A DNA stretch of 64,000 nucleotides from Mageeibacillus sp. (GTDB lineage: Bacteria; Bacillota; Clostridia; Saccharofermentanales; Saccharofermentanaceae). A program made the position numbers and the translations under genes. The stretch spans positions 199,635 to 263,634 of the forward strand of contig JAKVLB010000002.1 in NCBI GenBank assembly GCA_022484595.1, given 5' to 3'. This document shows, piece after piece, positions 1-64,000 of the stretch; the stretch's first letter is position 1; each line of letters starts with the position of its first letter. A model generated the notes under the pieces. The model was not told the origin of the DNA and searched no databases. It saw only the letters and a list, made by a program, of their open reading frames with translations.

Positions 1-556
1 CGATGTAACCCCATACAATTTTGTTGTTATCGTTATCATAGTAAAGATGAATCTTTCCCAAATGGGAACCGTCGGCTGCCGCATTAACTGTAGGATAGTA
101 GAAGAATCCAGTTCTGTTATCAACATAGACGCCATCATCACCACTTTCGCTGGTGTAAACCTCAGATGCCACGCCCTTGATTGTAGCATTCATTCCTGAT
201 GTAGAACCATTGTAGTCAAAAGTATATGCTTTTATATCTCTGATTGACGCGCCTGCAACCGTGCCGCCTTTAAATGATATCTTAACTGACTCACCACCTG
301 AAGCCACAAGATTGCCAATAGTTACATTCCTTGTGTCTCCATCGAGGCTCTGATATCCGGAAATCTCGCTCATACATTTATCATAATTTGTAGCTCCGGA
401 CTTTGAATATACTGATGTATGATATGAGAAACCCATTGTCGCCAAAAAACCATTCAAAAGCATAGATGATATAATTACCATTATGCATACTGAAAGCATA
501 GTCTCAAGCAGGGTGAAGCCCTTCTTTGATTTATTAACCTTGGAAATCTTCTTCAT
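1..556 (-). CDS. Type IV prepilin-like protein (C-terminus cut by window edge)
   Basis: About 185 residues are visible and the frame stays open to base 1, so the C-terminal end lies outside the window. The N-terminus has a basic leader followed by GFTLLE, the class III signal cleaved and N-methylated by prepilin peptidase, then a hydrophobic helix (about residues 14-36). The rest is a polar, glycine- and serine-rich body that fits the globular domain of a minor pilin or pseudopilin. The gene starts 17 bases after the preceding 71-residue pilin and is likely co-transcribed with it. Prepilin class is clear; its exact role (minor pilin, initiator or tip) is inferred from position only. Confidence 0.85.
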   Translation of the reverse strand, partial: MKKISKVNKSKKGFTLLETMLSVCIMVIISSMLLNGFLATMGFSYHTSVYSKSGATNYDKCMSEISGYQSLDGDTRNVTIGNLVASGGESVKISFKGGTVAGASIRDIKAYTFDYNGSTSGMNATIKGVASEVYTSESGDDGVYVDNRTGFFYYPTVNAAADGSHLGKIHLYYDNDNNKIVWGYI

Positions 557-573
557 AGCTGACTCACCCCTTC

Positions 574-789
574 TCAGAAACCATAGCCTTTGAGCTTTGC
601 TTCACTGCTGTATAATCTTGTAGACATTGAAACATTGGCATCACTTACACTCTTCTGTGCGGCCTTTGTTGACTTTATAATGCTACTTACGCCTAAAGCA
701 AATGCTCCGGCAAGAATTACAATTATGGCAACAACCAGAATCATCTCGAGTAAAGTGAATCCACCCTTAGTCTTATGTACTCTTTTCAT
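574..789 (-). CDS. Ultra-short type IV pilin (71 aa precursor)
   Basis: The precursor has a short basic leader (MKRVHKTKG), the cleavage and methylation motif GFTLLE and one long hydrophobic helix, then only about 35 polar residues. Glu at mature position 5 is present, which is needed for subunit packing in known type IV pilins. There is no room for the usual C-terminal beta domain, so the mature protein is essentially the alpha-1 helix. Start is supported by GGAGG four bases upstream. A TTGAAA-16-TATAAT promoter lies about 45 bases before the start. It could be a second structural pilin or a minor subunit. Confidence 0.88.
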   Translation of the reverse strand: MKRVHKTKGGFTLLEMILVVAIIVILAGAFALGVSSIIKSTKAAQKSVSDANVSMSTRLYSSEAKLKGYGF

Positions 790-833
790 ATGACCTCCAG
801 CTAAAGTATATACTTCCGCATATTTACAATTTA

Positions 834-861
834 ATTATACTTGCTTTTCTTTTTTTTTCAA
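834..861 (-). promoter_or_regulatory. Sigma-A type promoter for the 71-aa pilin gene
   Basis: On the minus strand, TTGAAA (856-861) and TATAAT (834-839) are separated by 16 bases. The start codon is at 789, leaving a leader of roughly 40 bases. The layout closely resembles the promoter of the other short pilin at 1208-1235. Confidence 0.75.
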
Positions 862-904
862 TAAGCTTATTAACAATTTGTTCAAAATTTATTAAAACTT
901 TCGC

Positions 905-938
905 AAAAAAAAGCGGGTGGGAAAAATCCCACCCGCTT
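905..938 (-). terminator. Rho-independent terminator after the 66-aa pilin gene
   Basis: A 12-bp perfect stem (911-922 with 927-938) and a 4-base loop are followed on the minus strand by a run of T residues (905-912). It separates the 66-aa pilin gene from the 71-aa pilin gene, which has its own promoter. Confidence 0.92.
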
Positions 939-967
939 CGTGCTGTTAAGAGCAAATAGAGTTTCTA

Positions 968-1168
968 TTACAGCTCTTTGTCAATAGCATCTACAACTTC
1001 AGATGTTGAGCTGTTGTGCTGCTTGATTGAGCTTGAAGCTGCCTTAGCCTTGTTGAGGTATGAACCTACACCAAGTACGAGAACTGCTGCAAGGATAACG
1101 ATGATAGCGATAACGAGTGTCATCTCTATGAGTGTGAAACCCTTCTTTGACTTCTGAATCTTTTTCAT
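968..1168 (-). CDS. Ultra-short type IV pilin, likely major pilin (66 aa precursor)
   Basis: Leader MKKIQKSKKG is followed by FTLIE and a hydrophobic helix, then about 30 polar residues ending in DAIDKEL. The predicted mature chain is only 56 residues, shorter than the usual 130-170 of type IV pilins and in the range of the short PilA of Geobacter, though aromatic residues are few (Phe1 and one Tyr). It has a strong promoter immediately upstream (1208-1235), an excellent RBS (AGGAGGAAATT) and a strong terminator just downstream, making it a separately expressed single-gene unit at the end of the pilus operon. This expression layout is why I favour it as the major pilin; that is inference. Confidence 0.88.
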   Translation of the reverse strand: MKKIQKSKKGFTLIEMTLVIAIIVILAAVLVLGVGSYLNKAKAASSSIKQHNSSTSEVVDAIDKEL

Positions 1169-1207
1169 TTTAATTTCCTCCTGTAAGGTAATTGAGTTTG
1201 TATGATT

Positions 1208-1235
1208 AGTATAGCGCGATTATGAATAATTTCAA
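1208..1235 (-). promoter_or_regulatory. Sigma-A type promoter for the 66-aa pilin gene
   Basis: On the minus strand TTGAAA (1230-1235) and TATACT (1208-1213) are 16 bases apart, about 40 bases before the start codon at 1168. This gives the pilin expression independent of the long pilB-pilO transcript. Confidence 0.75.
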
Positions 1236-1283
1236 TACTTTTTTCAAAATTTTTTCAAAATTCTGTCACAATCTTCTCAATAC

Positions 1284-2366
1284 TTATTCTGCGGCCGTTG
1301 TCTCTGATGTTTCTGTAGTATCAGTCAGATCAGTAGCACCGTCTGTAGTTGTTGTACCATCATCCGTAGCAGCCGGAGTAGGAGTTGCAATTCCTCCTGC
1401 AGTGTATGCGGATGTAACTCCTGTGATGGCATCAAGCCCGTCAGGACCTGATACAGTCTTGGAATACAACGCATTAGCCCAATATGGTGTAAACGGTCTG
1501 TCGATGTATGCAACGCAGTCAGGATCTGCATTCTTAACGTGGAACCAAGGGCTGTTAGGATCAGTAACAATATAAGGGAATCCAATGAAACCGCTGTCGG
1601 TGTTAACATTTGTATCGCCCTTCCAGCTTGTATACGCCGCCGTGCTGTCATCTGTTGAAACACGGTTTGTAAGATATGTTCCGTAGAAATCAATTGATGC
1701 GCTCATCGTCAGAAATCCGGCTGTATCTTCTGTTGATACCGATGATATCTTTATGCATGTCGGATTCGCTTTTGAAATGGTATTGAGAGCAGCGAGGAAC
1801 TCATCATATCCCACTCTCGTTGAGTATTCTTCAGATCCTATAAGAGACATCTGCTGATGCAGAGTATCCATCGGATCTGTCTCAGCCGTGGCTGTCATGT
1901 CAGGATTTGTATTGTACTGGGTGACATTGTATCCGTCCGTACTGGAATATATAACTTTAATTCTAAGGCACTGAAGCGAGTCAGGCGATGTTGTACCGTC
2001 CGCGTAGGTGATTGCAGGACAATCAATATCTTCTGCACTGATTGATGACAGATACGGGCTGCCTGCGTCTTCCATGGTCTTCATAACGTACTGCTCGATA
2101 CACTCAGTATCAAGGCTGTCGATGAACGAGAGCTCAATATCACTGATCTGCTCGTCCAATGTGCTGATTTCCTGAGTTGTTGTGTCGTTCTGAGCCATCA
2201 GCTGATCAAGATATGCAACCTGCTGATTCAACGTATCAAGCTGGGCCTGGTACTCTTTATACTTAGTGTTATTTCCTTTGATTCCGAAAATTATACCAGC
2301 TATAATGATTATCGCCAATATAAAGACATACATGCCAGCTTTTTGACGTGTTGTTAAATTGTTCAT
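1284..2366 (-). CDS. pilO: PilO-like type IV pilus alignment protein
   Basis: A 360-residue bitopic protein: short cytoplasmic start, one membrane helix (about residues 12-30), a helical heptad-rich stretch (about 35-75, with QLDTLNQQVAYLDQL) and a large extracytoplasmic domain. This architecture and its place directly after pilM and pilN fit PilO, which with PilN links cytoplasmic PilM to the envelope parts of the pilus machine. It is longer than the roughly 200 residues of Gram-negative PilO; the last 35 residues are rich in Thr, Ala and Ser and probably flexible. RBS GGGAGGAGA supports the start. Sequence similarity to PilO is weak by eye, so the call rests on topology and context. Confidence 0.75.
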   Translation of the reverse strand: MNNLTTRQKAGMYVFILAIIIIAGIIFGIKGNNTKYKEYQAQLDTLNQQVAYLDQLMAQNDTTTQEISTLDEQISDIELSFIDSLDTECIEQYVMKTMEDAGSPYLSSISAEDIDCPAITYADGTTSPDSLQCLRIKVIYSSTDGYNVTQYNTNPDMTATAETDPMDTLHQQMSLIGSEEYSTRVGYDEFLAALNTISKANPTCIKISSVSTEDTAGFLTMSASIDFYGTYLTNRVSTDDSTAAYTSWKGDTNVNTDSGFIGFPYIVTDPNSPWFHVKNADPDCVAYIDRPFTPYWANALYSKTVSGPDGLDAITGVTSAYTAGGIATPTPAATDDGTTTTDGATDLTDTTETSETTAAE

Positions 2367-2381
2367 TTATTCTCTCCTCCC

Positions 2382-3329
2382 TTAGCTCTGTGTCGTTGAC
2401 GACTCAGTGGCTGCTGCATCAGATGTGTAATACAAATTTATATCACTGTTAGTTGCCGCAACCTTCGAGATTGAATTTGCATTAACAATATTCGTGAAGC
2501 TCTCTTCATCAACATCTACACCGTCAATTGTAATTCTTGACAATGTATATGTAGCACCGGTCTCATCTGTATATGTCGTAATATCCTTAATCTCATATGT
2601 CTCTCCGGCATCCTTCTCAAGCGTTTCGATTCCGCCGAGTGAAGAAATTGTTTCACCGTCGAGATACCTTGCGACAGACACATATACGCTCTTGACAAGA
2701 GTTCCCTCAACATCAAAGCTGTAATAGTTGTTAATACTATTGATTGAGTTGTCTTCCGTATTAATAATCTCATCGACCGCACCGACATCGGGAGCAGTGA
2801 CACGACCTATAGTAATAATCGGTTTTGAAGTAAACACATCAGAATCATTCAACATGTTAACCATATCTACAGCACTGTAATATGTGAACGAATAGCCGGT
2901 GAATTCGAGTGTATCACCAGTGATTGTATAACTTTCAATCCATGAATCACTCGGAATGTTTTTGGCGATAAGGTCAGGAAGCTCCATCGGAACTGCAGGA
3001 GTCTCATCTACATTCTTCTTCATCTGTGTCAGTGAATAATAGTAATTATTCTTATTCTCATAAGTCTTTGCGAGAAGTTCTGCATCTGCCTCAACCGTCG
3101 CATACTGATCTGAAGCAAGCTTTGCTTCAACCGCAGCTATCTGCGACTTTATGATTATGTTATTGATTACGCCGATTACGATGAACATGACGATAATCGC
3201 CACAACACCGACACCGCCCAAAATAGCGTATGTAAGCATTCTTGCCGTCTTCTCCGCTGAAGCAGTAAACTCAGCAAAGAAGTTCATGTCTTTCTTAGCA
3301 AGAATCTTTTTGTTTATATTGTTTGCCAT
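2382..3329 (-). CDS. pilN: PilN-like type IV pilus assembly protein
   Basis: A 315-residue protein with a cytoplasmic N-terminus beginning MANNINKKIL, one membrane helix (about 32-57), a helical segment and an extracytoplasmic domain. The conserved N-terminal tail of PilN is the part that binds PilM, and pilM lies directly upstream. I chose the ATG at 3329 over an in-frame ATG at 3347, because the bases that would encode the extra residues contain GAGGAGGA eight bases before 3329. The C-terminal end is Ser/Thr-rich, like that of the next gene. Assignment rests mainly on order (M-N-O) and topology. Confidence 0.78.
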   Translation of the reverse strand: MANNINKKILAKKDMNFFAEFTASAEKTARMLTYAILGGVGVVAIIVMFIVIGVINNIIIKSQIAAVEAKLASDQYATVEADAELLAKTYENKNNYYYSLTQMKKNVDETPAVPMELPDLIAKNIPSDSWIESYTITGDTLEFTGYSFTYYSAVDMVNMLNDSDVFTSKPIITIGRVTAPDVGAVDEIINTEDNSINSINNYYSFDVEGTLVKSVYVSVARYLDGETISSLGGIETLEKDAGETYEIKDITTYTDETGATYTLSRITIDGVDVDEESFTNIVNANSISKVAATNSDINLYYTSDAAATESSTTQS

Positions 3330-3343
3330 GAAATATGTCCTCC

Positions 3344-4453
3344 TCAAGCTTCACGAATCAATGCGCCGGCACAATTGATGAACTGAGAAAGCTCAAAATT
3401 TCTCGGTACCTGCAATGTGCTGAGCGAATTTAGTATCTCAACCTGTGTTCCAAGCTGACGTGACAATTCCTTGTCAATCTTCTTGTATTCGGCACCTGAT
3501 CCATAAAGAAAGCATGTGCTGATTGCATCGATGTGATACTTTTGAATGGCGAACTGCGCAGTACGTTGTACAGGATCCACAAGACGCTTAAAGTATGCAT
3601 TAACAGCACTCTGCAATGCCGGTGTCTCGGCAACTGTCTCATTCCAGACATCAATATCTTCAATCGGAACGCTGGATTCCGCGTCAGATGTTGTTATATT
3701 AAGTCTTCTTGTTATGGCTGACTGCTGTGCCGTACCCTGAGCCTTCTTTATGGAATCAGCAACCTGACGGATGTTTGAATGCCCGAACTGAAGTCTTCTT
3801 GAAAGAACCGGGAAGCCCTTGTCAAGCACTGTAACTGTTGACGTCTGGCTTGACAGCTCAATCAGAAGAAGCGTTGACTGTGCTATGCTTACATTTCCGT
3901 TGATAATTCCGGAAGAGAAAAGCTTCCTGACAGCATTCTGATTGACATCAAGTGCAATAGGCGTCAGATCCATGCTCTTAAGGAACTCTCTAAAGTCTTT
4001 GATATTCTCTGTTGGAAGTGCGGTTGCACGAACTTTAAGCTTCTCTACGTTTGTCTCTTCATCTATTGCCGTACCATACACAAGATAGTCTATGGAAAGA
4101 TCGCGGTTTGAACCCTGACCCATAATCTCGTACTTGACCATATCCTTGAGCTGATCTGCCTTTACTACAGGGAGCTCGAGATCTCTCGTATGAACGAAAG
4201 CACCATCTGTTGTAATCGTACAGTTCTTGCATCTTATATCAAGTCTTGCTACAGCATGCTTTACGGCCATTACAATTCCGAATGAATCCGCAATTGCACC
4301 ATCGTTAATGGCATCCTGCTCGAGTGGAATAACACCAACCTTCTCAATTGATACTGTCTTGTTCTTCGGGTTATAGCTTCCGACAGCTACCTTAAGGTCT
4401 GAGCTTGAGCAGTCAATTACAAGTTCACTGCCGCCTTTTCCTAATAAATCCAT
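3344..4453 (-). CDS. pilM: PilM, actin-like ATPase of the type IV pilus
   Basis: A soluble 369-residue protein with an actin/FtsA-like start (ELVIDCSSSDLKVAVG, the first phosphate-binding region) and a later RLQFGHSNIRQVADSI segment typical of PilM/SHS2-containing proteins. PilM binds nucleotide, sits under the inner face of the membrane and connects PilN with the motor and platform proteins. It is the fourth gene of the operon; its end lies just ahead of the pilN start, and the pilN RBS is built into its final codons. The length matches the family. Confidence 0.87.
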   Translation of the reverse strand: MDLLGKGGSELVIDCSSSDLKVAVGSYNPKNKTVSIEKVGVIPLEQDAINDGAIADSFGIVMAVKHAVARLDIRCKNCTITTDGAFVHTRDLELPVVKADQLKDMVKYEIMGQGSNRDLSIDYLVYGTAIDEETNVEKLKVRATALPTENIKDFREFLKSMDLTPIALDVNQNAVRKLFSSGIINGNVSIAQSTLLLIELSSQTSTVTVLDKGFPVLSRRLQFGHSNIRQVADSIKKAQGTAQQSAITRRLNITTSDAESSVPIEDIDVWNETVAETPALQSAVNAYFKRLVDPVQRTAQFAIQKYHIDAISTCFLYGSGAEYKKIDKELSRQLGTQVEILNSLSTLQVPRNFELSQFINCAGALIREA

Positions 4454-4476
4454 TTATGTTCTCCTTTCAATACTTC

Positions 4477-5685
4477 TTAACCGATAAACTTGGCCATTGT
4501 GAAGATAGGCATTGCAATGCCGCCTACAACTGTACCAACGATTATAGCCATTATGATAATCATTATAGGTTCAAGGGCCGCTGTCATCTTTGATGTAGCT
4601 GAATCTGCCTCATCCTCGAAAAAGTCTGCCGCTTTATTAAGAATAGTATCCAGCGTACCTGACTCTTCACCGATTGCAACCATCGCGTAAATCATAGGTG
4701 GAAATTCAGTGATTCCTCTGATTGACTTAGAAAGAGACTGACCTTTCCTTATCTCAGTTCTTGCTTCGGCCAGCTTCTGTTCAAGAATCAGGTTATCAAG
4801 TGACTTCTCTGTGATTTCAACGGCAGTCAATACTGAAATACCTGATTTAAGAAGTGTTGAAACGGTTCTTGTAAATCTCGCTGCGGCATTCATTTTGGTT
4901 GCTTTTCCGACTACCGGCATAGTGAGCATAAGCTTAGACCATTGGAGGCCGCCGCTTTCTGAACTCTTCCACATCTTAAATATATATACAATTCCGACAA
5001 TAACGCCGATATAGATATAAAAATAATGAGTCAATGAGTTGGATAGGGCAATGAGGCCCTTGGTAAGTGCAGGAAGGTCGCCGCCCAAGTCCTTGATAGT
5101 GTTCGCTATTTTTGGAACGAGGAAAGTAAGAAGACCTATACTAACAGCTCCAGTAAGTCCTGCGAGTATCTTAGGATATACCATTGCTGAAGAAATCTTG
5201 TTCTTGAGCTTTGCATCCTTCTGGAAGTGTTCTGCAAGTCTCTCCATAATCTCATCCAGTCGACCGGATTCCTCACCTGCCGAAATCATACTGATCATGA
5301 TGTTCGGTACGACACCCTTTTGTTCCTTAAACGCCTCTGAAAGTGATCTGCCGCTCTGAACGGCTTCATACACCTCACCGATACATTTCTTGGCCTTCTT
5401 TGACTCAACCTGTTGATAGAGCATGTCGAGCGCTCTATCAACAGTAATTCCGGCTGACAAAAGAGATGCAAGCTGCCTCGAAATAAGCACCAGATCCTTT
5501 GTCTTGAGCTTGGGGCTGCCAATCTCAAGGTTTGCCAATCCCGGACCCTTATCAAGCGACAGGTATGCTACATATTTTCCGTCTGCCTTGAGTTTTCTTG
5601 AAGCTTCACTTGTTGAAGCTGCTTCAATAACACCCTCAGACTTCTTACCGGCAGCATCGACGACTTGATACGCGTAATTAGCCAT
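4477..5685 (-). CDS. pilC: PilC, inner-membrane platform protein of the type IV pilus
   Basis: A 402-residue GspF/PilC-family protein. Two repeats of the T2SSF domain are visible, each with a helical cytoplasmic part (around 65-165 and 265-365; QLASLLSAGITVDRALDM and a GEESGRLDEIM motif, echoed by GEESGTLDTIL). Membrane helices lie near 172-190, 221-237 and 373-397. PilC is the membrane platform that the PilB and PilT motors turn to add or remove pilin subunits. It lies between pilT and pilM with short gaps, as in other clostridial pilus operons. Length and motif order are normal. Confidence 0.95.
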   Translation of the reverse strand: MANYAYQVVDAAGKKSEGVIEAASTSEASRKLKADGKYVAYLSLDKGPGLANLEIGSPKLKTKDLVLISRQLASLLSAGITVDRALDMLYQQVESKKAKKCIGEVYEAVQSGRSLSEAFKEQKGVVPNIMISMISAGEESGRLDEIMERLAEHFQKDAKLKNKISSAMVYPKILAGLTGAVSIGLLTFLVPKIANTIKDLGGDLPALTKGLIALSNSLTHYFYIYIGVIVGIVYIFKMWKSSESGGLQWSKLMLTMPVVGKATKMNAAARFTRTVSTLLKSGISVLTAVEITEKSLDNLILEQKLAEARTEIRKGQSLSKSIRGITEFPPMIYAMVAIGEESGTLDTILNKAADFFEDEADSATSKMTAALEPIMIIIMAIIVGTVVGGIAMPIFTMAKFIG

Positions 5686-5745
5686 TTTGTTTCCTCCTCT
5701 TTATTTATATATCAATATTGAATTGCACGATAATACTGCACGCAA

Positions 5746-6858
5746 TTATACAAAATCCAGATCACCGAACAACGGACTGTTTGCAGCACCGCCGTTATTG
5801 ATAAATCTTTTGAGATCATCTTTAATTCTGCATCTCTCCATGGCAGTATCTCTCGTTATTAGTCTTCTCTTAACGAGTTCTGCAAGATAGAAATCGAGAG
5901 GACACATGCCTTCCTGAATTGAGGTTGCAATAGTGCTGTCTATCTGATATGTCTTACCCTCACGGATATTGTTGCGGATAGCGTCATTTGAAATCATTAT
6001 CTCAAACGCTGCACAACGGCCTCCTCCGATTCTCTGAACAAGTGTCTGGCATATAACCGCAACAAGAACCGTTGACAGCTGAACACGCACCTGATCCTGC
6101 TGATGAGGAGGGAATACATCGATGATACGGTTTACAGTATCAGCGGCTGATGACGTATGAAGTGTTGAAAGAACCAAGTGTCCGGTCTCGGCTGCCGTTA
6201 TAGCAGTACTGATGGTATCAAGGTCACGCATCTCTCCGACAAGTATGATATCCGGGTCTTCACGAAGGGCTGCTCTGAGCGCATTTGCAAATGAAAGTGT
6301 ATCTTCGTGTACCTCTCTTTGGTTAATCATTGACTCACCATGCATATGAAGATACTCGATAGGCTCCTCAAGAGTCAGAATGTGACACTTCTTGTTGCTG
6401 TTTACATGACCTATCATTGCCGCAAGAGTAGTAGATTTTCCTGAACCCGTAGGACCTGTTACAAGGATAAGACCACGAGGAAGCATTACAAGATCTTTGA
6501 ATATCTTTGGAAGGCCGAGCTGTTCGCATGTAGGAATCTCATTTGTAATGGTTCTCGCTGCAAGAGCATAAGTGCCACGCTGCTTGTATATATTACATCT
6601 GAAACGGCTGTAATCCTGAACTACATATGAGAAATCAATCTCACCTCTCTCATTCAGATACTGCTGCCTTGACTTGTCGATCATTGACTTGCACAGGTAT
6701 TCTGTGTCAGCCGCAGTAAGTGGCTGATTGCCCATTGGCATCAGCATGCCGTCAACTCGAACCATTGGAGGCAGACCAACAGTAATATGGGTATCTGATG
6801 CACCCATCTTTACTGACTCCGCCAAAATGAACTCGATAGATAAACTAAATCCTTCCAC
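5746..6858 (-). CDS. pilT: PilT, pilus retraction ATPase
   Basis: A 370-residue secretion ATPase with Walker A GPTGSGKS (135-142), the Asp box and Walker B (REDPDIILVGEMRD) and the His box (LSTLHTSSAADTVNRIID). The C-terminal NDAIRNNIREGK matches the AIRNLIRE signature that separates PilT from the extension ATPase PilB and is required for retraction. It hydrolyses ATP at the base of the pilus to depolymerise it, giving twitching. It follows pilB by 17 bases. The presence of pilT predicts dynamic, retractable pili. Confidence 0.97.
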   Translation of the reverse strand: MEGFSLSIEFILAESVKMGASDTHITVGLPPMVRVDGMLMPMGNQPLTAADTEYLCKSMIDKSRQQYLNERGEIDFSYVVQDYSRFRCNIYKQRGTYALAARTITNEIPTCEQLGLPKIFKDLVMLPRGLILVTGPTGSGKSTTLAAMIGHVNSNKKCHILTLEEPIEYLHMHGESMINQREVHEDTLSFANALRAALREDPDIILVGEMRDLDTISTAITAAETGHLVLSTLHTSSAADTVNRIIDVFPPHQQDQVRVQLSTVLVAVICQTLVQRIGGGRCAAFEIMISNDAIRNNIREGKTYQIDSTIATSIQEGMCPLDFYLAELVKRRLITRDTAMERCRIKDDLKRFINNGGAANSPLFGDLDFV

Positions 6859-6875
6859 GTCTTGTATCCTCCTTA

Positions 6876-8540
6876 TCAGTCAATCGTGTAAGCTACTCTG
6901 TTAAGTTCTTCCACTGTGGTAATGCCTTCAAGAACCAAGGCTCTTGCCGACTCCTGCAGCATCTGTGTACCCTCGGTGACAGCAAGTTTACGCATTTCGT
7001 CTTCGCTTGCTCTCTTCTCGAGAAGTGACTTCATCTTCTTCGTCATAATTACAATCTCGTGAATTGCAATTCTCCCCTTGTATCCCTTATCGTTGCATTC
7101 ACTGCATCCTTTGCCCCTATACAGCTTTTGTCCCGGCTCCAGACGGAGTGACTCAACTTCGTACGGTTCCGGTTCGTATGCTTCACGGCAGTTGGTACAG
7201 ATACGTCGAACAAGACGTTGTGAAACAACGCCTACAAGAGCCGATGAAACCATATATGGTTCAAGTCCCATATCAATCAGACGGTTAATTGAAGACACGG
7301 CATCATTGGTATGGATTGTACTGAAAACAAGGTGTCCTGTGATAGCGGCTCTCATTGCAATCTCTGCTGTCTCGCCATCACGAATCTCTCCGACGAGGAC
7401 TATATCCGGGTCCTGACGGAGAATGGAACGAAGACCGCTTGCAAAAGTCATTCCTGCCTTTGCGTTTACCTGAACCTGATTAAGTCCGGGAATCCTGATC
7501 TCGACAGGGTCTTCAACTGTTATGATATTGGTATCCGGGGTGTTCTTCTCGGCAAGAAGCGTATAAAGCGTAGTGGTTTTACCGGAACCGGTAGGACCTG
7601 AGATAAGGCAGATACCCTGAGGAACCTTTATTATCTTATCGATAAGGGCGTTGTTCCTGTCACTTATTCCAAGATATTTTCTGTTAAGGTTGCCGTCGTT
7701 CTTGGCAAGGATACGGATAACCGTCTTCTCTCCCGTAACAGTAGGAAGGATAGATACACGCATATCCACATTCTCGCCGTTAATCTCAGTACTGATACGA
7801 CCGTCTTGAGGAATACGCTTCTCAGCGATATTCATTCCGCCGAGGATCTTGATTCTTGTCGTTATGGCATCCTTTGCCGAAAGCGGGTTGCTCATAATCT
7901 CCTGCATTACACCGTCGATACGAATACGTACTCTTATTCTGTCATCCATAGGCTCGATATGAATATCTGATGAGCCTGCCCTGATAGCGTAATCGATCAT
8001 TGAGTTGACGAGCTTTACAACCGGTGCGCTGTTTACAGCCTCCGTCAGTTCAGAATTCTCTGTAATCTGATCGCTCGCGAGATCTGCACCAAGCTCTTCT
8101 GCCGCCGCTGCCGCACTCTCTCTTCCGTAGTTTACCTTGATCGCATCCATTATAGATGAATGCGTCGCAAGCATAAGCGTTATCATGTAACCGGTCTGGA
8201 ACTGGAGTTCGTCTTCAATAGTAATGTTAACCGGATCGTCAATTGCAACAACAAGTTTATCGTCATCGAAACCAATTGGCAGAACCACGTTATCTTCACA
8301 GAATTTCTGATTGAGCAGTGATGTTGCTTTTGGATCAACATCTATGCTGGTCAAATCAATAATAGGATAACTATACTGACTGGACACTGCCCTCAGAATA
8401 TCAAATTCTGTCATCAATCCACTCTCGACAATAACCTCTCCGAGGCGCTTGCCGGTTTCCTTCTGCATGCTGAGCGCTTCGGCAAGCTCCGTAGCATTAA
8501 GGAAGCCACTTTCAACGAGAATATCACCTAATCTCTTCAT
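6876..8540 (-). CDS. pilB: PilB, pilus extension ATPase
   Basis: A 554-residue type II/IV secretion ATPase. The N-terminal MshEN-like region (about 1-145, with LGDILVESGFL and LGEVIVESGLM repeats) is the part that binds cyclic-di-GMP in some relatives. The C-terminal ATPase has Walker A GPTGSGKTTT (315-324), the Asp and His boxes, and a zinc tetracysteine (CTNC at 448-451 and CSEC at 479-482). I moved the start from 8588 to the ATG at 8540, preceded by GGGAGGA, giving the family start MKRLGDIL. It is the first gene of the pilus operon, with a consensus promoter about 80 bases upstream. Confidence 0.96.
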   Translation of the reverse strand: MKRLGDILVESGFLNATELAEALSMQKETGKRLGEVIVESGLMTEFDILRAVSSQYSYPIIDLTSIDVDPKATSLLNQKFCEDNVVLPIGFDDDKLVVAIDDPVNITIEDELQFQTGYMITLMLATHSSIMDAIKVNYGRESAAAAAEELGADLASDQITENSELTEAVNSAPVVKLVNSMIDYAIRAGSSDIHIEPMDDRIRVRIRIDGVMQEIMSNPLSAKDAITTRIKILGGMNIAEKRIPQDGRISTEINGENVDMRVSILPTVTGEKTVIRILAKNDGNLNRKYLGISDRNNALIDKIIKVPQGICLISGPTGSGKTTTLYTLLAEKNTPDTNIITVEDPVEIRIPGLNQVQVNAKAGMTFASGLRSILRQDPDIVLVGEIRDGETAEIAMRAAITGHLVFSTIHTNDAVSSINRLIDMGLEPYMVSSALVGVVSQRLVRRICTNCREAYEPEPYEVESLRLEPGQKLYRGKGCSECNDKGYKGRIAIHEIVIMTKKMKSLLEKRASEDEMRKLAVTEGTQMLQESARALVLEGITTVEELNRVAYTID

Positions 8541-8618
8541 CTGGTCCTCCCGAAAACGTAAAATAATCAAAACTATACGCATGAACAATCATATAGGCAT
8601 ACTTACCCACGCGTAGAT

Positions 8619-8647
8619 GTATAAAACTATACAACAGCCTTTGTCAA
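8619..8647 (-). promoter_or_regulatory. Promoter of the type IV pilus operon
   Basis: On the minus strand, consensus TTGACA (8642-8647) and TTATAC (8619-8624) are separated by 17 bases. Transcription would start near 8612, about 70 bases before pilB. The region between pilB and the divergent yebC (8541-8792) otherwise holds only AT-rich sequence; I could not fix the yebC promoter. Confidence 0.75.
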
Positions 8648-8792
8648 AAAACAAGTTTTCATAACAATTCTGACATAATATTTGTTGACATTTAAATTAC
8701 ATGTGCCGTAACAGATTTGTTTTATATAAGGTTTTATTCTCTCTGATTTTCTGTTAAACTTTAATGTCAGTTATTATATTGGAGGTTTACTC

Positions 8793-9518
8793 ATGTCAGG
8801 ACATTCAAAATGGAGCAACATTAAAAGGAAAAAAGAGGCTTCAGATGCTGCAAAGGGTGCAGTATTCACCAAATTTGCCAAAGAGATTGCGATTGCGGTC
8901 AAAGCTGGCGGAAGTGATCCGAACGGAAACTCCAGACTTAAGGTTGTTGTCGCAAAGGCGAAGGCAGCAAATATGCCAAACGATAATATCAACAGAGCAA
9001 TCAAAAAGGCTGCTGAAGCAGGCGAAGGTGATGACTACGAAGAAATCACTTATGAAGGTTACGGCCCGGCCGGAATAGCTTTTATGGTTAAGGCTCTCAC
9101 AAATAACCGCAACAGAACCGCTGCCGACGTGAGACATATTTTTGATAAGAACGGCGGCAATCTCGGCGTAGACGGAAGTGTAGGATTCCTTTTCGAAGAG
9201 AAGGGAACCATCATCATATCCCGCGAGGACTATGAAGATGAAGATGCCGTAATGATGGATGCACTCGATTGCGGTGCTGCTGATTTCAGCGGTGACGACG
9301 AATACTATGAGATTACTACTTCAACAGCCGATTACTATACGGTGTGTGAGGCTTTGCAGGATAAAGGTTATGTTTTTGCCGATTCAAGCCTCGGACCGGT
9401 CGCGTTCAATACAGTTGAAGTATCTGACCCGGTTGCTGTTGATCAGCTTGAGAAGATGCTGGACATGATGGAGGAGAACGAGGATATACAGGAAGTTTTC
9501 CACAACTGGAGTAATTGA
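8793..9518 (+). CDS. yebC: YebC/PmpR/TACO1 family protein
   Basis: A 241-residue protein that begins with the family signature MSGHSKWSNIKRKKEASDAA and keeps the normal length and three-domain layout. Members were described as transcription regulators, and YebC-type proteins are also reported to help ribosomes through difficult (proline-rich) stretches. The RBS TTGGAGG precedes the start. It opens a plus-strand group of four genes and is divergent from the pilus operon. Nothing here shows direct regulation of the pilus genes. Confidence 0.95.
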   Translation: MSGHSKWSNIKRKKEASDAAKGAVFTKFAKEIAIAVKAGGSDPNGNSRLKVVVAKAKAANMPNDNINRAIKKAAEAGEGDDYEEITYEGYGPAGIAFMVKALTNNRNRTAADVRHIFDKNGGNLGVDGSVGFLFEEKGTIIISREDYEDEDAVMMDALDCGAADFSGDDEYYEITTSTADYYTVCEALQDKGYVFADSSLGPVAFNTVEVSDPVAVDQLEKMLDMMEENEDIQEVFHNWSN

Positions 9519-9531
9519 TTAGAGGTTTTGT

Positions 9532-10569
9532 GTGTCTCACTCTGAAGATAACAATCTGAGCAGAAATAATTCGGGCAGCGTTATGGCTGCCCGTTCTTCA
9601 AGAAAGGCGCTTTTCTCGGAGTTTCGCAGTTCACTGAGGCGGCTTGAGATAAATTCTGTCGTATCGGAAGAACGAAGCGTTGAGAAGATCCTTGACAGTG
9701 AGACGGCTACCCGCGAAGCATTATCCAGAATTGCGGTAGTTGCTTTCGTAGGACCTTCCGGAACCGGGAAAAGCACGCGAGCAATCAAAGTGGCCCGTGA
9801 GAATGATATCAACTACATCATAGATGACGGCCTGCTCATTAACGGAAGCAGAATTGTTGCCGGAACCTCTGCAAAGAAGGCGCCTACAAAAATGGAATCG
9901 GTACGTCAGGCTATTTTTCTTGACGAGACGAGCTCCGGTGTAATGAGACGTGCCCTTCTCGAGAATCTTCCGGCGGCACTGATGATTCTCGGCACGTCGG
10001 ACTCCATGCTCAGTAAGATATGCGGAAATCTTTGGCTTAATCCGCCTTCTATGCTTATAAGAATAGAAGACGTTTCTTCTGAGGAAGAGATGCGTCTGGC
10101 CCGCAATACAAGACTCACCGAAGGCATGCATACCATTCCTGTTCCAAGCATGGAGATCAAACATGAATTCTCGGGATATTTCTCGGATCCGCTTTCAAAG
10201 CTCAGACAAAGATTTGACCGTGAGCGCGGCGTGGCACCTGTTGTCCAGGATTCTGACAGGACCGTTGTACGGCCTACCTTTTCTTCGCTCGGTTCATATT
10301 CCATTTCCGACGATGCAATTCTTGATCTGATTAAGATTGTGCTCAAAGATATTCCCGGATTTGCTCAGGTTACTTCATTTAAATCTGAGAAACAGACCTA
10401 TGGGGTAATTATCAGTCTGGATATAGCCTTATACTACGGTTATGATGCCCAGCTTGTTCTTTATGAGGCACAGCAGCGGGTCGGAATGGCTGTTGAAGAA
10501 TATACGTCAATTACAATGAACGGTGTTAATGTAAGAGCCGGGAGGCTTCTGCATTTTCCGGCTTCTTAA
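9532..10569 (+). CDS. P-loop NTPase fused to an Asp23/Gls24-like domain
   Basis: A 345-residue protein with a GTG start (AGAGG about seven bases upstream). An N-terminal charged segment (1-60) precedes a P-loop domain with Walker A GPSGTGKST (74-82) and a following region ending near 215. The C-terminal part (about 265-345) resembles the Asp23/Gls24 fold: an ILDLIKIVLKDIPGF start, a YGVIISLDIALYYGY strand pair, then EAQQRVGMAVEEYT and NGVNVRAGRL. Asp23 proteins are envelope stress or division-associated proteins in Firmicutes. The function of the fusion is unknown to me; an ATP-driven regulatory or envelope role is inference. It follows yebC by 13 bases. Confidence 0.7.
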   Translation: MSHSEDNNLSRNNSGSVMAARSSRKALFSEFRSSLRRLEINSVVSEERSVEKILDSETATREALSRIAVVAFVGPSGTGKSTRAIKVARENDINYIIDDGLLINGSRIVAGTSAKKAPTKMESVRQAIFLDETSSGVMRRALLENLPAALMILGTSDSMLSKICGNLWLNPPSMLIRIEDVSSEEEMRLARNTRLTEGMHTIPVPSMEIKHEFSGYFSDPLSKLRQRFDRERGVAPVVQDSDRTVVRPTFSSLGSYSISDDAILDLIKIVLKDIPGFAQVTSFKSEKQTYGVIISLDIALYYGYDAQLVLYEAQQRVGMAVEEYTSITMNGVNVRAGRLLHFPAS

Positions 10570-10591
10570 TTTTTTCGGAGGACACAGCTTT

Positions 10592-11353
10592 ATGGAGAAG
10601 ATATATATGATTCCGGTAAATGATGCGTATACCGATGCTTGCGGTTGTCCTCTGTGCGATCTGAAGGAGAAGGCTGAACGCAACTATCTTGAATACTATC
10701 TCGGACCTTCTCTCATGGAACCTGACACAAGGAAAATCACAAATAAGACCGGTTTCTGTCCCGATCATATGGGAAAGCTCAACAGGTCCGTAACCAACCG
10801 ACTCGGACTTGGTCTGATGATGCACACACATCTTAAGGATTTCCATGCCGATATATCTTCTGACCTAAAGAACCTTGTTCCGACCGGATCCGGCCTGATG
10901 AAGAGCTTCAACACTGAATACAAGGGACGCCTCAATGCGGCAGCCGACAGGATTGATTCGCGCGTAGCTGCTTGTCCTATATGTGATAAAATGAACGACG
11001 CTATGAAGCACTATGTTGAAGTTATTGCATGGATGTTCATTCATGATAACGACTTCAGGACCAGATTTTCTGCTGTCCCATTCCACTGTCTGCCTCACCT
11101 CTCAATGCTTCTGAGACAGGCTGCGACATTAAACCAGAATGACGCCAGAGAATTCGTTTCTGTTCTGGCCGAGAAGAATTATAACGACTTTGAGAGCCTT
11201 ATTGATGATGTTGAGTTCTTCACTTTGAAATTTGACTATCGCAATCAGGATAAGCCGTGGGGCAATTCAAAGAATTCAATTCAGAGAGCCATGCGCTTTC
11301 TTTCTTCTGACAGGAGGGATTTTGATGAACAGCAAAGCAAGAAGCAGTCTTGA
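10592..11353 (+). CDS. DUF6062-like cysteine-rich protein
   Basis: A 253-residue soluble protein of unknown function. It has a CxCPLC cluster (Cys17, Cys19, Cys22), a GFCPDH motif near residue 55, a CPIC pair near 130 and an FHCLPH motif near 170. The spacing of CPxC, GFCPxH, CPxC and HCLPH suggests metal binding, possibly zinc. It matches my recollection of the DUF6062 family, common in clostridia. RBS CGGAGGA supports the start. It is 22 bases after the P-loop/Asp23 gene and its end overlaps the next gene, so all are probably one operon. Confidence 0.7.
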   Translation: MEKIYMIPVNDAYTDACGCPLCDLKEKAERNYLEYYLGPSLMEPDTRKITNKTGFCPDHMGKLNRSVTNRLGLGLMMHTHLKDFHADISSDLKNLVPTGSGLMKSFNTEYKGRLNAAADRIDSRVAACPICDKMNDAMKHYVEVIAWMFIHDNDFRTRFSAVPFHCLPHLSMLLRQAATLNQNDAREFVSVLAEKNYNDFESLIDDVEFFTLKFDYRNQDKPWGNSKNSIQRAMRFLSSDRRDFDEQQSKKQS

Positions 11354-11756
11354 AACATGCTCGGGATCTCCGGTTCTTGAACTGGAAACAATAGGATATG
11401 AGTATGATGATTTGGGAACTGTTACAGTTGTCATTAAGCATGACTACTATTCGTCCGACAACAATCACGGCAGGATCCTTCTCAATTCGTTTCTTAACGC
11501 TCTGAAGGATAATCACGGAAAAAAGTACAGGCTTATTATCATGGATACAGGCGTAAGACTTCTCGCAAAGAGCTCATCAGGTCACGGTTTATTGGAAGTT
11601 CTGATTCGCAGCGCGTCCGAATGCCTTGTCTGCTCTGATTCATGCTTTGCCTGCGGTATCGACATTGACGACAGCCTGTCAGGAATTCTTACCGTCTCTG
11701 CAGACGAGATAGCGCTTGAGATAATTAACGCTGCAAATGTTCTTTACATAGAATAA
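11325..11756 (+). CDS. YedF/DsrE-like small protein
   Basis: A 143-residue protein. I chose ATG 11325, with AGGAGGGA just upstream, over an earlier in-frame start at 11232; this overlaps the end of the preceding gene by 29 bases. The body (about 40-143) resembles the C-terminal DsrE-like domain of the YedF family: LLNSFLNALKD, then YRLIIMDTGVRLL, a cysteine-rich CLVCSDSCFACG segment where YedF has its CGTCLD motif, and a closing ALEIINAANVLYIE helix-strand. The N-terminal TusA-like domain of YedF is absent. DsrE relatives handle sulfur or selenium, but the cysteine pattern differs, so its substrate is unknown. Confidence 0.65.
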   Translation: MNSKARSSLETCSGSPVLELETIGYEYDDLGTVTVVIKHDYYSSDNNHGRILLNSFLNALKDNHGKKYRLIIMDTGVRLLAKSSSGHGLLEVLIRSASECLVCSDSCFACGIDIDDSLSGILTVSADEIALEIINAANVLYIE

Positions 11757-11785
11757 CTGCCTGACAGATATATCGAACATAAATA

Positions 11786-11823
11786 AGAAGAACCCCGATG
11801 GTAATTCCGTTCGGGGTTCTTCT
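11786..11823. terminator. Hairpin terminator between convergent genes
   Basis: A perfect 13-bp stem (11786-11798 with 11811-11823) with a 12-base loop lies between the convergent ends of the YedF-like gene and the PilX-like gene. The U-tracts are poor on both sides, but position and stem strength fit a shared, bidirectional terminator. Confidence 0.7.
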
Positions 11824-11847
11824 CTGTTCATAAGCAATTATGCTGCA

Positions 11848-13773
11848 TTAAGAATAATAGTATCTGAAGTCATATATCTTATACTTTGAAACAAGCAAGG
11901 TATAAGGATCTGGATCAGAACTGGTCGGATCCGGACAATATGGCATCACGAGACGTGCAGATGAACCGCCTGCCGAGATGACTGCCGCCTGAATTCTTCC
12001 GTAAATATAATGATAATCATTACCGAACAGTATCTGAGATTTGTTTGCATCCGCAACCGTATAATCATCATCAAAGAGTCCTATATATGCTTCAGCACAT
12101 CCGCCCTTTCCGAAGCGGAGCTTATTATTGCCTGCGCCGTAGACGAACAGCGTCGGCTTATGCTTGCTGTCGTAATAAGCTGAATAGGAATCGCTATTGA
12201 ACTCTGCCTTAAGCTTATTGTCGGTTACTATATACTTATATGCGTCAGCAGCGCTGGTCAGGCCTCTCGTAACCGAGAATATTCCGCTCTGGGCCATATC
12301 CCAGTTATCATTCCCGGCAAACGTCAGATTAACGCCCTTCTCAAGAACCATGGTCTGGGTAACATTCTTCGTCTGATTGATGACGACAAAAATAACTCCC
12401 GTCAGCACATAATCATTGCTGGATCCAGTACTGAAGTAGAATGTATAATCCTGTGTACCGTCCAGAACTATCACATAAGGTATTCTTGAACCGAAGTTGT
12501 AACCGCCTTCACCGGAATTATAACCGCCGGTGAAATTATACGTACCCGCAGGTACACAGGCACCGGATGTATTGTATGAATAGCTCGAGAGGAAATTTCC
12601 GAAACTCATCGTAGCTCCGGTATGAGTCTGAGACAGTCCGAGAGTGCTGAATGCTTCGGTAGCCGTAGGAAAACTGTTGGTTGAATCATAGTCAGCACTG
12701 CTGTAATCTTTTGCATTCGCAATGATATCAGTATATGTTGTTTTGTTGGTTGAGTAGTTGTTTGACCAGTTTGTAATAGTGGCGTCATTTGAAGCACTTG
12801 AAAGGCCGGTACCTAACGACGCATTCCATGATCCGTTGGTATCTATGAACAGCACCTTCTTGCCGCCTGCATTGAGAAAGTCAAATACATAATTGCCTGA
12901 ATTGCCGCTTCCCGAGTTAGATGCAGACCTTCCCAAAAAAGTATACGTTCCGGATCCCCATGTTCTTCCTGAATCCGCACCGACAATAGCATCGGAGTTG
13001 TCATCACCGACGAAATAGAAATTACCTGTTGAAGTTACCTGTGTAGCCGACCCTCCTGAAAGGTGAAGAACCGCATCATTAAGGAATATCAAATCACCCG
13101 TAAAATTACTGTCATGACCGAGATATACATCTCCGTCGGTAAATACAAAATTCGATTTGAGATTGTTGCCGGTATATGCCTGATTCCATCCGCCACGTAC
13201 AACTACCGTATTGTCCTTTGGCTGAGCCATCCCCGCCGGGACTGATCCGAGCACCGTAAAGAACTCATCTTTGAAGTTGCCGTTAAGATCTACCTGATTG
13301 GTAAAAAGTCCTGTCTTTGGCTTAGTCGTGCTTGCGGTAAAGATAATACTGACGTTCTCCTTCTGATCGCCGATAGTTGTGGTGAAGTCGGCATGAATAT
13401 ATGTAACGCCGCTCTTTGTCTCCTGTGACAGATACAGAGTTGTACAGTTATCCGCATCTTCTGTCATGCCCGGCACAACCTGATCGGTTACAACCATCTT
13501 GATCGGGTTGCTCGCTGACATACCGAGCGAAAGCGCCTCAAGGTTGCTGTCCGTAAACTCCTGCATACTTAATGCCTGATAGAAAGCTTCAGCAGCAGCG
13601 GTAACCGTAAGTCTCGCCTGACTCTGTTCCGCCTTGGCGTATGTCCTCTCTCTTGTTGCCTGTGTAAGCATCATGGCTGCTGCAATAAAAATCATCGCAA
13701 TCGCCAAAATAAACACGACAGTGATAAGAATTACACCCTGCTTATTGTCCTGTCTCTTAATCTTTCTCATCAT
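11848..13773 (-). CDS. Large PilX-like minor pilin / pilus-associated surface protein
   Basis: A 641-residue protein. The N-terminus (basic residues, then GVILITVVFILAIAMIFI and AAAMMLTQATRERTYAKAE) matches the PilX N-terminal type: a prepilin-like helix without the canonical Glu5, followed by a polar helix. The remainder is a long extracytoplasmic body rich in Gly, Asn, Ser, Thr and aromatic residues, with repeated short strands that suggest a beta-rich or beta-helix domain. Four cysteines are spread through it. PilX-like minor pilins act in pilus assembly or adhesion. It lies 3 kb from the pilus operon with its own promoter (13861-13889). Two consecutive ATG codons are possible starts. Confidence 0.7.
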   Translation of the reverse strand: MMRKIKRQDNKQGVILITVVFILAIAMIFIAAAMMLTQATRERTYAKAEQSQARLTVTAAAEAFYQALSMQEFTDSNLEALSLGMSASNPIKMVVTDQVVPGMTEDADNCTTLYLSQETKSGVTYIHADFTTTIGDQKENVSIIFTASTTKPKTGLFTNQVDLNGNFKDEFFTVLGSVPAGMAQPKDNTVVVRGGWNQAYTGNNLKSNFVFTDGDVYLGHDSNFTGDLIFLNDAVLHLSGGSATQVTSTGNFYFVGDDNSDAIVGADSGRTWGSGTYTFLGRSASNSGSGNSGNYVFDFLNAGGKKVLFIDTNGSWNASLGTGLSSASNDATITNWSNNYSTNKTTYTDIIANAKDYSSADYDSTNSFPTATEAFSTLGLSQTHTGATMSFGNFLSSYSYNTSGACVPAGTYNFTGGYNSGEGGYNFGSRIPYVIVLDGTQDYTFYFSTGSSNDYVLTGVIFVVINQTKNVTQTMVLEKGVNLTFAGNDNWDMAQSGIFSVTRGLTSAADAYKYIVTDNKLKAEFNSDSYSAYYDSKHKPTLFVYGAGNNKLRFGKGGCAEAYIGLFDDDYTVADANKSQILFGNDYHYIYGRIQAAVISAGGSSARLVMPYCPDPTSSDPDPYTLLVSKYKIYDFRYYYS

Positions 13774-13860
13774 AGAAGCACCTTCCTTCGTATGTGTCCT
13801 GTGTCTGCAATATTACCATGCAAGACAATTACACACATAAGCATCTGCTAATCTAACGTT

Positions 13861-13889
13861 ATTCTAAGTCATGCCGGCCAAAATTTCAA
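13861..13889 (-). promoter_or_regulatory. Promoter for the PilX-like gene
   Basis: On the minus strand TTGAAA (13884-13889) and TAGAAT (13861-13866) are 17 bases apart. It lies in the 176-base gap after the exonuclease gene and gives a leader of about 80 bases before the start at 13773. Confidence 0.7.
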
Positions 13890-13949
13890 CAGAAAATTAC
13901 AAATTTGCTAACTTTTTTTACACACTTTGTTAACACTTCGTTTACAAAC

Positions 13950-14945
13950 TCACTCTTCGTTACGATTTTCTTCAGATTTGATCGCCGCCGGAGCACCACT
14001 GATACCAAATTTATCATATTCCTCTCTCTTTGAGGCCACAAGATAATAGTCGGTCTGAGTCGCAAATCTCATAACAGTTGTTGAAAACAGTCTGCCTGCC
14101 TTGTTTTTCTTAACTCTGGTACGGCAGAACATCTCTCCGTGTTCATCGCAGTATTTGAGACCGTATCTCGATTTACGTAATCGGAACGGAGGTATTCTGT
14201 CACTAAGCTTCGCTTTGCAGACCGGACACACAGATATGAACCCGTCGGCATCTGCCATTGCCGACTCAACATCAAGTGCCTCTCTTCCGACAAAACCAAA
14301 CTCGTGCTGAACATCCGGGTCTACAGAAGAACTTGATACAGCCGCAAGAACCTCTGTCGGCTTATTGTGTCTGAATATCTCCTCGAAAATCTCTCCGGTA
14401 TAGAGTGCGTCTGCTGTCGCGCTGTGAAAAACCTCATTCTTCTCAATCTGATAATAGTCGACCGCGGATTCCACGCTTCTCTGCTTGCCTCGCTGTCCGC
14501 TGAATGTCGAGAAAATCGGCTGGAGATCCAGAAAAAACATGTCGAGATTTGAATTCATGCCAAACTTTCTGAGATTCATCTTGAGCATCGCCGGATCAGA
14601 GTTGCCCCATCCTACAAGGATGCAGTCGACGCCGCAGAACTTTCTGAAATCTGCGTACACTTCAGAAAACGGTCTTCCCTTGGCGAGATCGCTGTTTTTC
14701 TTGTGCGTAACTTTCTTGACGTGGTAGTGAAGCTGCGTATAAATGACCGGCGCTATATCTTCCGAGAATACACTGTGCTTTGTAAGCGCACCGTTGTCAT
14801 AAGAATACCTGACGGCGCCTATCTCGATTATCTCGCCTGTAAGGGTGGAGATATCGAATGAGTATGTTTTCCCGGGGAAAGGCTGGTTCCATTCCATATC
14901 GAAAACGACGAATTCACATCCGTCAGTAATCTTTCTGCTGAGCAT
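13950..14945 (-). CDS. DEDDh 3'-5' exonuclease with C-terminal zinc ribbon
   Basis: A 331-residue protein with an RNase T/DnaQ-type exonuclease domain (about 10-190). The first catalytic acidic pair is in FVVFDMEWNQPF (Asp16, Glu18) and the HxAxxD motif is in VFHSATADALYTGEIF, giving the DEDDh set. The C-terminal part has CPVC and CDEHGEMFC, a likely zinc ribbon, so it may bind nucleic acid through it. The FDMEWNQP start is typical of a clostridial exonuclease subfamily of unknown substrate. The start overlaps the end of the upstream YfhO gene by 23 bases, suggesting co-transcription. Confidence 0.87.
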   Translation of the reverse strand: MLSRKITDGCEFVVFDMEWNQPFPGKTYSFDISTLTGEIIEIGAVRYSYDNGALTKHSVFSEDIAPVIYTQLHYHVKKVTHKKNSDLAKGRPFSEVYADFRKFCGVDCILVGWGNSDPAMLKMNLRKFGMNSNLDMFFLDLQPIFSTFSGQRGKQRSVESAVDYYQIEKNEVFHSATADALYTGEIFEEIFRHNKPTEVLAAVSSSSVDPDVQHEFGFVGREALDVESAMADADGFISVCPVCKAKLSDRIPPFRLRKSRYGLKYCDEHGEMFCRTRVKKNKAGRLFSTTVMRFATQTDYYLVASKREEYDKFGISGAPAAIKSEENRNEE

Positions 14946-17259
14946 CGTTCTCCTTCTCTCCGACGCCGATTTGCGTCTTGTTTCTTTTTACTTTATTAAC
15001 GGCAGATAGCAAAACGATAAACGATAATGACAAAACAGTTGCCGCGATTCCCGCCCCAATGCCCGGAACCGTTCTGTCTATAGATACTTCATACTCCGCG
15101 GTCTGCTCGCTGACTGCCACAACCGCGGCAAGTCTTCCGGCAAATTCAAATGTTCTGACCTTCTTTCCGTTTACCCTTACAAAATAGTCAGAAGCATACG
15201 GAAGTGAGAACACGATTGTCTTGTTTCCGCTTTCCCATCCCGGGACATCATCATAGTCGAACGTGAAATCGTTTGACGCGGCCTGCCCGGTCACAGAATT
15301 CAGAGCATCACAATTTCTCTCGTTAAGCAGCTGAACCGATATGTCTCCGCTGTCGCCCGGCTCGCAATTCATCTCAAGTGCGATGTCAGCCTCGCCAACT
15401 GTATCAACAAGGCTCAGAAACGGTCCGTCATATTCTTTCTGGTCTCCGAAATACAGTGAATCGGAGGATAACGTCACCGGGCGGTCAACCCCGCTGAAAA
15501 CATAGAGTCTGGTATCCGGCAGAACATTGACTCTCAGACCTATCTCACCCAGGCCCTCGGGAAAGGAGTAGTTGTTCATACCGTTATTCATAACACCGGT
15601 GCAATTCGTCAGCGTATATTCCTGCTTTTCGAAAATGTTCCCCGCAAGTGCAGCCCCGCCCGCTGCATTTACTGAATCTATGTAGCTCGTACTGCCATTA
15701 AAGCCTGACAAATCAGAAGACAGCAGGAGATACTTCAGATTGTCGGAAGCTGAAAATACTGATAAATCAAAAGAAGGGTCGATCTGCACACTGTCGTCGT
15801 CATTGCCGTCAGAATTCTCGAATGCCATGTTTACGGAGTCTGAGGAAATGTCATTGTTGCATATTACAAAAAAAGAATTGATTCCTATCAGAGTGACAGA
15901 TATGACGAGCAGTGAAATGTTTGACTTGCGGCCGAGTCTGCCTTCCGAATAGCACTTGAGCACAAAGGCCCATGCAATCAGAACGATAAACGACGATATT
16001 CTGCACTGCGCGCTCACCGTGGTATCCGAGGAGCTGTTAACCGACACTATCAGAAATGAAACCGGTATGATGGCAGCGGCATAGAAAACAAAGCTTTTAA
16101 GACTGTACAGATTGCGAAGAGACAGTGCCGCCGTGAATATCAGAAGTGCGCCGAGGCAGACAAGTCTTGACGACACAATCGCGGGACGTGTCAGACCGAG
16201 CGCGGTGACTGCCCTTGCGACAGATGAAGCACACGATACAAAATAAAGGACAAAAAGAACCGATACGGTAATCTTGACTCTGAAAGGTATTCTGGAGTTG
16301 ATAAAGAAAATTACAAGGGCTGTAATTGTAATCATTCCAATATAGAACAAAGGCGGATTGACACTCGACATATTACCGGACTTAAGACAGAACATGCGGG
16401 TGAAAAAATCAAACATTGTATAATTTTCTTTGGAATCGCCTATAAGCTCCGGAAAATCAACGGCAGCTCTCGAGCCGCAAAGTACCGGAACAAGCACAAA
16501 GCCGGACATTACCAGACCTGTCAGTATTCCGGAAAAGCAGATTCCGAACGCTGCCGCAATGCTGCGGAAAGAATCGTACAAACCTGCAGATATAAGTATT
16601 GAAGCAGCAATCATAAACGGTATTCCGCTGAGACGTCCGCATGTTCCGGACGAAATTATGAGGCAGGAAACGACAGACAGAAATGCAAATGTTCTTACGT
16701 TTCTTCTGCGGAGGAATGAATCACAGACAGCCATAAAGCATGGCAGAAGCACCGCCAGATTCCCGATTGAAACAAATTGAGCCGTAAGGAGCAGCTGCGC
16801 CGAGAAAGCATACGAGAACCCCAGTATAGCCGAGAATGTTCTGCCGAGGCCTATGTGTGCGCAGCAAAGGTAATACGTAAAAGAGCATGCAAGACCGAAC
16901 CTGATAAACATGCCTGCTGTGAGGATTACTCTCGCCGCAGAAGGAAACACAATCGAAACTATGAAAAACAGATCAAAATTGTTGCCGGATAAAAGACTCC
17001 ATGCCCCGGCTCCGGAAATATTGCCCGAACCGGATATAAATCCCGCGATTGTTCCTGCATCTTCAGCCGAGCTGCTGATTCCGTCCATTATTCCGGTATT
17101 TGTCACCGAGCTTCGCAAAGTCAGCGAAGTCGGGAGAAAAGTACCGGGAACTATAAGCATACTCAGATTGTAAACGAGCGTTGCAACCATTGTCGCTGCC
17201 AGAAAACATACAACGAATCCATCGGTGGTTCTTGTCCTCAAGGTATTGCCAGACATCAC
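14923..17259 (-). CDS. YfhO-family membrane protein (GT-C type)
   Basis: A 778-residue polytopic membrane protein with about a dozen hydrophobic segments in the first 500 residues, a soluble extracytoplasmic part (about 500-730) and a final membrane helix near 745-765. This is the YfhO architecture. In Bacillus subtilis, YfhO transfers a sugar from a lipid carrier to lipoteichoic acid outside the cell. The start is GTG 17259, or ATG 17256 one codon later; the upstream yfhO-like stop overlaps either one, which suggests coupled translation. It is shorter and more divergent than the next gene. Substrate is unknown. Confidence 0.82.
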   Translation of the reverse strand: MMSGNTLRTRTTDGFVVCFLAATMVATLVYNLSMLIVPGTFLPTSLTLRSSVTNTGIMDGISSSAEDAGTIAGFISGSGNISGAGAWSLLSGNNFDLFFIVSIVFPSAARVILTAGMFIRFGLACSFTYYLCCAHIGLGRTFSAILGFSYAFSAQLLLTAQFVSIGNLAVLLPCFMAVCDSFLRRRNVRTFAFLSVVSCLIISSGTCGRLSGIPFMIAASILISAGLYDSFRSIAAAFGICFSGILTGLVMSGFVLVPVLCGSRAAVDFPELIGDSKENYTMFDFFTRMFCLKSGNMSSVNPPLFYIGMITITALVIFFINSRIPFRVKITVSVLFVLYFVSCASSVARAVTALGLTRPAIVSSRLVCLGALLIFTAALSLRNLYSLKSFVFYAAAIIPVSFLIVSVNSSSDTTVSAQCRISSFIVLIAWAFVLKCYSEGRLGRKSNISLLVISVTLIGINSFFVICNNDISSDSVNMAFENSDGNDDDSVQIDPSFDLSVFSASDNLKYLLLSSDLSGFNGSTSYIDSVNAAGGAALAGNIFEKQEYTLTNCTGVMNNGMNNYSFPEGLGEIGLRVNVLPDTRLYVFSGVDRPVTLSSDSLYFGDQKEYDGPFLSLVDTVGEADIALEMNCEPGDSGDISVQLLNERNCDALNSVTGQAASNDFTFDYDDVPGWESGNKTIVFSLPYASDYFVRVNGKKVRTFEFAGRLAAVVAVSEQTAEYEVSIDRTVPGIGAGIAATVLSLSFIVLLSAVNKVKRNKTQIGVGEKENDAQQKDY

Positions 17260-20087
17260 TCTTCGATGCCTCCCGGTTCGTTCGCTTCAGATGATAAAGG
17301 CGTATCGTGAGAATCTTCTGCCGGGCCTTCGTCCTGCGAGAAATTCCCGCCGTCTGTCCGTGCCGCTGTCTCTGCGTCCGTTATCATTTCCCCCGGAACG
17401 CCGTCAGCGGCTGCAGCAAATCGGGCCCCGCGCCTGATTGGATGCTTTTCCATAAAAATCGCTGCGGCAATGAGCGCTATTGAGATAAATGTTATTGTCA
17501 GTCCAGCTTTGAAATATTTCGGAGCGTAGCTCAGGCTTATCTCATGATGGCCCGCCGTAAGCTCGATTCCCATGAGAGCATCCTGGACCGGAACTATACT
17601 GCACGGCTGACCGTCAACCGTAGCGCTCCAGCCCTCGGAGTACGGGACGGTGAGCAGCATGAGTCCGTCGGAGGTGACGTCAATGCTGCCGTTAAGCGAT
17701 GTCGAATCGTAGGAAGATACGTTCAGCTCCTGTGAAGACAGTGTGTCTACCATATCTTTGTATCCGTCCTGATTAAGTTCGTATGAGTAGACGAAAAGAG
17801 ACGCATCCGGGCATGAAGAGTAATTGACGGTCAGCGTTATCGGTGTGCCTTCGTATCTGCCGAGCGATATTATCTGATATGCACGAATCTCAAAGTTCCT
17901 GCTGCTGTCACCGTTGGTTACCGATGCGGATCCGCCTTTGCTCGAATTAGCGTAGATATATACGTCGCTTCCGATTTCCGCGTCATCCACGGTTACGGTA
18001 AAGTTGCATTTGTCCGATGAAGTCACAACGCCGTAGACAAGACACTTTCCGGAAGTATCGGAAGTGCTCATGTTCTCACTCTCCCCCACATTCATTGATA
18101 TCGGTGTGTATACGTCACTGCCGACTCCCATTGATCTGACCCATTCGTTTGTCTTTGAAAATACATCAAGATCCTCTTCATACTTTGGCGCATAATCAAG
18201 AATGTCATCAGACACCATGTACCCGACTGAAAGTGCGTCAGGGTTGCCGTATACAGTCACTTCTCCGGCATTGTATTCCTGGTCAAAAAGATCCGGCACC
18301 GTCTGCGTGTTCTCTATCGCCACCAGATTGCGCACACCCAGAAGAGTGGCTGTAACTCTTGTGATTCCGGCATTGCGCAGGCCGTTGATGTTATTGTTAT
18401 GGAATCCGAAATTTCGCATATACCGGACCAGGTCCTCCCTTGCCGTTGAAGAAAAAATCGACATACCCTTGATGTTATACATCGCCTGAATGTTGCAGAT
18501 ATTATTCGGGAACAGCTCGGTTCTTTCAAAATTACTGTGACCCTCCGAGCCTTCAACGGATACCGTATGCTCATAAATCTGAGCATAGTTCTTGCCGTAG
18601 AAATCGTAGGATGCGAAGCCTTCGTTGCTTGCGACAGTGGCGATCGAGATTGTTGCCGAAGTGAAAATCTCAATCATCATCGTTATTGTTATAAGCGTCT
18701 CGCAGAAAAATGCGCTTCTTTTCCCCGAAGGCTCACTGATTACATGGAGCGTCGCGCCCTGGACAAACAGATAGACAAGCGTAAGGCCGATCTGTATGTA
18801 GCTCTCCTGTCCGTCACCGAATTTCTCGTAGAGCACGAGAAACGCCGCACATCCTGCGACTGTTCCCATGCAGACGCCGAGCGACAGATTCTTTATCCGC
18901 CTGATTGTGAGAAAACCCATAAAAACCATCACAAAGCACATGAGGAAAGACTCTCTGTAAGGAATCTGGTTTGGGAAATGCATACCGTGCCAGATAAAAT
19001 TCAGTGTGCGATTGGCAAAGCTTAAATACATTATTCCAAGAAGCGCGCCAAAACCTATTTTGTGACGGAGCGATATACCTGAGCTTGCCGGAAGCATGAA
19101 AAACATCGGCAGAAGCAAAACAATCACGAGACCGCAGTAAACATTGGCCATCCCGTCCCTGATATTCGGATTTGCCGCCACCATGAATCTTCCGAGGAAG
19201 TCGAAAAGCGTATTCTGCAAAGTCAGATCCACCGTAAGCTTGTCGCCCGTTGCCGAACAATGCTGGAGAATAGAATATGTCGGAATTGTAAGAATCGCAG
19301 TGGCACCTACGGCAAGCAGGCTCGCACCCGCGAACAGCCCCGCTGACCGGAAAAAAGTCTTTGGGCAGAGCCTGTGAGGAACCGAACGGTCTCGCGAAGG
19401 AGTAAAAAGGCAGATATAGTATACCGGCGCAAAAAGAATCAGGAAAAGACAGACAAAGAAGCCCGCATAGTAGTTGCTGAACACCAGAACCGCCAGAGAA
19501 ATGCAGTACAGGCCTATCTTCTTTTCGAGCAGCAGCCTTCTCAGTCCCAAAGCCACCAGAGGGAGCAATACAACCGCATCACACCACATGATATTCCAGA
19601 AGTACGAGATGAACCAGCCGCAGAGTGCGTACGACGAGGCGAAGACAACCGTGATGTTGTCAACACGTCTGTTGTCGTTTTCCGACAGGAACATAAGCAT
19701 AAATACCGACGCGAGGCCGGCTCTGATACATGTGATTAATCCTATGAAGACCGGCATTGTCTTTGGAGTAAAGAAAATACAGAAAATATTGAGAGGGCTG
19801 GCCGCATAATTGGCGAATGATGCGTAGTATTCCTGTCCGAGTCCGTCATTCCAGCTGTAGAACAGCGAGTCTGACGAGAGGATCTTGTCTCTGAGCGTAA
19901 CTAAGAAAGGACCGTACTGGTGGTACAGGTCAACAGTCAGCATCGTGTGGCTTCCGAAAGGGTAACACTGCGTTATTATAAGTGCAGACAGCACTGTCAA
20001 AACCGGAAAAATAAAAGCAAGTGCGTACTGCGTCCAGACGTCACCAAACCGTGATTTAAGCTTAGATGGAACATTAACTTCACTCAT
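17256..20087 (-). CDS. YfhO-family membrane glycosyltransferase-like protein
   Basis: A 943-residue YfhO-family protein. It has a cytoplasmic start, a first helix near 20-40 followed by the family-typical YPFGSHTMLTVDLYHQYGPF, many further membrane segments to about 470, a large extracytoplasmic region with the family's late SYAPKYFKAGL segment, a final helix, and an acidic cytoplasmic tail of about 60 residues rich in Ala, Glu and Gly. The Asp in TVDLYHQYGP is the likely catalytic acidic residue of the first GT-C loop. It is the first gene of the operon with the 778-aa paralogue and the exonuclease. Confidence 0.9.
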   Translation of the reverse strand: MSEVNVPSKLKSRFGDVWTQYALAFIFPVLTVLSALIITQCYPFGSHTMLTVDLYHQYGPFLVTLRDKILSSDSLFYSWNDGLGQEYYASFANYAASPLNIFCIFFTPKTMPVFIGLITCIRAGLASVFMLMFLSENDNRRVDNITVVFASSYALCGWFISYFWNIMWCDAVVLLPLVALGLRRLLLEKKIGLYCISLAVLVFSNYYAGFFVCLFLILFAPVYYICLFTPSRDRSVPHRLCPKTFFRSAGLFAGASLLAVGATAILTIPTYSILQHCSATGDKLTVDLTLQNTLFDFLGRFMVAANPNIRDGMANVYCGLVIVLLLPMFFMLPASSGISLRHKIGFGALLGIMYLSFANRTLNFIWHGMHFPNQIPYRESFLMCFVMVFMGFLTIRRIKNLSLGVCMGTVAGCAAFLVLYEKFGDGQESYIQIGLTLVYLFVQGATLHVISEPSGKRSAFFCETLITITMMIEIFTSATISIATVASNEGFASYDFYGKNYAQIYEHTVSVEGSEGHSNFERTELFPNNICNIQAMYNIKGMSIFSSTAREDLVRYMRNFGFHNNNINGLRNAGITRVTATLLGVRNLVAIENTQTVPDLFDQEYNAGEVTVYGNPDALSVGYMVSDDILDYAPKYEEDLDVFSKTNEWVRSMGVGSDVYTPISMNVGESENMSTSDTSGKCLVYGVVTSSDKCNFTVTVDDAEIGSDVYIYANSSKGGSASVTNGDSSRNFEIRAYQIISLGRYEGTPITLTVNYSSCPDASLFVYSYELNQDGYKDMVDTLSSQELNVSSYDSTSLNGSIDVTSDGLMLLTVPYSEGWSATVDGQPCSIVPVQDALMGIELTAGHHEISLSYAPKYFKAGLTITFISIALIAAAIFMEKHPIRRGARFAAAADGVPGEMITDAETAARTDGGNFSQDEGPAEDSHDTPLSSEANEPGGIEE

Positions 20088-20213
20088 AATATGAATCCTG
20101 ATCCTTTAATAATAGTAAGATTACAAACGTGTTAATAATAGCATACTTTAAACAATATCGAGTGTGTTTTATGGTAAAGTGTCTCTATATTACAATCGCA
20201 GAGGTATCGACCT

Positions 20214-21128
20214 ATGGGCCTAAAATTAAAAATAATACTCAACCCGTCTTCCGGACGTGAAATGGCAAGAAACAATATCGAAGATTCGCTTGCCTGTCTG
20301 TCTTCGCACGGAAAACTTGAGCGGGCTGATATCAGTTATACTTCAGGGCGTTTCGATGCAACGAGATTCGCTATGGAAATTGATCCCGGACAATATGATT
20401 ATCTTGTCGCTGCCGGCGGAGACGGCACGGTAAACGAAGTTATTACCGGTATCAGGCGCGCGGGAATTGATATTCCTGTCGCAATATACACGTCAGGAAC
20501 AGTAAACGATTTCGCCACAATCAACAGACTGCCTTCACTCCCGTCAGAATTTGCCGAGATGCTTATGAATCCGGACTTCAAACGTGTGGACTGCGGACGC
20601 GCCGGAGACCAGTATTTTCTTAACGTTCTCGCCGGGGGGAGCTTCTCGGATGTCGCGTACACTGTTCCGTCCGATTTAAAGACTTCGATAGGTCCGGCGG
20701 CTTACTGGCTCTCGGCACTGAGAGATTTTCAGGATATTACCGATACCATACCTATAAGGGTTACGAATGACGGCAGTTCGTTCGAGACGGATGCCGTTAT
20801 GTTTTTTGTTTCCAACACAAAGAGCGTAGGCGGATTCAGAAATCTCATGACCCAGGCTGACGTCACGGACGGACTGCTGGACGTCATGATTATAAAGAAG
20901 GTTTATATTCCGGAAATTATGCCGCTTTTGGGCAGACTTGTCATAAATGACCATATCAACAGCGATAAAGTAATCTATTTTCAGACATCCGGCTTTACAA
21001 TTGAACCTATGGCGGGCTGCAAACCTGTTACTCTTGACCTGGACGGTGAAGAAGGGCCGCTGCTGCCGATTACAATCGAATGCGTACATGAAGCAATAAA
21101 TCTCGTTGTACCAAAAGGAGATAACTGA
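20214..21128 (+). CDS. YegS/DagK-family diacylglycerol (lipid) kinase
   Basis: A 304-residue lipid kinase with an N-terminal ILNPSSGRE motif, the nucleotide-binding GGDGTVNEVITG motif (about 64-75) and a C-terminal beta-sandwich with DLDGEEGPLLP. DagK-type enzymes phosphorylate diacylglycerol; in Firmicutes this recycles the lipid left over from lipoteichoic acid synthesis. It is divergent from the YfhO pair, which fits an envelope polymer theme, though the link is inference. The 126-base gap with the YfhO gene must hold two promoters, but I could not place them with confidence. No strong RBS is visible (AGAGGT about 10 bases upstream). Confidence 0.92.
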   Translation: MGLKLKIILNPSSGREMARNNIEDSLACLSSHGKLERADISYTSGRFDATRFAMEIDPGQYDYLVAAGGDGTVNEVITGIRRAGIDIPVAIYTSGTVNDFATINRLPSLPSEFAEMLMNPDFKRVDCGRAGDQYFLNVLAGGSFSDVAYTVPSDLKTSIGPAAYWLSALRDFQDITDTIPIRVTNDGSSFETDAVMFFVSNTKSVGGFRNLMTQADVTDGLLDVMIIKKVYIPEIMPLLGRLVINDHINSDKVIYFQTSGFTIEPMAGCKPVTLDLDGEEGPLLPITIECVHEAINLVVPKGDN

Positions 21129-21130
21129 CC

Positions 21131-22948
21131 TTGAAAAACAAGAAAAACGATAAAGACAAAAAAATCAGGACTCCGCAGATTAATCCCGGAGCCGTCGAAG
21201 CCCCGGCCGGCGGCGAAGACAACTCCGACAATCGCGGAATCGAGATAATTGACTCCGGTGCAGAGTTTGACGTTGACGTCACGGCTGCGCCCGAATCTGC
21301 ACCTGAACCGGAGAGCGTAAAAAAACCTACTCTCGAGGAACTGGAGGACATAGACCCGGACCTGCTGTCAGGTAAGCCCGATGCCTCCATAGCTTCTGTT
21401 TCTTCAAAGAATACAGGCAGCAGACTTCCGTCAGCCGTGGTAAAGACAAAGAAGCACACCCGCAACGAGATTTCCGAGGTTGCTCTGACGCTTGACGGTT
21501 CAGACATAGACTCTGACGGAGAAGCGCAGGGCAAAGCGAAAAAGCGCCGCAGGAATGCCGGTGTTGTTTTCGTTGTTCTCGCCGTAGTAATTGTTATCGC
21601 GGCATGCGCCGTATCGTTCTTTATAGATACCGGTATGGACAAGAAGATGATTTCGCCGCTCACGATCAACAACCGCGCTATTCCCAGCGATGAGTTCAGC
21701 TTTATGTACCATTACGAACTGCTCGAGGAAGGTGTTGACATTTTCGCTGTCGGAACGAAAGAGATGCTCGCATCGGCATATCCGGATGACCCGGCTTTTC
21801 CGACATACAGAGACTACTTTCTCAACCGCGCGGCGCAGGATCTCCAGACAATTGAAATTCTGTACGACGACGCGACTTCAAAGGGTTACACGATTGAACA
21901 GGCGCATTACGATCGCGCGAATGCCTATATCAACTGGCTTTCTGGAAAAGCGGACGAGCTCGGTGTCAGCCTCGACACATATATCAAGGGTGTATACGGC
22001 AATCAGGTTGATGAACAGTGCATCATTAACCTCCTTGCGAAAAAGTATTTCACCGATGACTACGCAGGCGGAGAAAAACTTGTTGAACTGTCTGCGACTG
22101 ACGACCAGGCTGAGGTCGCATATAACGAAGCGCGCAACAACTATGATGTTGTCAGCTACAAGATTCTGAGAATAACCTATGAACAGCGTGACCAGGCGTT
22201 TATTGACACAGCCAATCTCCATGCACAGCAGATAATTGCCGGAATGAACGGCGATCCTTCAAAGTTTGAGTCCGTGGCTTCACAGTATTTCTCAGGTGTG
22301 GCGGCAAATACTCTCGCAACGGAGAATTCTACACTGGTACCGGATTGCAGATACAGCGACATAACCCACACCAATTTCAGAGACTGGCTCTTCGACGCCG
22401 CGCGTGTCCCGGGAGATGCCACAATTTTCAACGACTCGGACGGGTTCCCGATTATCCTTGTTTTTGTCGAGCGCGACAGAATGACGAATCCGCTTCGCGA
22501 TTTCTACCTGATCACAGTCAATCCGCAGACCGGGGACGACGGAAGTGCCAATGTCTCGGCAACTCAGTCGACCGCGCAGGAGATATACGATTACATAGAT
22601 GATGCCGACTCCTGTTCAGAGGTCGAGAATCTTTACAACGATTATGTTCTGGCAGGACAGATGACGGTTCAGCATAACGAGATGGCATACAGGTACGAAT
22701 ACGACGACAGCCTCAACGACTGGATTTTTGCGGATGAACGTAAGCTCGGCGATAAGACGATTATTGAAGAGAACGGGACTTTCTATATTCTTTACTACAT
22801 ATCTGAATCCGCTAACCCGGAATGGTATGACCGCGTCAACTCCTTCCTCAGAATGAACAACTATCAGGCGTTCCTCAACGAGAAATCTGCAGAGTATACC
22901 TGGCAGTTCAATGATGACGGACTTGAACAGATTGAGGACGTGCCATGA
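21131..22948 (+). CDS. Membrane-anchored SurA/PrsA-like foldase
   Basis: A 605-residue protein with a TTG start supported by AAAGGAGAT eight bases upstream. Residues 1-135 are acidic, proline-rich and probably disordered; a KKRRR stop-transfer stretch and one membrane helix (about 143-165) follow. The outer part begins like SurA/PrsA N-domains (NNRAIPSDEFSFMYHYEL) and continues with an PpiC-like region (YKILRITYEQRDQAF onward) that would act on secreted proteins. The long cytoplasmic acidic tail is unusual for foldases. It starts two bases after the lipid kinase and overlaps the next gene by four bases. Peptidyl-prolyl isomerase activity is not shown by clear motifs. Confidence 0.65.
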   Translation: MKNKKNDKDKKIRTPQINPGAVEAPAGGEDNSDNRGIEIIDSGAEFDVDVTAAPESAPEPESVKKPTLEELEDIDPDLLSGKPDASIASVSSKNTGSRLPSAVVKTKKHTRNEISEVALTLDGSDIDSDGEAQGKAKKRRRNAGVVFVVLAVVIVIAACAVSFFIDTGMDKKMISPLTINNRAIPSDEFSFMYHYELLEEGVDIFAVGTKEMLASAYPDDPAFPTYRDYFLNRAAQDLQTIEILYDDATSKGYTIEQAHYDRANAYINWLSGKADELGVSLDTYIKGVYGNQVDEQCIINLLAKKYFTDDYAGGEKLVELSATDDQAEVAYNEARNNYDVVSYKILRITYEQRDQAFIDTANLHAQQIIAGMNGDPSKFESVASQYFSGVAANTLATENSTLVPDCRYSDITHTNFRDWLFDAARVPGDATIFNDSDGFPIILVFVERDRMTNPLRDFYLITVNPQTGDDGSANVSATQSTAQEIYDYIDDADSCSEVENLYNDYVLAGQMTVQHNEMAYRYEYDDSLNDWIFADERKLGDKTIIEENGTFYILYYISESANPEWYDRVNSFLRMNNYQAFLNEKSAEYTWQFNDDGLEQIEDVP

Positions 22949-23568
22949 CCGATATTTATCTTGCCAGACACGGCAAGACAGAATGGAACACTGAACTGAG
23001 AATGCAGGGACGCCTCAACTCTCCTCTTACGCAGGAAGGCATTGACGGCGCGTACAGACTTCGCGAGACGATTGCCGAGGTCATAGGATTGCCTTCAGTT
23101 TTGTACTCAAGCCCTATGCCCCGCGCGCTTCAGACAGCCTTTATTGCCATGGGAGGGCCCGAATCTCCTGCACGCTGTCCGATTATTCCGACAGATTTTC
23201 TGTGCGAGATGGATCTCGGAATCTGGGAAGGAATGCGTCTTGAAGATGCAAAGAAGTCATACCCCGAAGAGCTTGATAATTTTCGCAATCACCCGGACAG
23301 ATATGTTCCTGTATCCGGCGGCGAGACATTCCATGACACTTACGCGAGAGCTGACGCCATGCTGTCAAAGCTTGACTGGGGAATTGCCGGCTCAGACAAT
23401 GACGCTCCGGTGCTTCTCGTATCCCACATGATTCTTATTCAGTCTGTACTTTGCGCAATATCCGGCGGCGACATCAGTACGCTGAGGCAGACACCGTTTA
23501 TCGAACAGACCCGCCTCATTCATATTCACGGCGAGAAAGGCCTGACTCCGACTGTTCATGTTTTCTGA
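22945..23568 (+). CDS. Histidine phosphatase (phosphoglycerate mutase-like) family protein
   Basis: A 207-residue enzyme with the catalytic LARHGKTEWN motif (His9 being the phosphoryl acceptor), LNSPLTQEG, YSSPMPRALQTA and a second catalytic His in LLVSHMILIQS. Members are broad phosphatases or cofactor-dependent mutases; here the substrate cannot be told. The start overlaps the upstream stop (ATGA), so it is translationally coupled to the foldase gene, and a terminator follows at 23614. Confidence 0.93.
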   Translation: MTDIYLARHGKTEWNTELRMQGRLNSPLTQEGIDGAYRLRETIAEVIGLPSVLYSSPMPRALQTAFIAMGGPESPARCPIIPTDFLCEMDLGIWEGMRLEDAKKSYPEELDNFRNHPDRYVPVSGGETFHDTYARADAMLSKLDWGIAGSDNDAPVLLVSHMILIQSVLCAISGGDISTLRQTPFIEQTRLIHIHGEKGLTPTVHVF

Positions 23569-23613
23569 TTTCGGTTTTCTGACCGTCGAACGCATGCTAT
23601 AAACAGAACCAAA

Positions 23614-23648
23614 AAGGCCCGGTTTACTTCAAAAGTAAACCGGACCTT
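23614..23648. terminator. Bidirectional hairpin terminator
   Basis: A 16-bp stem with one mismatch (23614-23629 with 23633-23648) and a 3-base loop. It lies between the convergent histidine phosphatase gene and the small membrane ORF/htrA unit. The U-run is TTGCTTTTAT on the plus strand and CCTTTTTGG on the minus strand. Confidence 0.87.
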
Positions 23649-23668
23649 GCTTTTATATTACGGCCTGA

Positions 23669-23812
23669 TCAGGCTCCGTAGCGGGCCTGCTGCACAAGAA
23701 CAACAACTATCGCGAAAACAAAAGTTATCAGCATGGCGGCAATCAGTATCCACGCCATAGTCTTAATGAATCTCTGCTGCTTCCTGCCTGCCTGTTCCTG
23801 TGCCTTGTTCAT
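23669..23812 (-). CDS. Small single-pass membrane protein (47 aa), DUF4044-like
   Basis: An open frame of 47 codons starts six bases after the htrA stop. The peptide has a polar, basic start (MNKAQEQAGRKQQRFIK), one strong membrane helix (about 19-41) and a short QQARYGA tail. This resembles the tiny DUF4044-type proteins of Firmicutes, but I am unsure. There is no clear RBS (only AAAG before the ATG), so it may rely on coupling with htrA. It ends 21 bases before the terminator at 23614-23648. The amphipathic start and clean helix are the grounds for calling it. Confidence 0.6.
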   Translation of the reverse strand: MNKAQEQAGRKQQRFIKTMAWILIAAMLITFVFAIVVVLVQQARYGA

Positions 23813-23818
23813 AATACT

Positions 23819-25255
23819 TTACTTGTGGATAAACGGATTATTGTCGACGCCTTGGGTGTCCTGTGTTGAATCCGGTTCATTATCCTGCCCTTCATTATTA
23901 TCGCTGCTGTCTGCGCTGTTGTCATTACTGCTGTCTGCATTGTCATCGGTCGTGTATGTGGCATCCTCATAGTCACCGCTGTCGCCGATTGTAAGCGTCA
24001 GCTCCTTATCGTCGCCGTCACGGACAATATCGAAAGTCAGCTTGTCGCCAACCGCGTGAGAATCACGTACATCAATAATATCATCGGATTCATTAATTTC
24101 AACACCGTCAATACTTACAATTTTATCACCGACTTCAAGTCCGGCTTCATCACCAGGGCCGTTGCTGACGACAGCTCCGACATAAACTCCCGCATCGACT
24201 CCGAAATAGGCGCCGTCTGCAACTGTTGTAACCGATATTCCAAGGTACGGACGATTGACAACCTTGCCGTAGTTGATGAGGCTCTCGATTACTGTCTTAA
24301 CTGTATCTATAGGGATTGCAAATCCCAGACTCTCTGATGTTGAAGTAACAATCTTGGCATTGGTTATTCCGATAACTTCGCCGAAAGAATTGATGAGCGG
24401 TCCGCCGCTGTTGCCGGTATTGATGGCTGCATCGGTCTGGATAACATCCAGTGAATAACCGTCGTTCTCAATCTCTCTGTCAAGTGCAGATACAACTCCT
24501 ACCGTCACCGTATCGTCGAGCGTTCCGAGTGCGTTTCCTATAGCTACGACAAGCTCACCGGCCTGAAGCTTGGACGAATCCCCGAGCGTGACGCACGGGA
24601 GATCTCCGTCATGGTCAACTTTGAGCACCGCAATATCTGTCTGTTCGTCGCCTCCGACGATTTCTGCCTTAACCGGATCTTCGGAATCCGGGAGCATTAC
24701 CGTTACATAATATGTATCAGGATCTTCCATCGCATATGCGATAACGTGCTGATTGGTGACTATATAGCCGTCAGCTGTAATGATGAATCCCGTACCTGCC
24801 GCGATTTTGGTCGAGGAACTGCCGGATTTCTGCATCACATAAACCGAGAGCGTGGCCGGACTGACCATATCAACAATTTCTGTTGTACTCAGAGTGTCCT
24901 TGTCAGGGTCTGTAACGCTTGCGGCCTCTTCAAGAGAGAACCACGGATCTGCAAGCTCGCTGTCATCAGCGGAGCTGTCAGTACTGTCAGTGTCATCACC
25001 GTTCCCAGAATCTGAAGACGACTGGGTGTCATTCTTTCTTCCGCCAAGGTATGAAGTAATGCCGGCAAGTCCGCTGTTCAGTCTGAAAATGTAGACTGTC
25101 TGAACCGCCGAATATGCGATACACAATACAAGCAGCGTCGCCACAACCTTAAGTGCGGTGTTGCCCTTCTTCTTTTTCCTGTTCTTCTTTGCTTCAGCCT
25201 GTGGCTGCTGTGTATCTTCCGGATCAGTACCGGTTGTATTTTCTAAATCATCCAT
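23819..25255 (-). CDS. htrA: HtrA/DegP-like S1C serine protease
   Basis: A 478-residue membrane-anchored protease: cytoplasmic acidic and basic segment, one membrane helix (about 34-56), an acidic linker, then the trypsin-like domain with His170 (TNQHVIAYA), Asp207 (TDIAVLKVD) and Ser283 (GNSGGPL), a PDZ domain (about 340-430) and a Ser/Asp/Asn-rich C-terminal tail. HtrA proteases degrade or repair misfolded proteins outside the membrane. All three catalytic residues are present, so it should be active. The long acidic, low-complexity C-terminal tail after the PDZ domain is not a standard part of the family. Confidence 0.96.
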   Translation of the reverse strand: MDDLENTTGTDPEDTQQPQAEAKKNRKKKKGNTALKVVATLLVLCIAYSAVQTVYIFRLNSGLAGITSYLGGRKNDTQSSSDSGNGDDTDSTDSSADDSELADPWFSLEEAASVTDPDKDTLSTTEIVDMVSPATLSVYVMQKSGSSSTKIAAGTGFIITADGYIVTNQHVIAYAMEDPDTYYVTVMLPDSEDPVKAEIVGGDEQTDIAVLKVDHDGDLPCVTLGDSSKLQAGELVVAIGNALGTLDDTVTVGVVSALDREIENDGYSLDVIQTDAAINTGNSGGPLINSFGEVIGITNAKIVTSTSESLGFAIPIDTVKTVIESLINYGKVVNRPYLGISVTTVADGAYFGVDAGVYVGAVVSNGPGDEAGLEVGDKIVSIDGVEINESDDIIDVRDSHAVGDKLTFDIVRDGDDKELTLTIGDSGDYEDATYTTDDNADSSNDNSADSSDNNEGQDNEPDSTQDTQGVDNNPFIHK

Positions 25256-25345
25256 ATGCTTTGCTCCTTTCGAAGGTTATTTTTTACATCTGCAATATAA
25301 CTCATTCCAAAAATCAATTATTGGCAAAAATGTGTCAAACTCTCG

Positions 25346-25978
25346 TCAAAAAAGGTTCAATTTTTCCCCCTCAATCTCCCTGATCCCCAGCTTCCCGACA
25401 ATTGCCCTGCCTGACGTCGCGTCGCGGCAAAAGTCTTTAAAAACCTGACAGTCCGAATCCGGAACCAGGACATTAATTGCAACGCCGCTGTCGAAAACGG
25501 ATGATTCAACCGTCCACCCTTTCTCCCTGATCTGCCTGGTAATCCTGTCAAACTCAGAGTAATCGACCTTTACCTCATAGCATGCACCGGGGACTGACCT
25601 GAACGGCTGCGCGTCGCCAAGCGCCAGACGTCCTGCTTCGGTATAGGCTCTTACAAGCCCGCCCTTTCCAAGCAGTATACCTCCGAAATATCTTGTAACG
25701 CAGACAACGGCATTGGATATATTGTTAACCTCGAGAAGTGAGAGCAACGGCATTCCCGCCGTGCCTGAGGGTTCTCCGTCATCACTTGATTTGCTCATTC
25801 TGATCTGCCCGTCGATTATCCACGCATGGCAGCAGTGTCTCGCGTCCGGATACAAAGTTCTTTCACGCTTCACGGCAGCGCATGCTTCATCTGCTGAATT
25901 CACACGCATGCAATGCCCTATGAATTCAGACTGCCTGATCTCAATCTTTGAACTGCCATCGTGACTCAGCGTTATCAA
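25346..25978 (-). CDS. YigZ/IMPACT family protein
   Basis: A 210-residue protein with the UPF0029 (IMPACT) N-terminal domain (EIRQSEFIGH, then HCCHAWIIDG and DDGEPSGTAGMPLL) and a C-terminal DUF1949-like RNA-fold domain (VDYSEFDRITRQIREKGW). The order and length are normal. Eukaryotic IMPACT acts on the Gcn2 stress route; bacterial YigZ has no settled role. It directly follows the Nudix-like gene without a gap, so they are likely co-transcribed. Confidence 0.93.
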   Translation of the reverse strand: MITLSHDGSSKIEIRQSEFIGHCMRVNSADEACAAVKRERTLYPDARHCCHAWIIDGQIRMSKSSDDGEPSGTAGMPLLSLLEVNNISNAVVCVTRYFGGILLGKGGLVRAYTEAGRLALGDAQPFRSVPGACYEVKVDYSEFDRITRQIREKGWTVESSVFDSGVAINVLVPDSDCQVFKDFCRDATSGRAIVGKLGIREIEGEKLNLF

Positions 25979-26398
25979 TCAGACAAGCTCCCTGTACTTC
26001 TGATAAGCCATCATCAGCAAGGATTTATCCTGACTGTATGTAATCGTCTCAAGAGCTTTCTCGACAGTCTCGAAAGATGCCATGGCAATTCCCTGCTCAG
26101 GGTTGGCCTTGGCGGCATCTTCAGCAGAGCACATTACAAACCAGGAAATATTGTTGTGTACAGGTTTCCTTCTTGTAACCGAATAAAACTCATAATTGGT
26201 CTTGCCGCACGGAGCGAGAACACGCGAGGCAACCCCTGCCTCCGCTTCAACTCTCTGAACGGCGAGTTCTGAAAGTTTTATTCTCTCAGACTCTCTCAGA
26301 ACACCCTTAGGAAAACTCCACTCATGCTTATCATTGCAGATAAGCAGAACCTTGTCACCGCAAAAAACTATACCGCCGGCACAATTACGAACTATCAT
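25979..26398 (-). CDS. Nudix-fold protein with a degenerate Nudix box
   Basis: A 139-residue Nudix-domain protein. I chose the ATG at 26398, preceded by GGGAG, over 26437. The fold signature FPKG followed by a Glu-rich helix is present (29-56), but the box GX5EX7REUXEEXGU reads AVQRVEAEAGV at its core, so the conserved Arg-Glu is Gln48-Arg49 and the first Glu of the EE pair is Ala52. These residues normally bind the metal, so hydrolysis may be weak or lost; it could bind a nucleotide instead. It is first in a unit with the YigZ gene and divergent from the glycoside hydrolase gene. Confidence 0.8.
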   Translation of the reverse strand: MIVRNCAGGIVFCGDKVLLICNDKHEWSFPKGVLRESERIKLSELAVQRVEAEAGVASRVLAPCGKTNYEFYSVTRRKPVHNNISWFVMCSAEDAAKANPEQGIAMASFETVEKALETITYSQDKSLLMMAYQKYRELV

Positions 26399-26478
26399 AG
26401 TGCGCTCCCTAAAATAAAATCGGAAAAGAAATATCAATGATTTAATTTTATCACAAAAAAGACACCGGATAATATAGT

Positions 26479-26507
26479 TTGTTCTTTTTTTTATTGGCTT
26501 GTATAAT
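26479..26507 (+). promoter_or_regulatory. Promoter close to the glycoside hydrolase start codon
   Basis: TTGTTC (26479-26484), a 17-base spacer and a perfect TATAAT (26502-26507). Transcription would start at about 26514, the A of the ATG of the next gene. No Shine-Dalgarno sequence precedes that ATG, so the message may be leaderless. Confidence 0.6.
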
Positions 26508-26513
26508 TACCCT

Positions 26514-27866
26514 ATGATAAAAAAGCAGAATCAAATCAAGCGCAATTCTCCCTCTGACGTCAAGCGTGTTTTGGCGATGCAAAGGCTTTTCACCGTTACT
26601 GCGGCAGTCGCCGTTCTTATGGGCGCGGCTATTGTTATAACTCTGGGAGCAAGGCTCATCGCAAAGGCCGGAAGATTCGCAATAAGCGCGAACAGTCAGA
26701 ATACCGTGGTGCCGATTATTTCTACGGAACCTGAGACCACAACTTCAATAGTATATCAGACGGAAAAACTCGCTGACGACGAATTATCCGACAATTACTG
26801 GGGTCCTCTTGATGAGCTTCCCGAAGACAGCATAAAGACACACACACATAATGAGATACACGGAATTTATATCGGTTCCTGCTCGGCACTCGACAGCGCG
26901 ATAGAGCTCTGCAACAACTCCGAGCTCAACGCAGTCGTTATCGATATAAAGAACGAATGGGGTATTCCGTTCAACTGCAGCAATGAGACCGCGAGACAGA
27001 TAGGATATGTATGGGACGCTTATGACATAGATGAAGTTATTGCCAAATGCCACGAGAACAATATCCTTGTCATCGGAAGAATAGTATCGTTCAATGACTG
27101 TACGGCGGCAGAGCATTTTCCTGAACGTTCCATCCGGGATAAGGACGGAAACACTCTTCTCTTCTCGAATGAGAGTTCACATCCTTTCTTAAGCCCGTAT
27201 AACAAGGATAACTGGGATTACCTGATCAGCATCGCCGAAGAAGCGGCATCACACGGATTGGACGAGATTCAGTTTGACTATGTAAGATTTCCGGCCGGTT
27301 CCACAACGACCGGCAGTTCTCCGTACTATGGAGAAGACAGCACCACGCCGTCAAAATCAGCAGCAATCAACAGGTTTTTGCAGGAAGCAAGAATCCGGAT
27401 ACAGGACAAACTGGGAGTTCCCGTATCCGCCGATATTTTCGGAATAGTACTGACGAGCGGACTTGACGCGGCGAACATCGGTCAGGATTTTACAACTCTC
27501 GGAATGACTGGGATTGATTCGTGTTGTCCGATGACATATCCTTCGCACTACGCGCTTGGCACAAAAATTGGAGGACACACTTTCGATTATCCGGACAAGG
27601 AACCGTATATGCTTGTCTACAGTGTACTTCAAGCCTGCAAAAACACATTTTCGCAGACCGGCTTCACTAATGTCAGGCCCTACCTTCAGGCTTTCACTGC
27701 TTCATACATCGGAGCCGGCAATTACATGGATTATGGCTACGCGCAGATCAACACGCAGATTAAGGCGCTTCACGATCTTGGAATGAATGAGTACATTCTC
27801 TGGGACCCGAACTGCAGGTATCCTGCAGGCAGCTACGACGGAGACATGTCTGTCTCCGATGATTGA
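26514..27866 (+). CDS. Putative glycoside hydrolase (DUF4015-like)
   Basis: A 450-residue membrane-anchored or secreted protein: a basic start, a membrane helix (about 26-48), a linker, and a TIM-barrel-like domain with GIYIGSCSALDSAIEL, VVIDIKNEWGIPF, GRIVSFNDC, DEIQFDYVRFPAG and VSADIFGIVL. These match the DUF4015 family of putative glycoside hydrolases; the Asp in FDYVRFP and the Asp in ADIFG are likely catalytic residues. Its substrate is unknown, but the location suggests wall or surface glycan. The TTG at 26499 overlaps the -10 element and is an unlikely start; I chose the ATG at 26514. Confidence 0.85.
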   Translation: MIKKQNQIKRNSPSDVKRVLAMQRLFTVTAAVAVLMGAAIVITLGARLIAKAGRFAISANSQNTVVPIISTEPETTTSIVYQTEKLADDELSDNYWGPLDELPEDSIKTHTHNEIHGIYIGSCSALDSAIELCNNSELNAVVIDIKNEWGIPFNCSNETARQIGYVWDAYDIDEVIAKCHENNILVIGRIVSFNDCTAAEHFPERSIRDKDGNTLLFSNESSHPFLSPYNKDNWDYLISIAEEAASHGLDEIQFDYVRFPAGSTTTGSSPYYGEDSTTPSKSAAINRFLQEARIRIQDKLGVPVSADIFGIVLTSGLDAANIGQDFTTLGMTGIDSCCPMTYPSHYALGTKIGGHTFDYPDKEPYMLVYSVLQACKNTFSQTGFTNVRPYLQAFTASYIGAGNYMDYGYAQINTQIKALHDLGMNEYILWDPNCRYPAGSYDGDMSVSDD

Positions 27867-27920
27867 TTAAAGTGCTTCCAAAGCATAAAATATACGAAGT
27901 AATTATAAGGAGAAGCGAAA

Positions 27921-29210
27921 ATGCTGGATATTAAATTCCTGAGGGCAAACCCCGACGCAGTTAAACAGAACATTAGAAATAAATTTCAAGATGACAAGCT
28001 TCCGCTTGTTGACGAAGTGATAAGACTTGATTCCGAATACCGGGAGAGCAAGACCAGAGCAGAGTATCTCAGATCTCAGCGGAACAAGATAAGCAAACAG
28101 ATCGGAATACTTATGGGACAGGGCAAGAAAGATGAGGCTGAATCCGTCAAGAAGCAGGTAACCGACATGGCAAACGAGCTTGAAGAGCTGTCTGTCAAAG
28201 AGGCCGGCTACGAGGAGCAGATTCGCAAGATTATGCTCGTAATACCGAATATTATCGACCCTTCAGTGCCAATCGGAAGAGACGATTCAGAGAATGTTGA
28301 AATTGAGCGCTTCGGAGAGCCTTTTGTACCGGATTTTGAGGTTCCTTATCATGTCGATATCATGGAGAAGCTGCACGGAATTGAACTCGACCAGGCAAGG
28401 GAGACTTCCGGAAACGGTTTCTATTATTTGAGCGGAGACATCGCCAGACTTCACTCCGCATGTCTGTCTTACGCAAGAGACTTCATGATTGACCGCGGCT
28501 TTACATACTATATTCCTCCCTACATGATTCGTTCTGCCGTAGTTGACGGAGTTATGAGCTTTTCTGAAATGGAGAACATGATGTATAAAATTGAGGGTGA
28601 AGATCTCTACCTGATCGGAACTTCTGAGCACTCCATGATAGGAAAGTTTATCGATACAATAATTGACGAAGATAAGATACCTCAGACACTCACGTCATAT
28701 TCTCCGTGCTTCCGCAAGGAAGTCGGTGCACACGGCATTGAAGAGCGTGGTGTATACAGAATACATCAGTTCGAAAAGCAGGAGATGATTGTCGTCTGCA
28801 AGCCTGAAGATTCCCACGCCTGGTATGACAGGCTCTGGAAGAATACCGTTGACTATTTCAGAAGTCTCGATATACCTGTAAGGACGCTAGAGTGCTGCTC
28901 AGGAGATCTGGCCGACCTCAAGGTGAAGTCATGCGACGTGGAAGCATGGTCACCGAGACAGAAAAAGTATTTCGAAGTAGGTTCATGTTCAAACCTCGGC
29001 GATGCACAGGCAAGACGTCTCAAAATAAGAATCAAGGGAAGCTCCGGAACATATCTGGCACACACTCTCAACAATACCTGTGTGGCGCCTCCGAGAATGC
29101 TGATAGCCTTCCTTGAGAACAATATTAACGAGGACGGTTCTGTAAGGATCCCTGAGGCATTAAGAATGTATATGGGCGGCAAATCAGTGATTGAGGTTCC
29201 AGTGAAATAA
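27921..29210 (+). CDS. serS: Seryl-tRNA synthetase
   Basis: A 429-residue class II aminoacyl-tRNA synthetase. The N-terminal coiled-coil arm (about 27-105) binds the long variable arm of serine tRNA. Motif 2 lies in CFRKEVGAHGIEERGVYRIH and motif 3 is LAHTLNNTCVAPPRMLIAFLE-like, with its invariant Arg. The usual GLAVGRT is replaced by TCVAPPRM, marking a divergent subgroup. The active-site region has several cysteines (LECCSGDLADL, KSCDVEAW, VGSCSNL). AAGGAG lies upstream of the ATG. A strong terminator follows. No T-box leader is visible in the short upstream gap. Confidence 0.96.
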   Translation: MLDIKFLRANPDAVKQNIRNKFQDDKLPLVDEVIRLDSEYRESKTRAEYLRSQRNKISKQIGILMGQGKKDEAESVKKQVTDMANELEELSVKEAGYEEQIRKIMLVIPNIIDPSVPIGRDDSENVEIERFGEPFVPDFEVPYHVDIMEKLHGIELDQARETSGNGFYYLSGDIARLHSACLSYARDFMIDRGFTYYIPPYMIRSAVVDGVMSFSEMENMMYKIEGEDLYLIGTSEHSMIGKFIDTIIDEDKIPQTLTSYSPCFRKEVGAHGIEERGVYRIHQFEKQEMIVVCKPEDSHAWYDRLWKNTVDYFRSLDIPVRTLECCSGDLADLKVKSCDVEAWSPRQKKYFEVGSCSNLGDAQARRLKIRIKGSSGTYLAHTLNNTCVAPPRMLIAFLENNINEDGSVRIPEALRMYMGGKSVIEVPVK

Positions 29211-29239
29211 GCTGCGGTCACGATAATTCAGAAATAAAC

Positions 29240-29276
29240 AATAACGCCGGAAGTACCTGATACTTCCGGCGTTATT
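29240..29276 (+). terminator. Rho-independent terminator after serS
   Basis: A perfect 16-bp stem (29240-29255 with 29261-29276), a 5-base CCTGA loop and a short TTATTT tail, 30 bases after serS. Confidence 0.9.
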
Positions 29277-29329
29277 TGAATATACCAATGTACATATCAA
29301 TCTTCTGTCCTGAATACTTGCTCAGCCTT

Positions 29330-29362
29330 ATAAAAGAAAACGGCAGGATATAAATCCTGCCG
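29330..29362 (-). terminator. Rho-independent terminator after rpmB
   Basis: A 9-bp stem (29341-29349 with 29354-29362) with a 4-base loop is followed on the minus strand by TTTTCTTTTAT. It serves the minus-strand rpmB gene. The 111 bases between it and the rpmB stop hold no clear gene. Confidence 0.87.
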
Positions 29363-29473
29363 ACTGCTTGTCTACTGCTACTACTGCCAAATCGTATTAA
29401 ATAACTGCCCTTTCTGACTACGGTCAGTCAGAGACTATATTATTCATTGCTCATTAATGCAATTCTGCAAGAG

Positions 29474-29671
29474 TTACGCTCTTTTTACTTTGCCGGAACG
29501 AAGGCAACGAGTGCAGACATTCATTGTCGTGGGGGTGCCGTCAGCAACAACCTTAACCTTGTGAACATTAGCTTGCTGCGTAGTGAGCGCACGACGCGAA
29601 ATCTGTGAACGCGTAATTCTGATTTTTCTGCCGAAGAACATATCCTTCTGGCAAATTTCACACTTAGCCAT
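29474..29671 (-). CDS. rpmB: 50S ribosomal protein L28
   Basis: A 65-residue basic protein with a family-typical start MAKCEICQK and a later TMNVCTRCLRSGKV. The two CxxC pairs indicate the zinc-binding form of L28. It binds rRNA in the large subunit. AGGAGGTG precedes the start. It is a single-gene unit, with a terminator downstream at 29330-29362 and another gene upstream on the same strand ending 73 bases away. Confidence 0.98.
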   Translation of the reverse strand: MAKCEICQKDMFFGRKIRITRSQISRRALTTQQANVHKVKVVADGTPTTMNVCTRCLRSGKVKRA

Positions 29672-29744
29672 GAAAACACCTCCTGTTAGTTTTTCAAAAC
29701 GCTAAAAGATAATATCACACCAACCCCGATGTTGCAACTAAAAA

Positions 29745-30998
29745 TTACTCGGTTTTGAATATTCTTCTTATCATAATTATCCTGTTGCAGATACTGTCTC
29801 CTGCCTTGAAAGTCCTCAGCCTTATGGTAGTTCTTGCGGAAGACAGCATAAGCAGCGTTCCGGTATCTGTACAAACAGCTGCTTCATAGATGTGTGTATC
29901 GCCTTCCTCCGAAGTCGGGCTTCTGAGAAACAGAATGTCTCCCGGCAGTATTCCCTCGATTATCACATCTCCTGTAACAGCATCGTGATCCAATACAACC
30001 TCATCACCGAGCTGGCTCTGCTCCTGCATCGTTCTCGGCATGGTGATTCCGTTTATCTCAGAACAGACATATACAGCCCCGTTAACAGATGATCCGTACA
30101 TTGAAAGCCCGTTCTCCTTGTATTCGGTGTTTACAAATGTCAGCAGCGAGCTGACGAAATACCTGCACGATACCTCCTGAGTGTTCTCCCGGGTTCCAAG
30201 CTCAATTACTCCGGAAGAACTTATCCATCCGCTCTCGCCGCCCGGAAGATAAACCTGGTACACGCCCTCTCTCTTTACGTCTGCAAAGAGAACCGTGTTC
30301 ATAACAACCCGCTTCATGACTGTACCATTGCTCGCGTGAGTCATTATGTTTTTCGACGGGTCAGATACAACGAGCTTGTACTCATGAAGGTCAGGCTCAA
30401 CAGAATCTGTGCTCGCCGTGAATGACGACACGGGAATATATCCTTCAATGCCGTCAGTTGTCTTTATCTTCACAAAGCCGTCGACGGCGTCACTCGTAAC
30501 CGTTACAGGCTCGTTATAAAGCACCTCTGTTATTCGCTCCGACGCCTCAGACGGAAGCTGCATAACGCCAACGGAGCTCTCTGTTATCACTCTGTACGCC
30601 GGATCCGTGTACTCGAGATTAACTTCCGGCTGAACAAACAGCTGAATACTGGTACCTTCGAAAAAGCTGGGCAACACACGCGGAAGAATATAGAAAATAC
30701 CCAGAAGTATCAAAATGAACACACCCGACGCCACGCCCAGTCTCAGCAGGCTCCTGCGTCTCTTCTGGCGCAGCGTGGCTTCGTTTCTGGTAAGCCCCCA
30801 TTCGTCCTTCATATCCTCGGTGCGCCCGTATTCTTCGTCGCCGGTGGCATCCATATCGTTCAGAAACGGCAGCTTTACTGGATTCTCAAGATGCCTGACT
30901 TTCTTCTCTGCTATGTTGTCTCCGATTATCTGTTTCTTTGCCTTGCCGCGCTCGAAAAGCCTGGCGCCAAGTCTTTCAGTACTCTCGCGCTTCTTCAT
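29745..30998 (-). CDS. Membrane-anchored SH3 / NlpC-P60-like protein without catalytic Cys
   Basis: A 417-residue protein: basic cytoplasmic segment (1-84), one membrane helix (about 85-105), two bacterial SH3-like domains (about 135-195 and 205-270) and a C-terminal NlpC/P60-like domain (about 285-395). Conserved landmarks remain (GIxxPRT-like motif as GITMPRT, a GD(I/L)LF motif and His369), but the catalytic YGxDCSG site reads YGSSVNG, so the cysteine is Val305 and the Asp is Ser304, and the final His is also lost. It is probably a peptidoglycan-binding, non-cleaving protein. The start overlaps the acpS stop by one base, so it is translationally coupled. Confidence 0.75.
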   Translation of the reverse strand: MKKRESTERLGARLFERGKAKKQIIGDNIAEKKVRHLENPVKLPFLNDMDATGDEEYGRTEDMKDEWGLTRNEATLRQKRRRSLLRLGVASGVFILILLGIFYILPRVLPSFFEGTSIQLFVQPEVNLEYTDPAYRVITESSVGVMQLPSEASERITEVLYNEPVTVTSDAVDGFVKIKTTDGIEGYIPVSSFTASTDSVEPDLHEYKLVVSDPSKNIMTHASNGTVMKRVVMNTVLFADVKREGVYQVYLPGGESGWISSSGVIELGTRENTQEVSCRYFVSSLLTFVNTEYKENGLSMYGSSVNGAVYVCSEINGITMPRTMQEQSQLGDEVVLDHDAVTGDVIIEGILPGDILFLRSPTSEEGDTHIYEAAVCTDTGTLLMLSSARTTIRLRTFKAGDSICNRIIMIRRIFKTE

Positions 30999-31396
30999 CA
31001 GACATCGCCTCCGAGCATCACTACAACCGCGCCGGCGACTCCGCCGTCATGCGTCAGACTTACCGAACAGTCGGTTATGTTGAGTTCTTCTGCCATCTTC
31101 TTCGCATTTCCTGTCAGACGCAGAGCAGGCGTACCCGATGAGGATATAACAACTTCAATATCCTTAAGCGCTATCCCGCGGCTCAGTATCCCTGTTCCAA
31201 AAGCTTTTCCGCAGGCTTCTTTTGCGGCAAACCTCGCCGCATAGCTGGATATCCTCACACTCTCACTGCGCTTTGAATCAGCATAACGGGCTTCACCGGC
31301 AGTAAAGCACCTGTTTATAAAGCTTTCTCCCTGACGGGCAATAATTTTCTCAATTCGTCCGATATCAACCAGATCCATCCCACAGTATACTTTCAT
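30998..31396 (-). CDS. acpS: Holo-[acyl-carrier-protein] synthase
   Basis: A 132-residue trimer-forming enzyme that transfers 4'-phosphopantetheine from coenzyme A to acyl carrier protein. The metal-binding GMDLVDIGRIEK start with its Asp, and SYAARFAAKEACGKAFGTGI with Glu, are the family signatures. Length is normal. The RBS AAGGACAG is close to the ATG. It lies between a DnaC-like gene and the SH3/NlpC-like gene, in one minus-strand unit. Confidence 0.97.
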   Translation of the reverse strand: MKVYCGMDLVDIGRIEKIIARQGESFINRCFTAGEARYADSKRSESVRISSYAARFAAKEACGKAFGTGILSRGIALKDIEVVISSSGTPALRLTGNAKKMAEELNITDCSVSLTHDGGVAGAVVVMLGGDV

Positions 31397-31409
31397 CTGT
31401 CCTTATGCC

Positions 31410-32291
31410 TCAACTGATTACTCCCGCTTTTCTGATTTTACCGGCGACTCTCATATCAGAGCCTTTTACCAGTATTTCTGACGGGATTGAAGTGACCAGA
31501 ATCGTCGGAAGCCTGCCGGCATCACGAAACTCAAGAATATTGTTGAGGATTGAGCCGACATTGTTATGCAGCGTGATGTCGTCGCTGAAATCGTCAATGA
31601 CGAGCAGATCGACTGCGGATATTTCTTCAAGTTCTGCTTTGTCTTTGTCTGCAAAATCTTCACATTTGGTGTAATAAGCACTTTTCCCTAATTCTATTGC
31701 TGCTTTGGCAATACAAACCGACAGATATGTCTTTCCTGTCTGGGGAGCCCCGTAATATATGGTTATCATTGAATCAGCAGGTTTTTTGGAGCTGAGAAAG
31801 GTGCTTAACAGTGACTGAAGGATATTCTTACGTCCCGATGCGTTGCCGAGATAATCGTCCTTGTAGTTCCTGATACTGAATGATGAGTAATTCCGGAGCC
31901 CGCAACTGTCAAAACACTCCCTGAGTTCTTTGCTCTTGCAACCGCACACTCTCATATTTCCGTTCTTATCCGTATAGAAGCCAGTATCATTGCATCTGTC
32001 ACAGACAGGTGCATTATCATCGAATCTCGGGTCTATTCCGTTCTCCTCAAGTATTCTGTCCCTGCCTTCTATCTTTGCCTTCAGGTCGTTCTCGAGCCGC
32101 CTGCGGAGAGCATCGTCCTTTTCGATAAGCGCAATCAGTATGTTGCTCTTCATAACGACAATATCTTTATCGCACTGCTCAAGCTCAGGATATCGGGCGT
32201 AAATATCCGCTATTCTCCTGTCCCGTCTTATCTCCCGCTCCGCTGCAATCTCAGCCTTTGTCTCATCTATAGCCTGTTTAATTGTCTTCAT
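31410..32291 (-). CDS. DnaC/DnaI-like helicase loader ATPase
   Basis: A 293-residue protein. I chose ATG 32291, preceded by GGAGG, over 32351. The N-terminal part is helical and contains a zinc-binding set (CDRCNDTGFY and RVCGCK). The AAA+ domain has Walker A GAPQTGKT and Walker B DLLVIDDF, with a loop that fits the DnaC/DnaI loaders that place the replicative helicase on DNA. Its start overlaps the end of the DnaD-like gene by 14 bases, as in known primosome pairs. In this family the adjacent DnaD-domain partner acts with it. Confidence 0.9.
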   Translation of the reverse strand: MKTIKQAIDETKAEIAAEREIRRDRRIADIYARYPELEQCDKDIVVMKSNILIALIEKDDALRRRLENDLKAKIEGRDRILEENGIDPRFDDNAPVCDRCNDTGFYTDKNGNMRVCGCKSKELRECFDSCGLRNYSSFSIRNYKDDYLGNASGRKNILQSLLSTFLSSKKPADSMITIYYGAPQTGKTYLSVCIAKAAIELGKSAYYTKCEDFADKDKAELEEISAVDLLVIDDFSDDITLHNNVGSILNNILEFRDAGRLPTILVTSIPSEILVKGSDMRVAGKIRKAGVIS

Positions 32292-33339
32292 CACTGCCTC
32301 CAAACATTTCAAGAACACCTGCCGGAAGATTCTTCGACTCTTCCTTCGCAACCTTCTCTTCAGCTTTTGAGTCTGACTTCTCTTTGTCGCCGGCGTCTGC
32401 TATTCCGGCTTCTTCACCGGTTCGCCATGCCGTCTTGGCAGCTCCTCTGCTTCTGCGCCTCGAAGCCTTCTGACTGTTCTCCTTGTGCTTATCCTCTTCG
32501 TAAAGTCCCGCCTTCTCAAATGTATCCGCCCCGACCTCAAACCAGTTCTTAAGCGTCTCTTCGACATTTATCAGCGTTACTTTGCCGCGATACTCGTTTA
32601 CCCTGAACGCCAGATTGACGAGATCTTCGTTTGCATTAAAATTCTGAACCCAGTTGGTGATTCTCTCTATATCCATCTGATCCAGACGCTTCCTCAGCAT
32701 CTTCCCGCAAAGCCTCTGAAGCTTCTTAATCATCTCTTCGTCCCTAATGTGCGCTTCAAGCCTCGCAGTTGTCAGATAGCCTCTCTCATACCAGTTTACG
32801 GCCATCGACTCCATAGCGTTCACGTACCTGTGAATGCCCTTTTCGAAACCTTCCTCGAAAAGTCTGTAACAAACCTGACTCTCGAACTTATACTCATAAA
32901 GACACCTGTCGATCAGTCGGTACAGCGCATAACACATCTTCCCCTGATAGAATGTCTTCGATATCGAACCCGCCAGAAGATTGCGCTCGTTCTCATCAGA
33001 ACTCAAAGCGTCAGAGCCGCTGTCATTCATTCCGGATCTGCACAGCTTTATATACTCTTCAACCTCCAGGCGCTTCAGATCCTGAAGATAGAACATATCG
33101 CCTTTCCTGATAATCAGGCTGTGCGACATAAGTTCCGATAAAACACCGTCAACACCCGAGTCAGGAACTATCTTGAATTTCTTTATGAAGGTGTCATCAA
33201 ATCCGGATTTTCTCGCTGTCATATTGAGCCATAGATATATGATTATTGACTCTTTGGATAAATCCTGCGCGTACTTAACCAGAAAAATATCCGCAAGCGG
33301 GCTGTCGTTAATAACAAGCTCGTATGAATTATCATCCAT
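32278..33339 (-). CDS. DnaD-domain replication initiation protein
   Basis: A 353-residue protein with an N-terminal winged-helix-like region (about 1-75), a linker, and DnaD/DnaB2 helical domains (about 130-260, with EGFEKGIHRYVNAMESMAVNWYERGYLT), followed by a basic, Ser/Ala/Glu-rich flexible tail. DnaD and DnaB proteins prime helicase loading at origins in Firmicutes. The overlapping DnaC-like gene supports this. Upstream, a TATAAT on the minus strand (33377-33382) with a weak TTGTGC (19-base spacing) is a possible promoter. Confidence 0.88.
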   Translation of the reverse strand: MDDNSYELVINDSPLADIFLVKYAQDLSKESIIIYLWLNMTARKSGFDDTFIKKFKIVPDSGVDGVLSELMSHSLIIRKGDMFYLQDLKRLEVEEYIKLCRSGMNDSGSDALSSDENERNLLAGSISKTFYQGKMCYALYRLIDRCLYEYKFESQVCYRLFEEGFEKGIHRYVNAMESMAVNWYERGYLTTARLEAHIRDEEMIKKLQRLCGKMLRKRLDQMDIERITNWVQNFNANEDLVNLAFRVNEYRGKVTLINVEETLKNWFEVGADTFEKAGLYEEDKHKENSQKASRRRSRGAAKTAWRTGEEAGIADAGDKEKSDSKAEEKVAKEESKNLPAGVLEMFGGSDEDN

Positions 33340-33412
33340 TGCCTAAGACTCCTGACTGTTTATTTTTAGGTTTTTAATTATAACATTTATTGAGTATGAG
33401 CGCACAAAAACA

Positions 33413-33438
33413 CCCGGCACGGAAAAATCCGTGCCGGG
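33413..33438 (-). terminator. Rho-independent terminator after nifJ
   Basis: A perfect 11-bp GC-rich stem (33413-33423 with 33428-33438) and a 4-base loop, followed on the minus strand by TGTTTTTGT. Confidence 0.9.
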
Positions 33439-33475
33439 CGTCTTCATTATCGCTTTATAAGCTTTCTGTTACCGA

Positions 33476-36400
33476 TTATACGTCGATATCCGCTGCCATC
33501 TTCTTGTACGAAGCATAACGTGTGCGTGAATCGTCATAACATCTGTTGAAGAGTGCATCAACGACCTCGGCATCATACTTCTTATACAGAGAGTTGTAAC
33601 GTACCTCTGCCTTGAGGAATTCGAAGAAATCTGCTGAAGGTTCCTTGGAATCAAGAACGAAAGGATTTACACCCTGTGCTGTAAGAGCCGGGTTGAATCT
33701 GAAGAGGTGCCAGTAACCGCAGTCAACAGCAGCCTTCTCGCGCTTCTGTGCAACCTTCATGCCGCCCTTGATACCATGGTTGATACAAGGAGCATAGCAG
33801 ATTACGAGTGAAGGTCCGTGATATGCCTCAGCCTCAGCGAATGCCTTGAGAGTCTGAGCAGAGCTTGAACCCATTGAGCACTGAGCGACATACACGTAGC
33901 CGTAGCTCATTGCCATCATGCCGAGATCCTTCTTCTTGATGTGCTTTCCGCCTGCAGCGAACTGTGCGACAGCACCTTGAGGTGTAGACTTTGAAGCCTG
34001 TCCGCCTGTGTTGGAATAAACCTCGGTATCAAGAACGAGAACGTTGACATCTTCGCCTGTAGCGAGAACGTGATCAAGTCCGCCGTATCCGATATCATAA
34101 GCCCAGCCGTCGCCGCCGATAATCCACTGTGATCTCTTGACAAAGAAGTCCTCATACTCAAGAGCCTTCTTGGCTGCGTCACAGCCGCAAGCCTTGAGTT
34201 CTGCGGAAAGCTTATCAGAAAGTGCACGTGAATCTTTGCCTTCATCGTAACCATCAAGCCATGCCTTTGCAGCAGCCTTGAGTGATTCACTTGAAGAAGC
34301 TTCAGAAGCTGCTTCAACCAGGAGCTTGGCTCTTGATCTGAGCTGCTTGTAACCTAAATACATACCGAGACCGTGCTCTGCGTTATCTTCGAAGAGTGAG
34401 TTGCCCCATGCCGGACCGTAACCGTTGTGGTTTGTGGTGTAAGGCATAGAAGGAGCACTGCCGCCCCAGATTGAAGAGCATCCTGTTGCATTCGAGATCT
34501 GCATTCTGTCGCCGAAAAGCTGGGTAAGAAGCTTTGCATAAGGTGTCTCGCCGCATCCGGCACATGCTCCGGAGAATTCAAGAAGCGGCTGCTCGAACTG
34601 AGTGCCCTTGATATTAGCGGTGGACATAGGATTTTCCTTGTAGGAAAGTTCTGTACAATAATCCCAGTTCTCTGCTTCCTTGAGGTTGTCCTTGAGAGGT
34701 GCCATTGAGATAGCCTTCTCCTTTGCAGGGCAGACTTCAACGCAGACGCCGCAGCTAAGGCAGTCCATAGCCGAGACCTGAATTCTGAACTTAAGATTCT
34801 CATAAGGCTTCATGCCCGGCTTTGTCTCAAATGACGCCTTGGCAGCCTCATCTTCTGTAAGAAGGAACGGACGGATTGCAGCGTGAGGGCAGACAAGTGA
34901 GCACTGGTTGCACTGGATACACTTTGATGCATCCCAGACAGGGATATCAACAGCTGTACCGCGCTTCTCGTACTTTGCAGTACCCTGCGGGAATGTACCG
35001 TCTTCACGGCCTGCGAATGTAGATACAGGGAGCTTGTCGCCCTCCTGCTTGTTGACCACTTCAACAACCTTCTCTACGAACTCAGGCACATTCTTCTTTG
35101 CTACAGGCTCATCAGCCGCTGTCTTCCAGGAATCAGGAATGTCAATCGCAACAACTGCGTCTACGCCGGCATCAATTGCCTTGTAGTTCATCTGAACGAT
35201 ATCGTCGCCCTTCTTGCCGTATGACTTGAGCGCTGCCTTCTTCATGTAATCGACAGCCTGCTCAACAGGAAGAATTCCTGAAAGCTTGAAGAATGCCGAC
35301 TGGCAGATTGTGTTGATTCTTCCGCCGAGACCGATCTCCTTGGCCTTTGCAACAGCATCGATTGTGAAGAACTTGATGTTGTTGTTGGCAAAATATCTCT
35401 TCATCGAAGCAGGAAGATTCTTCTCAAGCTCTTCACGGTTCCACTGTGTGTTGAGGAGGAATGTTCCGCCAGGCTTAAGTGTTGAGAGCATATCATATGT
35501 ATAAACGTATGACTGATTGTGGCATGCAACGAAGTCTGCCTTGTTTACAAGGTATGTTGAACGGATTGGTGTCTTGCCGAATCTCAAATCAGAGATTGTG
35601 ATACCGCCTGACTTCTTTGAATCGTATGAGAAATATGCCTGCGCATACATATCGGTATGATCGCCGATAATCTTGATTGAGTTCTTGTTGGCTCCGACTG
35701 TACCGTCTGCGCCGAGGCCCCAGAAACGTGCGGCAACCGTACCCTCTGAAGCTACATCGATCGACTCGCTGAAATCGAGTGAGAGGTATGTAACATCATC
35801 ATCGATACCAAGAGTGAATCTCTCCTTGGGCTGATCCTTCTTGAGTTCCTTGAATACAGCGAGAACCTGCTCAGGTGTAGTATCCTTTGAACCAAGACCG
35901 TAACGGCCTGCTATAAGCTTAGGCGCGTTCTTGCCGACATATGCGGCTGCGACATCAAGGAACAGAGGCTCAGCATATGAACCGGGCTCCTTTGTCCTGT
36001 CGAGAACAGCGATTGACTTTACTGTCGAAGGGATAGCAGCAAGAAGCTTGTCTGCTACGAAAGGACGATAGAGGTGAACCTTGACAAGTCCGACCTTCTC
36101 ACCCATTGCCGTAAGAGCATCAATTGTCTCTTCAGCTGTCTCGCAGACAGAACCCATGGCAATGATTACACGCTCAGCGTCAGCTGCGCCGTAGTAGTTG
36201 TAAAGCTTATAGTCTGTGCCGCGAATCTCATTGATCTTGTCCATGTAGTATTCAACTGCTTCAGGAACTTTATCATAGAACGGGTTTGCAGCCTCTCTGC
36301 CCTGGAAGTAAATATCAGGGTTCTGAGCAGTACCTCTCAGAGTGGGGTGATTCGGAGAAAGTGATCTCTTTCTGAATTCAGCAAGTGCCTCATAGTCAAC

Positions 36401-36985
36401 AAGTGTTCCGAGTGTATCGTAGTCGATAAGCTCAACCTTCTGAATCTCGTGTGATGTACGGAATCCATCAAAGAAATGAACAAAAGGAACTCTTGTTCTG
36501 ATTGCCGTAAGGTGTGCGACTGCAGCAAGATCTGCAACTTCCTGAACGGAGTTGGAGCAGAGCATTGCGAAGCCTGTCTGGCGGCAAGCCATAACGTCCG
36601 CATGATCGCCGAAGATGCTCAGGGCGTGAGCGGCAAGCGCTCTTGCAGAAACGTGGAAGACGCAGGGCAAAAGCTCTCCCGCAATCTTGTACATATTAGG
36701 AATCATCAAAAGGAGACCCTGAGAAGCTGTGTAAGTTGTTGTCAGAGCGCCTGTTGCGAGTGAACCGTGAACAGCACCCGAAGCGCCTCCCTCGGATTCC
36801 ATCTCAACGATGTTAACGGTCTGTCCGAAAATGTTCTTTCTGCCCTGCTGAGCCCACTGATCTGTGTGGTCTGCCATAGGCGAGGACGGTGTGATAGGGT
36901 AAATTGCTGCGTTCTCAGTAAATGCATACGAGGTATACGCGGCGGCTTCATTACCGTCCATAGTTTTCTTTGTCAGTTCTGCCAT
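33476..36985 (-). CDS. nifJ: Pyruvate:ferredoxin (flavodoxin) oxidoreductase
   Basis: A 1169-residue single-chain enzyme that converts pyruvate and coenzyme A to acetyl-CoA, carbon dioxide and reduced ferredoxin in the cytoplasm. The order is TPP-binding alpha domain (N-terminal, with the PITPSSPMADHTD start), gamma-like domain, two [4Fe-4S] ferredoxin motifs (CIQCNQCSLVCP and CLSCGVCVEVCP), another iron-sulfur cysteine set around GACAGCGETPY and the TPP/Mg region GDGWAYDIGYGGLDH. Length is normal for the family. AAGGAG precedes the ATG. This enzyme is the hallmark of anaerobic pyruvate metabolism, and its presence is the main reason for calling the host an anaerobe. Confidence 0.98.
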   Translation of the reverse strand: MAELTKKTMDGNEAAAYTSYAFTENAAIYPITPSSPMADHTDQWAQQGRKNIFGQTVNIVEMESEGGASGAVHGSLATGALTTTYTASQGLLLMIPNMYKIAGELLPCVFHVSARALAAHALSIFGDHADVMACRQTGFAMLCSNSVQEVADLAAVAHLTAIRTRVPFVHFFDGFRTSHEIQKVELIDYDTLGTLVDYEALAEFRKRSLSPNHPTLRGTAQNPDIYFQGREAANPFYDKVPEAVEYYMDKINEIRGTDYKLYNYYGAADAERVIIAMGSVCETAEETIDALTAMGEKVGLVKVHLYRPFVADKLLAAIPSTVKSIAVLDRTKEPGSYAEPLFLDVAAAYVGKNAPKLIAGRYGLGSKDTTPEQVLAVFKELKKDQPKERFTLGIDDDVTYLSLDFSESIDVASEGTVAARFWGLGADGTVGANKNSIKIIGDHTDMYAQAYFSYDSKKSGGITISDLRFGKTPIRSTYLVNKADFVACHNQSYVYTYDMLSTLKPGGTFLLNTQWNREELEKNLPASMKRYFANNNIKFFTIDAVAKAKEIGLGGRINTICQSAFFKLSGILPVEQAVDYMKKAALKSYGKKGDDIVQMNYKAIDAGVDAVVAIDIPDSWKTAADEPVAKKNVPEFVEKVVEVVNKQEGDKLPVSTFAGREDGTFPQGTAKYEKRGTAVDIPVWDASKCIQCNQCSLVCPHAAIRPFLLTEDEAAKASFETKPGMKPYENLKFRIQVSAMDCLSCGVCVEVCPAKEKAISMAPLKDNLKEAENWDYCTELSYKENPMSTANIKGTQFEQPLLEFSGACAGCGETPYAKLLTQLFGDRMQISNATGCSSIWGGSAPSMPYTTNHNGYGPAWGNSLFEDNAEHGLGMYLGYKQLRSRAKLLVEAASEASSSESLKAAAKAWLDGYDEGKDSRALSDKLSAELKACGCDAAKKALEYEDFFVKRSQWIIGGDGWAYDIGYGGLDHVLATGEDVNVLVLDTEVYSNTGGQASKSTPQGAVAQFAAGGKHIKKKDLGMMAMSYGYVYVAQCSMGSSSAQTLKAFAEAEAYHGPSLVICYAPCINHGIKGGMKVAQKREKAAVDCGYWHLFRFNPALTAQGVNPFVLDSKEPSADFFEFLKAEVRYNSLYKKYDAEVVDALFNRCYDDSRTRYASYKKMAADIDV

Positions 36986-37047
36986 AAACTATGATCTCCT
37001 TGCTTAATAATTTGCGATCGAAAAACAATCACATACAAAACGTTGCT

Positions 37048-37106
37048 ATTATAAACCAAAAAACACTGTTATGGGGTCATAAAACAAACAAATATCCGTT
37101 TGTTTT
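37048..37106 (-). promoter_or_regulatory. Candidate nifJ promoter with two inverted repeats
   Basis: On the minus strand TATAAT (37048-37053) lies about 60 bases before the nifJ start. No good -35 is seen; the expected position carries an inverted repeat TTATG-N4-CATAA (37069-37073 and 37078-37082), which has the 5-4-5 layout of FNR/CRP-type sites. Farther upstream is a perfect 9-bp repeat AAAACAAAC-N8-GTTTGTTTT (37081-37089 and 37098-37106). A weak -35 with nearby repeats suggests an activator-dependent promoter. Confidence 0.4.
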
Positions 37107-37170
37107 TTGTAAAATGTCTGACAACAAAGGCGTCCGGGGCAGGAGTTTACGACATATACCGTAAACAAAA

Positions 37171-37193
37171 CAGACCCGGAATATCCGGGTCTG
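37171..37193 (-). terminator. Rho-independent terminator after the VanW gene
   Basis: A 10-bp stem (37171-37180 with 37184-37193) with a 3-base loop, followed on the minus strand by TTTTGTTT. Confidence 0.87.
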
Positions 37194-37214
37194 TCCACTC
37201 GCATAACGAATAAA

Positions 37215-39020
37215 TTATGTTGACGCGGTCGGGTCGGTTGCTACCGTAGCCGGAGGCGCAGTAGTCTCTGTAACCGCCGGAACCGGTGCCACAGTCTCAG
37301 GCGGAGCTGCCGGAGCCGTTGGAACCGGCGTTATCACAGTTCCCGTAGTTGCATCAAACTGGGCATTGGTGCCGTCAGGATTAAGCGTTCCGACTTCAAC
37401 CTTCTTGCTGTATGCCCTGTATGTTGTTGTAGCATACTGTTCTCTTGAAATCTCATTGCCGTTTGAGTCCAGAACAACCTTGTATGAGACAGCAGTTATT
37501 CCGTCATGGGCAGCCCTCAATGTGTTGGTGCGCCCCACCGCCAGCGTCGGTGCAGCCACATACTGCGTATCGCCTGCCGGAGTGGTCGAGGTGACTTCAC
37601 TCTCGAAATTAATCGTCTCGCCATCGGGAAGACGCTTGCCGTATATATCACAGTGAACCGTTGAATCTGAAGATTTCCAGTAAGCCACCACAATAATCTG
37701 ATAATCGGTATTGTTGGTAAATTTGAAGTCAAGATTGCCATAATCTACGGTTGCATCAAGTCCTGTATCAACATAACTTGACGGCCATGCATGCCAGTTA
37801 CGCTCGGTAACATTCAAATCAGCCTTGACAACGGCGTTGTACAATGTGGTCGACACCTGACAGATTCCGCCGCCGAGGCCTTCCTCATACTGACCGCCAA
37901 GAATTACTGTCGCTTCCTTGAATCCGTTGGCCTCTGTTCTCTCTCCGACAACGTCGTTGAACGAGAACTCTTCGCCGGGGTTCAGAATCGTTCCGTTAAT
38001 ATTCTCACAGGCCTTGTTGATATTACTGTTACGGTTTGAGTTTGCAGAAGTAACGGTTGAAAAACCGGCCCGTAAGCCAAACGTCCCGTTGATATCCGAC
38101 GATGTAGTCTGCGGCTCTGTTATCTGGGCTACAACGTCAACCGAACCGTCGTAGCTGCGCGAATCAATCTTGGCTTTCACTGCGCTTACGGTGGAATCTA
38201 TGTCGATAGCATATCCCTTCTTCTCCGGCACAATGTCAAATGCCATAGTCTGGGTGTTGAACGACGATATATAGGCGTCACTTGCCTCTGACTGAAGAGG
38301 CGTAAGAACTGAAGATACAATTGCTTCAAGGCCGTCGGTATTAACCGTATAGGCCGTTGTGTATTCTACGGTCTTGTTCTTGAGTTGCTGAAAGGAGTTG
38401 TAGCTTTCTGTCAGAACTTCAAGATCATCCATAGATTGAGGTCTTGCATAACTGTAAGCCTCGTCGACGATATCTGACATGTTTGACTCAAGTGCGAGTG
38501 AGCTTAAGTCCAGAGGATAAGTCTCTCCGTCAAGCGCAAGCGAAATGTTAAGCGACACAGGAGCTTCGGGCTGAACGGCTGCGACCGCTGCAAGCGCTTC
38601 GTCCTTGGTCATTCCGCCTACATCCTGACCATCAATGACGATACCGTTATAAATTGTATCCGTTGCAAGTTCGGCATATGCATCATTCGCAGTCATCTCA
38701 ACAGCCGTGCCGTCTGCCATTGTTACATTTATCTTTGCCCTGAACAGATCAATTATCGGTTTATCGTTTCCAGTAAGATGAAGAACTCCGAAAATAACCA
38801 CCAGAGCAGCGAGAACACATGCGACAGCAGCAAGTGCTTTCTTGCCGCGACCGGATCTTCTCTTCCTGCCTGAATGCTTGCGTGCAGACCTTTGAGCTGT
38901 ACCCAGAGCACCGTAATCAAAATCCTCCGAACGTCTTCTCGAGCCGCCTGTGCTTGAACATGGTGCGCCCGTAGGTGATTTTCTAACTTTTCCTGCGGAA
39001 GAACCGCTTGTTTTCTTCAT
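37215..39020 (-). CDS. VanW-family membrane-anchored envelope protein
   Basis: A 601-residue protein: basic cytoplasmic segment, one membrane helix (about 62-85), one or two PG-binding-4 type domains, the VanW domain (about 305-440: ILNPGEEFSFNDVVG, EGLGGGICQVSTTLYNA, RNWHAWPSSYV, ATVDYGNLDFKF), a G5-like domain (about 460-545) and a Pro/Ala/Thr/Val-rich tail. VanW proteins occur in glycopeptide resistance clusters and widely in clostridia, but their role is not settled. The G5 and PG-binding domains suggest contact with the cell wall. A promoter at 39053-39080 and a terminator mark it as a single-gene unit. Confidence 0.9.
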   Translation of the reverse strand: MKKTSGSSAGKVRKSPTGAPCSSTGGSRRRSEDFDYGALGTAQRSARKHSGRKRRSGRGKKALAAVACVLAALVVIFGVLHLTGNDKPIIDLFRAKINVTMADGTAVEMTANDAYAELATDTIYNGIVIDGQDVGGMTKDEALAAVAAVQPEAPVSLNISLALDGETYPLDLSSLALESNMSDIVDEAYSYARPQSMDDLEVLTESYNSFQQLKNKTVEYTTAYTVNTDGLEAIVSSVLTPLQSEASDAYISSFNTQTMAFDIVPEKKGYAIDIDSTVSAVKAKIDSRSYDGSVDVVAQITEPQTTSSDINGTFGLRAGFSTVTSANSNRNSNINKACENINGTILNPGEEFSFNDVVGERTEANGFKEATVILGGQYEEGLGGGICQVSTTLYNAVVKADLNVTERNWHAWPSSYVDTGLDATVDYGNLDFKFTNNTDYQIIVVAYWKSSDSTVHCDIYGKRLPDGETINFESEVTSTTPAGDTQYVAAPTLAVGRTNTLRAAHDGITAVSYKVVLDSNGNEISREQYATTTYRAYSKKVEVGTLNPDGTNAQFDATTGTVITPVPTAPAAPPETVAPVPAVTETTAPPATVATDPTAST

Positions 39021-39052
39021 AATTCAACCCCTCATAGTGCCATACTCTATTT

Positions 39053-39080
39053 AATATATAGATTTTTCCCGAAAGTTCAA
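39053..39080 (-). promoter_or_regulatory. Probable promoter for the VanW gene
   Basis: On the minus strand TTGAAC (39075-39080), a 16-base spacer and TATATT (39053-39058), about 35 bases before the start at 39020. Confidence 0.55.
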
Positions 39081-39176
39081 TCCATCAATCGTAACAAAAT
39101 GACATAAAAAACAAGACATTAACGCCACCTTATTGTAAAATTACTTCACTTATGTTAATAGAAAGAGTTTCCGCAA

Positions 39177-40022
39177 ATGAGTACTGAATATAACAGCCTG
39201 CTTGCAACCGACATGGATTATACGCTCCTTATGCCGGGAGAAGACGTTCCGGAAGAGAATATCGCGGCGGTGCAGGCACTTCTAAGCGAGGGTATAGCTT
39301 TCACAATTGCTACAGGAAGATCCTCTTATCTTGTCGGTAAATTTGCCGAGCGTCTTCAAATCGATGTTCCGATTATTACGGGCAACGGAGGCGCACTTTT
39401 CGATGCAGCGAAGCGCGAACACATCAGAACCGAAGATTTTCCTGAGCAAAAGCTCAGATATCTGCTCAGACTCATGCTGGATAACGCGGTTGACGCTACA
39501 CTGTATTCGGTTTCCGGCATTTATTTCACGCCGTCATCCACCCGAAGATTTTTCTGTGACGACTACAACAGAGATGTTGAACGGGCTCTGAAAGCTCCGC
39601 TTATTAACATCAGCGCCTCTGTGCTTGAAGAGGCGACAATTCCGTCATTCAATAAATTCCTGCTGATTAACCCGCCGGCTGAGATAGAAGAACAGCTCAG
39701 ACATGATAAGGACCTGACGCTTGTGTCGTCGGGTCCCGGATTTATCGACGTTATGCCGGCCGGAGTGTCCAAAGGCAAAGCACTTCTTGAACTTGCAGAT
39801 TTTCTCGGAGTGCCTCGGGATATGACTTTCGCCGCAGGAGACTCCGAAAACGACATCTCCATGCTCAGTTCTGCCAGGTACGGAATCTGCATGAGCAACG
39901 GAACGCCCGAAGCCAAGGCGTGTTCATCATACATTGCTCCAAGATGTGAAGAGATGGGCTTTTCCAGAGCAGTATATGAATACGTCATTCCGATTGCAAG
40001 GCAGCGCTCAGGCCGGCTATAG
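39177..40022 (+). CDS. Cof-type HAD family phosphatase
   Basis: A 281-residue HAD hydrolase of the IIB subgroup. Motif I is ATDMDYTLLM (the catalytic Asp pair), motif II is the TIATGRS region, motif III is in GVSKGKALLEL, and motif IV is AGDSENDISML. Cof-type enzymes dephosphorylate sugar phosphates, nucleotides or cofactors; the substrate cannot be read from sequence. The RBS is weak (AGAAAGAG). It ends one base before the convergent phosphosugar mutase gene, with no terminator between them. Confidence 0.93.
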   Translation: MSTEYNSLLATDMDYTLLMPGEDVPEENIAAVQALLSEGIAFTIATGRSSYLVGKFAERLQIDVPIITGNGGALFDAAKREHIRTEDFPEQKLRYLLRLMLDNAVDATLYSVSGIYFTPSSTRRFFCDDYNRDVERALKAPLINISASVLEEATIPSFNKFLLINPPAEIEEQLRHDKDLTLVSSGPGFIDVMPAGVSKGKALLELADFLGVPRDMTFAAGDSENDISMLSSARYGICMSNGTPEAKACSSYIAPRCEEMGFSRAVYEYVIPIARQRSGRL

Positions 40023-40023
40023 G

Positions 40024-41811
40024 TCAGATAAGCTTTGTCTTTACATACTCAGATACTTCCTGCTTAGTTGAAGCCAGTCGCAGAAGAGCGGCAGCCTCAT
40101 CCTTATCATAGCAGCCGAAATATATTTTTAGCTTCGGTTCTGTGCCGGAAGGTCTCGCGCACGCCCAGTCAAGCCCCTTGTCACCACCGAGTTCATACAG
40201 CAGTACATTGGACTTCGGAAGATCAATATTGCTCTTGATTACCCCTGTCTGAGTAAACTCATAACGGGTTGACGTCTTGTAGTCGCGGACAGCAAGCACC
40301 TGCGGCCCTCCGATAAGACACTGCGCCGAAGACAGATCACTGCAGGTCTCAAGCTCAAGACGCAGTTCCTTCATGGAATTCTGAATCTTCTCAATGCCTT
40401 CCTTGCCTTCAAGAGTGACGCTCACCGCCTCTTCAAAGCCGAAACCGTATTTCTCATAGACATGCGCAAGTCTGTCAACCAGAGTCTCTCCCGCTTCAAA
40501 CGACGCCGCGGCCATGTTGCAGATAAGCATAGCTGCCACAACAGCATCTTTATCCCTTACATCGAGGCCGGCAAGATATCCGTAGCTCTCCTCAAAACCG
40601 AACTGGAAGTGTTTGCTGCCGAATTCATCGTTGATTTTGATTTTCTCTCCGATGAACTTGAAACCGGTAAGAACTTCCATGAGCTCAACGCCGTAAGCTT
40701 CACAGACAGGTCTGGCAAGCTTTGTAGATACTATCGTCGTAACAGCAAATGAATTGTTGGGAAGTTTTCCGGCTTTCCTTTTCGCGTCCAGAATATAATC
40801 GAGCAGCATCAGTCCCATCTGATTGCCTGTAAAGCAGCGGTACTTCACTTCGCCGTTCTCGTAAGTCCTGGCAGCGACACCTATGCGGTCCGAATCAGGA
40901 TCCGTGCCGAATACCAGCGAAGCATCCGTCTTCTTTGCAAGTTCGATCGCAAGCGAGAGCGCCGCAGGGTCTTCGGGGTTCGGAAGCTTGACTGTCGGGA
41001 AAGCGCCGTCCGGCTTCTCCTGCTCAGTCACAACATGAATATTCTTGAATCCGACCGCGTCAAGAATTCTTCTGACGGGTTTGTTGCCGGAGCCGTGAAG
41101 CGGAGTGTAGACGATGCTCATGTCAGATTGACGGCTGATTGCATCCCGGTCGACCACAAGCCCGCACAGCATTGAAGTGTAGGCTTCGTCAGCTTCCGAA
41201 CCGAACATCCGGACAAAACCACCGGCTTTTGCGTCTTCTATGGACATTTTCTTCATCTGTCTCAGATCCGTGATTGATTCGATCTCACTCAGGATTACAT
41301 CGCAGGCTTCCGGCGGAACCTGACCGCCGTCTTCACCGTACACTTTATAACCGTTATACTTTGAAGGATTGTGTGACGCTGTGATCATAACGCCCGCGAA
41401 AGCCTTGAAATATCTGACTGAGAACGAGAGCATGGGAACCGGACGAAGCTCGTCAGAAAGGAAAGACCTGATTCCGTAGCTTGCCAGGGTAGTCGCCGTA
41501 ATTTCCGCAAACTCAGGCGAAAAATGCCTTGAATCGTAAGAAATTACAACGCCTCTTGCAATCGCTTCGCTGCCGCATGACAGAATGTATTTCGCAAGTC
41601 CGGTCGATGCTTTCGCTACAGTGTAAACATTCATTCTGTTTGTGCCTGCGCCCAGAACACCTCTGAAACCCGCAGTTCCGAATTCAAGGTCTTTATAGAA
41701 ACGGTCTTCAATCTCTTTGTCGTCGCCTCTGATAGCCTCAAGCTCCTGACGGGTCGCATCGTCGAAAAAAGGATCCTCGGTCCAGAATCTGTACTCATCC
41801 ATATAACTCAT
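40024..41811 (-). CDS. Phospho-sugar mutase (phosphoglucomutase/phosphomannomutase)
   Basis: A 595-residue alpha-D-phosphohexomutase with the catalytic serine in TASHNPSKYNGYKVYG, the metal-binding DPDSDRIG motif and the substrate loop around FGFEESYGYLAG, ending with the phosphate-binding RPSGTEPKLKIYF. It interconverts hexose 1- and 6-phosphates, supplying glucose 1-phosphate for sugar nucleotides used in envelope polymers. Length fits the PgcA-type group. GGAGGTATG precedes the start. The next gene upstream on this strand is a YfhO-family gene 50 bases away. Confidence 0.96.
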   Translation of the reverse strand: MSYMDEYRFWTEDPFFDDATRQELEAIRGDDKEIEDRFYKDLEFGTAGFRGVLGAGTNRMNVYTVAKASTGLAKYILSCGSEAIARGVVISYDSRHFSPEFAEITATTLASYGIRSFLSDELRPVPMLSFSVRYFKAFAGVMITASHNPSKYNGYKVYGEDGGQVPPEACDVILSEIESITDLRQMKKMSIEDAKAGGFVRMFGSEADEAYTSMLCGLVVDRDAISRQSDMSIVYTPLHGSGNKPVRRILDAVGFKNIHVVTEQEKPDGAFPTVKLPNPEDPAALSLAIELAKKTDASLVFGTDPDSDRIGVAARTYENGEVKYRCFTGNQMGLMLLDYILDAKRKAGKLPNNSFAVTTIVSTKLARPVCEAYGVELMEVLTGFKFIGEKIKINDEFGSKHFQFGFEESYGYLAGLDVRDKDAVVAAMLICNMAAASFEAGETLVDRLAHVYEKYGFGFEEAVSVTLEGKEGIEKIQNSMKELRLELETCSDLSSAQCLIGGPQVLAVRDYKTSTRYEFTQTGVIKSNIDLPKSNVLLYELGGDKGLDWACARPSGTEPKLKIYFGCYDKDEAAALLRLASTKQEVSEYVKTKLI

Positions 41812-41861
41812 ATAGTCATACCTCCGCTTAAATTAAAATTTTGCCTTTGAGAATATATTAC

Positions 41862-44810
41862 TCACTTGTTCCTGTCTTGCAAATTCTTGCTCTTTTTGTC
41901 AACAATTGCAAATGCGATAAAACCTAACAGTCCGAAGCAAGACACTGCTATGCCTGCTTTTAGTCCCGGAGCAACAAATCTGAGCTCCGCCACATGGTCG
42001 CCGGCCGGGCACTTGAATGCAATAAACGCGCCCTGGTAGTCTGTATAGTCGGTTCTGACGCCGTCTACATAAAGCGTCCAGCCCTTTTCATAAGGAACTG
42101 TCGTGATTACTGTCTGTCCGTCCGTAATATTATTGATTCCTAATGAGACATAACCATCCTCGAAGTCGTTAGTCGTTACAGTGCTCCTGTCTATTTTCGC
42201 GAACTGACTGTCGAAAGTATCAGATGACAGCTGCGCAAAATTTACATGAAGGTATGACCAGCTGTCGCAATCCGCGAGAATTGAGACTTTCACCTCATCA
42301 CCTTCCGCAAAAGAACCGAGTCTTATTATCTGCGAATAATATGTGTCACTTCCAAAACTTCTGATCTGGACGCCGTTGACATAAACCCCCGTATCGTTAA
42401 GGATTCTGTCTGTTGACAGGTTTAAATACAGTTCGTCGCTTCCCGGGGATTTAAAAGTATATTCAAGACATATGGGAATACTGGCGTTAAGTCTGTAAAC
42501 TGTTGTTACGTTGTTCTCAAGCATGTTCCATACCGTTGATTCAAGACCTATCGGGTCGTCCGAACCGCCGGAATGCAAATCTGAAGATTCTCCTGAAGAC
42601 ACAGAATCCGCTGTCATGTCTGAGGATAACGACTCGTTTGACAGCGAGCGCATAATACTGGCGCCTGTCCTGTAGGCTCCGGCATCATATGTCACCCCGT
42701 TTGTTATCTTCATGCTGCCTGTCACATCCGTGCCAAGCGTCGTAAAGAAATCTTCTGTGAACTGCTGCGGGAACATCGACCTGTACCATTCGTTCTGGAA
42801 GGTAAAATAGTTCTTGTCCGCACAGTCTTTCTCAAGGCTGTAAAAATCAAAGTCAAGCGATTCGTCCGGGCAGGCAAAAGCTGCCGGCAGAACATCCTTG
42901 TTGGTGTAATATCTGAGCCCCGAATCGTTCGGCGCGCTTCCCGACACGTCATAAAATGATATGTCACGCCTGCTCGCGACTGTTCCGACTGAAAGGAAAG
43001 CATCTGTCGGCGGCGCAGTATAAGTGTGTCCTGCCGCGAAATAGTTGTAGTTTACGGAATACCCGAGCTGTTTCAGAAAATGGTGCATCTGCTTGTTGGA
43101 ATTGGAATTGAAGAAAGATACCCCGTTAAAGTTTCCGTACATCGCTTCGCCTTCGGTAAGATAATAGCTCGGCGTATAGTCGGAGATTCCGTCCACTTCG
43201 GCTCTCGAGGCGCCGAGTGCGCTGTCCTGCGCGGCAGACTTCACTCCGTAGTCCTCAATGTCATCTATAGATTGAGAATATTCATCGGCAATGCCGCTGT
43301 AGTTTGTAAAAGTCTCGAGTCCTGCGGTGAGCATCGGTCCGGCAAACACTAGCTCAAAAACAACAATTACCGACATTATCGGCGATATCATTCTCGGCAT
43401 ATCCGCAAGCTGCTTATGCCATCCCGTAACGCCGAACATAATCAGAAGTCCGCAGTAGCAGGCGATGAGTATGACATTATAAATGACAATCTTATCCTGA
43501 TTTTTGAAGCTGCCGAATGTGTAGACAGCGAAAAGCATGCCGAACATTATGAACATCACCCTGAGGATATCCCTGCGGGGAACCTCGCGGATCCTGTCTA
43601 ACACTTTAAGTGCAATTATCAGGAATACCGGAAGAAATACAAAGGTCTGTCTGTGTCTGAACCAGTTCGGCATGTCAAAGGCCTGCCAGGCGACGTCAAT
43701 CCATACCAGAGCGGTAGACAGCCATATTCCGACCAGCGCGGCGATATGAACGCGCCTCTGCTTCCCTGCGAAAACCTTGCTCGTCAGGTAGAGCACAATA
43801 AGAATGGTGACGAGAAGATTCATAAAAAGATAAGGGAGATTATGCGGCATTACATCCGAGAATTCCCCGGAGTTGCCGAGAAGCATAAGGCTCATGAGAT
43901 CCAGCGGATTGTAATAAATAAACGTCGACTCATTGGTCTGTATCGTCTGCTCGGCATTGGTGATGGTGTCGAGACCGACGGGGATAATAAGCGCGGCGCA
44001 GCTCATCGCTGACAGCACGGCAGCTGTCACAAATCTTACAAGCCTGCTTTTCCACTGCGCGCGAGATGAAGAATTCTCATAAAGACGCACAATAAGGTAG
44101 AGAAAGCTGAAAATTCCGACCATATAAGCGATGTAATAATTCGTAATGAAGAGCAGAAACAGTGTGACAATAATTCCGGCGACGCGGTTGTCACTGATTA
44201 GCTTTTCGATAAAGTAGAGCAAAAGAGGAAGGAGGAGATACCCGTCAAGCCACATGATCTGGAACGCGTAAGCTGCGGCATAAAGGGAGAATCCGTATAT
44301 AAGTCCGAGAAGCACCGGGAAATAAGACTTTCTGCTGTCGGTCCTTGTGGTCAGGAACAGACACATAAACGAAGACGAGACACTCAGCTTGACAATTACC
44401 AGCATCAGCACAAAGGCATCAATTCTTGAGACATCGAAAAGCAGATACAGGAGATTGAGCGGGCTTGCGAGGTAGTATCCGAAGCTGCCGAAAAAATTCT
44501 TGCCGAGCCCCAGACTGAACGAATAAGACATCCAGTTGGCAAGGCTTGCGCCCTTGAGATTACCCAGATCAAGCAGTTTGGAACGCAGCAGAGCGAGAAA
44601 CGGCGCATATTGGGCTTTTAAGTCGCTTAACAGAAAAGAATAGCTGCCGAACGGAGATTTGCCGCAGATTAAAGCCATGAAGACGTAGAGAACGGCCGCG
44701 ATGCCGAGTGTGACAAGAGGACGTATGTCGAAAATACCGCGCATTCTTAATGAACTGCCACAGGCCTTCCTCTTATCTTTTGTACCGGCAAGCACTTCTA
44801 TTTCCTTCAT
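41862..44810 (-). CDS. YfhO-family membrane glycosyltransferase-like protein
   Basis: A 982-residue YfhO-family protein, the third in the window. It has a cytoplasmic start, first helix near 28-48, the family-typical SPFGSYSFLLSDLKAQYAPF (with the candidate catalytic Asp), many membrane segments to about 500, a long soluble outer domain with the conserved AELRFVAPGLKAGI end region, and a final helix with a short basic tail. In Bacillus subtilis a YfhO homologue adds sugars from lipid carriers to lipoteichoic acid. The divergent GT2 gene next to it would make that lipid-sugar donor, so the pair is suggestive. Confidence 0.9.
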   Translation of the reverse strand: MKEIEVLAGTKDKRKACGSSLRMRGIFDIRPLVTLGIAAVLYVFMALICGKSPFGSYSFLLSDLKAQYAPFLALLRSKLLDLGNLKGASLANWMSYSFSLGLGKNFFGSFGYYLASPLNLLYLLFDVSRIDAFVLMLVIVKLSVSSSFMCLFLTTRTDSRKSYFPVLLGLIYGFSLYAAAYAFQIMWLDGYLLLPLLLYFIEKLISDNRVAGIIVTLFLLFITNYYIAYMVGIFSFLYLIVRLYENSSSRAQWKSRLVRFVTAAVLSAMSCAALIIPVGLDTITNAEQTIQTNESTFIYYNPLDLMSLMLLGNSGEFSDVMPHNLPYLFMNLLVTILIVLYLTSKVFAGKQRRVHIAALVGIWLSTALVWIDVAWQAFDMPNWFRHRQTFVFLPVFLIIALKVLDRIREVPRRDILRVMFIMFGMLFAVYTFGSFKNQDKIVIYNVILIACYCGLLIMFGVTGWHKQLADMPRMISPIMSVIVVFELVFAGPMLTAGLETFTNYSGIADEYSQSIDDIEDYGVKSAAQDSALGASRAEVDGISDYTPSYYLTEGEAMYGNFNGVSFFNSNSNKQMHHFLKQLGYSVNYNYFAAGHTYTAPPTDAFLSVGTVASRRDISFYDVSGSAPNDSGLRYYTNKDVLPAAFACPDESLDFDFYSLEKDCADKNYFTFQNEWYRSMFPQQFTEDFFTTLGTDVTGSMKITNGVTYDAGAYRTGASIMRSLSNESLSSDMTADSVSSGESSDLHSGGSDDPIGLESTVWNMLENNVTTVYRLNASIPICLEYTFKSPGSDELYLNLSTDRILNDTGVYVNGVQIRSFGSDTYYSQIIRLGSFAEGDEVKVSILADCDSWSYLHVNFAQLSSDTFDSQFAKIDRSTVTTNDFEDGYVSLGINNITDGQTVITTVPYEKGWTLYVDGVRTDYTDYQGAFIAFKCPAGDHVAELRFVAPGLKAGIAVSCFGLLGFIAFAIVDKKSKNLQDRNK

Positions 44811-44868
44811 ATATCCCCCTTAAAGATTGCCTTGCGACAACTTCTTATACCCAATACGGCATTTTTTG

Positions 44869-44898
44869 ATTATAATACATTTTAGTTAACAGTTTCAA
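44869..44898 (-). promoter_or_regulatory. Promoter for the YfhO gene, with a palindromic -10 shared with the opposite strand
   Basis: On the minus strand TTGAAA (44893-44898) and TATAAT (44869-44874) are 18 bases apart. The -10 lies in the palindrome ATTATAAT (44869-44876), which also reads TATAAT on the plus strand in front of the GT2 gene, though I find no good plus-strand -35. Confidence 0.5.
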
Positions 44899-44927
44899 TC
44901 AAAGTCAGATTTATCGGAGGTAGATTA

Positions 44928-45920
44928 ATGATTATCAGCCTTATAGTACCCTGTTACAATGAGGAAGAATCGCTTCCGTTTCTTTATAAAGCTCTTTGTG
45001 AAGTCAGAAGTAGCGAAGAGGGAAAAGGCCGTGAATTCGAGTTTATTTTCGTGAATGACGGGAGCTGTGACAATACCCTCAAAGTAATTAAAGACTTTGC
45101 CGCATCGGATTCTTCTGTCAGATACGTCTCACTGTCAAGGAATTTTGGCAAGGAGTCCGCCATGTACGCAGGTCTTCGCAAGGCACGCGGCGGTTATGTC
45201 GCGATTCTTGACGCTGACATGCAGGATCCCCCGTCATTGATTCCGCAGATGATAAAAGATCTGGACAGCGGGAACTGGGACATTGTTGCCGCTCGGCGTG
45301 TTACCCGCGCCGGAGAGCCCCGGATACGCAGCTTCTTCGCCAGAACGTTCTATAAACTCATCAACAGAATGTGCGACGTCGAGATTGCCGACGGCGCCAG
45401 GGATTTCAGACTGATGAGGCGCGAAGTCGTAGATGCGATACTGCTTCTGTCGGAACGTCAGCGCTTCTCCAAAGGTATATTCTCCTGGGTCGGATTCAGA
45501 ACCAAATGGCTTGAGCACGAGAACACTGAGCGAGTTGCAGGCGAGACCAAGTGGAGCTTCTGGAAGCTGTTCCGATATGCCGTAGACGGCATTGTCTCAT
45601 TTACCATTGCGCCGCTTAGACTGGCAACCTACGCCGGTTTCGCATCTGCCTTCGCGGCGTTCATATATCTCATTTATTACTTCATCAGGGCTGTAATTCT
45701 CAGAATCTATGACACCGTTCCGGGCTATCCTTCGCTGCTGTGCTTCATGCTTTTTATCGGCGGACTTATCCTTATGGCTCTTGGTCTTCTTGGAGAATAC
45801 ATAGGCAGAACCTATATCGAGACAAAAGGAAGACCTATTTATATCAGCGCGGAGGAGTCACCTTCCAAACCGGATGAAGACCTTTGCAGCAGGGATAATC
45901 TTACTTCGCAAGATACCTGA
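44928..45920 (+). CDS. GT2 glycosyltransferase, lipid-carrier (CsbB/GtrB-like)
   Basis: A 330-residue membrane glycosyltransferase. The GT-A domain (1-230) has the start LIVPCYNEEESLPFL, the sugar-nucleotide binding VNDGSCDNT, a DAD metal site (95-97) in LDADMQDPP and a WSFWKLFRYA amphipathic segment; two membrane helices follow (about 235-257 and 268-290). This layout matches CsbB/GtrB enzymes that load a sugar onto undecaprenyl phosphate. CGGAGGT precedes the start. The gene ends by overlapping the convergent GT-C-like gene by 20 bases. Confidence 0.93.
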   Translation: MIISLIVPCYNEEESLPFLYKALCEVRSSEEGKGREFEFIFVNDGSCDNTLKVIKDFAASDSSVRYVSLSRNFGKESAMYAGLRKARGGYVAILDADMQDPPSLIPQMIKDLDSGNWDIVAARRVTRAGEPRIRSFFARTFYKLINRMCDVEIADGARDFRLMRREVVDAILLLSERQRFSKGIFSWVGFRTKWLEHENTERVAGETKWSFWKLFRYAVDGIVSFTIAPLRLATYAGFASAFAAFIYLIYYFIRAVILRIYDTVPGYPSLLCFMLFIGGLILMALGLLGEYIGRTYIETKGRPIYISAEESPSKPDEDLCSRDNLTSQDT

Positions 45921-47508
45921 AGAAGAACGTCTCTTTATAGTTCTCAACAAAGAACTGATCCTGGATGACCTCAGCATACTGCGCTTTATTGATGTTGCCG
46001 AATGACCCTATGTCTTCACGGTTGCTCTGCCCGCCGGTCGCCTGCGACCCGATAATAAGGTACAGATCGACAAACGCAGGGAACATCATAAGTATCATGG
46101 CGAGCGTCACCGCCGCTGCGGCAAACCAGTTTCTGCGTGTTCTTGTCCTGTCGTCCCGCACGACCTCTTCGGCAAGCATCTTCATGAGACACACGCTTAT
46201 AACGAACAGTCCCGGCATGGAACATCTCATCGAAAAGTCGTTCATCTCGGTCACTCTGTAAATAGGTATGATCAGCAGCACCAGGACAGAAGCGAGGAAC
46301 ACCGGATTATTCTTTTCGCGACTGTACAGCATAAGAACAAACGGAAGAACTTCAATTGCTATGAAGACTATATATGCCGGGATAAACATAAGTCTGTTGT
46401 CATAGAAAGTCCATGTGAAGCCCCTGTAGCCGAGTGATCCGGAGTTGGCGAGATAGAAGCTTCCGAAGAGGAACAGGATTGTAACGGCGCTAAAGATGTT
46501 GACAGAACTCAATATGTTGCGCACCGACCTTTTAAAATCCGCGCCGCTTCTGTCACCTTTAAACAGCATAACGGCAACTATCGGGATGAGACCTATTACG
46601 GCCCATGGCGAGTATGCAAAAAGAATACCGCCGGTAAGCCCCATGGACCTTGTATTCTCTGACATCAGCAGAAGCGTCATAATAAGGAAACACGGCACCG
46701 CCTGGTTGAATACATTTGCCAGTTCAGTAAAATTTGCTACGTATGACAGATACGGAACCCATCCCTGAAGCCACACCCACGAATCAAACGGCGCGATGCA
46801 GTTGATCATGTTCGGGATTGCGTCAAGACCCGCGAAGAAAATATAGACAAACGGCACTATTCTGGTCTGCCTTCCTGCAAGCTTCATGAGTCCTGTCATC
46901 GTAAGAAAGATTCCCGCCGAATTCCAGATAAGCAGGAAGAAATCAGCCGCCGCAAATCCCGCTGTTTTCCCAACGAGAGCCGCCGGAAGCCAGTAAATGA
47001 AATAGTATGAGAATGCTCTCTCTCCGGAAATCATTCCAAATATCTTAACCACTTCCGGGTTGGTCTGCGTATTGTAATTGTAGATTACCGGCCAGTCGTA
47101 ATTCACCAGGTCACGCAGGATTGCGCGTCTGTACGAGTGATCCTGCAGGGTATATATATATTCTCCAATGCCCGTAACATAAGACAGCACAATAGCAGTA
47201 ACGGCAAGACCCGCTATACATGACACCTGAAGCCTTATGCAGTCGGAATCATCAGCGAGCTGCTGCCCCCTGCTGTTCCTTCGGCAGTCCATGACGCTTA
47301 AGAATACAATGCCGGCGAAAATGACCGCGAGCGGAACTCCCGCTCCGAGCTTAAGATATCCGAGACAGAAAATAATAACAGGAAGAACAAGAAAGACAAG
47401 TGAGGACAGATAGAAGCCCCTGTATGACAGCTTCACCTCATGCCTCAAAAAATTTACTATTCCTGTCCTTCCCGTAGGCTTTAACGCCAGTTGATTCTCT
47501 TCCCGCAT
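45901..47508 (-). CDS. Polytopic membrane protein, GT-C-like
   Basis: A 535-residue membrane protein with about 10 to 12 hydrophobic helices. A large first extracytoplasmic loop (about 100-150) carries the DHSYRRAILRDLVNYDWPVIYNY and YYFIYWLPAAL segments, which fit GT-C glycosyltransferases or their inactive relatives. The C-terminal part ends in a short soluble segment. I do not recognise a family. Placement next to the GT2 and YfhO genes suggests a polymer or lipid-sugar role. Its last 20 bases overlap the end of the GT2 gene on the other strand. Confidence 0.6.
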   Translation of the reverse strand: MREENQLALKPTGRTGIVNFLRHEVKLSYRGFYLSSLVFLVLPVIIFCLGYLKLGAGVPLAVIFAGIVFLSVMDCRRNSRGQQLADDSDCIRLQVSCIAGLAVTAIVLSYVTGIGEYIYTLQDHSYRRAILRDLVNYDWPVIYNYNTQTNPEVVKIFGMISGERAFSYYFIYWLPAALVGKTAGFAAADFFLLIWNSAGIFLTMTGLMKLAGRQTRIVPFVYIFFAGLDAIPNMINCIAPFDSWVWLQGWVPYLSYVANFTELANVFNQAVPCFLIMTLLLMSENTRSMGLTGGILFAYSPWAVIGLIPIVAVMLFKGDRSGADFKRSVRNILSSVNIFSAVTILFLFGSFYLANSGSLGYRGFTWTFYDNRLMFIPAYIVFIAIEVLPFVLMLYSREKNNPVFLASVLVLLIIPIYRVTEMNDFSMRCSMPGLFVISVCLMKMLAEEVVRDDRTRTRRNWFAAAAVTLAMILMMFPAFVDLYLIIGSQATGGQSNREDIGSFGNINKAQYAEVIQDQFFVENYKETFFFRYLAK

Positions 47509-47526
47509 ATACTTGTCAGTCCCCTT

Positions 47527-48459
47527 TTATATATCCAGATACGACGGTGTCGAAAGATATCTGTCGCCCGTATCAGGAAGCAACGCAACGATGTTCTTTC
47601 CTTCAAATTCAGGTCTTCTGCCGACGATTGAAGCCGCCTTCAGCGCAGCACCGGAAGATATTCCCACGAGTATCCCTTCGGTTCTGGCAAACATTCTGCC
47701 ATACTCATAAGAGTCTTCGTTATCAATCGCAATAACTTCGTCATAAGAACCGGTATCAAGCGTCTCAGGAACAAAACCCGCGCCGATTCCCTGAATCAGA
47801 TGCGCTCCCGCTTGCCCCCGGGACAGCACCGGAGAATCAGCCGGTTCTACCGCAATGATTCTGACTTCCGGATTCATTGACTTGAGGTACTGTGACACTC
47901 CGGTTATTGTTCCGCCGGTTCCCACGCCCGCTACGAATGCGTCGACCTTTCCTTCAAGATCCGCCCAGATCTCAGGTCCTGTTGTAGCCTTGTGAGCCGC
48001 GGGGTTTGCAGGGTTTACAAACTGTCCGGGAATAAAGCTGCCTTCAATCTCCGATGCAAGCTGCGCTGCTTTGTCAATGGCACCTTTCATTCCAAGCCTG
48101 CCATCCGTAAGTACAAGCTCGGCGCCGTACGCCTTCATAAGTGTCCTTCTCTCAGCGCTCATGGTCTCAGGCATGGTTATTATTATCCTGTAGCCCTTGG
48201 CCGTTGCAATCGAAGCAAGGCCGATACCGGTATTCCCGGATGTAGGCTCTATTATCACCGAGCCCTTCTTAAGCTTCCCCGATGCCTCGGCATCCTCAAT
48301 CATAGCCTTCGCGACTCTGTCTTTGACCGAACCGGCCGGATTGAAATACTCAAGCTTCGCGAAAACATCAGCCTTCAGACTGTTCTCCCGCGCGAAATTC
48401 TCTGCCTTCAGAAGTGGGGTGTTGCCCACCAGTTCCGTAAGTGAACTGTAAAGTGCCAT
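47527..48459 (-). CDS. cysK: Cysteine synthase (O-acetylserine sulfhydrylase)
   Basis: A 310-residue PLP enzyme making cysteine from O-acetylserine and sulfide. The PLP lysine is in NPAGSVKDRVA, the substrate-binding loop is PTSGNTGIGLA, and the PLP phosphate loop GVGTGGTITG is intact. I chose ATG 48459 (MALYSSL), preceded by AAGGAGAG, over 48507. The terminator at 48479-48504 ends only about 20 bases before this start, so expression must pass through it or begin inside the preceding gene. No serine acetyltransferase gene is in the window. Confidence 0.96.
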   Translation of the reverse strand: MALYSSLTELVGNTPLLKAENFARENSLKADVFAKLEYFNPAGSVKDRVAKAMIEDAEASGKLKKGSVIIEPTSGNTGIGLASIATAKGYRIIITMPETMSAERRTLMKAYGAELVLTDGRLGMKGAIDKAAQLASEIEGSFIPGQFVNPANPAAHKATTGPEIWADLEGKVDAFVAGVGTGGTITGVSQYLKSMNPEVRIIAVEPADSPVLSRGQAGAHLIQGIGAGFVPETLDTGSYDEVIAIDNEDSYEYGRMFARTEGILVGISSGAALKAASIVGRRPEFEGKNIVALLPDTGDRYLSTPSYLDI

Positions 48460-48471
48460 AGCTGCTCTCCT

Positions 48472-48504
48472 TAATAAAACCGGTACGGACTGATCCGTAC
48501 CGGT
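48472..48504 (-). terminator. Terminator/attenuator between cyclophilin gene and cysK
   Basis: A perfect 11-bp stem (48479-48489 with 48494-48504) and 4-base loop, followed on the minus strand by TTTTATT. It follows the cyclophilin gene and lies directly before the RBS of cysK, leaving no room for a promoter after it. Confidence 0.85.
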
Positions 48505-48525
48505 CATATGTCATGTATTATCGTC

Positions 48526-49011
48526 TCAGATTTCAACAGTCATAAATTCTATCTGCTGTTTCTCAACCGGCATATCGTTATAGTCGGTCTTTACTCCCGC
48601 AATCTTATCCACAACCTCAATACCCTCGATAATTCTGCCGAAAGCCGCGTACTGACCGTCCAAGTGCGGCGCTGTCTCGTGCATGATAAAGAACTGGGAT
48701 CCAGCCGAATCAGGGTTCATGGAGCGCGCCATAGACAGAACCCCCCGCTCGTGCTTAAGATCGTTCCTGACGCCGTTTGAGCTGAACTCGCCCTTGATGG
48801 AATATCCCGGGCCGCCCATTCCAGTGCCTTCCGGGTCTCCGCCCTGAATCATAAAGCCCGGAATTACCCGGTGGAAAGTCAATCCGTTATAGAAGCCCTT
48901 TCCCGCAAGATCTATAAAATTCTGAACTGTGACAGGAGCTGTATCGGGGTAAAGCTCAGCCTTCATAACGTCTCCGCTCTTCATCTGAATTGTAATAATT
49001 GGATTTGCCAT
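48526..49011 (-). CDS. Cyclophilin-type peptidyl-prolyl isomerase
   Basis: A 161-residue cytoplasmic cyclophilin (no signal peptide). It keeps the conserved FHRVIPGFMIQGGDP, with the catalytic Arg, GSQFFI, and HLDGQYAAFGRII motifs. It speeds proline isomerisation during folding. The RBS is GAGGAAGG. It follows pncB in a long minus-strand group and is followed by a hairpin terminator. Confidence 0.96.
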   Translation of the reverse strand: MANPIITIQMKSGDVMKAELYPDTAPVTVQNFIDLAGKGFYNGLTFHRVIPGFMIQGGDPEGTGMGGPGYSIKGEFSSNGVRNDLKHERGVLSMARSMNPDSAGSQFFIMHETAPHLDGQYAAFGRIIEGIEVVDKIAGVKTDYNDMPVEKQQIEFMTVEI

Positions 49012-49039
49012 TGCAATGCCTTCCTCTTCTGTTTTATGT

Positions 49040-50503
49040 TTATCTGTGTTTGTAAGATCTCAGAATATCATCCTTGATTTTCCAGAGCTTCGGCGAAAGA
49101 TCCACATAATACTTGTGAGGATTCTCGAATCTCTTTACCGAATCCCAGAGCGAATCTATCTCCTTGGTGCAATAAGCCCTGATATCTTCAATCGGAGGCT
49201 TCTCGTATACAAGTTTCCCTCCGTCGAAAATCTTCACCAGAAGCTCTCTCGTTCTGTAATTCTCAACCATCTTGGACTTCCACGTCTGCAAAGGATCGAA
49301 AATTTCATATGCGCTGCCGTCCGGAACTTTCTCATCAGCGGTCATGATCACATCCGCCATGGCCTTACCGGTTGCCTCGTCATAGAACCTAACAATCTTT
49401 TTGCTGCATGGATTCGTAACCTTCTCTGCGTTCTCGGATATCTTCATCTTAGGAATAACATTACCGTTCTCGTCCTCTGTAGCCGATATCTTGTACACAC
49501 CTCCGAACACAGGTTCTGCCTTGGATGTTATCAGCCTCTCGCCGACGCCGAAAGAATCAATGCAGGCGCCCTGATTGATTAAGTCCCTGATAAGATACTC
49601 ATCCAGAGCATTTGAGACGGTAATCTTGCAATCCGTAAGTCCCGCCGCATCAAGCATCTGTCTCGCCTGCTGCGTCATGTATGTCAGATCTCCGGAATCG
49701 ATTCTAATGCCTTTGAGTCTTTCCCCCATCGGCTCAAGAATCTCCTTTGCGCACCTTATTGCGTTCGGAATTCCGCTTCTCAAAACATCGTATGTATCCA
49801 CAAGAAGAAGTGTCGCTTTCGGATATGTCTTTGCATATGCCGCAAAGGAATCAAACTCATTGTCGAAAAGCATTACCCACGAGTGTGCCATCGTTCCTGA
49901 AAGCGGAATGTTGAACTGCTGTCCGCAGATTGTACATGAAGTACCTGCAGCTCCGGCGATATAGGCAGCCCGCGCTCCGAGAACCGACGCATCAAAGCCC
50001 TGTGCGCGGCGGGCACCGAACTCCATTATCGGACGTCCTTCGGCAGCTCTGACAATTCTCGCAGTTTTTGTAGCTATAAGCGTCTGATGGTTTATTGTGC
50101 AAAGCAGCGCCGTCTCAAGAAGCTGTGCCTGAATAACCGGCCCTCTTACCTTGATGAGCGGCTCGCCGGGGAACACGACCGTACCCTCCGGAATCGCCCA
50201 GACGTCGCAGGTAAAACTGAAATCTCTCAAATACTTTATGAACTTATCACTGAAGTGGTAGTTCTTCATAAGGAATTCAAGATCAGCCTCACTGAAACTC
50301 AGGTTCGACAGATAATCTATCACCTGCTCTATTCCCGCCATTACTGCATATCCGCCGTTCTCAGGGATGTTTCTGAAAAAAGCATCAAAATAAACAACCG
50401 TATTTCCGCAGTCATTGTCAAGATAACCGTTTGCCATTGTAAGCTCATAAAAATCCGTGAGCATACTCATGTTTGTCCGATCGCTCCACATTCCGTAATC
50501 CAT
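49040..50503 (-). CDS. pncB: Nicotinate phosphoribosyltransferase
   Basis: A 487-residue enzyme that makes nicotinate mononucleotide from nicotinate and PRPP for NAD salvage. Family signatures are visible: MLTDFYELTMANGYL at the N-terminus, the KTARIVRAAEGRPIMEFGARRAQG stretch, the active-site histidine in GTMAHSWVMLF, LLVDTYDVLRSGI and GIRIDSGDL. Start supported by AGGAGGAAATTTACA. The neighbouring genes share no pathway with it that I can see. Confidence 0.96.
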   Translation of the reverse strand: MDYGMWSDRTNMSMLTDFYELTMANGYLDNDCGNTVVYFDAFFRNIPENGGYAVMAGIEQVIDYLSNLSFSEADLEFLMKNYHFSDKFIKYLRDFSFTCDVWAIPEGTVVFPGEPLIKVRGPVIQAQLLETALLCTINHQTLIATKTARIVRAAEGRPIMEFGARRAQGFDASVLGARAAYIAGAAGTSCTICGQQFNIPLSGTMAHSWVMLFDNEFDSFAAYAKTYPKATLLLVDTYDVLRSGIPNAIRCAKEILEPMGERLKGIRIDSGDLTYMTQQARQMLDAAGLTDCKITVSNALDEYLIRDLINQGACIDSFGVGERLITSKAEPVFGGVYKISATEDENGNVIPKMKISENAEKVTNPCSKKIVRFYDEATGKAMADVIMTADEKVPDGSAYEIFDPLQTWKSKMVENYRTRELLVKIFDGGKLVYEKPPIEDIRAYCTKEIDSLWDSVKRFENPHKYYVDLSPKLWKIKDDILRSYKHR

Positions 50504-50535
50504 TGTAAATTTCCTCCTGCCTGACAGGTTTACTC

Positions 50536-51459
50536 TTAAGACTTTGCTATTTCCTTAATTGTCGTCGTCAGTCCGGCAATCCCCTGAAGATCTGATGGAA
50601 TAACAATCTTTGTAGATGGTGACTCACCAAGCTTGCCGAGGGCTTCAAGGCCTTTGAGCGCAATGAGGCTGTCGTTCGCTCCGACATCCTTAATCATCTG
50701 AAGTCCCTTCGCAGTCGCTTCCTGTACCGCAAGAATTGCCTCCGCCTGACCTTCCGCCTCGCGGATAACAGCTTCCTTGTGAGCTTCAGCACGAAGAATT
50801 GCCGACTCCTTCTCACCTTCGGCGACACGGATAGCAGCTTCCTTCTGACCTTCAGCAATAAGAATTGCTTCACGCTTCTCTCGCTCCGCCTTCATCTGCT
50901 TCTCCATGGCGTTCTGGATTTCCTTCGGAGGAATAATATTCTTAAGCTCCACGCGGTTTACCTTGATGCCCCAGCGGTCTGTCGCTTCATCAAGAATCTC
51001 TCTCATCTTTGTGTTGATAATGTCTCTTGAAGTAAGAGTCTGGTCAAGTTCAAGATCACCGATAATATTACGAAGTGTAGTTGCTGAAAGGTTCTCTATG
51101 GCTATAATCGGACGCTCGATTCCGTATGTGTAGAGCTTAGGATCCATAACCTGATAGAACACTACCGTATCTATCTGCATCGTGACGTTATCCTTTGTGA
51201 TAACCGCCTGCGGAACAAAATCCGCCACCTTCTCCTTGAGTGATATCTTCTTTGCAACCTTGTCTATGAACGGAACCTTGAAGTGAAGACCCGTCTCCCA
51301 TGTTGTCTTGTATGTGCCGAGTCTTTCAATCACGAATGTAGTTGCCTGAGGCACAATCTTTACGCTTGACAGTATAATTACAAAGACAATTACACATATG
51401 GCGATGACGGCCACCAGCGGTCCCTGTGAATCTGTTGTTTTTAAAATTACCGGTAACAT
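50536..51459 (-). CDS. SPFH/band-7 family protein (QmcA-like)
   Basis: A 307-residue membrane protein: one N-terminal membrane helix (about 15-35), the SPFH domain (about 38-195, with VPQATTFVIERLGTYKTTWETGLHFKVPF) and a long Glu/Ala/Lys coiled coil with repeated EAKEA-like segments, ending in a hydrophobic tail. Such proteins form membrane scaffolds that organise proteins and proteases. I chose ATG 51459, preceded by GGAGG, over 51531. Directly upstream is an NfeD gene, the classic partner of band-7 proteins. Confidence 0.95.
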   Translation of the reverse strand: MLPVILKTTDSQGPLVAVIAICVIVFVIILSSVKIVPQATTFVIERLGTYKTTWETGLHFKVPFIDKVAKKISLKEKVADFVPQAVITKDNVTMQIDTVVFYQVMDPKLYTYGIERPIIAIENLSATTLRNIIGDLELDQTLTSRDIINTKMREILDEATDRWGIKVNRVELKNIIPPKEIQNAMEKQMKAEREKREAILIAEGQKEAAIRVAEGEKESAILRAEAHKEAVIREAEGQAEAILAVQEATAKGLQMIKDVGANDSLIALKGLEALGKLGESPSTKIVIPSDLQGIAGLTTTIKEIAKS

Positions 51460-51511
51460 CTGTTTTTTCCTCCGTTGTTTGTGTTTTTTGAGTTTTACCT
51501 GATCTGTAATA

Positions 51512-51955
51512 TTATTGCTTTGCTTCCACAATAAATTTCACGCCTTCAATTCCCATGACCGTAACGCTCGTGCCCTCGGGAATACTGCTTTCGGCCTTTG
51601 CGCTCCACACCTGACCTGCAACCTTGACCTGACCTACGCCAAGGACGGGATTTATGTCTTTGATGACGATACCTTCCTTGCCGATATAACTGTCAATATT
51701 TGTATGAAGTATCTCAGAACCTCTTCTCTTATCGAACTGAGGCTTGATCCAGATAAGGCATACAGCGAAAGTAACAGCTGTGACCGCTGCCATAGTCACA
51801 ATCTGTGCCACCAGCGGACAGCCGCAAAGATCAAGCACCATAGCGGTTAGACTTCCGGCAGCGAACCATACGCTTGTAAGTCCCATCGTCATGCTTTCAA
51901 TAATCAGTGCGGCAATTGCCACAATAAGCCAGATAATCCATAAATCAACCGACAT
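51512..51955 (-). CDS. NfeD-family membrane protein
   Basis: A 147-residue protein with three or so membrane helices in the first 80 residues and a C-terminal OB-fold (GKEGIVIKDINPVLGVGQVKVAGQVWSAKAESSIPEGT). NfeD proteins pair with SPFH proteins in membrane microdomains, here the next gene. I chose ATG 51955 (MSVDLWI) because GGAGG lies seven bases upstream; the longer frame to 52003 is unsupported. The gene is the short form without the ClpP-like protease domain. Confidence 0.93.
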   Translation of the reverse strand: MSVDLWIIWLIVAIAALIIESMTMGLTSVWFAAGSLTAMVLDLCGCPLVAQIVTMAAVTAVTFAVCLIWIKPQFDKRRGSEILHTNIDSYIGKEGIVIKDINPVLGVGQVKVAGQVWSAKAESSIPEGTSVTVMGIEGVKFIVEAKQ

Positions 51956-52018
51956 AACATATCCTCCATATTCATTTTCGCAGACATTCTGCGTGGGTTT
52001 CATTATATCACCTGCGAA

Positions 52019-52792
52019 TCAAATATTATAATTTCGCGCACTCGGCTCATCGAAGAATACTTCCTCCAGAGTAAGCCCTTTTGCCGGCAGTGTTCTTCCC
52101 GCCTTCTGTCTGTCGCACGACCTTATTATATCCGCAACGCTCAGCATATCTGCCCTCCCGATTCCCAGGTCCAGCAAAGTGCCCGCGATGATACGAACCA
52201 TATTATAAAGAAAAGCCTCGCCGGTAACTTCAATCTCTATGATGTTATCCTGAGACGCGTCTCTTCTGGCAACCACACCGGTAAGCCGCCTTACTGTCGT
52301 CTTCTGAGAAGATCCTACAGCGCAGAAAGCGGCAAAATCGTGTTCGCCTGCAAATGCTTTCGCCTCTTCATTCATGAGACTGACATCCGGCTCATGTGGA
52401 CAGAAATACATATATCTTGCGTGAAGCGGTGAAGGCGTTCTGCCAGTGTATATCCTGTAAACATATCTCTTCCCGAGAACGCAGGTTCTCGCAGAAAAGT
52501 CATCCCTGACATACATTGCGCGCCTTACCGACAGGTCGCCGGGAAGTCTGCTGTTCAGCGCCAGCGGCACATTCTCTTCGGGAATAAAAAACGGGACGTC
52601 CGCATGGCTCAGATGGCATCGTGCGTGCACGCCGGCATCCGTTCTGGAACATCCCGTCAGTGTTATCTGTTTCTCATAGAGCCCGCTGCATGCCTTTGCA
52701 AGCACATCCTGCACGGTCCTTCCGTTCTTCTGACTCTGGTATCCGGCGAAATCCGTACCGTCGTACTCACAGACAAGAAGAATCCTCGGCAT
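52019..52792 (-). CDS. truA: tRNA pseudouridine synthase A
   Basis: A 257-residue enzyme that makes pseudouridine at positions 38 to 40 of the tRNA anticodon arm. The start LVCEYDGTDFAGYQSQ and the catalytic Asp in GCSRTDAGVHA are typical. The gene follows the ROK kinase with a 10-base gap and ecfT beyond it. In many Firmicutes truA also lies after the ecfA-ecfA-ecfT genes downstream of rplQ, so the order is conserved except for the inserted ROK gene. Confidence 0.97.
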   Translation of the reverse strand: MPRILLVCEYDGTDFAGYQSQKNGRTVQDVLAKACSGLYEKQITLTGCSRTDAGVHARCHLSHADVPFFIPEENVPLALNSRLPGDLSVRRAMYVRDDFSARTCVLGKRYVYRIYTGRTPSPLHARYMYFCPHEPDVSLMNEEAKAFAGEHDFAAFCAVGSSQKTTVRRLTGVVARRDASQDNIIEIEVTGEAFLYNMVRIIAGTLLDLGIGRADMLSVADIIRSCDRQKAGRTLPAKGLTLEEVFFDEPSARNYNI

Positions 52793-52802
52793 GGCAATAC
52801 TC

Positions 52803-53780
52803 TTACCTGCCTGTCTTTCCGTCGTCTACGCAGCTCTTTCCCATCATGGCAGCTCCTACGATTCCGGCATCATTTCCCATCTCGGCAAGTCTTATCGTTG
52901 TCTTTGCAACTCCGGGTCCGAAATAAGGACGTGACATTGTATTCTCTGTAAGCGGCTTAAGCAGCGCGTCGCCCTCGTTGCATACACCTCCGCCTATGAC
53001 GAGTATCTCAGGCATAAACGTATTGATTGCATTGGCAAGTCCGTCAGAGAGATAGTCGATATATGTGTCAACTACCTGCTTTGCCGCCTTATCGCCCTTG
53101 TTCATGGCATCGAAAGCGATTCTGGCGTTGTATTCGCCGTAGCTGTCACGTATTGAATTCATTATTGAATCCGGATGGGCTTCACAGGCTTCTTTGGTCA
53201 TTCTTGCCATGGCTGAGGCTGACGCATACTGCTCGAAACAGCCGCGTCTTCCGCATCCGCACTTAATGCCGCCGGATACCAGGACCGTATGTCCGAATTC
53301 GGAGCCAGCCTGATTAAAACCTGAATATATTCGGCCGTTCACAATTACGCCTGCGCCTACTCCTGTGCCGAGAGTTATTGTGACGGAATCCTTCGAGCCC
53401 TTTGCAGCGCCTGCAACTGCTTCAGCCATTGCCGCACAGTTTGCATCATTGTCAATATATACGGGGAGATCTATTACATCCCTTATAAGCTTCCTCATCG
53501 GAGCATTGACGAAAGGAAGATTACTTGAGTAGACCAGAAGTCCGGCGTCATTGTCAGGCGTTCCCGGAGAACCTATGCCTATGGCCTCAATGTCCTCCCT
53601 TGTAAATCCGGCATCCCTGATGCAGTCTTCAGCAAGCGTCCCCATATCATGGATAATCTCTTCCATTGAGCGCTGAGCATTTGTTTTGATTGACAGCTTG
53701 TTTAAAAGCTTTCCTTCTTGGTCAACCACGCCGGCCTTGATGTTAGTGCCGCCGAGATCAATTCCTACATAATAAGACAT
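52803..53780 (-). CDS. ROK-family glucokinase
   Basis: A 325-residue kinase with the phosphate motif GIDLGGTNIKAGV, the substrate-binding FGHTVL and the ROK zinc signature CGCGRRGCFEQYASASA with its three cysteines and the catalytic Asp in PVYIDNDANCAA. It probably phosphorylates glucose with ATP. It sits between ecfT and truA, where it is not part of the usual order. The RBS is weak (CAGGT just before ATG). Confidence 0.93.
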   Translation of the reverse strand: MSYYVGIDLGGTNIKAGVVDQEGKLLNKLSIKTNAQRSMEEIIHDMGTLAEDCIRDAGFTREDIEAIGIGSPGTPDNDAGLLVYSSNLPFVNAPMRKLIRDVIDLPVYIDNDANCAAMAEAVAGAAKGSKDSVTITLGTGVGAGVIVNGRIYSGFNQAGSEFGHTVLVSGGIKCGCGRRGCFEQYASASAMARMTKEACEAHPDSIMNSIRDSYGEYNARIAFDAMNKGDKAAKQVVDTYIDYLSDGLANAINTFMPEILVIGGGVCNEGDALLKPLTENTMSRPYFGPGVAKTTIRLAEMGNDAGIVGAAMMGKSCVDDGKTGR

Positions 53781-53839
53781 ACCTGTATAAACCAGCCTTT
53801 CGCTTTTATCTTCTTCTGAATTCTATCACAGCATGTGTC

Positions 53840-54649
53840 TTATCTCAAAGACAAATCAGTGACAACAAGCCCTATCGCCAAAATCCCGTAAAACAGGCCG
53901 ATAAGCACATCGCGACTCGTGATTTTGAGGGGATTGAGTTTTGTTCTTCCGTCACCGCCGTGATAGCATCTTGCGTCCATGGCCACGGCGAGTTCCTCGG
54001 CACGTTTAAAGCTCGACACAAACAACGGAATAAGAACGGTAATGTAACCTCTTACTCTGCTGACGAAGCTGCCGGTGTCATAATCGGCTCCACGCGATAT
54101 CTGTGCTTTCATAATCTTGTCTGTCTCGGATACAAGCGTCGGTATGAACCTCAGAGCGATTGACATCATCATAGCCATCTCGTGCACAGGTATATGTATT
54201 GCTTTGAGGGGCGCGAAAATGCTTTCCAGAGCGTCGGATATCTTTAGCGGCGTAGTCGTCAGAGTAAGAAGAATGCTGGTGGATATAATCAGAAAGACCA
54301 GCCTCAGAGCCGTAAGCACCGCGCGCATAGCCCCGTAATCCGTTATCCTGATTATTCTCCATGAGAAGACCGGATTTCCCTGCCTTATTGTAAAGATATT
54401 AATCAGCAGTATGAACATTGCAATCGGGAGAACCGGTTTTACAGTCAGCCACATTATACGCGGGGTGATTTTCGCCATAACAGCCTGAAGCAGTGTAACC
54501 GCGGTCAGGACTGCCAGCGCCACAGGAGTCCTGATTATAAATATAGCTACGAGATATACAATGTAAAGTATCGCTTTCACGCGCGGGTCGGTACCGTGAA
54601 GGATTGAGTCTTTTCTGTAATAGCGGCCTATTGAGATGTCGTTAAGCAT
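53840..54649 (-). CDS. ecfT: Energy-coupling factor transporter transmembrane protein EcfT
   Basis: A 269-residue membrane protein with about five or six helices and the two cytoplasmic Ala-Arg-Gly type coupling motifs (ISRGADYDTG and AVAMDARCYHGG) that touch the EcfA ATPases. EcfT couples ATP use to vitamin uptake by small S-components, which are encoded elsewhere. It overlaps the EcfA gene by eight bases, so the two are translationally coupled. Confidence 0.93.
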   Translation of the reverse strand: MLNDISIGRYYRKDSILHGTDPRVKAILYIVYLVAIFIIRTPVALAVLTAVTLLQAVMAKITPRIMWLTVKPVLPIAMFILLINIFTIRQGNPVFSWRIIRITDYGAMRAVLTALRLVFLIISTSILLTLTTTPLKISDALESIFAPLKAIHIPVHEMAMMMSIALRFIPTLVSETDKIMKAQISRGADYDTGSFVSRVRGYITVLIPLFVSSFKRAEELAVAMDARCYHGGDGRTKLNPLKITSRDVLIGLFYGILAIGLVVTDLSLR

Positions 54650-56447
54650 TTCCCTTCACCGCCTTCTTTACAGCCAGCACGATCCTTGCCGCTTCGCTCG
54701 CCGACTCAAACGCGGGTTCGCTGAAGTTTACATTCGCAATCTCGCGGCCGAGTTTCTCTTTGACTCTGTTTGAGAACTGCGTGAGTTTTGGAATGTCAAG
54801 TCCCATGGACTCAGCATTCCCCCTGTCAGCGAAAAGTTCTGCCGGCGCTGCAACCACCTGCACTCTCCCGTCCTTTATCGCGCATATTCTGTCGCAGTTC
54901 TGAGCTGCCTCATCCATATTGTGAGACACCAGAATCACCGTGGTTCCATTATCACGAAGCTTTGCAATCAGCCTGAACATCTCGTCTCTGCCTTTTGGAT
55001 CAAGTCCCGAAGCAGGCTCGTCCAGCACAAGAATCTCCGGCTCCATAACAAGCACACCCGCCATGGCAACGCGACGCTTCTGACCTCCCGACAGTTCAAA
55101 CGGACTCTTGCCGAGTATTTCCGCGTCTATTCCCATAAGGCCGGCAGCGGCCTCAACCTTTGCCCGGCGCTCTGTCTCAGGTATTTTGAGGTTCCTCAGG
55201 CCGTAACTTATATCCTTATATACAGTCTCTTCAAAGAGCTGATACTCAGGATACTGGAACACCAGTCCCACGGTTCTCCTGATTTTCGCTTTGTCTTTCC
55301 TCTCACCGGCGCTGAGTATCCCGTCTTTTCCGTGTATTATTATCTCTCCCGACTGAGGAGCGAGAATGGCATTAAGGTGTGATACAAGTGTCGTTTTACC
55401 GCAGCCGCTCCTTCCTACAATTCCAAAAACTTCGCCGCGGTATACATCAAGATTTACATCATCAATCGCTTTGTTCTGTCCTCCGTCATATGAACATGAC
55501 AGATGCTTAATCGACAGAATTACCTCCCCTGACAAGTCAGTCACAGCAGAATCCTCGGCAGGTACAAATGAGGACACCATCCTGGGAACCATCCTCATAA
55601 CACACTCAAGAAGTGTGTCGTCGCTTGCAAGATCTGCCGGAAGTATCTCTTCCCCGCATATCCTTGCTATCTGATAGCAAAGAGCGTAATTTTCAGGCTG
55701 CTTGAGACCGCAGCTTCCGACTCTGCCAGATGAGAATACTTCCTGAGGGCTTCCGGATATTGCGATCTCCCCTTTATTGATGACATAGATTTTCTCGCAC
55801 CGTATGGCCTCGGTCATATCATGCGTTATCGTGATAATTGTAAGGGATTTCTCCTTCCTCTGTCTCTCGACAATCTCAAGAAACTCATCTCTGCTGACAG
55901 GATCAAGCATCGCAGTGGCTTCATCAAGAATCAATACATCAGGATGCATCGCAAGAGCTCCGGCAATCGCAAGCTTCTGCTTCTGTCCTCCCGACAGACT
56001 TGCAGCCTCGCGTTCCCTTAGCTCGTAAATCCCGACATCCTTAAGTGCCTCTTCAACACGATGTCTAAGTTCGGGATTCGGAACGCCGAGATTCTCCGGC
56101 CCGAATGCCGTATCCTCCTCGACAATTGTTCCGACTATCTGGTTGTCAGGGTTCTGGAACACGCAGGCACATTTCTTTCTGATATCCCAGAAATTCTCAT
56201 CTTCACCCGCATCTTTGCCGAAAATCACGACTCGTCCTTCGTCAGGAAGCTCAAGAATGTCGATTATTTTCGCGAGCGTTGACTTACCGGACCCGTTCGG
56301 GCCCAGAATCGCAACATAGGAGCCTCGCTCTATTTCCGCCGATACTGAGTTAAGTGCCTTCTTCATGCCGGCATTGCCGTCAGTATCATCACTTCGATAA
56401 CTGAAGCTAACTTTGTCGACTGTTATTTTATCAAGCTCAACCTTCAC
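54642..56447 (-). CDS. Fused energy-coupling factor ATPase (EcfA1-EcfA2)
   Basis: A 601-residue protein with two complete ABC ATPase domains in one chain; most bacteria carry two separate ecfA genes. The first has Walker A GPNGSGKST (49-56), LSGGQKQKLAIAG and ILDEATAMLDP. The second (about 315-580) has Walker A GRSGCGKTT, LSGGQKRRVAMAG and VLDEPASGLDP. A linker of about 80 residues joins them, without motif loss in either half. Together they would form the EcfA pair that powers vitamin uptake with EcfT, the next gene. The start is GTG with AGAGG upstream. A terminator separates it from rplQ. Confidence 0.92.
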   Translation of the reverse strand: MKVELDKITVDKVSFSYRSDDTDGNAGMKKALNSVSAEIERGSYVAILGPNGSGKSTLAKIIDILELPDEGRVVIFGKDAGEDENFWDIRKKCACVFQNPDNQIVGTIVEEDTAFGPENLGVPNPELRHRVEEALKDVGIYELREREAASLSGGQKQKLAIAGALAMHPDVLILDEATAMLDPVSRDEFLEIVERQRKEKSLTIITITHDMTEAIRCEKIYVINKGEIAISGSPQEVFSSGRVGSCGLKQPENYALCYQIARICGEEILPADLASDDTLLECVMRMVPRMVSSFVPAEDSAVTDLSGEVILSIKHLSCSYDGGQNKAIDDVNLDVYRGEVFGIVGRSGCGKTTLVSHLNAILAPQSGEIIIHGKDGILSAGERKDKAKIRRTVGLVFQYPEYQLFEETVYKDISYGLRNLKIPETERRAKVEAAAGLMGIDAEILGKSPFELSGGQKRRVAMAGVLVMEPEILVLDEPASGLDPKGRDEMFRLIAKLRDNGTTVILVSHNMDEAAQNCDRICAIKDGRVQVVAAPAELFADRGNAESMGLDIPKLTQFSNRVKEKLGREIANVNFSEPAFESASEAARIVLAVKKAVKGNA

Positions 56448-56487
56448 CGGTTACCTCTCTGTATTAGTTTCCTTATTGTAAAAAGAA

Positions 56488-56513
56488 CGGGGAAAGATGT
56501 AAACCTTTCCCCG
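56488..56513 (-). terminator. Terminator after rplQ
   Basis: A 9-bp stem (56488-56496 with 56505-56513) with an 8-base loop, followed on the minus strand by TTCTTTTT. It ends the ribosomal transcript before the ecf genes. Confidence 0.87.
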
Positions 56514-56552
56514 CACTAAATTAACAATTAAATGTTATAAACAGTTCTTGAA

Positions 56553-57074
56553 TTACACAAGCTCAAGAATTGCCATCTCGGAACCGTCACCGCGTCTTGC
56601 GCCGGTTCTGATGATTCTTGTGTAACCGCCGTTACGGCCAACATACTTGGGTGCAATCTCATCGAAAAGCTTGTTCGTGGGATTTACTACGCGACCCTCG
56701 CTGTCGTGGCTCTTGATGAGCCACTTAGTCATTGACTTACGAGCGGCAAGCCTTGAAGCTTCATCAACCTGAACGGTCTTTGTCTTAACCTCACGGTCAA
56801 CAACTTCGTACTTGTTTCCGGACTTTGAAGTCTTTGTCTTAAGAACCTTCTTGCCCTTACCGTCAATCTTAGCAGCGGATACTGTAACTTCCTTTGTTGT
56901 GAAGTTATCCTTCTCCTTAACAGCCGTAGCGATAAGGCTCTCAACGATTGCGCTTACCTCTTTGGCACGTGCAACAGTTGTCTCAACCTTGCCGTTTATG
57001 ACCATTGTTGTGACCATATTCTTCAGGATGGCCGTACGCTGATCTGAAGGACGGCCCATTTGTCTATTAGGCAT
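56553..57074 (-). CDS. rplQ: 50S ribosomal protein L17 with internal insertion
   Basis: A 173-residue L17, longer than the 115-130 usual. The family start [19 protein letters not shown] and end [17 protein letters not shown] are intact. Between them (about residues 66-110) lies an additional Lys/Thr/Val-rich segment ([20 protein letters not shown] and following) that breaks the common alignment. Several clostridial L17 proteins have such insertions. Last gene of the alpha operon, followed by a terminator. Confidence 0.94.
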
Positions 57075-57103
57075 CTTACTTTCCTCCTACCTAGGGATTA
57101 ATC

Positions 57104-58048
57104 TTATTGATCTTTGAGCTTAAGCTCCAACTCGTCAAGCTTCTCTATAATTTCTTCCAGAGACTTCTTTCCGAGATTTCTGACCTTAATCATTTCATCC
57201 ATTGTCTTTGCCACAAGATCGCCGACAGTATTAATCTGTGCTCTCTTAAGGCAGTTGTATGTACGAACGGAAAAATCAAGATCTTCAATGATTGCACTTA
57301 ATTTGGAATCGTGCTCGCCAGTCTCCTCTACGCTCTTAAAGCTCATGGCAGAATCAGTGTCTGCAAGCGCTGTAAAGAAGCTCAGGTGGTCGATCAGGCA
57401 ATTTGCTGCTGAAGACAACGCTTCATCAACTTCAATTGTTCCATCAGTCCAGACCTCAAGAGTCAGCTTATCGTAATCTGTTCTTGCGCCCACACGGGTG
57501 TTCTCAACCTTATAATTTGCCTTCTTGACAGGCGTGAAGATTGAATCAATCGGAATGAGTCCGATTATCTGCTTCTCAGGCTTGTTCTGCTCTGCGGTAT
57601 TGTAACCGCGGCCCTTCTCGAGTGTAAACTCCATAAAGACGTCATCGCTGCCGTTAAGGTGCGCAATTACATGATTAGGATTCATTATCTCTACGTCCGG
57701 TCCGTGAACGATGTCGCCTGCTGTGAGCTCGCCTGTTCTTCCCTTTGCCACGCTTATGCTGACAATCTTGGAATCACTCGTAAGCTTTGCACGAATTCCC
57801 TTGATATTAAGGATAATCTCTGTCATATCCTCAATAATACCCGGGACAGTCGAAAACTCATGTCTGATCTTGTCGATCTTAACCTGTGTAACTGCCGCGC
57901 CCGAGAGAGAAGACAGAAGTACTCTGCGAAGAGAGTTGCCGAGTGTTATGCCGAATCCACGCTCAAGCGGTGCAAATGTATATTTGCCGTACGACTTATC
58001 ATCGTTTGATTCAACGCACTTTACAATCGGCTGGCTAATTTCCATCAT
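57104..58048 (-). CDS. rpoA: RNA polymerase alpha subunit
   Basis: A 314-residue protein with the dimerising N-terminal domain (FAPLERGFGITLGNSLRRVLLSSL) and the C-terminal DNA-binding domain (about 245-310, with the NCLKRAQINTVGDLVAKT helix-hairpin-helix). The order rpsM-rpsK-rpsD-rpoA-rplQ is the standard alpha operon. Length is normal. Confidence 0.99.
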   Translation of the reverse strand: MMEISQPIVKCVESNDDKSYGKYTFAPLERGFGITLGNSLRRVLLSSLSGAAVTQVKIDKIRHEFSTVPGIIEDMTEIILNIKGIRAKLTSDSKIVSISVAKGRTGELTAGDIVHGPDVEIMNPNHVIAHLNGSDDVFMEFTLEKGRGYNTAEQNKPEKQIIGLIPIDSIFTPVKKANYKVENTRVGARTDYDKLTLEVWTDGTIEVDEALSSAANCLIDHLSFFTALADTDSAMSFKSVEETGEHDSKLSAIIEDLDFSVRTYNCLKRAQINTVGDLVAKTMDEMIKVRNLGKKSLEEIIEKLDELELKLKDQ

Positions 58049-58095
58049 ATCTTATCCTCCTAGAATTATTTTTACTTGTCGGTAGTTTTCAGGTA

Positions 58096-58692
58096 TTACT
58101 TGGAATACAACTCGACGATTGCGACTTCATTGACCGGAACATCAATATTTTCCTTCTTCGGAACTGCGATAACCTTGCCTGTGAGCTTATCCATATCGGA
58201 TGTTACCCATGCAGGTGCAGTTCTTGAAGCTGTTACAGCAACGATGTCCTTGAATCTCTGTGAACTCTTTGCATTGTCCTTGATTACAATCTCATCGCCG
58301 ACTTTGCAGCCGTATGAAGGAATGTTTACGGTCTTGCCGTTAACCATTACGTTTCTGTGGCTGACAATCTGTCTTGCTTCGTCTCTTGTACGTGCAAGAC
58401 CCATTCTGAACAGAACGTTGTCAAGTCTGTTCTCAAGAAGGATAAGAAGGTTCTCACCGGTTGTACCGAACTTGAGCTTCTGTGCCTTCTCAAAATAGTT
58501 TCTGAAAGGCTTCTCAAGAACACCATAGATGAACTTTGCCTTCTGCTTTTCTTTGAGCTGCATGCCGTACTCGCTAACCTTGTGTACCGCATTCTCCTTC
58601 TTCTTGCTCTGTTTCTTTTGTATGCCTAAAAAGGCAGGCTCAACACCAAGGGCTCTGCACTTCTTAAGAACAGGTGTCATATCTCTAGCCAT
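58096..58692 (-). CDS. rpsD: 30S ribosomal protein S4
   Basis: A 198-residue protein with the S4 RNA-binding domain (LENRLDNVLFRMGLARTRDEARQIV and VNGKTVNIPSYGCKVGDEIVI). The N-terminal part lacks the cysteine set of zinc-binding S4 and has a KKQSKKKEN stretch instead, so it is the zinc-free form. S4 is an assembly-initiating 30S protein and in some bacteria a regulator of its own operon. Confidence 0.98.
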   Translation of the reverse strand: MARDMTPVLKKCRALGVEPAFLGIQKKQSKKKENAVHKVSEYGMQLKEKQKAKFIYGVLEKPFRNYFEKAQKLKFGTTGENLLILLENRLDNVLFRMGLARTRDEARQIVSHRNVMVNGKTVNIPSYGCKVGDEIVIKDNAKSSQRFKDIVAVTASRTAPAWVTSDMDKLTGKVIAVPKKENIDVPVNEVAIVELYSK

Positions 58693-58747
58693 TGCTAATT
58701 TTCCTCTTTTCTTAAAAACTCTATATCAGGTCTTTGCGTCGGAGAGA

Positions 58748-59134
58748 TTAAACTCTTCTGCGCTTCGGAGGACGGCAACCGTTATGAGGAACGGGTGTGA
58801 CATCCTTGATCATTGTTACTCTAAGACCTGCGGTCTCAAGTGCACGAACTGCAGACTCACGACCGGATCCCGGACCCTTTACGAAGACGTCGATTGTCTT
58901 CATTCCGTGATCCATGGCAGCCTTTGCGGCCTTCTCTGATGCAACCTGAGCTGCGTAGCTGGTGCCCTTACGTGAACCCTTGGCATCCATACCGGCGGAT
59001 GCCCATGAAATCGCGTTGCCCTGCTTGTCAGTAATTGTTACGATAGTATTGTTGAAAGTAGCGTGAATGTGCGCCTGACCCTCCACAACGTTTTTACGTT
59101 CTGCCTTTCTGGGTCTTCTTGTTTCTTTTGCCAT
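58748..59134 (-). CDS. rpsK: 30S ribosomal protein S11
   Basis: A 128-residue protein with [30 protein letters not shown] and the C-terminal [18 protein letters not shown]. Basic, normal length, part of the alpha operon. It binds rRNA at the platform of the small subunit. Confidence 0.99.
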
Positions 59135-59149
59135 ATCAGCTTTCCTCCC

Positions 59150-59518
59150 TTACTTCTTCTTGCCTGCGACAGTGCGCTTCGGGCCCTTGCGGGTACGTGC
59201 GTTAGTCTTTGTACGCTGGCCTCTGACAGGAAGTCCGAGTCTGTGGCGACGTCCGCGGAAGCAGCCGATATCTGAAAGTCTCTTGATATTGCCTGCAACC
59301 TCTCTCTTAAGATCACCTTCGACCTTAAAATTATTCTCAATCTGATCACGAATCTTGGCAACTTCATCCTCTGAGAGATCCTTCACACGGGTGTCAGGAT
59401 TGATTCCTGTCTGTGCGATAATCTCGGAAGCGCTTGTGTTTCCAATGCCGTAAATATATGTAAGAGCAATCTCGATTCTCTTATCATTCGGCAAATCTAC
59501 GCCGGCTATACGAGCCAT
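59150..59518 (-). CDS. rpsM: 30S ribosomal protein S13
   Basis: A 122-residue protein beginning [26 protein letters not shown], with the helix-turn-helix region and basic [16 protein letters not shown] tail. I chose ATG 59518, preceded by GGAGG eight bases upstream, over 59563. It is separated from rpmJ by a 217-base gap, longer than elsewhere in the operon. Confidence 0.98.
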
Positions 59519-59735
59519 TTGGTGTACCTCCATAAAATGGTATTTTTGGATATATATAAACACGCCTTTGTAAGGAACCCCGTAGAGCGGAGCAGCCGCC
59601 CCTACTTAATTCGCGTATATTACTTATTTCCTTTTTCTTGTTTGTTCTTTGCTTTTGACGCGGCCAAGAGCAATCTGTCGCGTGATTCGTGTTTTGCAGG
59701 GCTAAATCTGCTGGCGAATCTGTCATCTTCGGTTA
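59519..59735 (-). other. Unusually long leader region before rpsM
   Basis: The gap between rpmJ and rpsM is 217 bases, whereas other alpha-operon gaps here are 15 to 55. It holds no convincing gene: an 80-codon minus-strand frame in it has no RBS and runs into rpsM. A GC-rich stretch (about 59578-59608) can form short hairpins. A translational control site such as that bound by S4 in other bacteria is possible, but no known structure is recognised. Confidence 0.4.
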
Positions 59736-59849
59736 TTAACCCTGCCTCTGCTTATGCTTCGGATCAGAACAGATGATCATTACCTTACCGTGACGACGAA
59801 TGACTTTGCATTTCTCGCACATCGGCTTTACTGACGGTCTGACTTTCAT
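59736..59849 (-). CDS. rpmJ: 50S ribosomal protein L36
   Basis: A 37-residue protein, [20 protein letters not shown] and onward, ending in KHKQRQG. Cys11, Cys14, Cys27 and His32 form the zinc site of the C+ form. GCAGGAGG lies close before the start. The order infA-rpmJ-rpsM is the normal one. It has a consensus promoter upstream at 59914-59941. Confidence 0.98.
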
Positions 59850-59913
59850 AGTAGAACCTCCTGCTGCCTATATTTTCACAACAAAACGGGCGCTTTTGAG
59901 CGCACGCTAAACA

Positions 59914-59941
59914 ATTATAGCAAAATTGTCCGCGTTTTCAA
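59914..59941 (-). promoter_or_regulatory. Internal promoter for the rpmJ-rpsM-rpsK-rpsD-rpoA-rplQ genes
   Basis: On the minus strand TTGAAA (59936-59941) and TATAAT (59914-59919) are 16 bases apart, about 65 bases before rpmJ. The leader holds a small GCGCT-N4-AGCGC hairpin (near 59889-59903). It would let this group be transcribed apart from infA-map-adk-secY. Confidence 0.78.
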
Positions 59942-59970
59942 TACCTTTTTTGCTGTCTTCTGCTATATTT

Positions 59971-59998
59971 ACACAGCCGGAATATATTCCGGCTGTGT
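59971..59998. repeat. Strong hairpin after infA without U-tract
   Basis: A perfect 12-bp stem (59971-59982 with 59987-59998) and TATA loop, just after the infA stop on the minus strand. It is followed by AAATATAG rather than U residues, so it is probably not an intrinsic terminator; an RNase or stability element is possible. Confidence 0.7.
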
Positions 59999-60004
59999 TA
60001 CGGA

Positions 60005-60232
60005 TTACTTTTTCTTCTCGCCTCTCCATGTGATTCTTCCTCTCGAAAGGTCATATGGCGATATCTCCATAGTCACCTTGTCTCCTGCCAGAATCTTGAT
60101 ATAGTTCTGTCTCAGCTTTCCGGACAGATGCGCCAGGACAATATGTCCGCTCTCAAGTTTGACCTTGAACATCGCGTTCGGAAGTGCCTCGTCAACTACT
60201 CCGACTACTTCAATAACGTCTTCCTTTGCCAT
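60005..60232 (-). CDS. infA: Translation initiation factor IF-1
   Basis: A 75-residue OB-fold protein, normal length, with [19 protein letters not shown] and [17 protein letters not shown]. It assists initiation by binding the A site of the small subunit. Its start codon shares one base with the map stop. Followed by a stable hairpin. Confidence 0.99.
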
Positions 60233-61002
60233 TAAAAACCCTCCTCGTAATCATAGGTCGTCATATATGGTCCGTTCTCTGTAATGAGAATTGTATTCTC
60301 GTAGTGTGATGCTGGTTTTCCGTCTCTTGTGACAATTGTCCACTCATCGCCGAGCATCTCTATGGCCCTGCTTCCGAGCGTTATCATCGGCTCTATGCAG
60401 ATTGCCATTCCCTTCTTAAGCTTATAGCCGTGTCCGGCTTTTCCGTAATTCGGCACATCAGGATCCTGATGCATCGATGTTCCGATTCCGTGACCTGTCA
60501 GTTCCCTGACGACTCCGTATCCGAAGCCCTCGCAATACTTCGCGATTGCTTCGCCGATATCTCCCGTTCTGTTTCCTGCCTTTGCCAGCTCAAGACCTAC
60601 GAAAAACGATTCCTCTGTTCTCTTTACAAGATCTTTCACCTCGGGAGCAACATCACCTATCAGGTAGGTTCTGCAGGCATCGGAATGATAGCCGTTAAGT
60701 ATTGCGCCGACATCAACCGACAATATATCTCCGTCATTAAGAACCGTTGATTTGCGCGGGATTCCGTGCACTACCGCTTCGTTTACTGATGCGCATATTG
60801 TGCCGGGGAACGGCGGCTGACCGAAATTCAGAAAAGACGGAATCGCGTCATGACTTCTGATTATTCCGTATGCAATCTTATCTACGTCGTGCGTCGACAT
60901 CCCGGGCTTCAGCTCGTCCCTAAGTGTCTTAAAAACTTCCTGAAGGATTTTTCCCGACTCCTTCATCATCTCAAATTCATCGTCTGTCAGTATCTCAACC
61001 AT
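60232..61002 (-). CDS. map: Methionine aminopeptidase, type I
   Basis: A 256-residue metalloenzyme that removes the starting Met of new proteins. Metal ligands are visible in order: [21 protein letters not shown] (two Asp), [14 protein letters not shown] (His), the Glu in CIEPM and the Glu in YENTILIT. Length is normal. AAGAAATG precedes the start with a weak RBS. It lies between adk and infA, as is usual. Confidence 0.98.
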
Positions 61003-61015
61003 TTCTTGTACCTTC

Positions 61016-61672
61016 TTAGTTCAGGTTCAGCCTTGCAAGACCATCTTCAATGCTCTTGATGCATGTCGCGGAGTCAACATTGTTGTTGCCTTCAACGATA
61101 ATTCCTCTCGCGTTATAAAAATCAATAAGCGGACGTGTGTTCTCTTTGTATGTTTCAAGTCTCTTGCCGACAGTCTCGGGGTTGTCGTCGGATCTCATAA
61201 CAGTCTTGCCGCCGCAAACGTCGCACACGCCTTCAACCTTGCTAGGCATGTACTTGACGTTGAAGCTTGCTCCGCACTTCTCGCAGACTCTTCTCGTTGT
61301 GACTCGGTCCATAATAATATCATCATCTGTAATTACATGAATTACTGCGTCAATCTTATCTCCGGTCTTCGCGAGAAGCTCATCCAGTGCTTTGGCCTGC
61401 GCAGTAGTTCTGGGAAATCCGTCAAGAATATACCCTGACTTGCAGTCATCGTTCCCCAGTCTGTCCGCCACCATTCTGATTGTAACGTCGTCAGGAACGA
61501 GTGCGCCCCTGTCTATATAGGATTTTGCCTCAATGCCGAGCTTTGTCTGTTCCTTTATGTTGTATCTGAACAGATCTCCTGTTGAAATATGAGCCAGACT
61601 GTACTTCTCTCTGATAACGGTTGCTGCTGTTCCTTTACCTGATCCAGGTGCTCCCAAAATAATAAGCTTCAT
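61016..61672 (-). CDS. adk: Adenylate kinase
   Basis: A 218-residue enzyme (ATP + AMP to 2 ADP) with the P-loop GAPGSGKGT, AMP-binding TGDLFR and a lid that carries a zinc site (CEKCGASFNV and CDVCGG), the Gram-positive form. I chose ATG 61672 (MKLIILG), after GGAGGAGA, over 61723. It follows the second secY with a 22-base gap, the normal secY-adk order. Confidence 0.98.
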   Translation of the reverse strand: MKLIILGAPGSGKGTAATVIREKYSLAHISTGDLFRYNIKEQTKLGIEAKSYIDRGALVPDDVTIRMVADRLGNDDCKSGYILDGFPRTTAQAKALDELLAKTGDKIDAVIHVITDDDIIMDRVTTRRVCEKCGASFNVKYMPSKVEGVCDVCGGKTVMRSDDNPETVGKRLETYKENTRPLIDFYNARGIIVEGNNNVDSATCIKSIEDGLARLNLN

Positions 61673-61694
61673 ATGCTGTGTCTCCTCCAACGTC

Positions 61695-62969
61695 TTATTT
61701 AGAATACTTGTTCTTTCTGGCATCCTTCACAGTCTGCTTAGTCTGTTCATCAGCTGTCTTGATTCCGTTGCTGAGAATGATTGAACTCTCGGTAACCGCT
61801 CCTACTGTCATTGCACATGCGATGCCCAGAAACCATATTCCGTCCAAAGCCGGAATAATACTCAAAAGCATCGGAACTGCGCATATTAAAAGCATGTACA
61901 TTGCATCTGCCATGTTTAGATTGTTATATGTATTTATTAGATACTGAGCAGTCGGCTTGCCGGGACGTATTCCCTGGATATATCCGCCGTACTGCTTAAT
62001 CTGATTCGATGTATCTACCGGATTAAACTGTATCATCGCGAAAAAGTAAGTAAAAAATACCAGAAATAACACAAAGAAGATATAGAAGACTGAGCTTGAT
62101 TTGAAGTCAATGAAACCTCTTACCACAGCCGATTCTTTATTCGGCACAACCATAGCTATGACTGCTGCCGGCAGAAGAGTCAACGTAAATGAGTATACAA
62201 TCGGCATGATTCCGGCCTGTGTGACGCGAAGCGGAATTGCCTGATTCTGCATTCCGTACTGTTTCATGCCGACGGTTCTTTTCGAAAAAATGATGCGGAG
62301 TTTCTTCTCGCCGAGATTCGCAAAAACCGCGAGAATTATGAACGCAGCACCGATGACGACAGCTGCAACAGCATTGATTATCGATCCGGATACAAGCGCC
62401 GGCGGAATGCTTCTGATGATACCGGCGGTCAGTATAATTGTAATACCGTTGCCAAGACCTTTGGTGTTGAGAAGCTCCACGCACCATGAGCAGAACGCTG
62501 AACCGCAGGCAACGGTAAGCGTAACTATTCCGGCTCCAAGCCAGAAACTTATCCTTGAATCAATGAGAGAGTGTGTTCCCAGACAGTACAAAACTGCGAA
62601 AATTATATCCATCACAACGGAGCAGTAGCGCGTAAGTTTAGTGATAAAACCACTTCCAGCCTCACCCTGCATCGCTATATTGCGAAGCTTCGGTATTATA
62701 AGGGTAAGAAACTGCATAATTATCGACGCGACCAGGAAAGGATATATTCCCAGGCTTACAACCGAGCCGTTGCTAAGTGCCTTAAGGGAACATATATCAA
62801 TGATTTTTCCAACATCGCCCCATGTGCCGACGAGTTTAACGGTTCCGCTGTGGCTTATGCACGGGATCGGAACAAGGGTCAAAAGCACCATAATTGAAAC
62901 TATAAGGAACGATAACCACATCTTCTTCTTAAGCTGCGGAACCTTATATGCCTCGGTAAAACTATTCAT
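61695..62969 (-). CDS. Second SecY-family protein translocase channel (secY2)
   Basis: A 424-residue protein with ten predicted membrane helices and SecY landmarks: KVPQLKKKM at the start, VASIIMQFLTLIIPKL in helix 2, GNGITIILTAGI, the cytosolic loop IPLRVTQAGIMP, and the GIRPGKPTAQY loop with its conserved Arg. It occupies the standard secY position before adk, but another full secY-like gene lies upstream in tandem (ends 63120). It differs from that gene and common SecY in the plug region and helix 7-8 loop (GEKKLRIIFSKRTVGMKQYG). Its own promoter (63011-63038) follows a hairpin. It may serve a subset of exported proteins. Confidence 0.9.
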   Translation of the reverse strand: MNSFTEAYKVPQLKKKMWLSFLIVSIMVLLTLVPIPCISHSGTVKLVGTWGDVGKIIDICSLKALSNGSVVSLGIYPFLVASIIMQFLTLIIPKLRNIAMQGEAGSGFITKLTRYCSVVMDIIFAVLYCLGTHSLIDSRISFWLGAGIVTLTVACGSAFCSWCVELLNTKGLGNGITIILTAGIIRSIPPALVSGSIINAVAAVVIGAAFIILAVFANLGEKKLRIIFSKRTVGMKQYGMQNQAIPLRVTQAGIMPIVYSFTLTLLPAAVIAMVVPNKESAVVRGFIDFKSSSVFYIFFVLFLVFFTYFFAMIQFNPVDTSNQIKQYGGYIQGIRPGKPTAQYLINTYNNLNMADAMYMLLICAVPMLLSIIPALDGIWFLGIACAMTVGAVTESSIILSNGIKTADEQTKQTVKDARKNKYSK

Positions 62970-63010
62970 ATGCTTTATCTCCTTGAAATGTTCAAAATTA
63001 TAGCCATAGT

Positions 63011-63038
63011 ATTATATCGCAATTTGACTGAATTTAAA
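63011..63038 (-). promoter_or_regulatory. Promoter between the two secY genes
   Basis: On the minus strand TTTAAA (63033-63038) and a perfect TATAAT (63011-63016) are 16 bases apart, about 45 bases before secY2. It would drive secY2-adk-map-infA independently of the upstream secY. Confidence 0.65.
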
Positions 63039-63053
63039 CCTGCAAATCAATAA

Positions 63054-63084
63054 ACCCGCGAGAATTGTACAAATTCCCGCGGGT
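63054..63084 (-). terminator. Hairpin terminator after the upstream secY
   Basis: A 13-bp stem with one mismatch (63054-63066 with 63072-63084) and a 5-base loop lies between the two secY genes; the following tail TTTATTGATTT is only partly U-rich, so termination may be incomplete. Confidence 0.65.
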
Positions 63085-63119
63085 ATAACATTATCCGTCG
63101 CCAAAAGTAAGCGATATGC

Positions 63120-64000
63120 TTATCTTCTTCCGGCTTTGAGTGACAAATCGTCGAGGAACCCTCTCGGAGACCTGACTTCAAGCTCACCTTCAACCTGAAC
63201 AATCAGGTCATTTGCGACACTAGTAAGAATGAGTACAGATGTACCGGCGAACCAGACATTCTGAAATCCGGACAGCGTGCCTACGACTGTAGGAACAATA
63301 CATACAAGGATAAGGAAGAACGCCTCAATCCAATTGAGTCTGAATGCAGTAGTCTTGATAAAATCCGTTGTCGGCTTGCCCGCTCTGATTCCGCTTATTG
63401 TACCGCCGTTCTTGTTGATATTGTTGGCAATCTCAACAGGGTGGAACTGAATGGCAGAATAGAAGAATGTAAAACCGATGATAAGAATAAAATAAGCTAT
63501 GTAATACCAGACGCTGCCGGTGAAGCTTCTAAACCATACCGCTACCGGGTTTGTGCTGGAAGCAAAAAACAGAGAAGTAATTATCTGCGGAAGCGCAAGG
63601 AGCGACATCGCGAAAATTACCGGCATAACGCCTGACATATTAACCTTGAGAGGTATATAGTCACGGCTTCCGCCTATCTGAGACCTGCCGATTACCTTCT
63701 TTGAATACTGAACAGGAATTTTTCTCTCCGCATTCTGTACAAAAAGTACGAACACAATAATAAGCACAGCTACTAACGCAATTCCGATAAATACAAGGAT
63801 ACCGATCAGGATTCCTGCCACTGCACTGTCAAAAGTATTGCTTATTGAAACGCACTTAAGGTAAAGTGTCTTTGCCATCTGTGGAAGACGCGTTACGATA
63901 CCTGCAAAGATTATGAGGGAAACACCGTTTCCGATTCCCTTATCATTAATCTTCTCACCCAGGAACACTACCATCGCAGCTCCGGCCGTAAACGAAAGAA
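63120..64000 (-). CDS. secY: SecY protein translocase channel (N-terminus beyond window edge)
   Basis: The visible 293 residues run in frame to the window edge and continue upstream (reading LSFTAGAAM before the later ATG). They are the C-terminal two-thirds of SecY: GNGVSLIIFAGIV, the QNAERKIPVQY and IPLKVNMSGVMPVIFA motifs, GGTISGIRAGKPTTDF and a C-terminal helix with EVRSPRGFLDDL. It is closer to the housekeeping SecY than the next gene, judging from these motifs. In the key loop Pro is replaced by Ala (GIRAGK). It lies upstream of a second secY in tandem. Confidence 0.95.
   Translation of the reverse strand, partial: LSFTAGAAMVVFLGEKINDKGIGNGVSLIIFAGIVTRLPQMAKTLYLKCVSISNTFDSAVAGILIGILVFIGIALVAVLIIVFVLFVQNAERKIPVQYSKKVIGRSQIGGSRDYIPLKVNMSGVMPVIFAMSLLALPQIITSLFFASSTNPVAVWFRSFTGSVWYYIAYFILIIGFTFFYSAIQFHPVEIANNINKNGGTISGIRAGKPTTDFIKTTAFRLNWIEAFFLILVCIVPTVVGTLSGFQNVWFAGTSVLILTSVANDLIVQVEGELEVRSPRGFLDDLSLKAGRR

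Follow-up and report, generated by a model that had tools for sequence, protein, structure and literature searches.

Accessory SecY2 proteins (TIGR02920, NF009082) are second, divergent SecYs, and in the three clostridial examples that we used for comparison (L249-L251) each gene adjoins asp1. SecA2-only systems, for example in C. difficile, use the canonical SecY. In chloroplasts, SCY1 and SCY2 each have a SecA and a SecE of their own and serve different membranes. The canonical SecY (TIGR00967, PF00344), encoded in the spc operon, occurs as a single copy in nearly all of the Clostridia sampled. Here we analysed a 64,000-nucleotide stretch of Mageeibacillus sp. DNA (the window), in which two different secY genes, secY1 and secY2, lie in tandem between rplO and adk. 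Like accessory SecY2, the product of secY2 is a second, divergent SecY, but its gene lies in the spc/alpha region and we found neither Asp1 nor a second SecA. As in SecA2-only systems, one Sec component is specialised in a clostridium; here, however, the channel is doubled, not the motor. As in the chloroplast, two SecY types occur together, in that case within one organelle, whereas SecA and SecE are single here. Among the matches listed in the open-access literature, we found no report of such a two-SecY arrangement.

The secY1-secY2 locus

All features described here are encoded on the minus strand. secY1 (63120-64000, its first part lying beyond the window end) was assigned to the canonical SecY with PF00344 and TIGR00967, and the whole protein comprises 446 aa in the genome (L033 7755-9095). 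secY2 (61695-62969) is complete and, judged by its reading frame, Pfam match and predicted fold, encodes a divergent second SecY of 424 aa, with a likely ribosome-binding site (AAGGAG, 62979-62984) read directly from the sequence. It is followed by adk (61016-61672, with an inferred start 22 bases past secY2), map (methionine aminopeptidase, 60232-61002) and infA (60005-60232), all three named from sequence and position. A first-pass annotation had recognised the tandem and noted that the downstream copy keeps the usual place before adk. This holds beyond the window: secY2 is directly followed by adk in 53/53 loci and then by map in 52 of them. In 37 of the 53 loci, secY1 and secY2 are no longer adjacent and secY2-adk is found behind alr, immediately so in 28 and at a distance of two genes in 9, mostly accompanied by metA and nnrD. 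The constant adk-map position suggests a housekeeping role for SecY2.

Between the two genes, a terminator-like hairpin 3' of secY1 (13 pairs, loop of 5; 63054-63084) and a promoter-like TTTAAA-16-TATAAT before secY2 (63011-63038) were identified. Folding of the gap is better than in any of 200 shuffles (z -2.7), while consensus scans gave no clear excess of terminators (1 found versus 0.5 expected in shuffles) or promoters (3 versus 1.3). An Rfam scan of 59-64 kb gave zero matches at gathering scores. In raw counts, a strong hairpin occupies the last 200 bases before secY2 in 13/14 tandem loci and an exact TATAAT lies 37-58 bases before secY2 in 14/14, and in 3/6 of the non-tandem loci looked at. 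Separate expression of the two genes, as proposed from the window, is plausible. The hairpin, however, is not peculiar to the pair: one also occurs between secY and adk in 8/8 single-secY relatives examined, and that of the window probably dates back to the gap between secY and adk in the ancestor.

Retention, ancestry and partners of SecY2

SecY2 is encoded in 53 of the 85 genomes of the genus, and the carriers are gut bacteria, many from ruminants. Another 24 genus genomes have a single SecY. The matching SecY1 type was found in 51 genomes, all of which possess SecY2 (51/51), so that no loss of secY2 was seen among them. SecY1 and SecY2 are 31-32% identical, and the window's genome (99% complete) contains no SecY match besides these two. 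In the largest phylogenetic tree, the SecY2s form one clade and their partner SecY1s another (support 100 each). Trees were calculated with 86 of 134 rows first and later with 58 and 50 chosen rows, the window's own SecY2 being part of the 86-row tree only; the extra SecYs of G041 (L197) and G013 (L198), located on small contigs taken as foreign, were dropped, and the outgroup set was used without L010, L025, L029 and L031. Pairwise distances of the two proteins correlate across the 51 genomes (Mantel r 0.87, 0/999 permutations). The two genes are old, distinct paralogues and not recent copies. Most likely, secY2 goes back to an ancient duplication of secY beside adk, in the common ancestor of one clade within the genus. 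It may instead have been acquired by transfer from outside: in AU tests, placing SecY2 just outside the genus SecYs was not rejected (p 0.34), and placing it outside those of genus, family and order was weakly disfavoured (p 0.07). Such placements are hard to reject because the SecY2 branch is long.

The divergence rate of SecY2 is about 2.4 times that of SecY1, and dN of secY2 exceeds that of secY1 in 16/16 pairs. Faster divergence would be expected of a decaying or dispensable duplicate, or of an assembly artefact. However, secY2 has a full-length reading frame in 53 assemblies, its dN/dS is 0.04-0.15 in the 16 pairs, and it is missing from none of the 51 genomes with the partner SecY1; retention and purifying selection refute this explanation. 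With copies that are old and neither of which is decaying, both readings that the first-pass annotation had set against its own proposal fail.

As a protein, SecY2 passes the Pfam SecY model (209.9 bits, cut-off 32.2) but stays below the canonical equivalog TIGR00967 (178.2 bits, cut-off 253.6), as do two deep-branching SecY2s (219.8 and 194.1 bits), whereas SecY1 reaches 351.2 bits. Its predicted fold is that of SecY (AlphaFold2 pLDDT 82.6, pTM 0.79), with SecYEG as best PDB match (5aww_Y of 5aww, TM 0.79, E 1.8e-19). The structure alignment comprised the window SecY2, 32 of 34 named SecY2 loci (L073 and L093 omitted) and three SecY1s. We take E. coli positions 82, 86, 187, 191, 278 and 408 to form the hydrophobic pore ring of SecY and checked the first five, the sixth lying outside the alignment used. 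Positions 82, 86, 191 and 278 are I, L or V in 53/53 SecY2s, and the position aligned with 187 is likewise I, L or V save for six proteins with F and one with M. Judging from the retained fold and ring, SecY2 may well possess channel activity. Canonical SecY and SecY2 further share adk adjacency, the GI-x-x-G and QFNP loop cores and, presumably, SecE and SecA as partners. In contrast, SecY2 is a second copy that has mostly lost the plug glycines and has diverged strongly in the plug, TM8, TM10 and the C-terminus, and most of its TM segments drift.

This divergence, together with the higher dN, would fit a substrate-specific channel of the SecA2/SecY2 kind, serving for example pilins, S-layer or cellulosome-like proteins. 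Pilins or other envelope proteins had also been suggested from the window, but nothing beside secY2 indicates a substrate: its neighbours are adk and map, and the 37 loci with secY2-adk behind alr gave no substrate gene either. SecA, SecE and SecG are each encoded once in the window's genome; a weak second SecA match (G000) turned out to be RecG. The same holds for the genus with some exceptions, such as the SecEs of G057 and G062, whose extra strong matches we take as foreign because they score 67-72 bits versus 43-56 for genus SecE, have shorter frames and come from assemblies with 5-7% contamination. No second SecA, SecE or SecG specific to SecY2 genomes was found in the genus, and Asp1 was detected in 0/85 genomes. 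On the accessory models, SecY2 scores 84.2 bits (TIGR02920, cut-off 249.6) and 95.1 bits (NF009082, cut-off 353), compared with 180-224 and 197-246 bits for the three true clostridial accessory SecY2s, which also stay under these cut-offs yet score better there than on TIGR00967. SecY2, with 84 bits on the accessory versus 178 on the canonical model, does the opposite. Model scores, Asp1 absence and SecA count thus rule out the known accessory system, as the first-pass annotation had expected from the location of the genes, and a dedicated substrate channel of any such kind appears improbable. A YidC-sulfatase-like protein is encoded near secY2 in 12 loci; we dropped it as a candidate associate since YidC-domain matches are similarly frequent without SecY2 (103 in the 24 single-secY genomes, 251 in the 53 SecY2 genomes).

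The docking loops C4 and C5

In one study, the RPG motif of loop C5 is described as a coupling switch for SecA or the ribosome and its arginine as completely conserved across the three domains of life (PMC4826270). R357 is reported to stack on 23S A1392 (PMC4737761), and the R357H exchange to abolish the binding of vacant ribosomes but to impair that of ribosome-nascent-chain complexes only slightly (PMC6028451). Our search of the open-access literature found nothing on R357 together with R255 of SecY.

Loop C4 carries RK or RR in every outgroup SecY (32/32) and every single-copy SecY of the genus (24/24), and loop C5 carries RPG in 32/32 and 23/24, respectively. Both copies depart from this. 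In SecY1, the R of RK is kept in 51/51 and the K in 0/51, C5 reads RSG, RAG or RQG in 51/51 (RPG 0/51), and FNP has become FHP or FKP in 51/51. In SecY2, C4 has M instead of R followed by K or R in 53/53, C5 reads KPG (27), RPG (23) or KAG (3), and FNP is unchanged in 53/53. Hence the full RK occurs in 0/51 SecY1s and 0/53 SecY2s. In the window, SecY1 has GRS in C4 (residues 258-260, 63681-63689) and RAG in C5 (residues 359-361, 63378-63386) where single-copy SecYs have GRK and RPG. SecY2 has GMK (residues 234-236, 62262-62270), its M replacing the R aligned with E. coli R255, and RPG (residues 335-337, 61959-61967), aligned with E. coli R357-G359. The first-pass annotation was therefore right that the window's downstream copy keeps the loop GIRPGK, but the R is K in 30/53 SecY2s; and it saw divergence in the downstream copy only, although the upstream SecY1 has changed as well and lost the P of RPG. 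RPG is also altered in 3/3 accessory SecY2s, which, unlike the window's SecY2, are without GRK or GMK altogether. The changes in C4 and C5 of both copies, which appear complementary in the alignments, are to be regarded as a new observation.

Against its single-copy relatives, SecY1 shows fixed differences in 9 of 156 fixed columns, compared with 8 in 1148 for 16 same-operon frames taken as ribosomal proteins (Fisher p 4e-5) and 1 in 435 for SecA. The controls comprised 12 SecY2-bearing genomes and 8 (SecA) or 15 (ribosomal) of the 24 single-secY genomes, and matching changes in SecA or the frame taken as uL29 were not found in this comparison. Enrichment of SecY1 losses in C4/C5 was borderline (p 0.06, 0.07 and 0.02 at three thresholds). 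Over all conserved columns, the two copies show no anticorrelation of their losses (Fisher p 0.74-1.0), so the complementary pattern hangs on few loop residues, chosen post hoc.

While most TM segments of SecY2 drift, C4 (0.84) and C5 (0.82) are among its best conserved parts. This could point to a regulator or quality-control decoy whose loops capture SecA, ribosomes or further ligands of SecY and which does not conduct. But both loops equally rank among the best conserved parts of SecY1, which makes their conservation in SecY2 unremarkable, and with its whole SecY fold predicted and its pore-ring positions still hydrophobic, SecY2 is very unlikely to be such a decoy.

A possible sharing of docking roles

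Given its retention, co-inheritance with SecY1, purifying selection, single partners and changed loops, we consider it fairly probable that SecY2 is a working second channel which shares SecE and SecA with SecY1, the docking roles being divided. SecY2 would draw on the one SecE and the one SecG that SecY1 uses, and the one SecA would serve both copies, which would result in two kinds of SecYEG per cell, or in mixed oligomers. The copies would differ notably in the way their cytoplasmic loops C4 and C5 engage SecA and the ribosome: conserved residues that stand together in an ordinary SecY are partly lost in each, several being different ones, and each copy would thus probably be better coupled to one partner or client class. 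That each version is without different parts of the docking site suggests that two channels share out the job. Our guess is that SecY1, which keeps R357, stays with ribosome-coupled insertion, and that SecY2, in which this R is often K, leans to SecA-driven export. More tentatively, the coupling switch itself may have been split after duplication, with RK of C4 and RPG of C5 divided between two obligate paralogues, so that SecA and ribosome docking, normally the task of one protein, would be spread over two channels or over the halves of a mixed dimer.

SecY reportedly works as oligomers with one copy conducting, a view ascribed to Osborne and Rapoport in 2007. SecY1 and SecY2 might accordingly join in one translocon, where one docks SecA or the ribosome and the other conducts, and the split loop residues would then belong to one mixed complex. 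Their obligate co-occurrence (51/51), parallel inheritance, complementary loop residues and single SecA, SecE and SecG would all fit. However, the analyses run show no SecY1-SecY2 contact, the genes are non-adjacent in most loci and in the tandem ones each gene seems to have its own control of expression, and we consider such a hetero-oligomer rather unlikely.

SecY is near-universal, and in this clade two unequal SecYs are maintained beside a single SecA and a single SecE, the docking site being incomplete in each copy. A second SecY need not imply an accessory SecA2/SecY2 pathway. The clade lets one ask which loop residues serve SecA and which the ribosome, and if one complex needs two SecYs.

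Distribution of the two SecY genes

At the end of the window, on the minus strand, the gene order is rplO, secY1, secY2, adk, map, infA and the alpha-operon genes, with names other than secY assigned from sequence and position. The downstream, divergent SecY2 (61695-62969, minus strand) has 424 aa; the upstream, canonical secY1 (minus strand) extends beyond the window end and encodes 446 aa as read in the whole genome (G000; 1.92 Mb, 99% complete), where these two were the only SecY matches. They share 31-32% identity.

Of 85 genus genomes, 77 had a SecY match; by protein similarity, 53 of these carry SecY2 and 24 only one SecY. The eight genomes without any match are assemblies 69-84% complete. 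SecY1 was also assembled in 51 of the 53 SecY2-bearing genomes (the other two, G057 and G068, are 85-87% complete), and no SecY1 of the SecY2-bearing clade lacking an accompanying SecY2 was found among the 85. Family and order relatives (n=63) had one SecY match in 60 cases and zero in three. Our sample of 393 Clostridia included 381 from outside the genus, seven of which had two SecY matches: three were accessory SecY2 genes adjoining asp1, one looks like a single gene broken over two contigs, and two had only a weak second match below the cut-off. The seventh, G473, has two contigs that each carry a full-length canonical-like match (L246 and L248; 326 and 322 bits), and its second SecY may be foreign sequence (9% contamination). 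Within the sampled genomes, G473 aside, the SecY1/SecY2 arrangement is thus restricted to this genus. The 34 related loci with named records are entered as Saccharofermentans sp., 'Ruminococcaceae bacterium', 'Clostridiales bacterium' or the like; their source, where stated, was usually ruminant gut.

Origin and gene neighbourhood

A tree of 86 SecYs resolved three clades: SecY2 (SH-aLRT 100), the SecY1s from SecY2-bearing genomes (100) and the genus's single-copy SecYs (83). In wider trees SecY2 fell inside both the genus (support 95) and the order (100), but on a long stem (1.7-2.0 changes per column). The AU test did not reject a branching point immediately beyond the genus (p 0.34), and it disfavoured only mildly a placement of SecY2 outside all SecYs of the genus, family and order (p 0.07). 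The most likely, though unproven, origin is thus that secY was duplicated within the lineage and the copy then changed rapidly. Since then, inheritance of both copies looks vertical, because their pairwise distances correlate over 51 genomes (r 0.87; 0/999 permutations as high). SecY2 was the more diverged in 1275/1275 genome pairs (median ratio 2.4).

The gene after secY2 was adk in 53/53 loci, followed by map in 52/53, and secY2 is probably transcribed together with both. It lay directly behind secY1 in 14 genomes, deep branches included (tandem loci). Radical-SAM-domain genes separate the pair in G036 (L148), and the same kind of genes lie upstream of secY2 in G031 (L149); at both loci these genes and a small gene are on the opposite strand. 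In the remaining 37 loci secY2-adk stands behind an alanine racemase gene, alr (directly in 28, two genes off in 9), mostly with homoserine O-succinyltransferase and NAD(P)H-hydrate dehydratase genes farther upstream; the ribosomal operon is therefore broken between secY1 and secY2. The usually rigid S10-spc-alpha cluster is interrupted just upstream of secY2 across a large part of the genus (for example L119 and L107), its second half standing behind alr with no obvious benefit.

Of the 14 tandem loci, 13 (all but G022) have a strong hairpin, of about -18 to -32 kcal/mol, within 200 bases before secY2, and all 14 have an exact TATAAT 37-58 bases before it; among six non-tandem loci, three had such a TATAAT and none an equally strong hairpin (both motifs counted without shuffle control). 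Behind the hairpin, secY2 has a probable promoter of its own. All eight single-secY genomes examined have secY directly upstream of adk with the same kind of hairpin between them, so the hairpin probably predates the pair. In 12 of 32 named SecY2 loci aligned (L076 and L078 among them), an in-frame stretch (MRYNTYALFxYQGEC..) upstream of the likely SecY2 start is conserved and overlaps the likely ribosome-binding site; it may merely reflect a conserved leader.

Selection, Sec partners and predicted fold

Over 16 pairs of relatives, dN/dS was 0.04-0.15 for secY2 (uncertain in four pairs, where dS exceeded 1); secY1 gave 0.05-0.24, and adk no more than 0.11. Given these values, secY2 is under purifying selection; this and its retention rule out a non-functional copy.

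SecE matches occurred in 75/85 genus genomes, one each save in G057 and G062, whose second matches were taken as foreign. SecG was matched in 80/85 (two only in G003), as was SecA above cut-off. Among the matches listed, strong SecA matches numbered one per genome, except in G069 (in pieces); weak second ones were frames of about 700 aa, and the one checked, from G000, is RecG. Asp1 of the accessory system was not found in any of the 85 genomes. From these counts, SecY2 must either use the same SecE, SecG and SecA as SecY1 or operate without these partners.

The AlphaFold2 model of SecY2 has a SecY fold (pLDDT 82.6, pTM 0.79; lowest confidence at the tip of loop C4, residues 236-238), and its closest structure was Thermus SecYEG (5aww, TM 0.79). 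Five pore-ring positions held I, L or V in 53/53 SecY2s, except at one position (F in 6, M in 1); the sixth fell outside the alignment used. The conserved plug glycines are mostly gone, and agreement between the SecY2 and single-copy consensus sequences drops to 10% in TM8 and 25% in TM10. SecY2 is probably a functional SecYEG-type channel, the simplest reading being a second channel that uses the same single SecE and SecA. A dedicated pilin channel, the example suggested in the first-pass annotation, found no support in this analysis.

The genus also carries multiplied long proteins, of about 850-940 aa, that contain a YidC/Oxa1 (60KD_IMP) domain; they occur with and without SecY2, and a genome can have up to 15 YidC-domain matches, several in close series (G060:C49, G014:C17, G064:C2, G012:C13 and others; L107:11097-13715). 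The single protein scanned also showed weak sulfatase-like similarity (21.8 bits against a cut-off of 25). These proteins may be transferases of wall polymers whose membrane part resembles an insertase.

Docking loops C4 and C5

The cytoplasmic loops C4 and C5 dock SecA and the ribosome (E. coli numbering below). In published work, the SecA site includes both loops (PMC8082313), and RPG in C5 (357-359) is a coupling switch whose triple mutant binds SecA more than tenfold more weakly (PMC4826270). R357 stacks on 23S rRNA, and loop 6/7 contacts uL29 (PMC4737761). R357H abrogates vacant-ribosome binding, harms SRP-dependent insertion and reduces ribosome-nascent-chain complex binding only slightly (PMC6028451).

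The C4 pair (R255-R256) was RK or RR in 32/32 outgroup SecYs and RK in 24/24 single SecYs of the genus. SecY1 kept R in 51/51 and K in 0/51; SecY2 had M for R, followed by K or R, in 53/53. RPG was present in 32/32 outgroup and 23/24 single SecYs (RAG in G030). At this site SecY1 had RSG (31), RAG (18) or RQG (2), and SecY2 had KPG (27), RPG (23) or KAG (3); FNP ahead of C5 was FHP or FKP in 51/51 SecY1s and FNP in 53/53 SecY2s. Twenty further clostridial SecYs had RPG and RK or RR in 20/20 and FNP in 17/20. Accessory SecY2s, in contrast, lacked RPG (3/3: KAG, RAG or YAG); loss of its proline therefore also marks a specialised SecY elsewhere. Such SecY2-Asp1 loci, with the proline lost, are rare (L249, L250 and L251, in 3 of the 381 Clostridia outside the genus).

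In SecY2 and SecY1 alike, conservation of C4 and C5 ranks near the top for the protein (0.84 and 0.82 in SecY2, 0.95 and 0.90 in SecY1). SecY1 of SecY2-bearing genomes differs from its single-copy relatives more than operon neighbours do: comparing 12 with 15 genomes, 9 of 156 fixed columns were fixed differences, versus 8 of 1148 in 16 frames of the same operon taken by position as ribosomal proteins (10-12 versus 15 genomes; Fisher p 4e-5). SecA had 1 in 435 columns (12 SecY2-bearing and 8 single-secY genomes, 20 in all), and the frame taken as uL29 had 0 in 26. Over all conserved columns, losses in SecY1 and SecY2 were independent (p 0.74-1.0), and SecY1 losses in C4/C5 were borderline enriched (p 0.06, 0.07 and 0.02 at three thresholds); the complementary pattern thus rests on a handful of strategic residues, spotted post hoc.

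The leading rival reading is a mixed SecY1-SecY2 oligomer. Any assignment of SecA to one copy and the ribosome to the other would be a guess; our main reading, that SecY1 and SecY2 divide the docking work at the cytoplasmic face, seems slightly better than an even bet.
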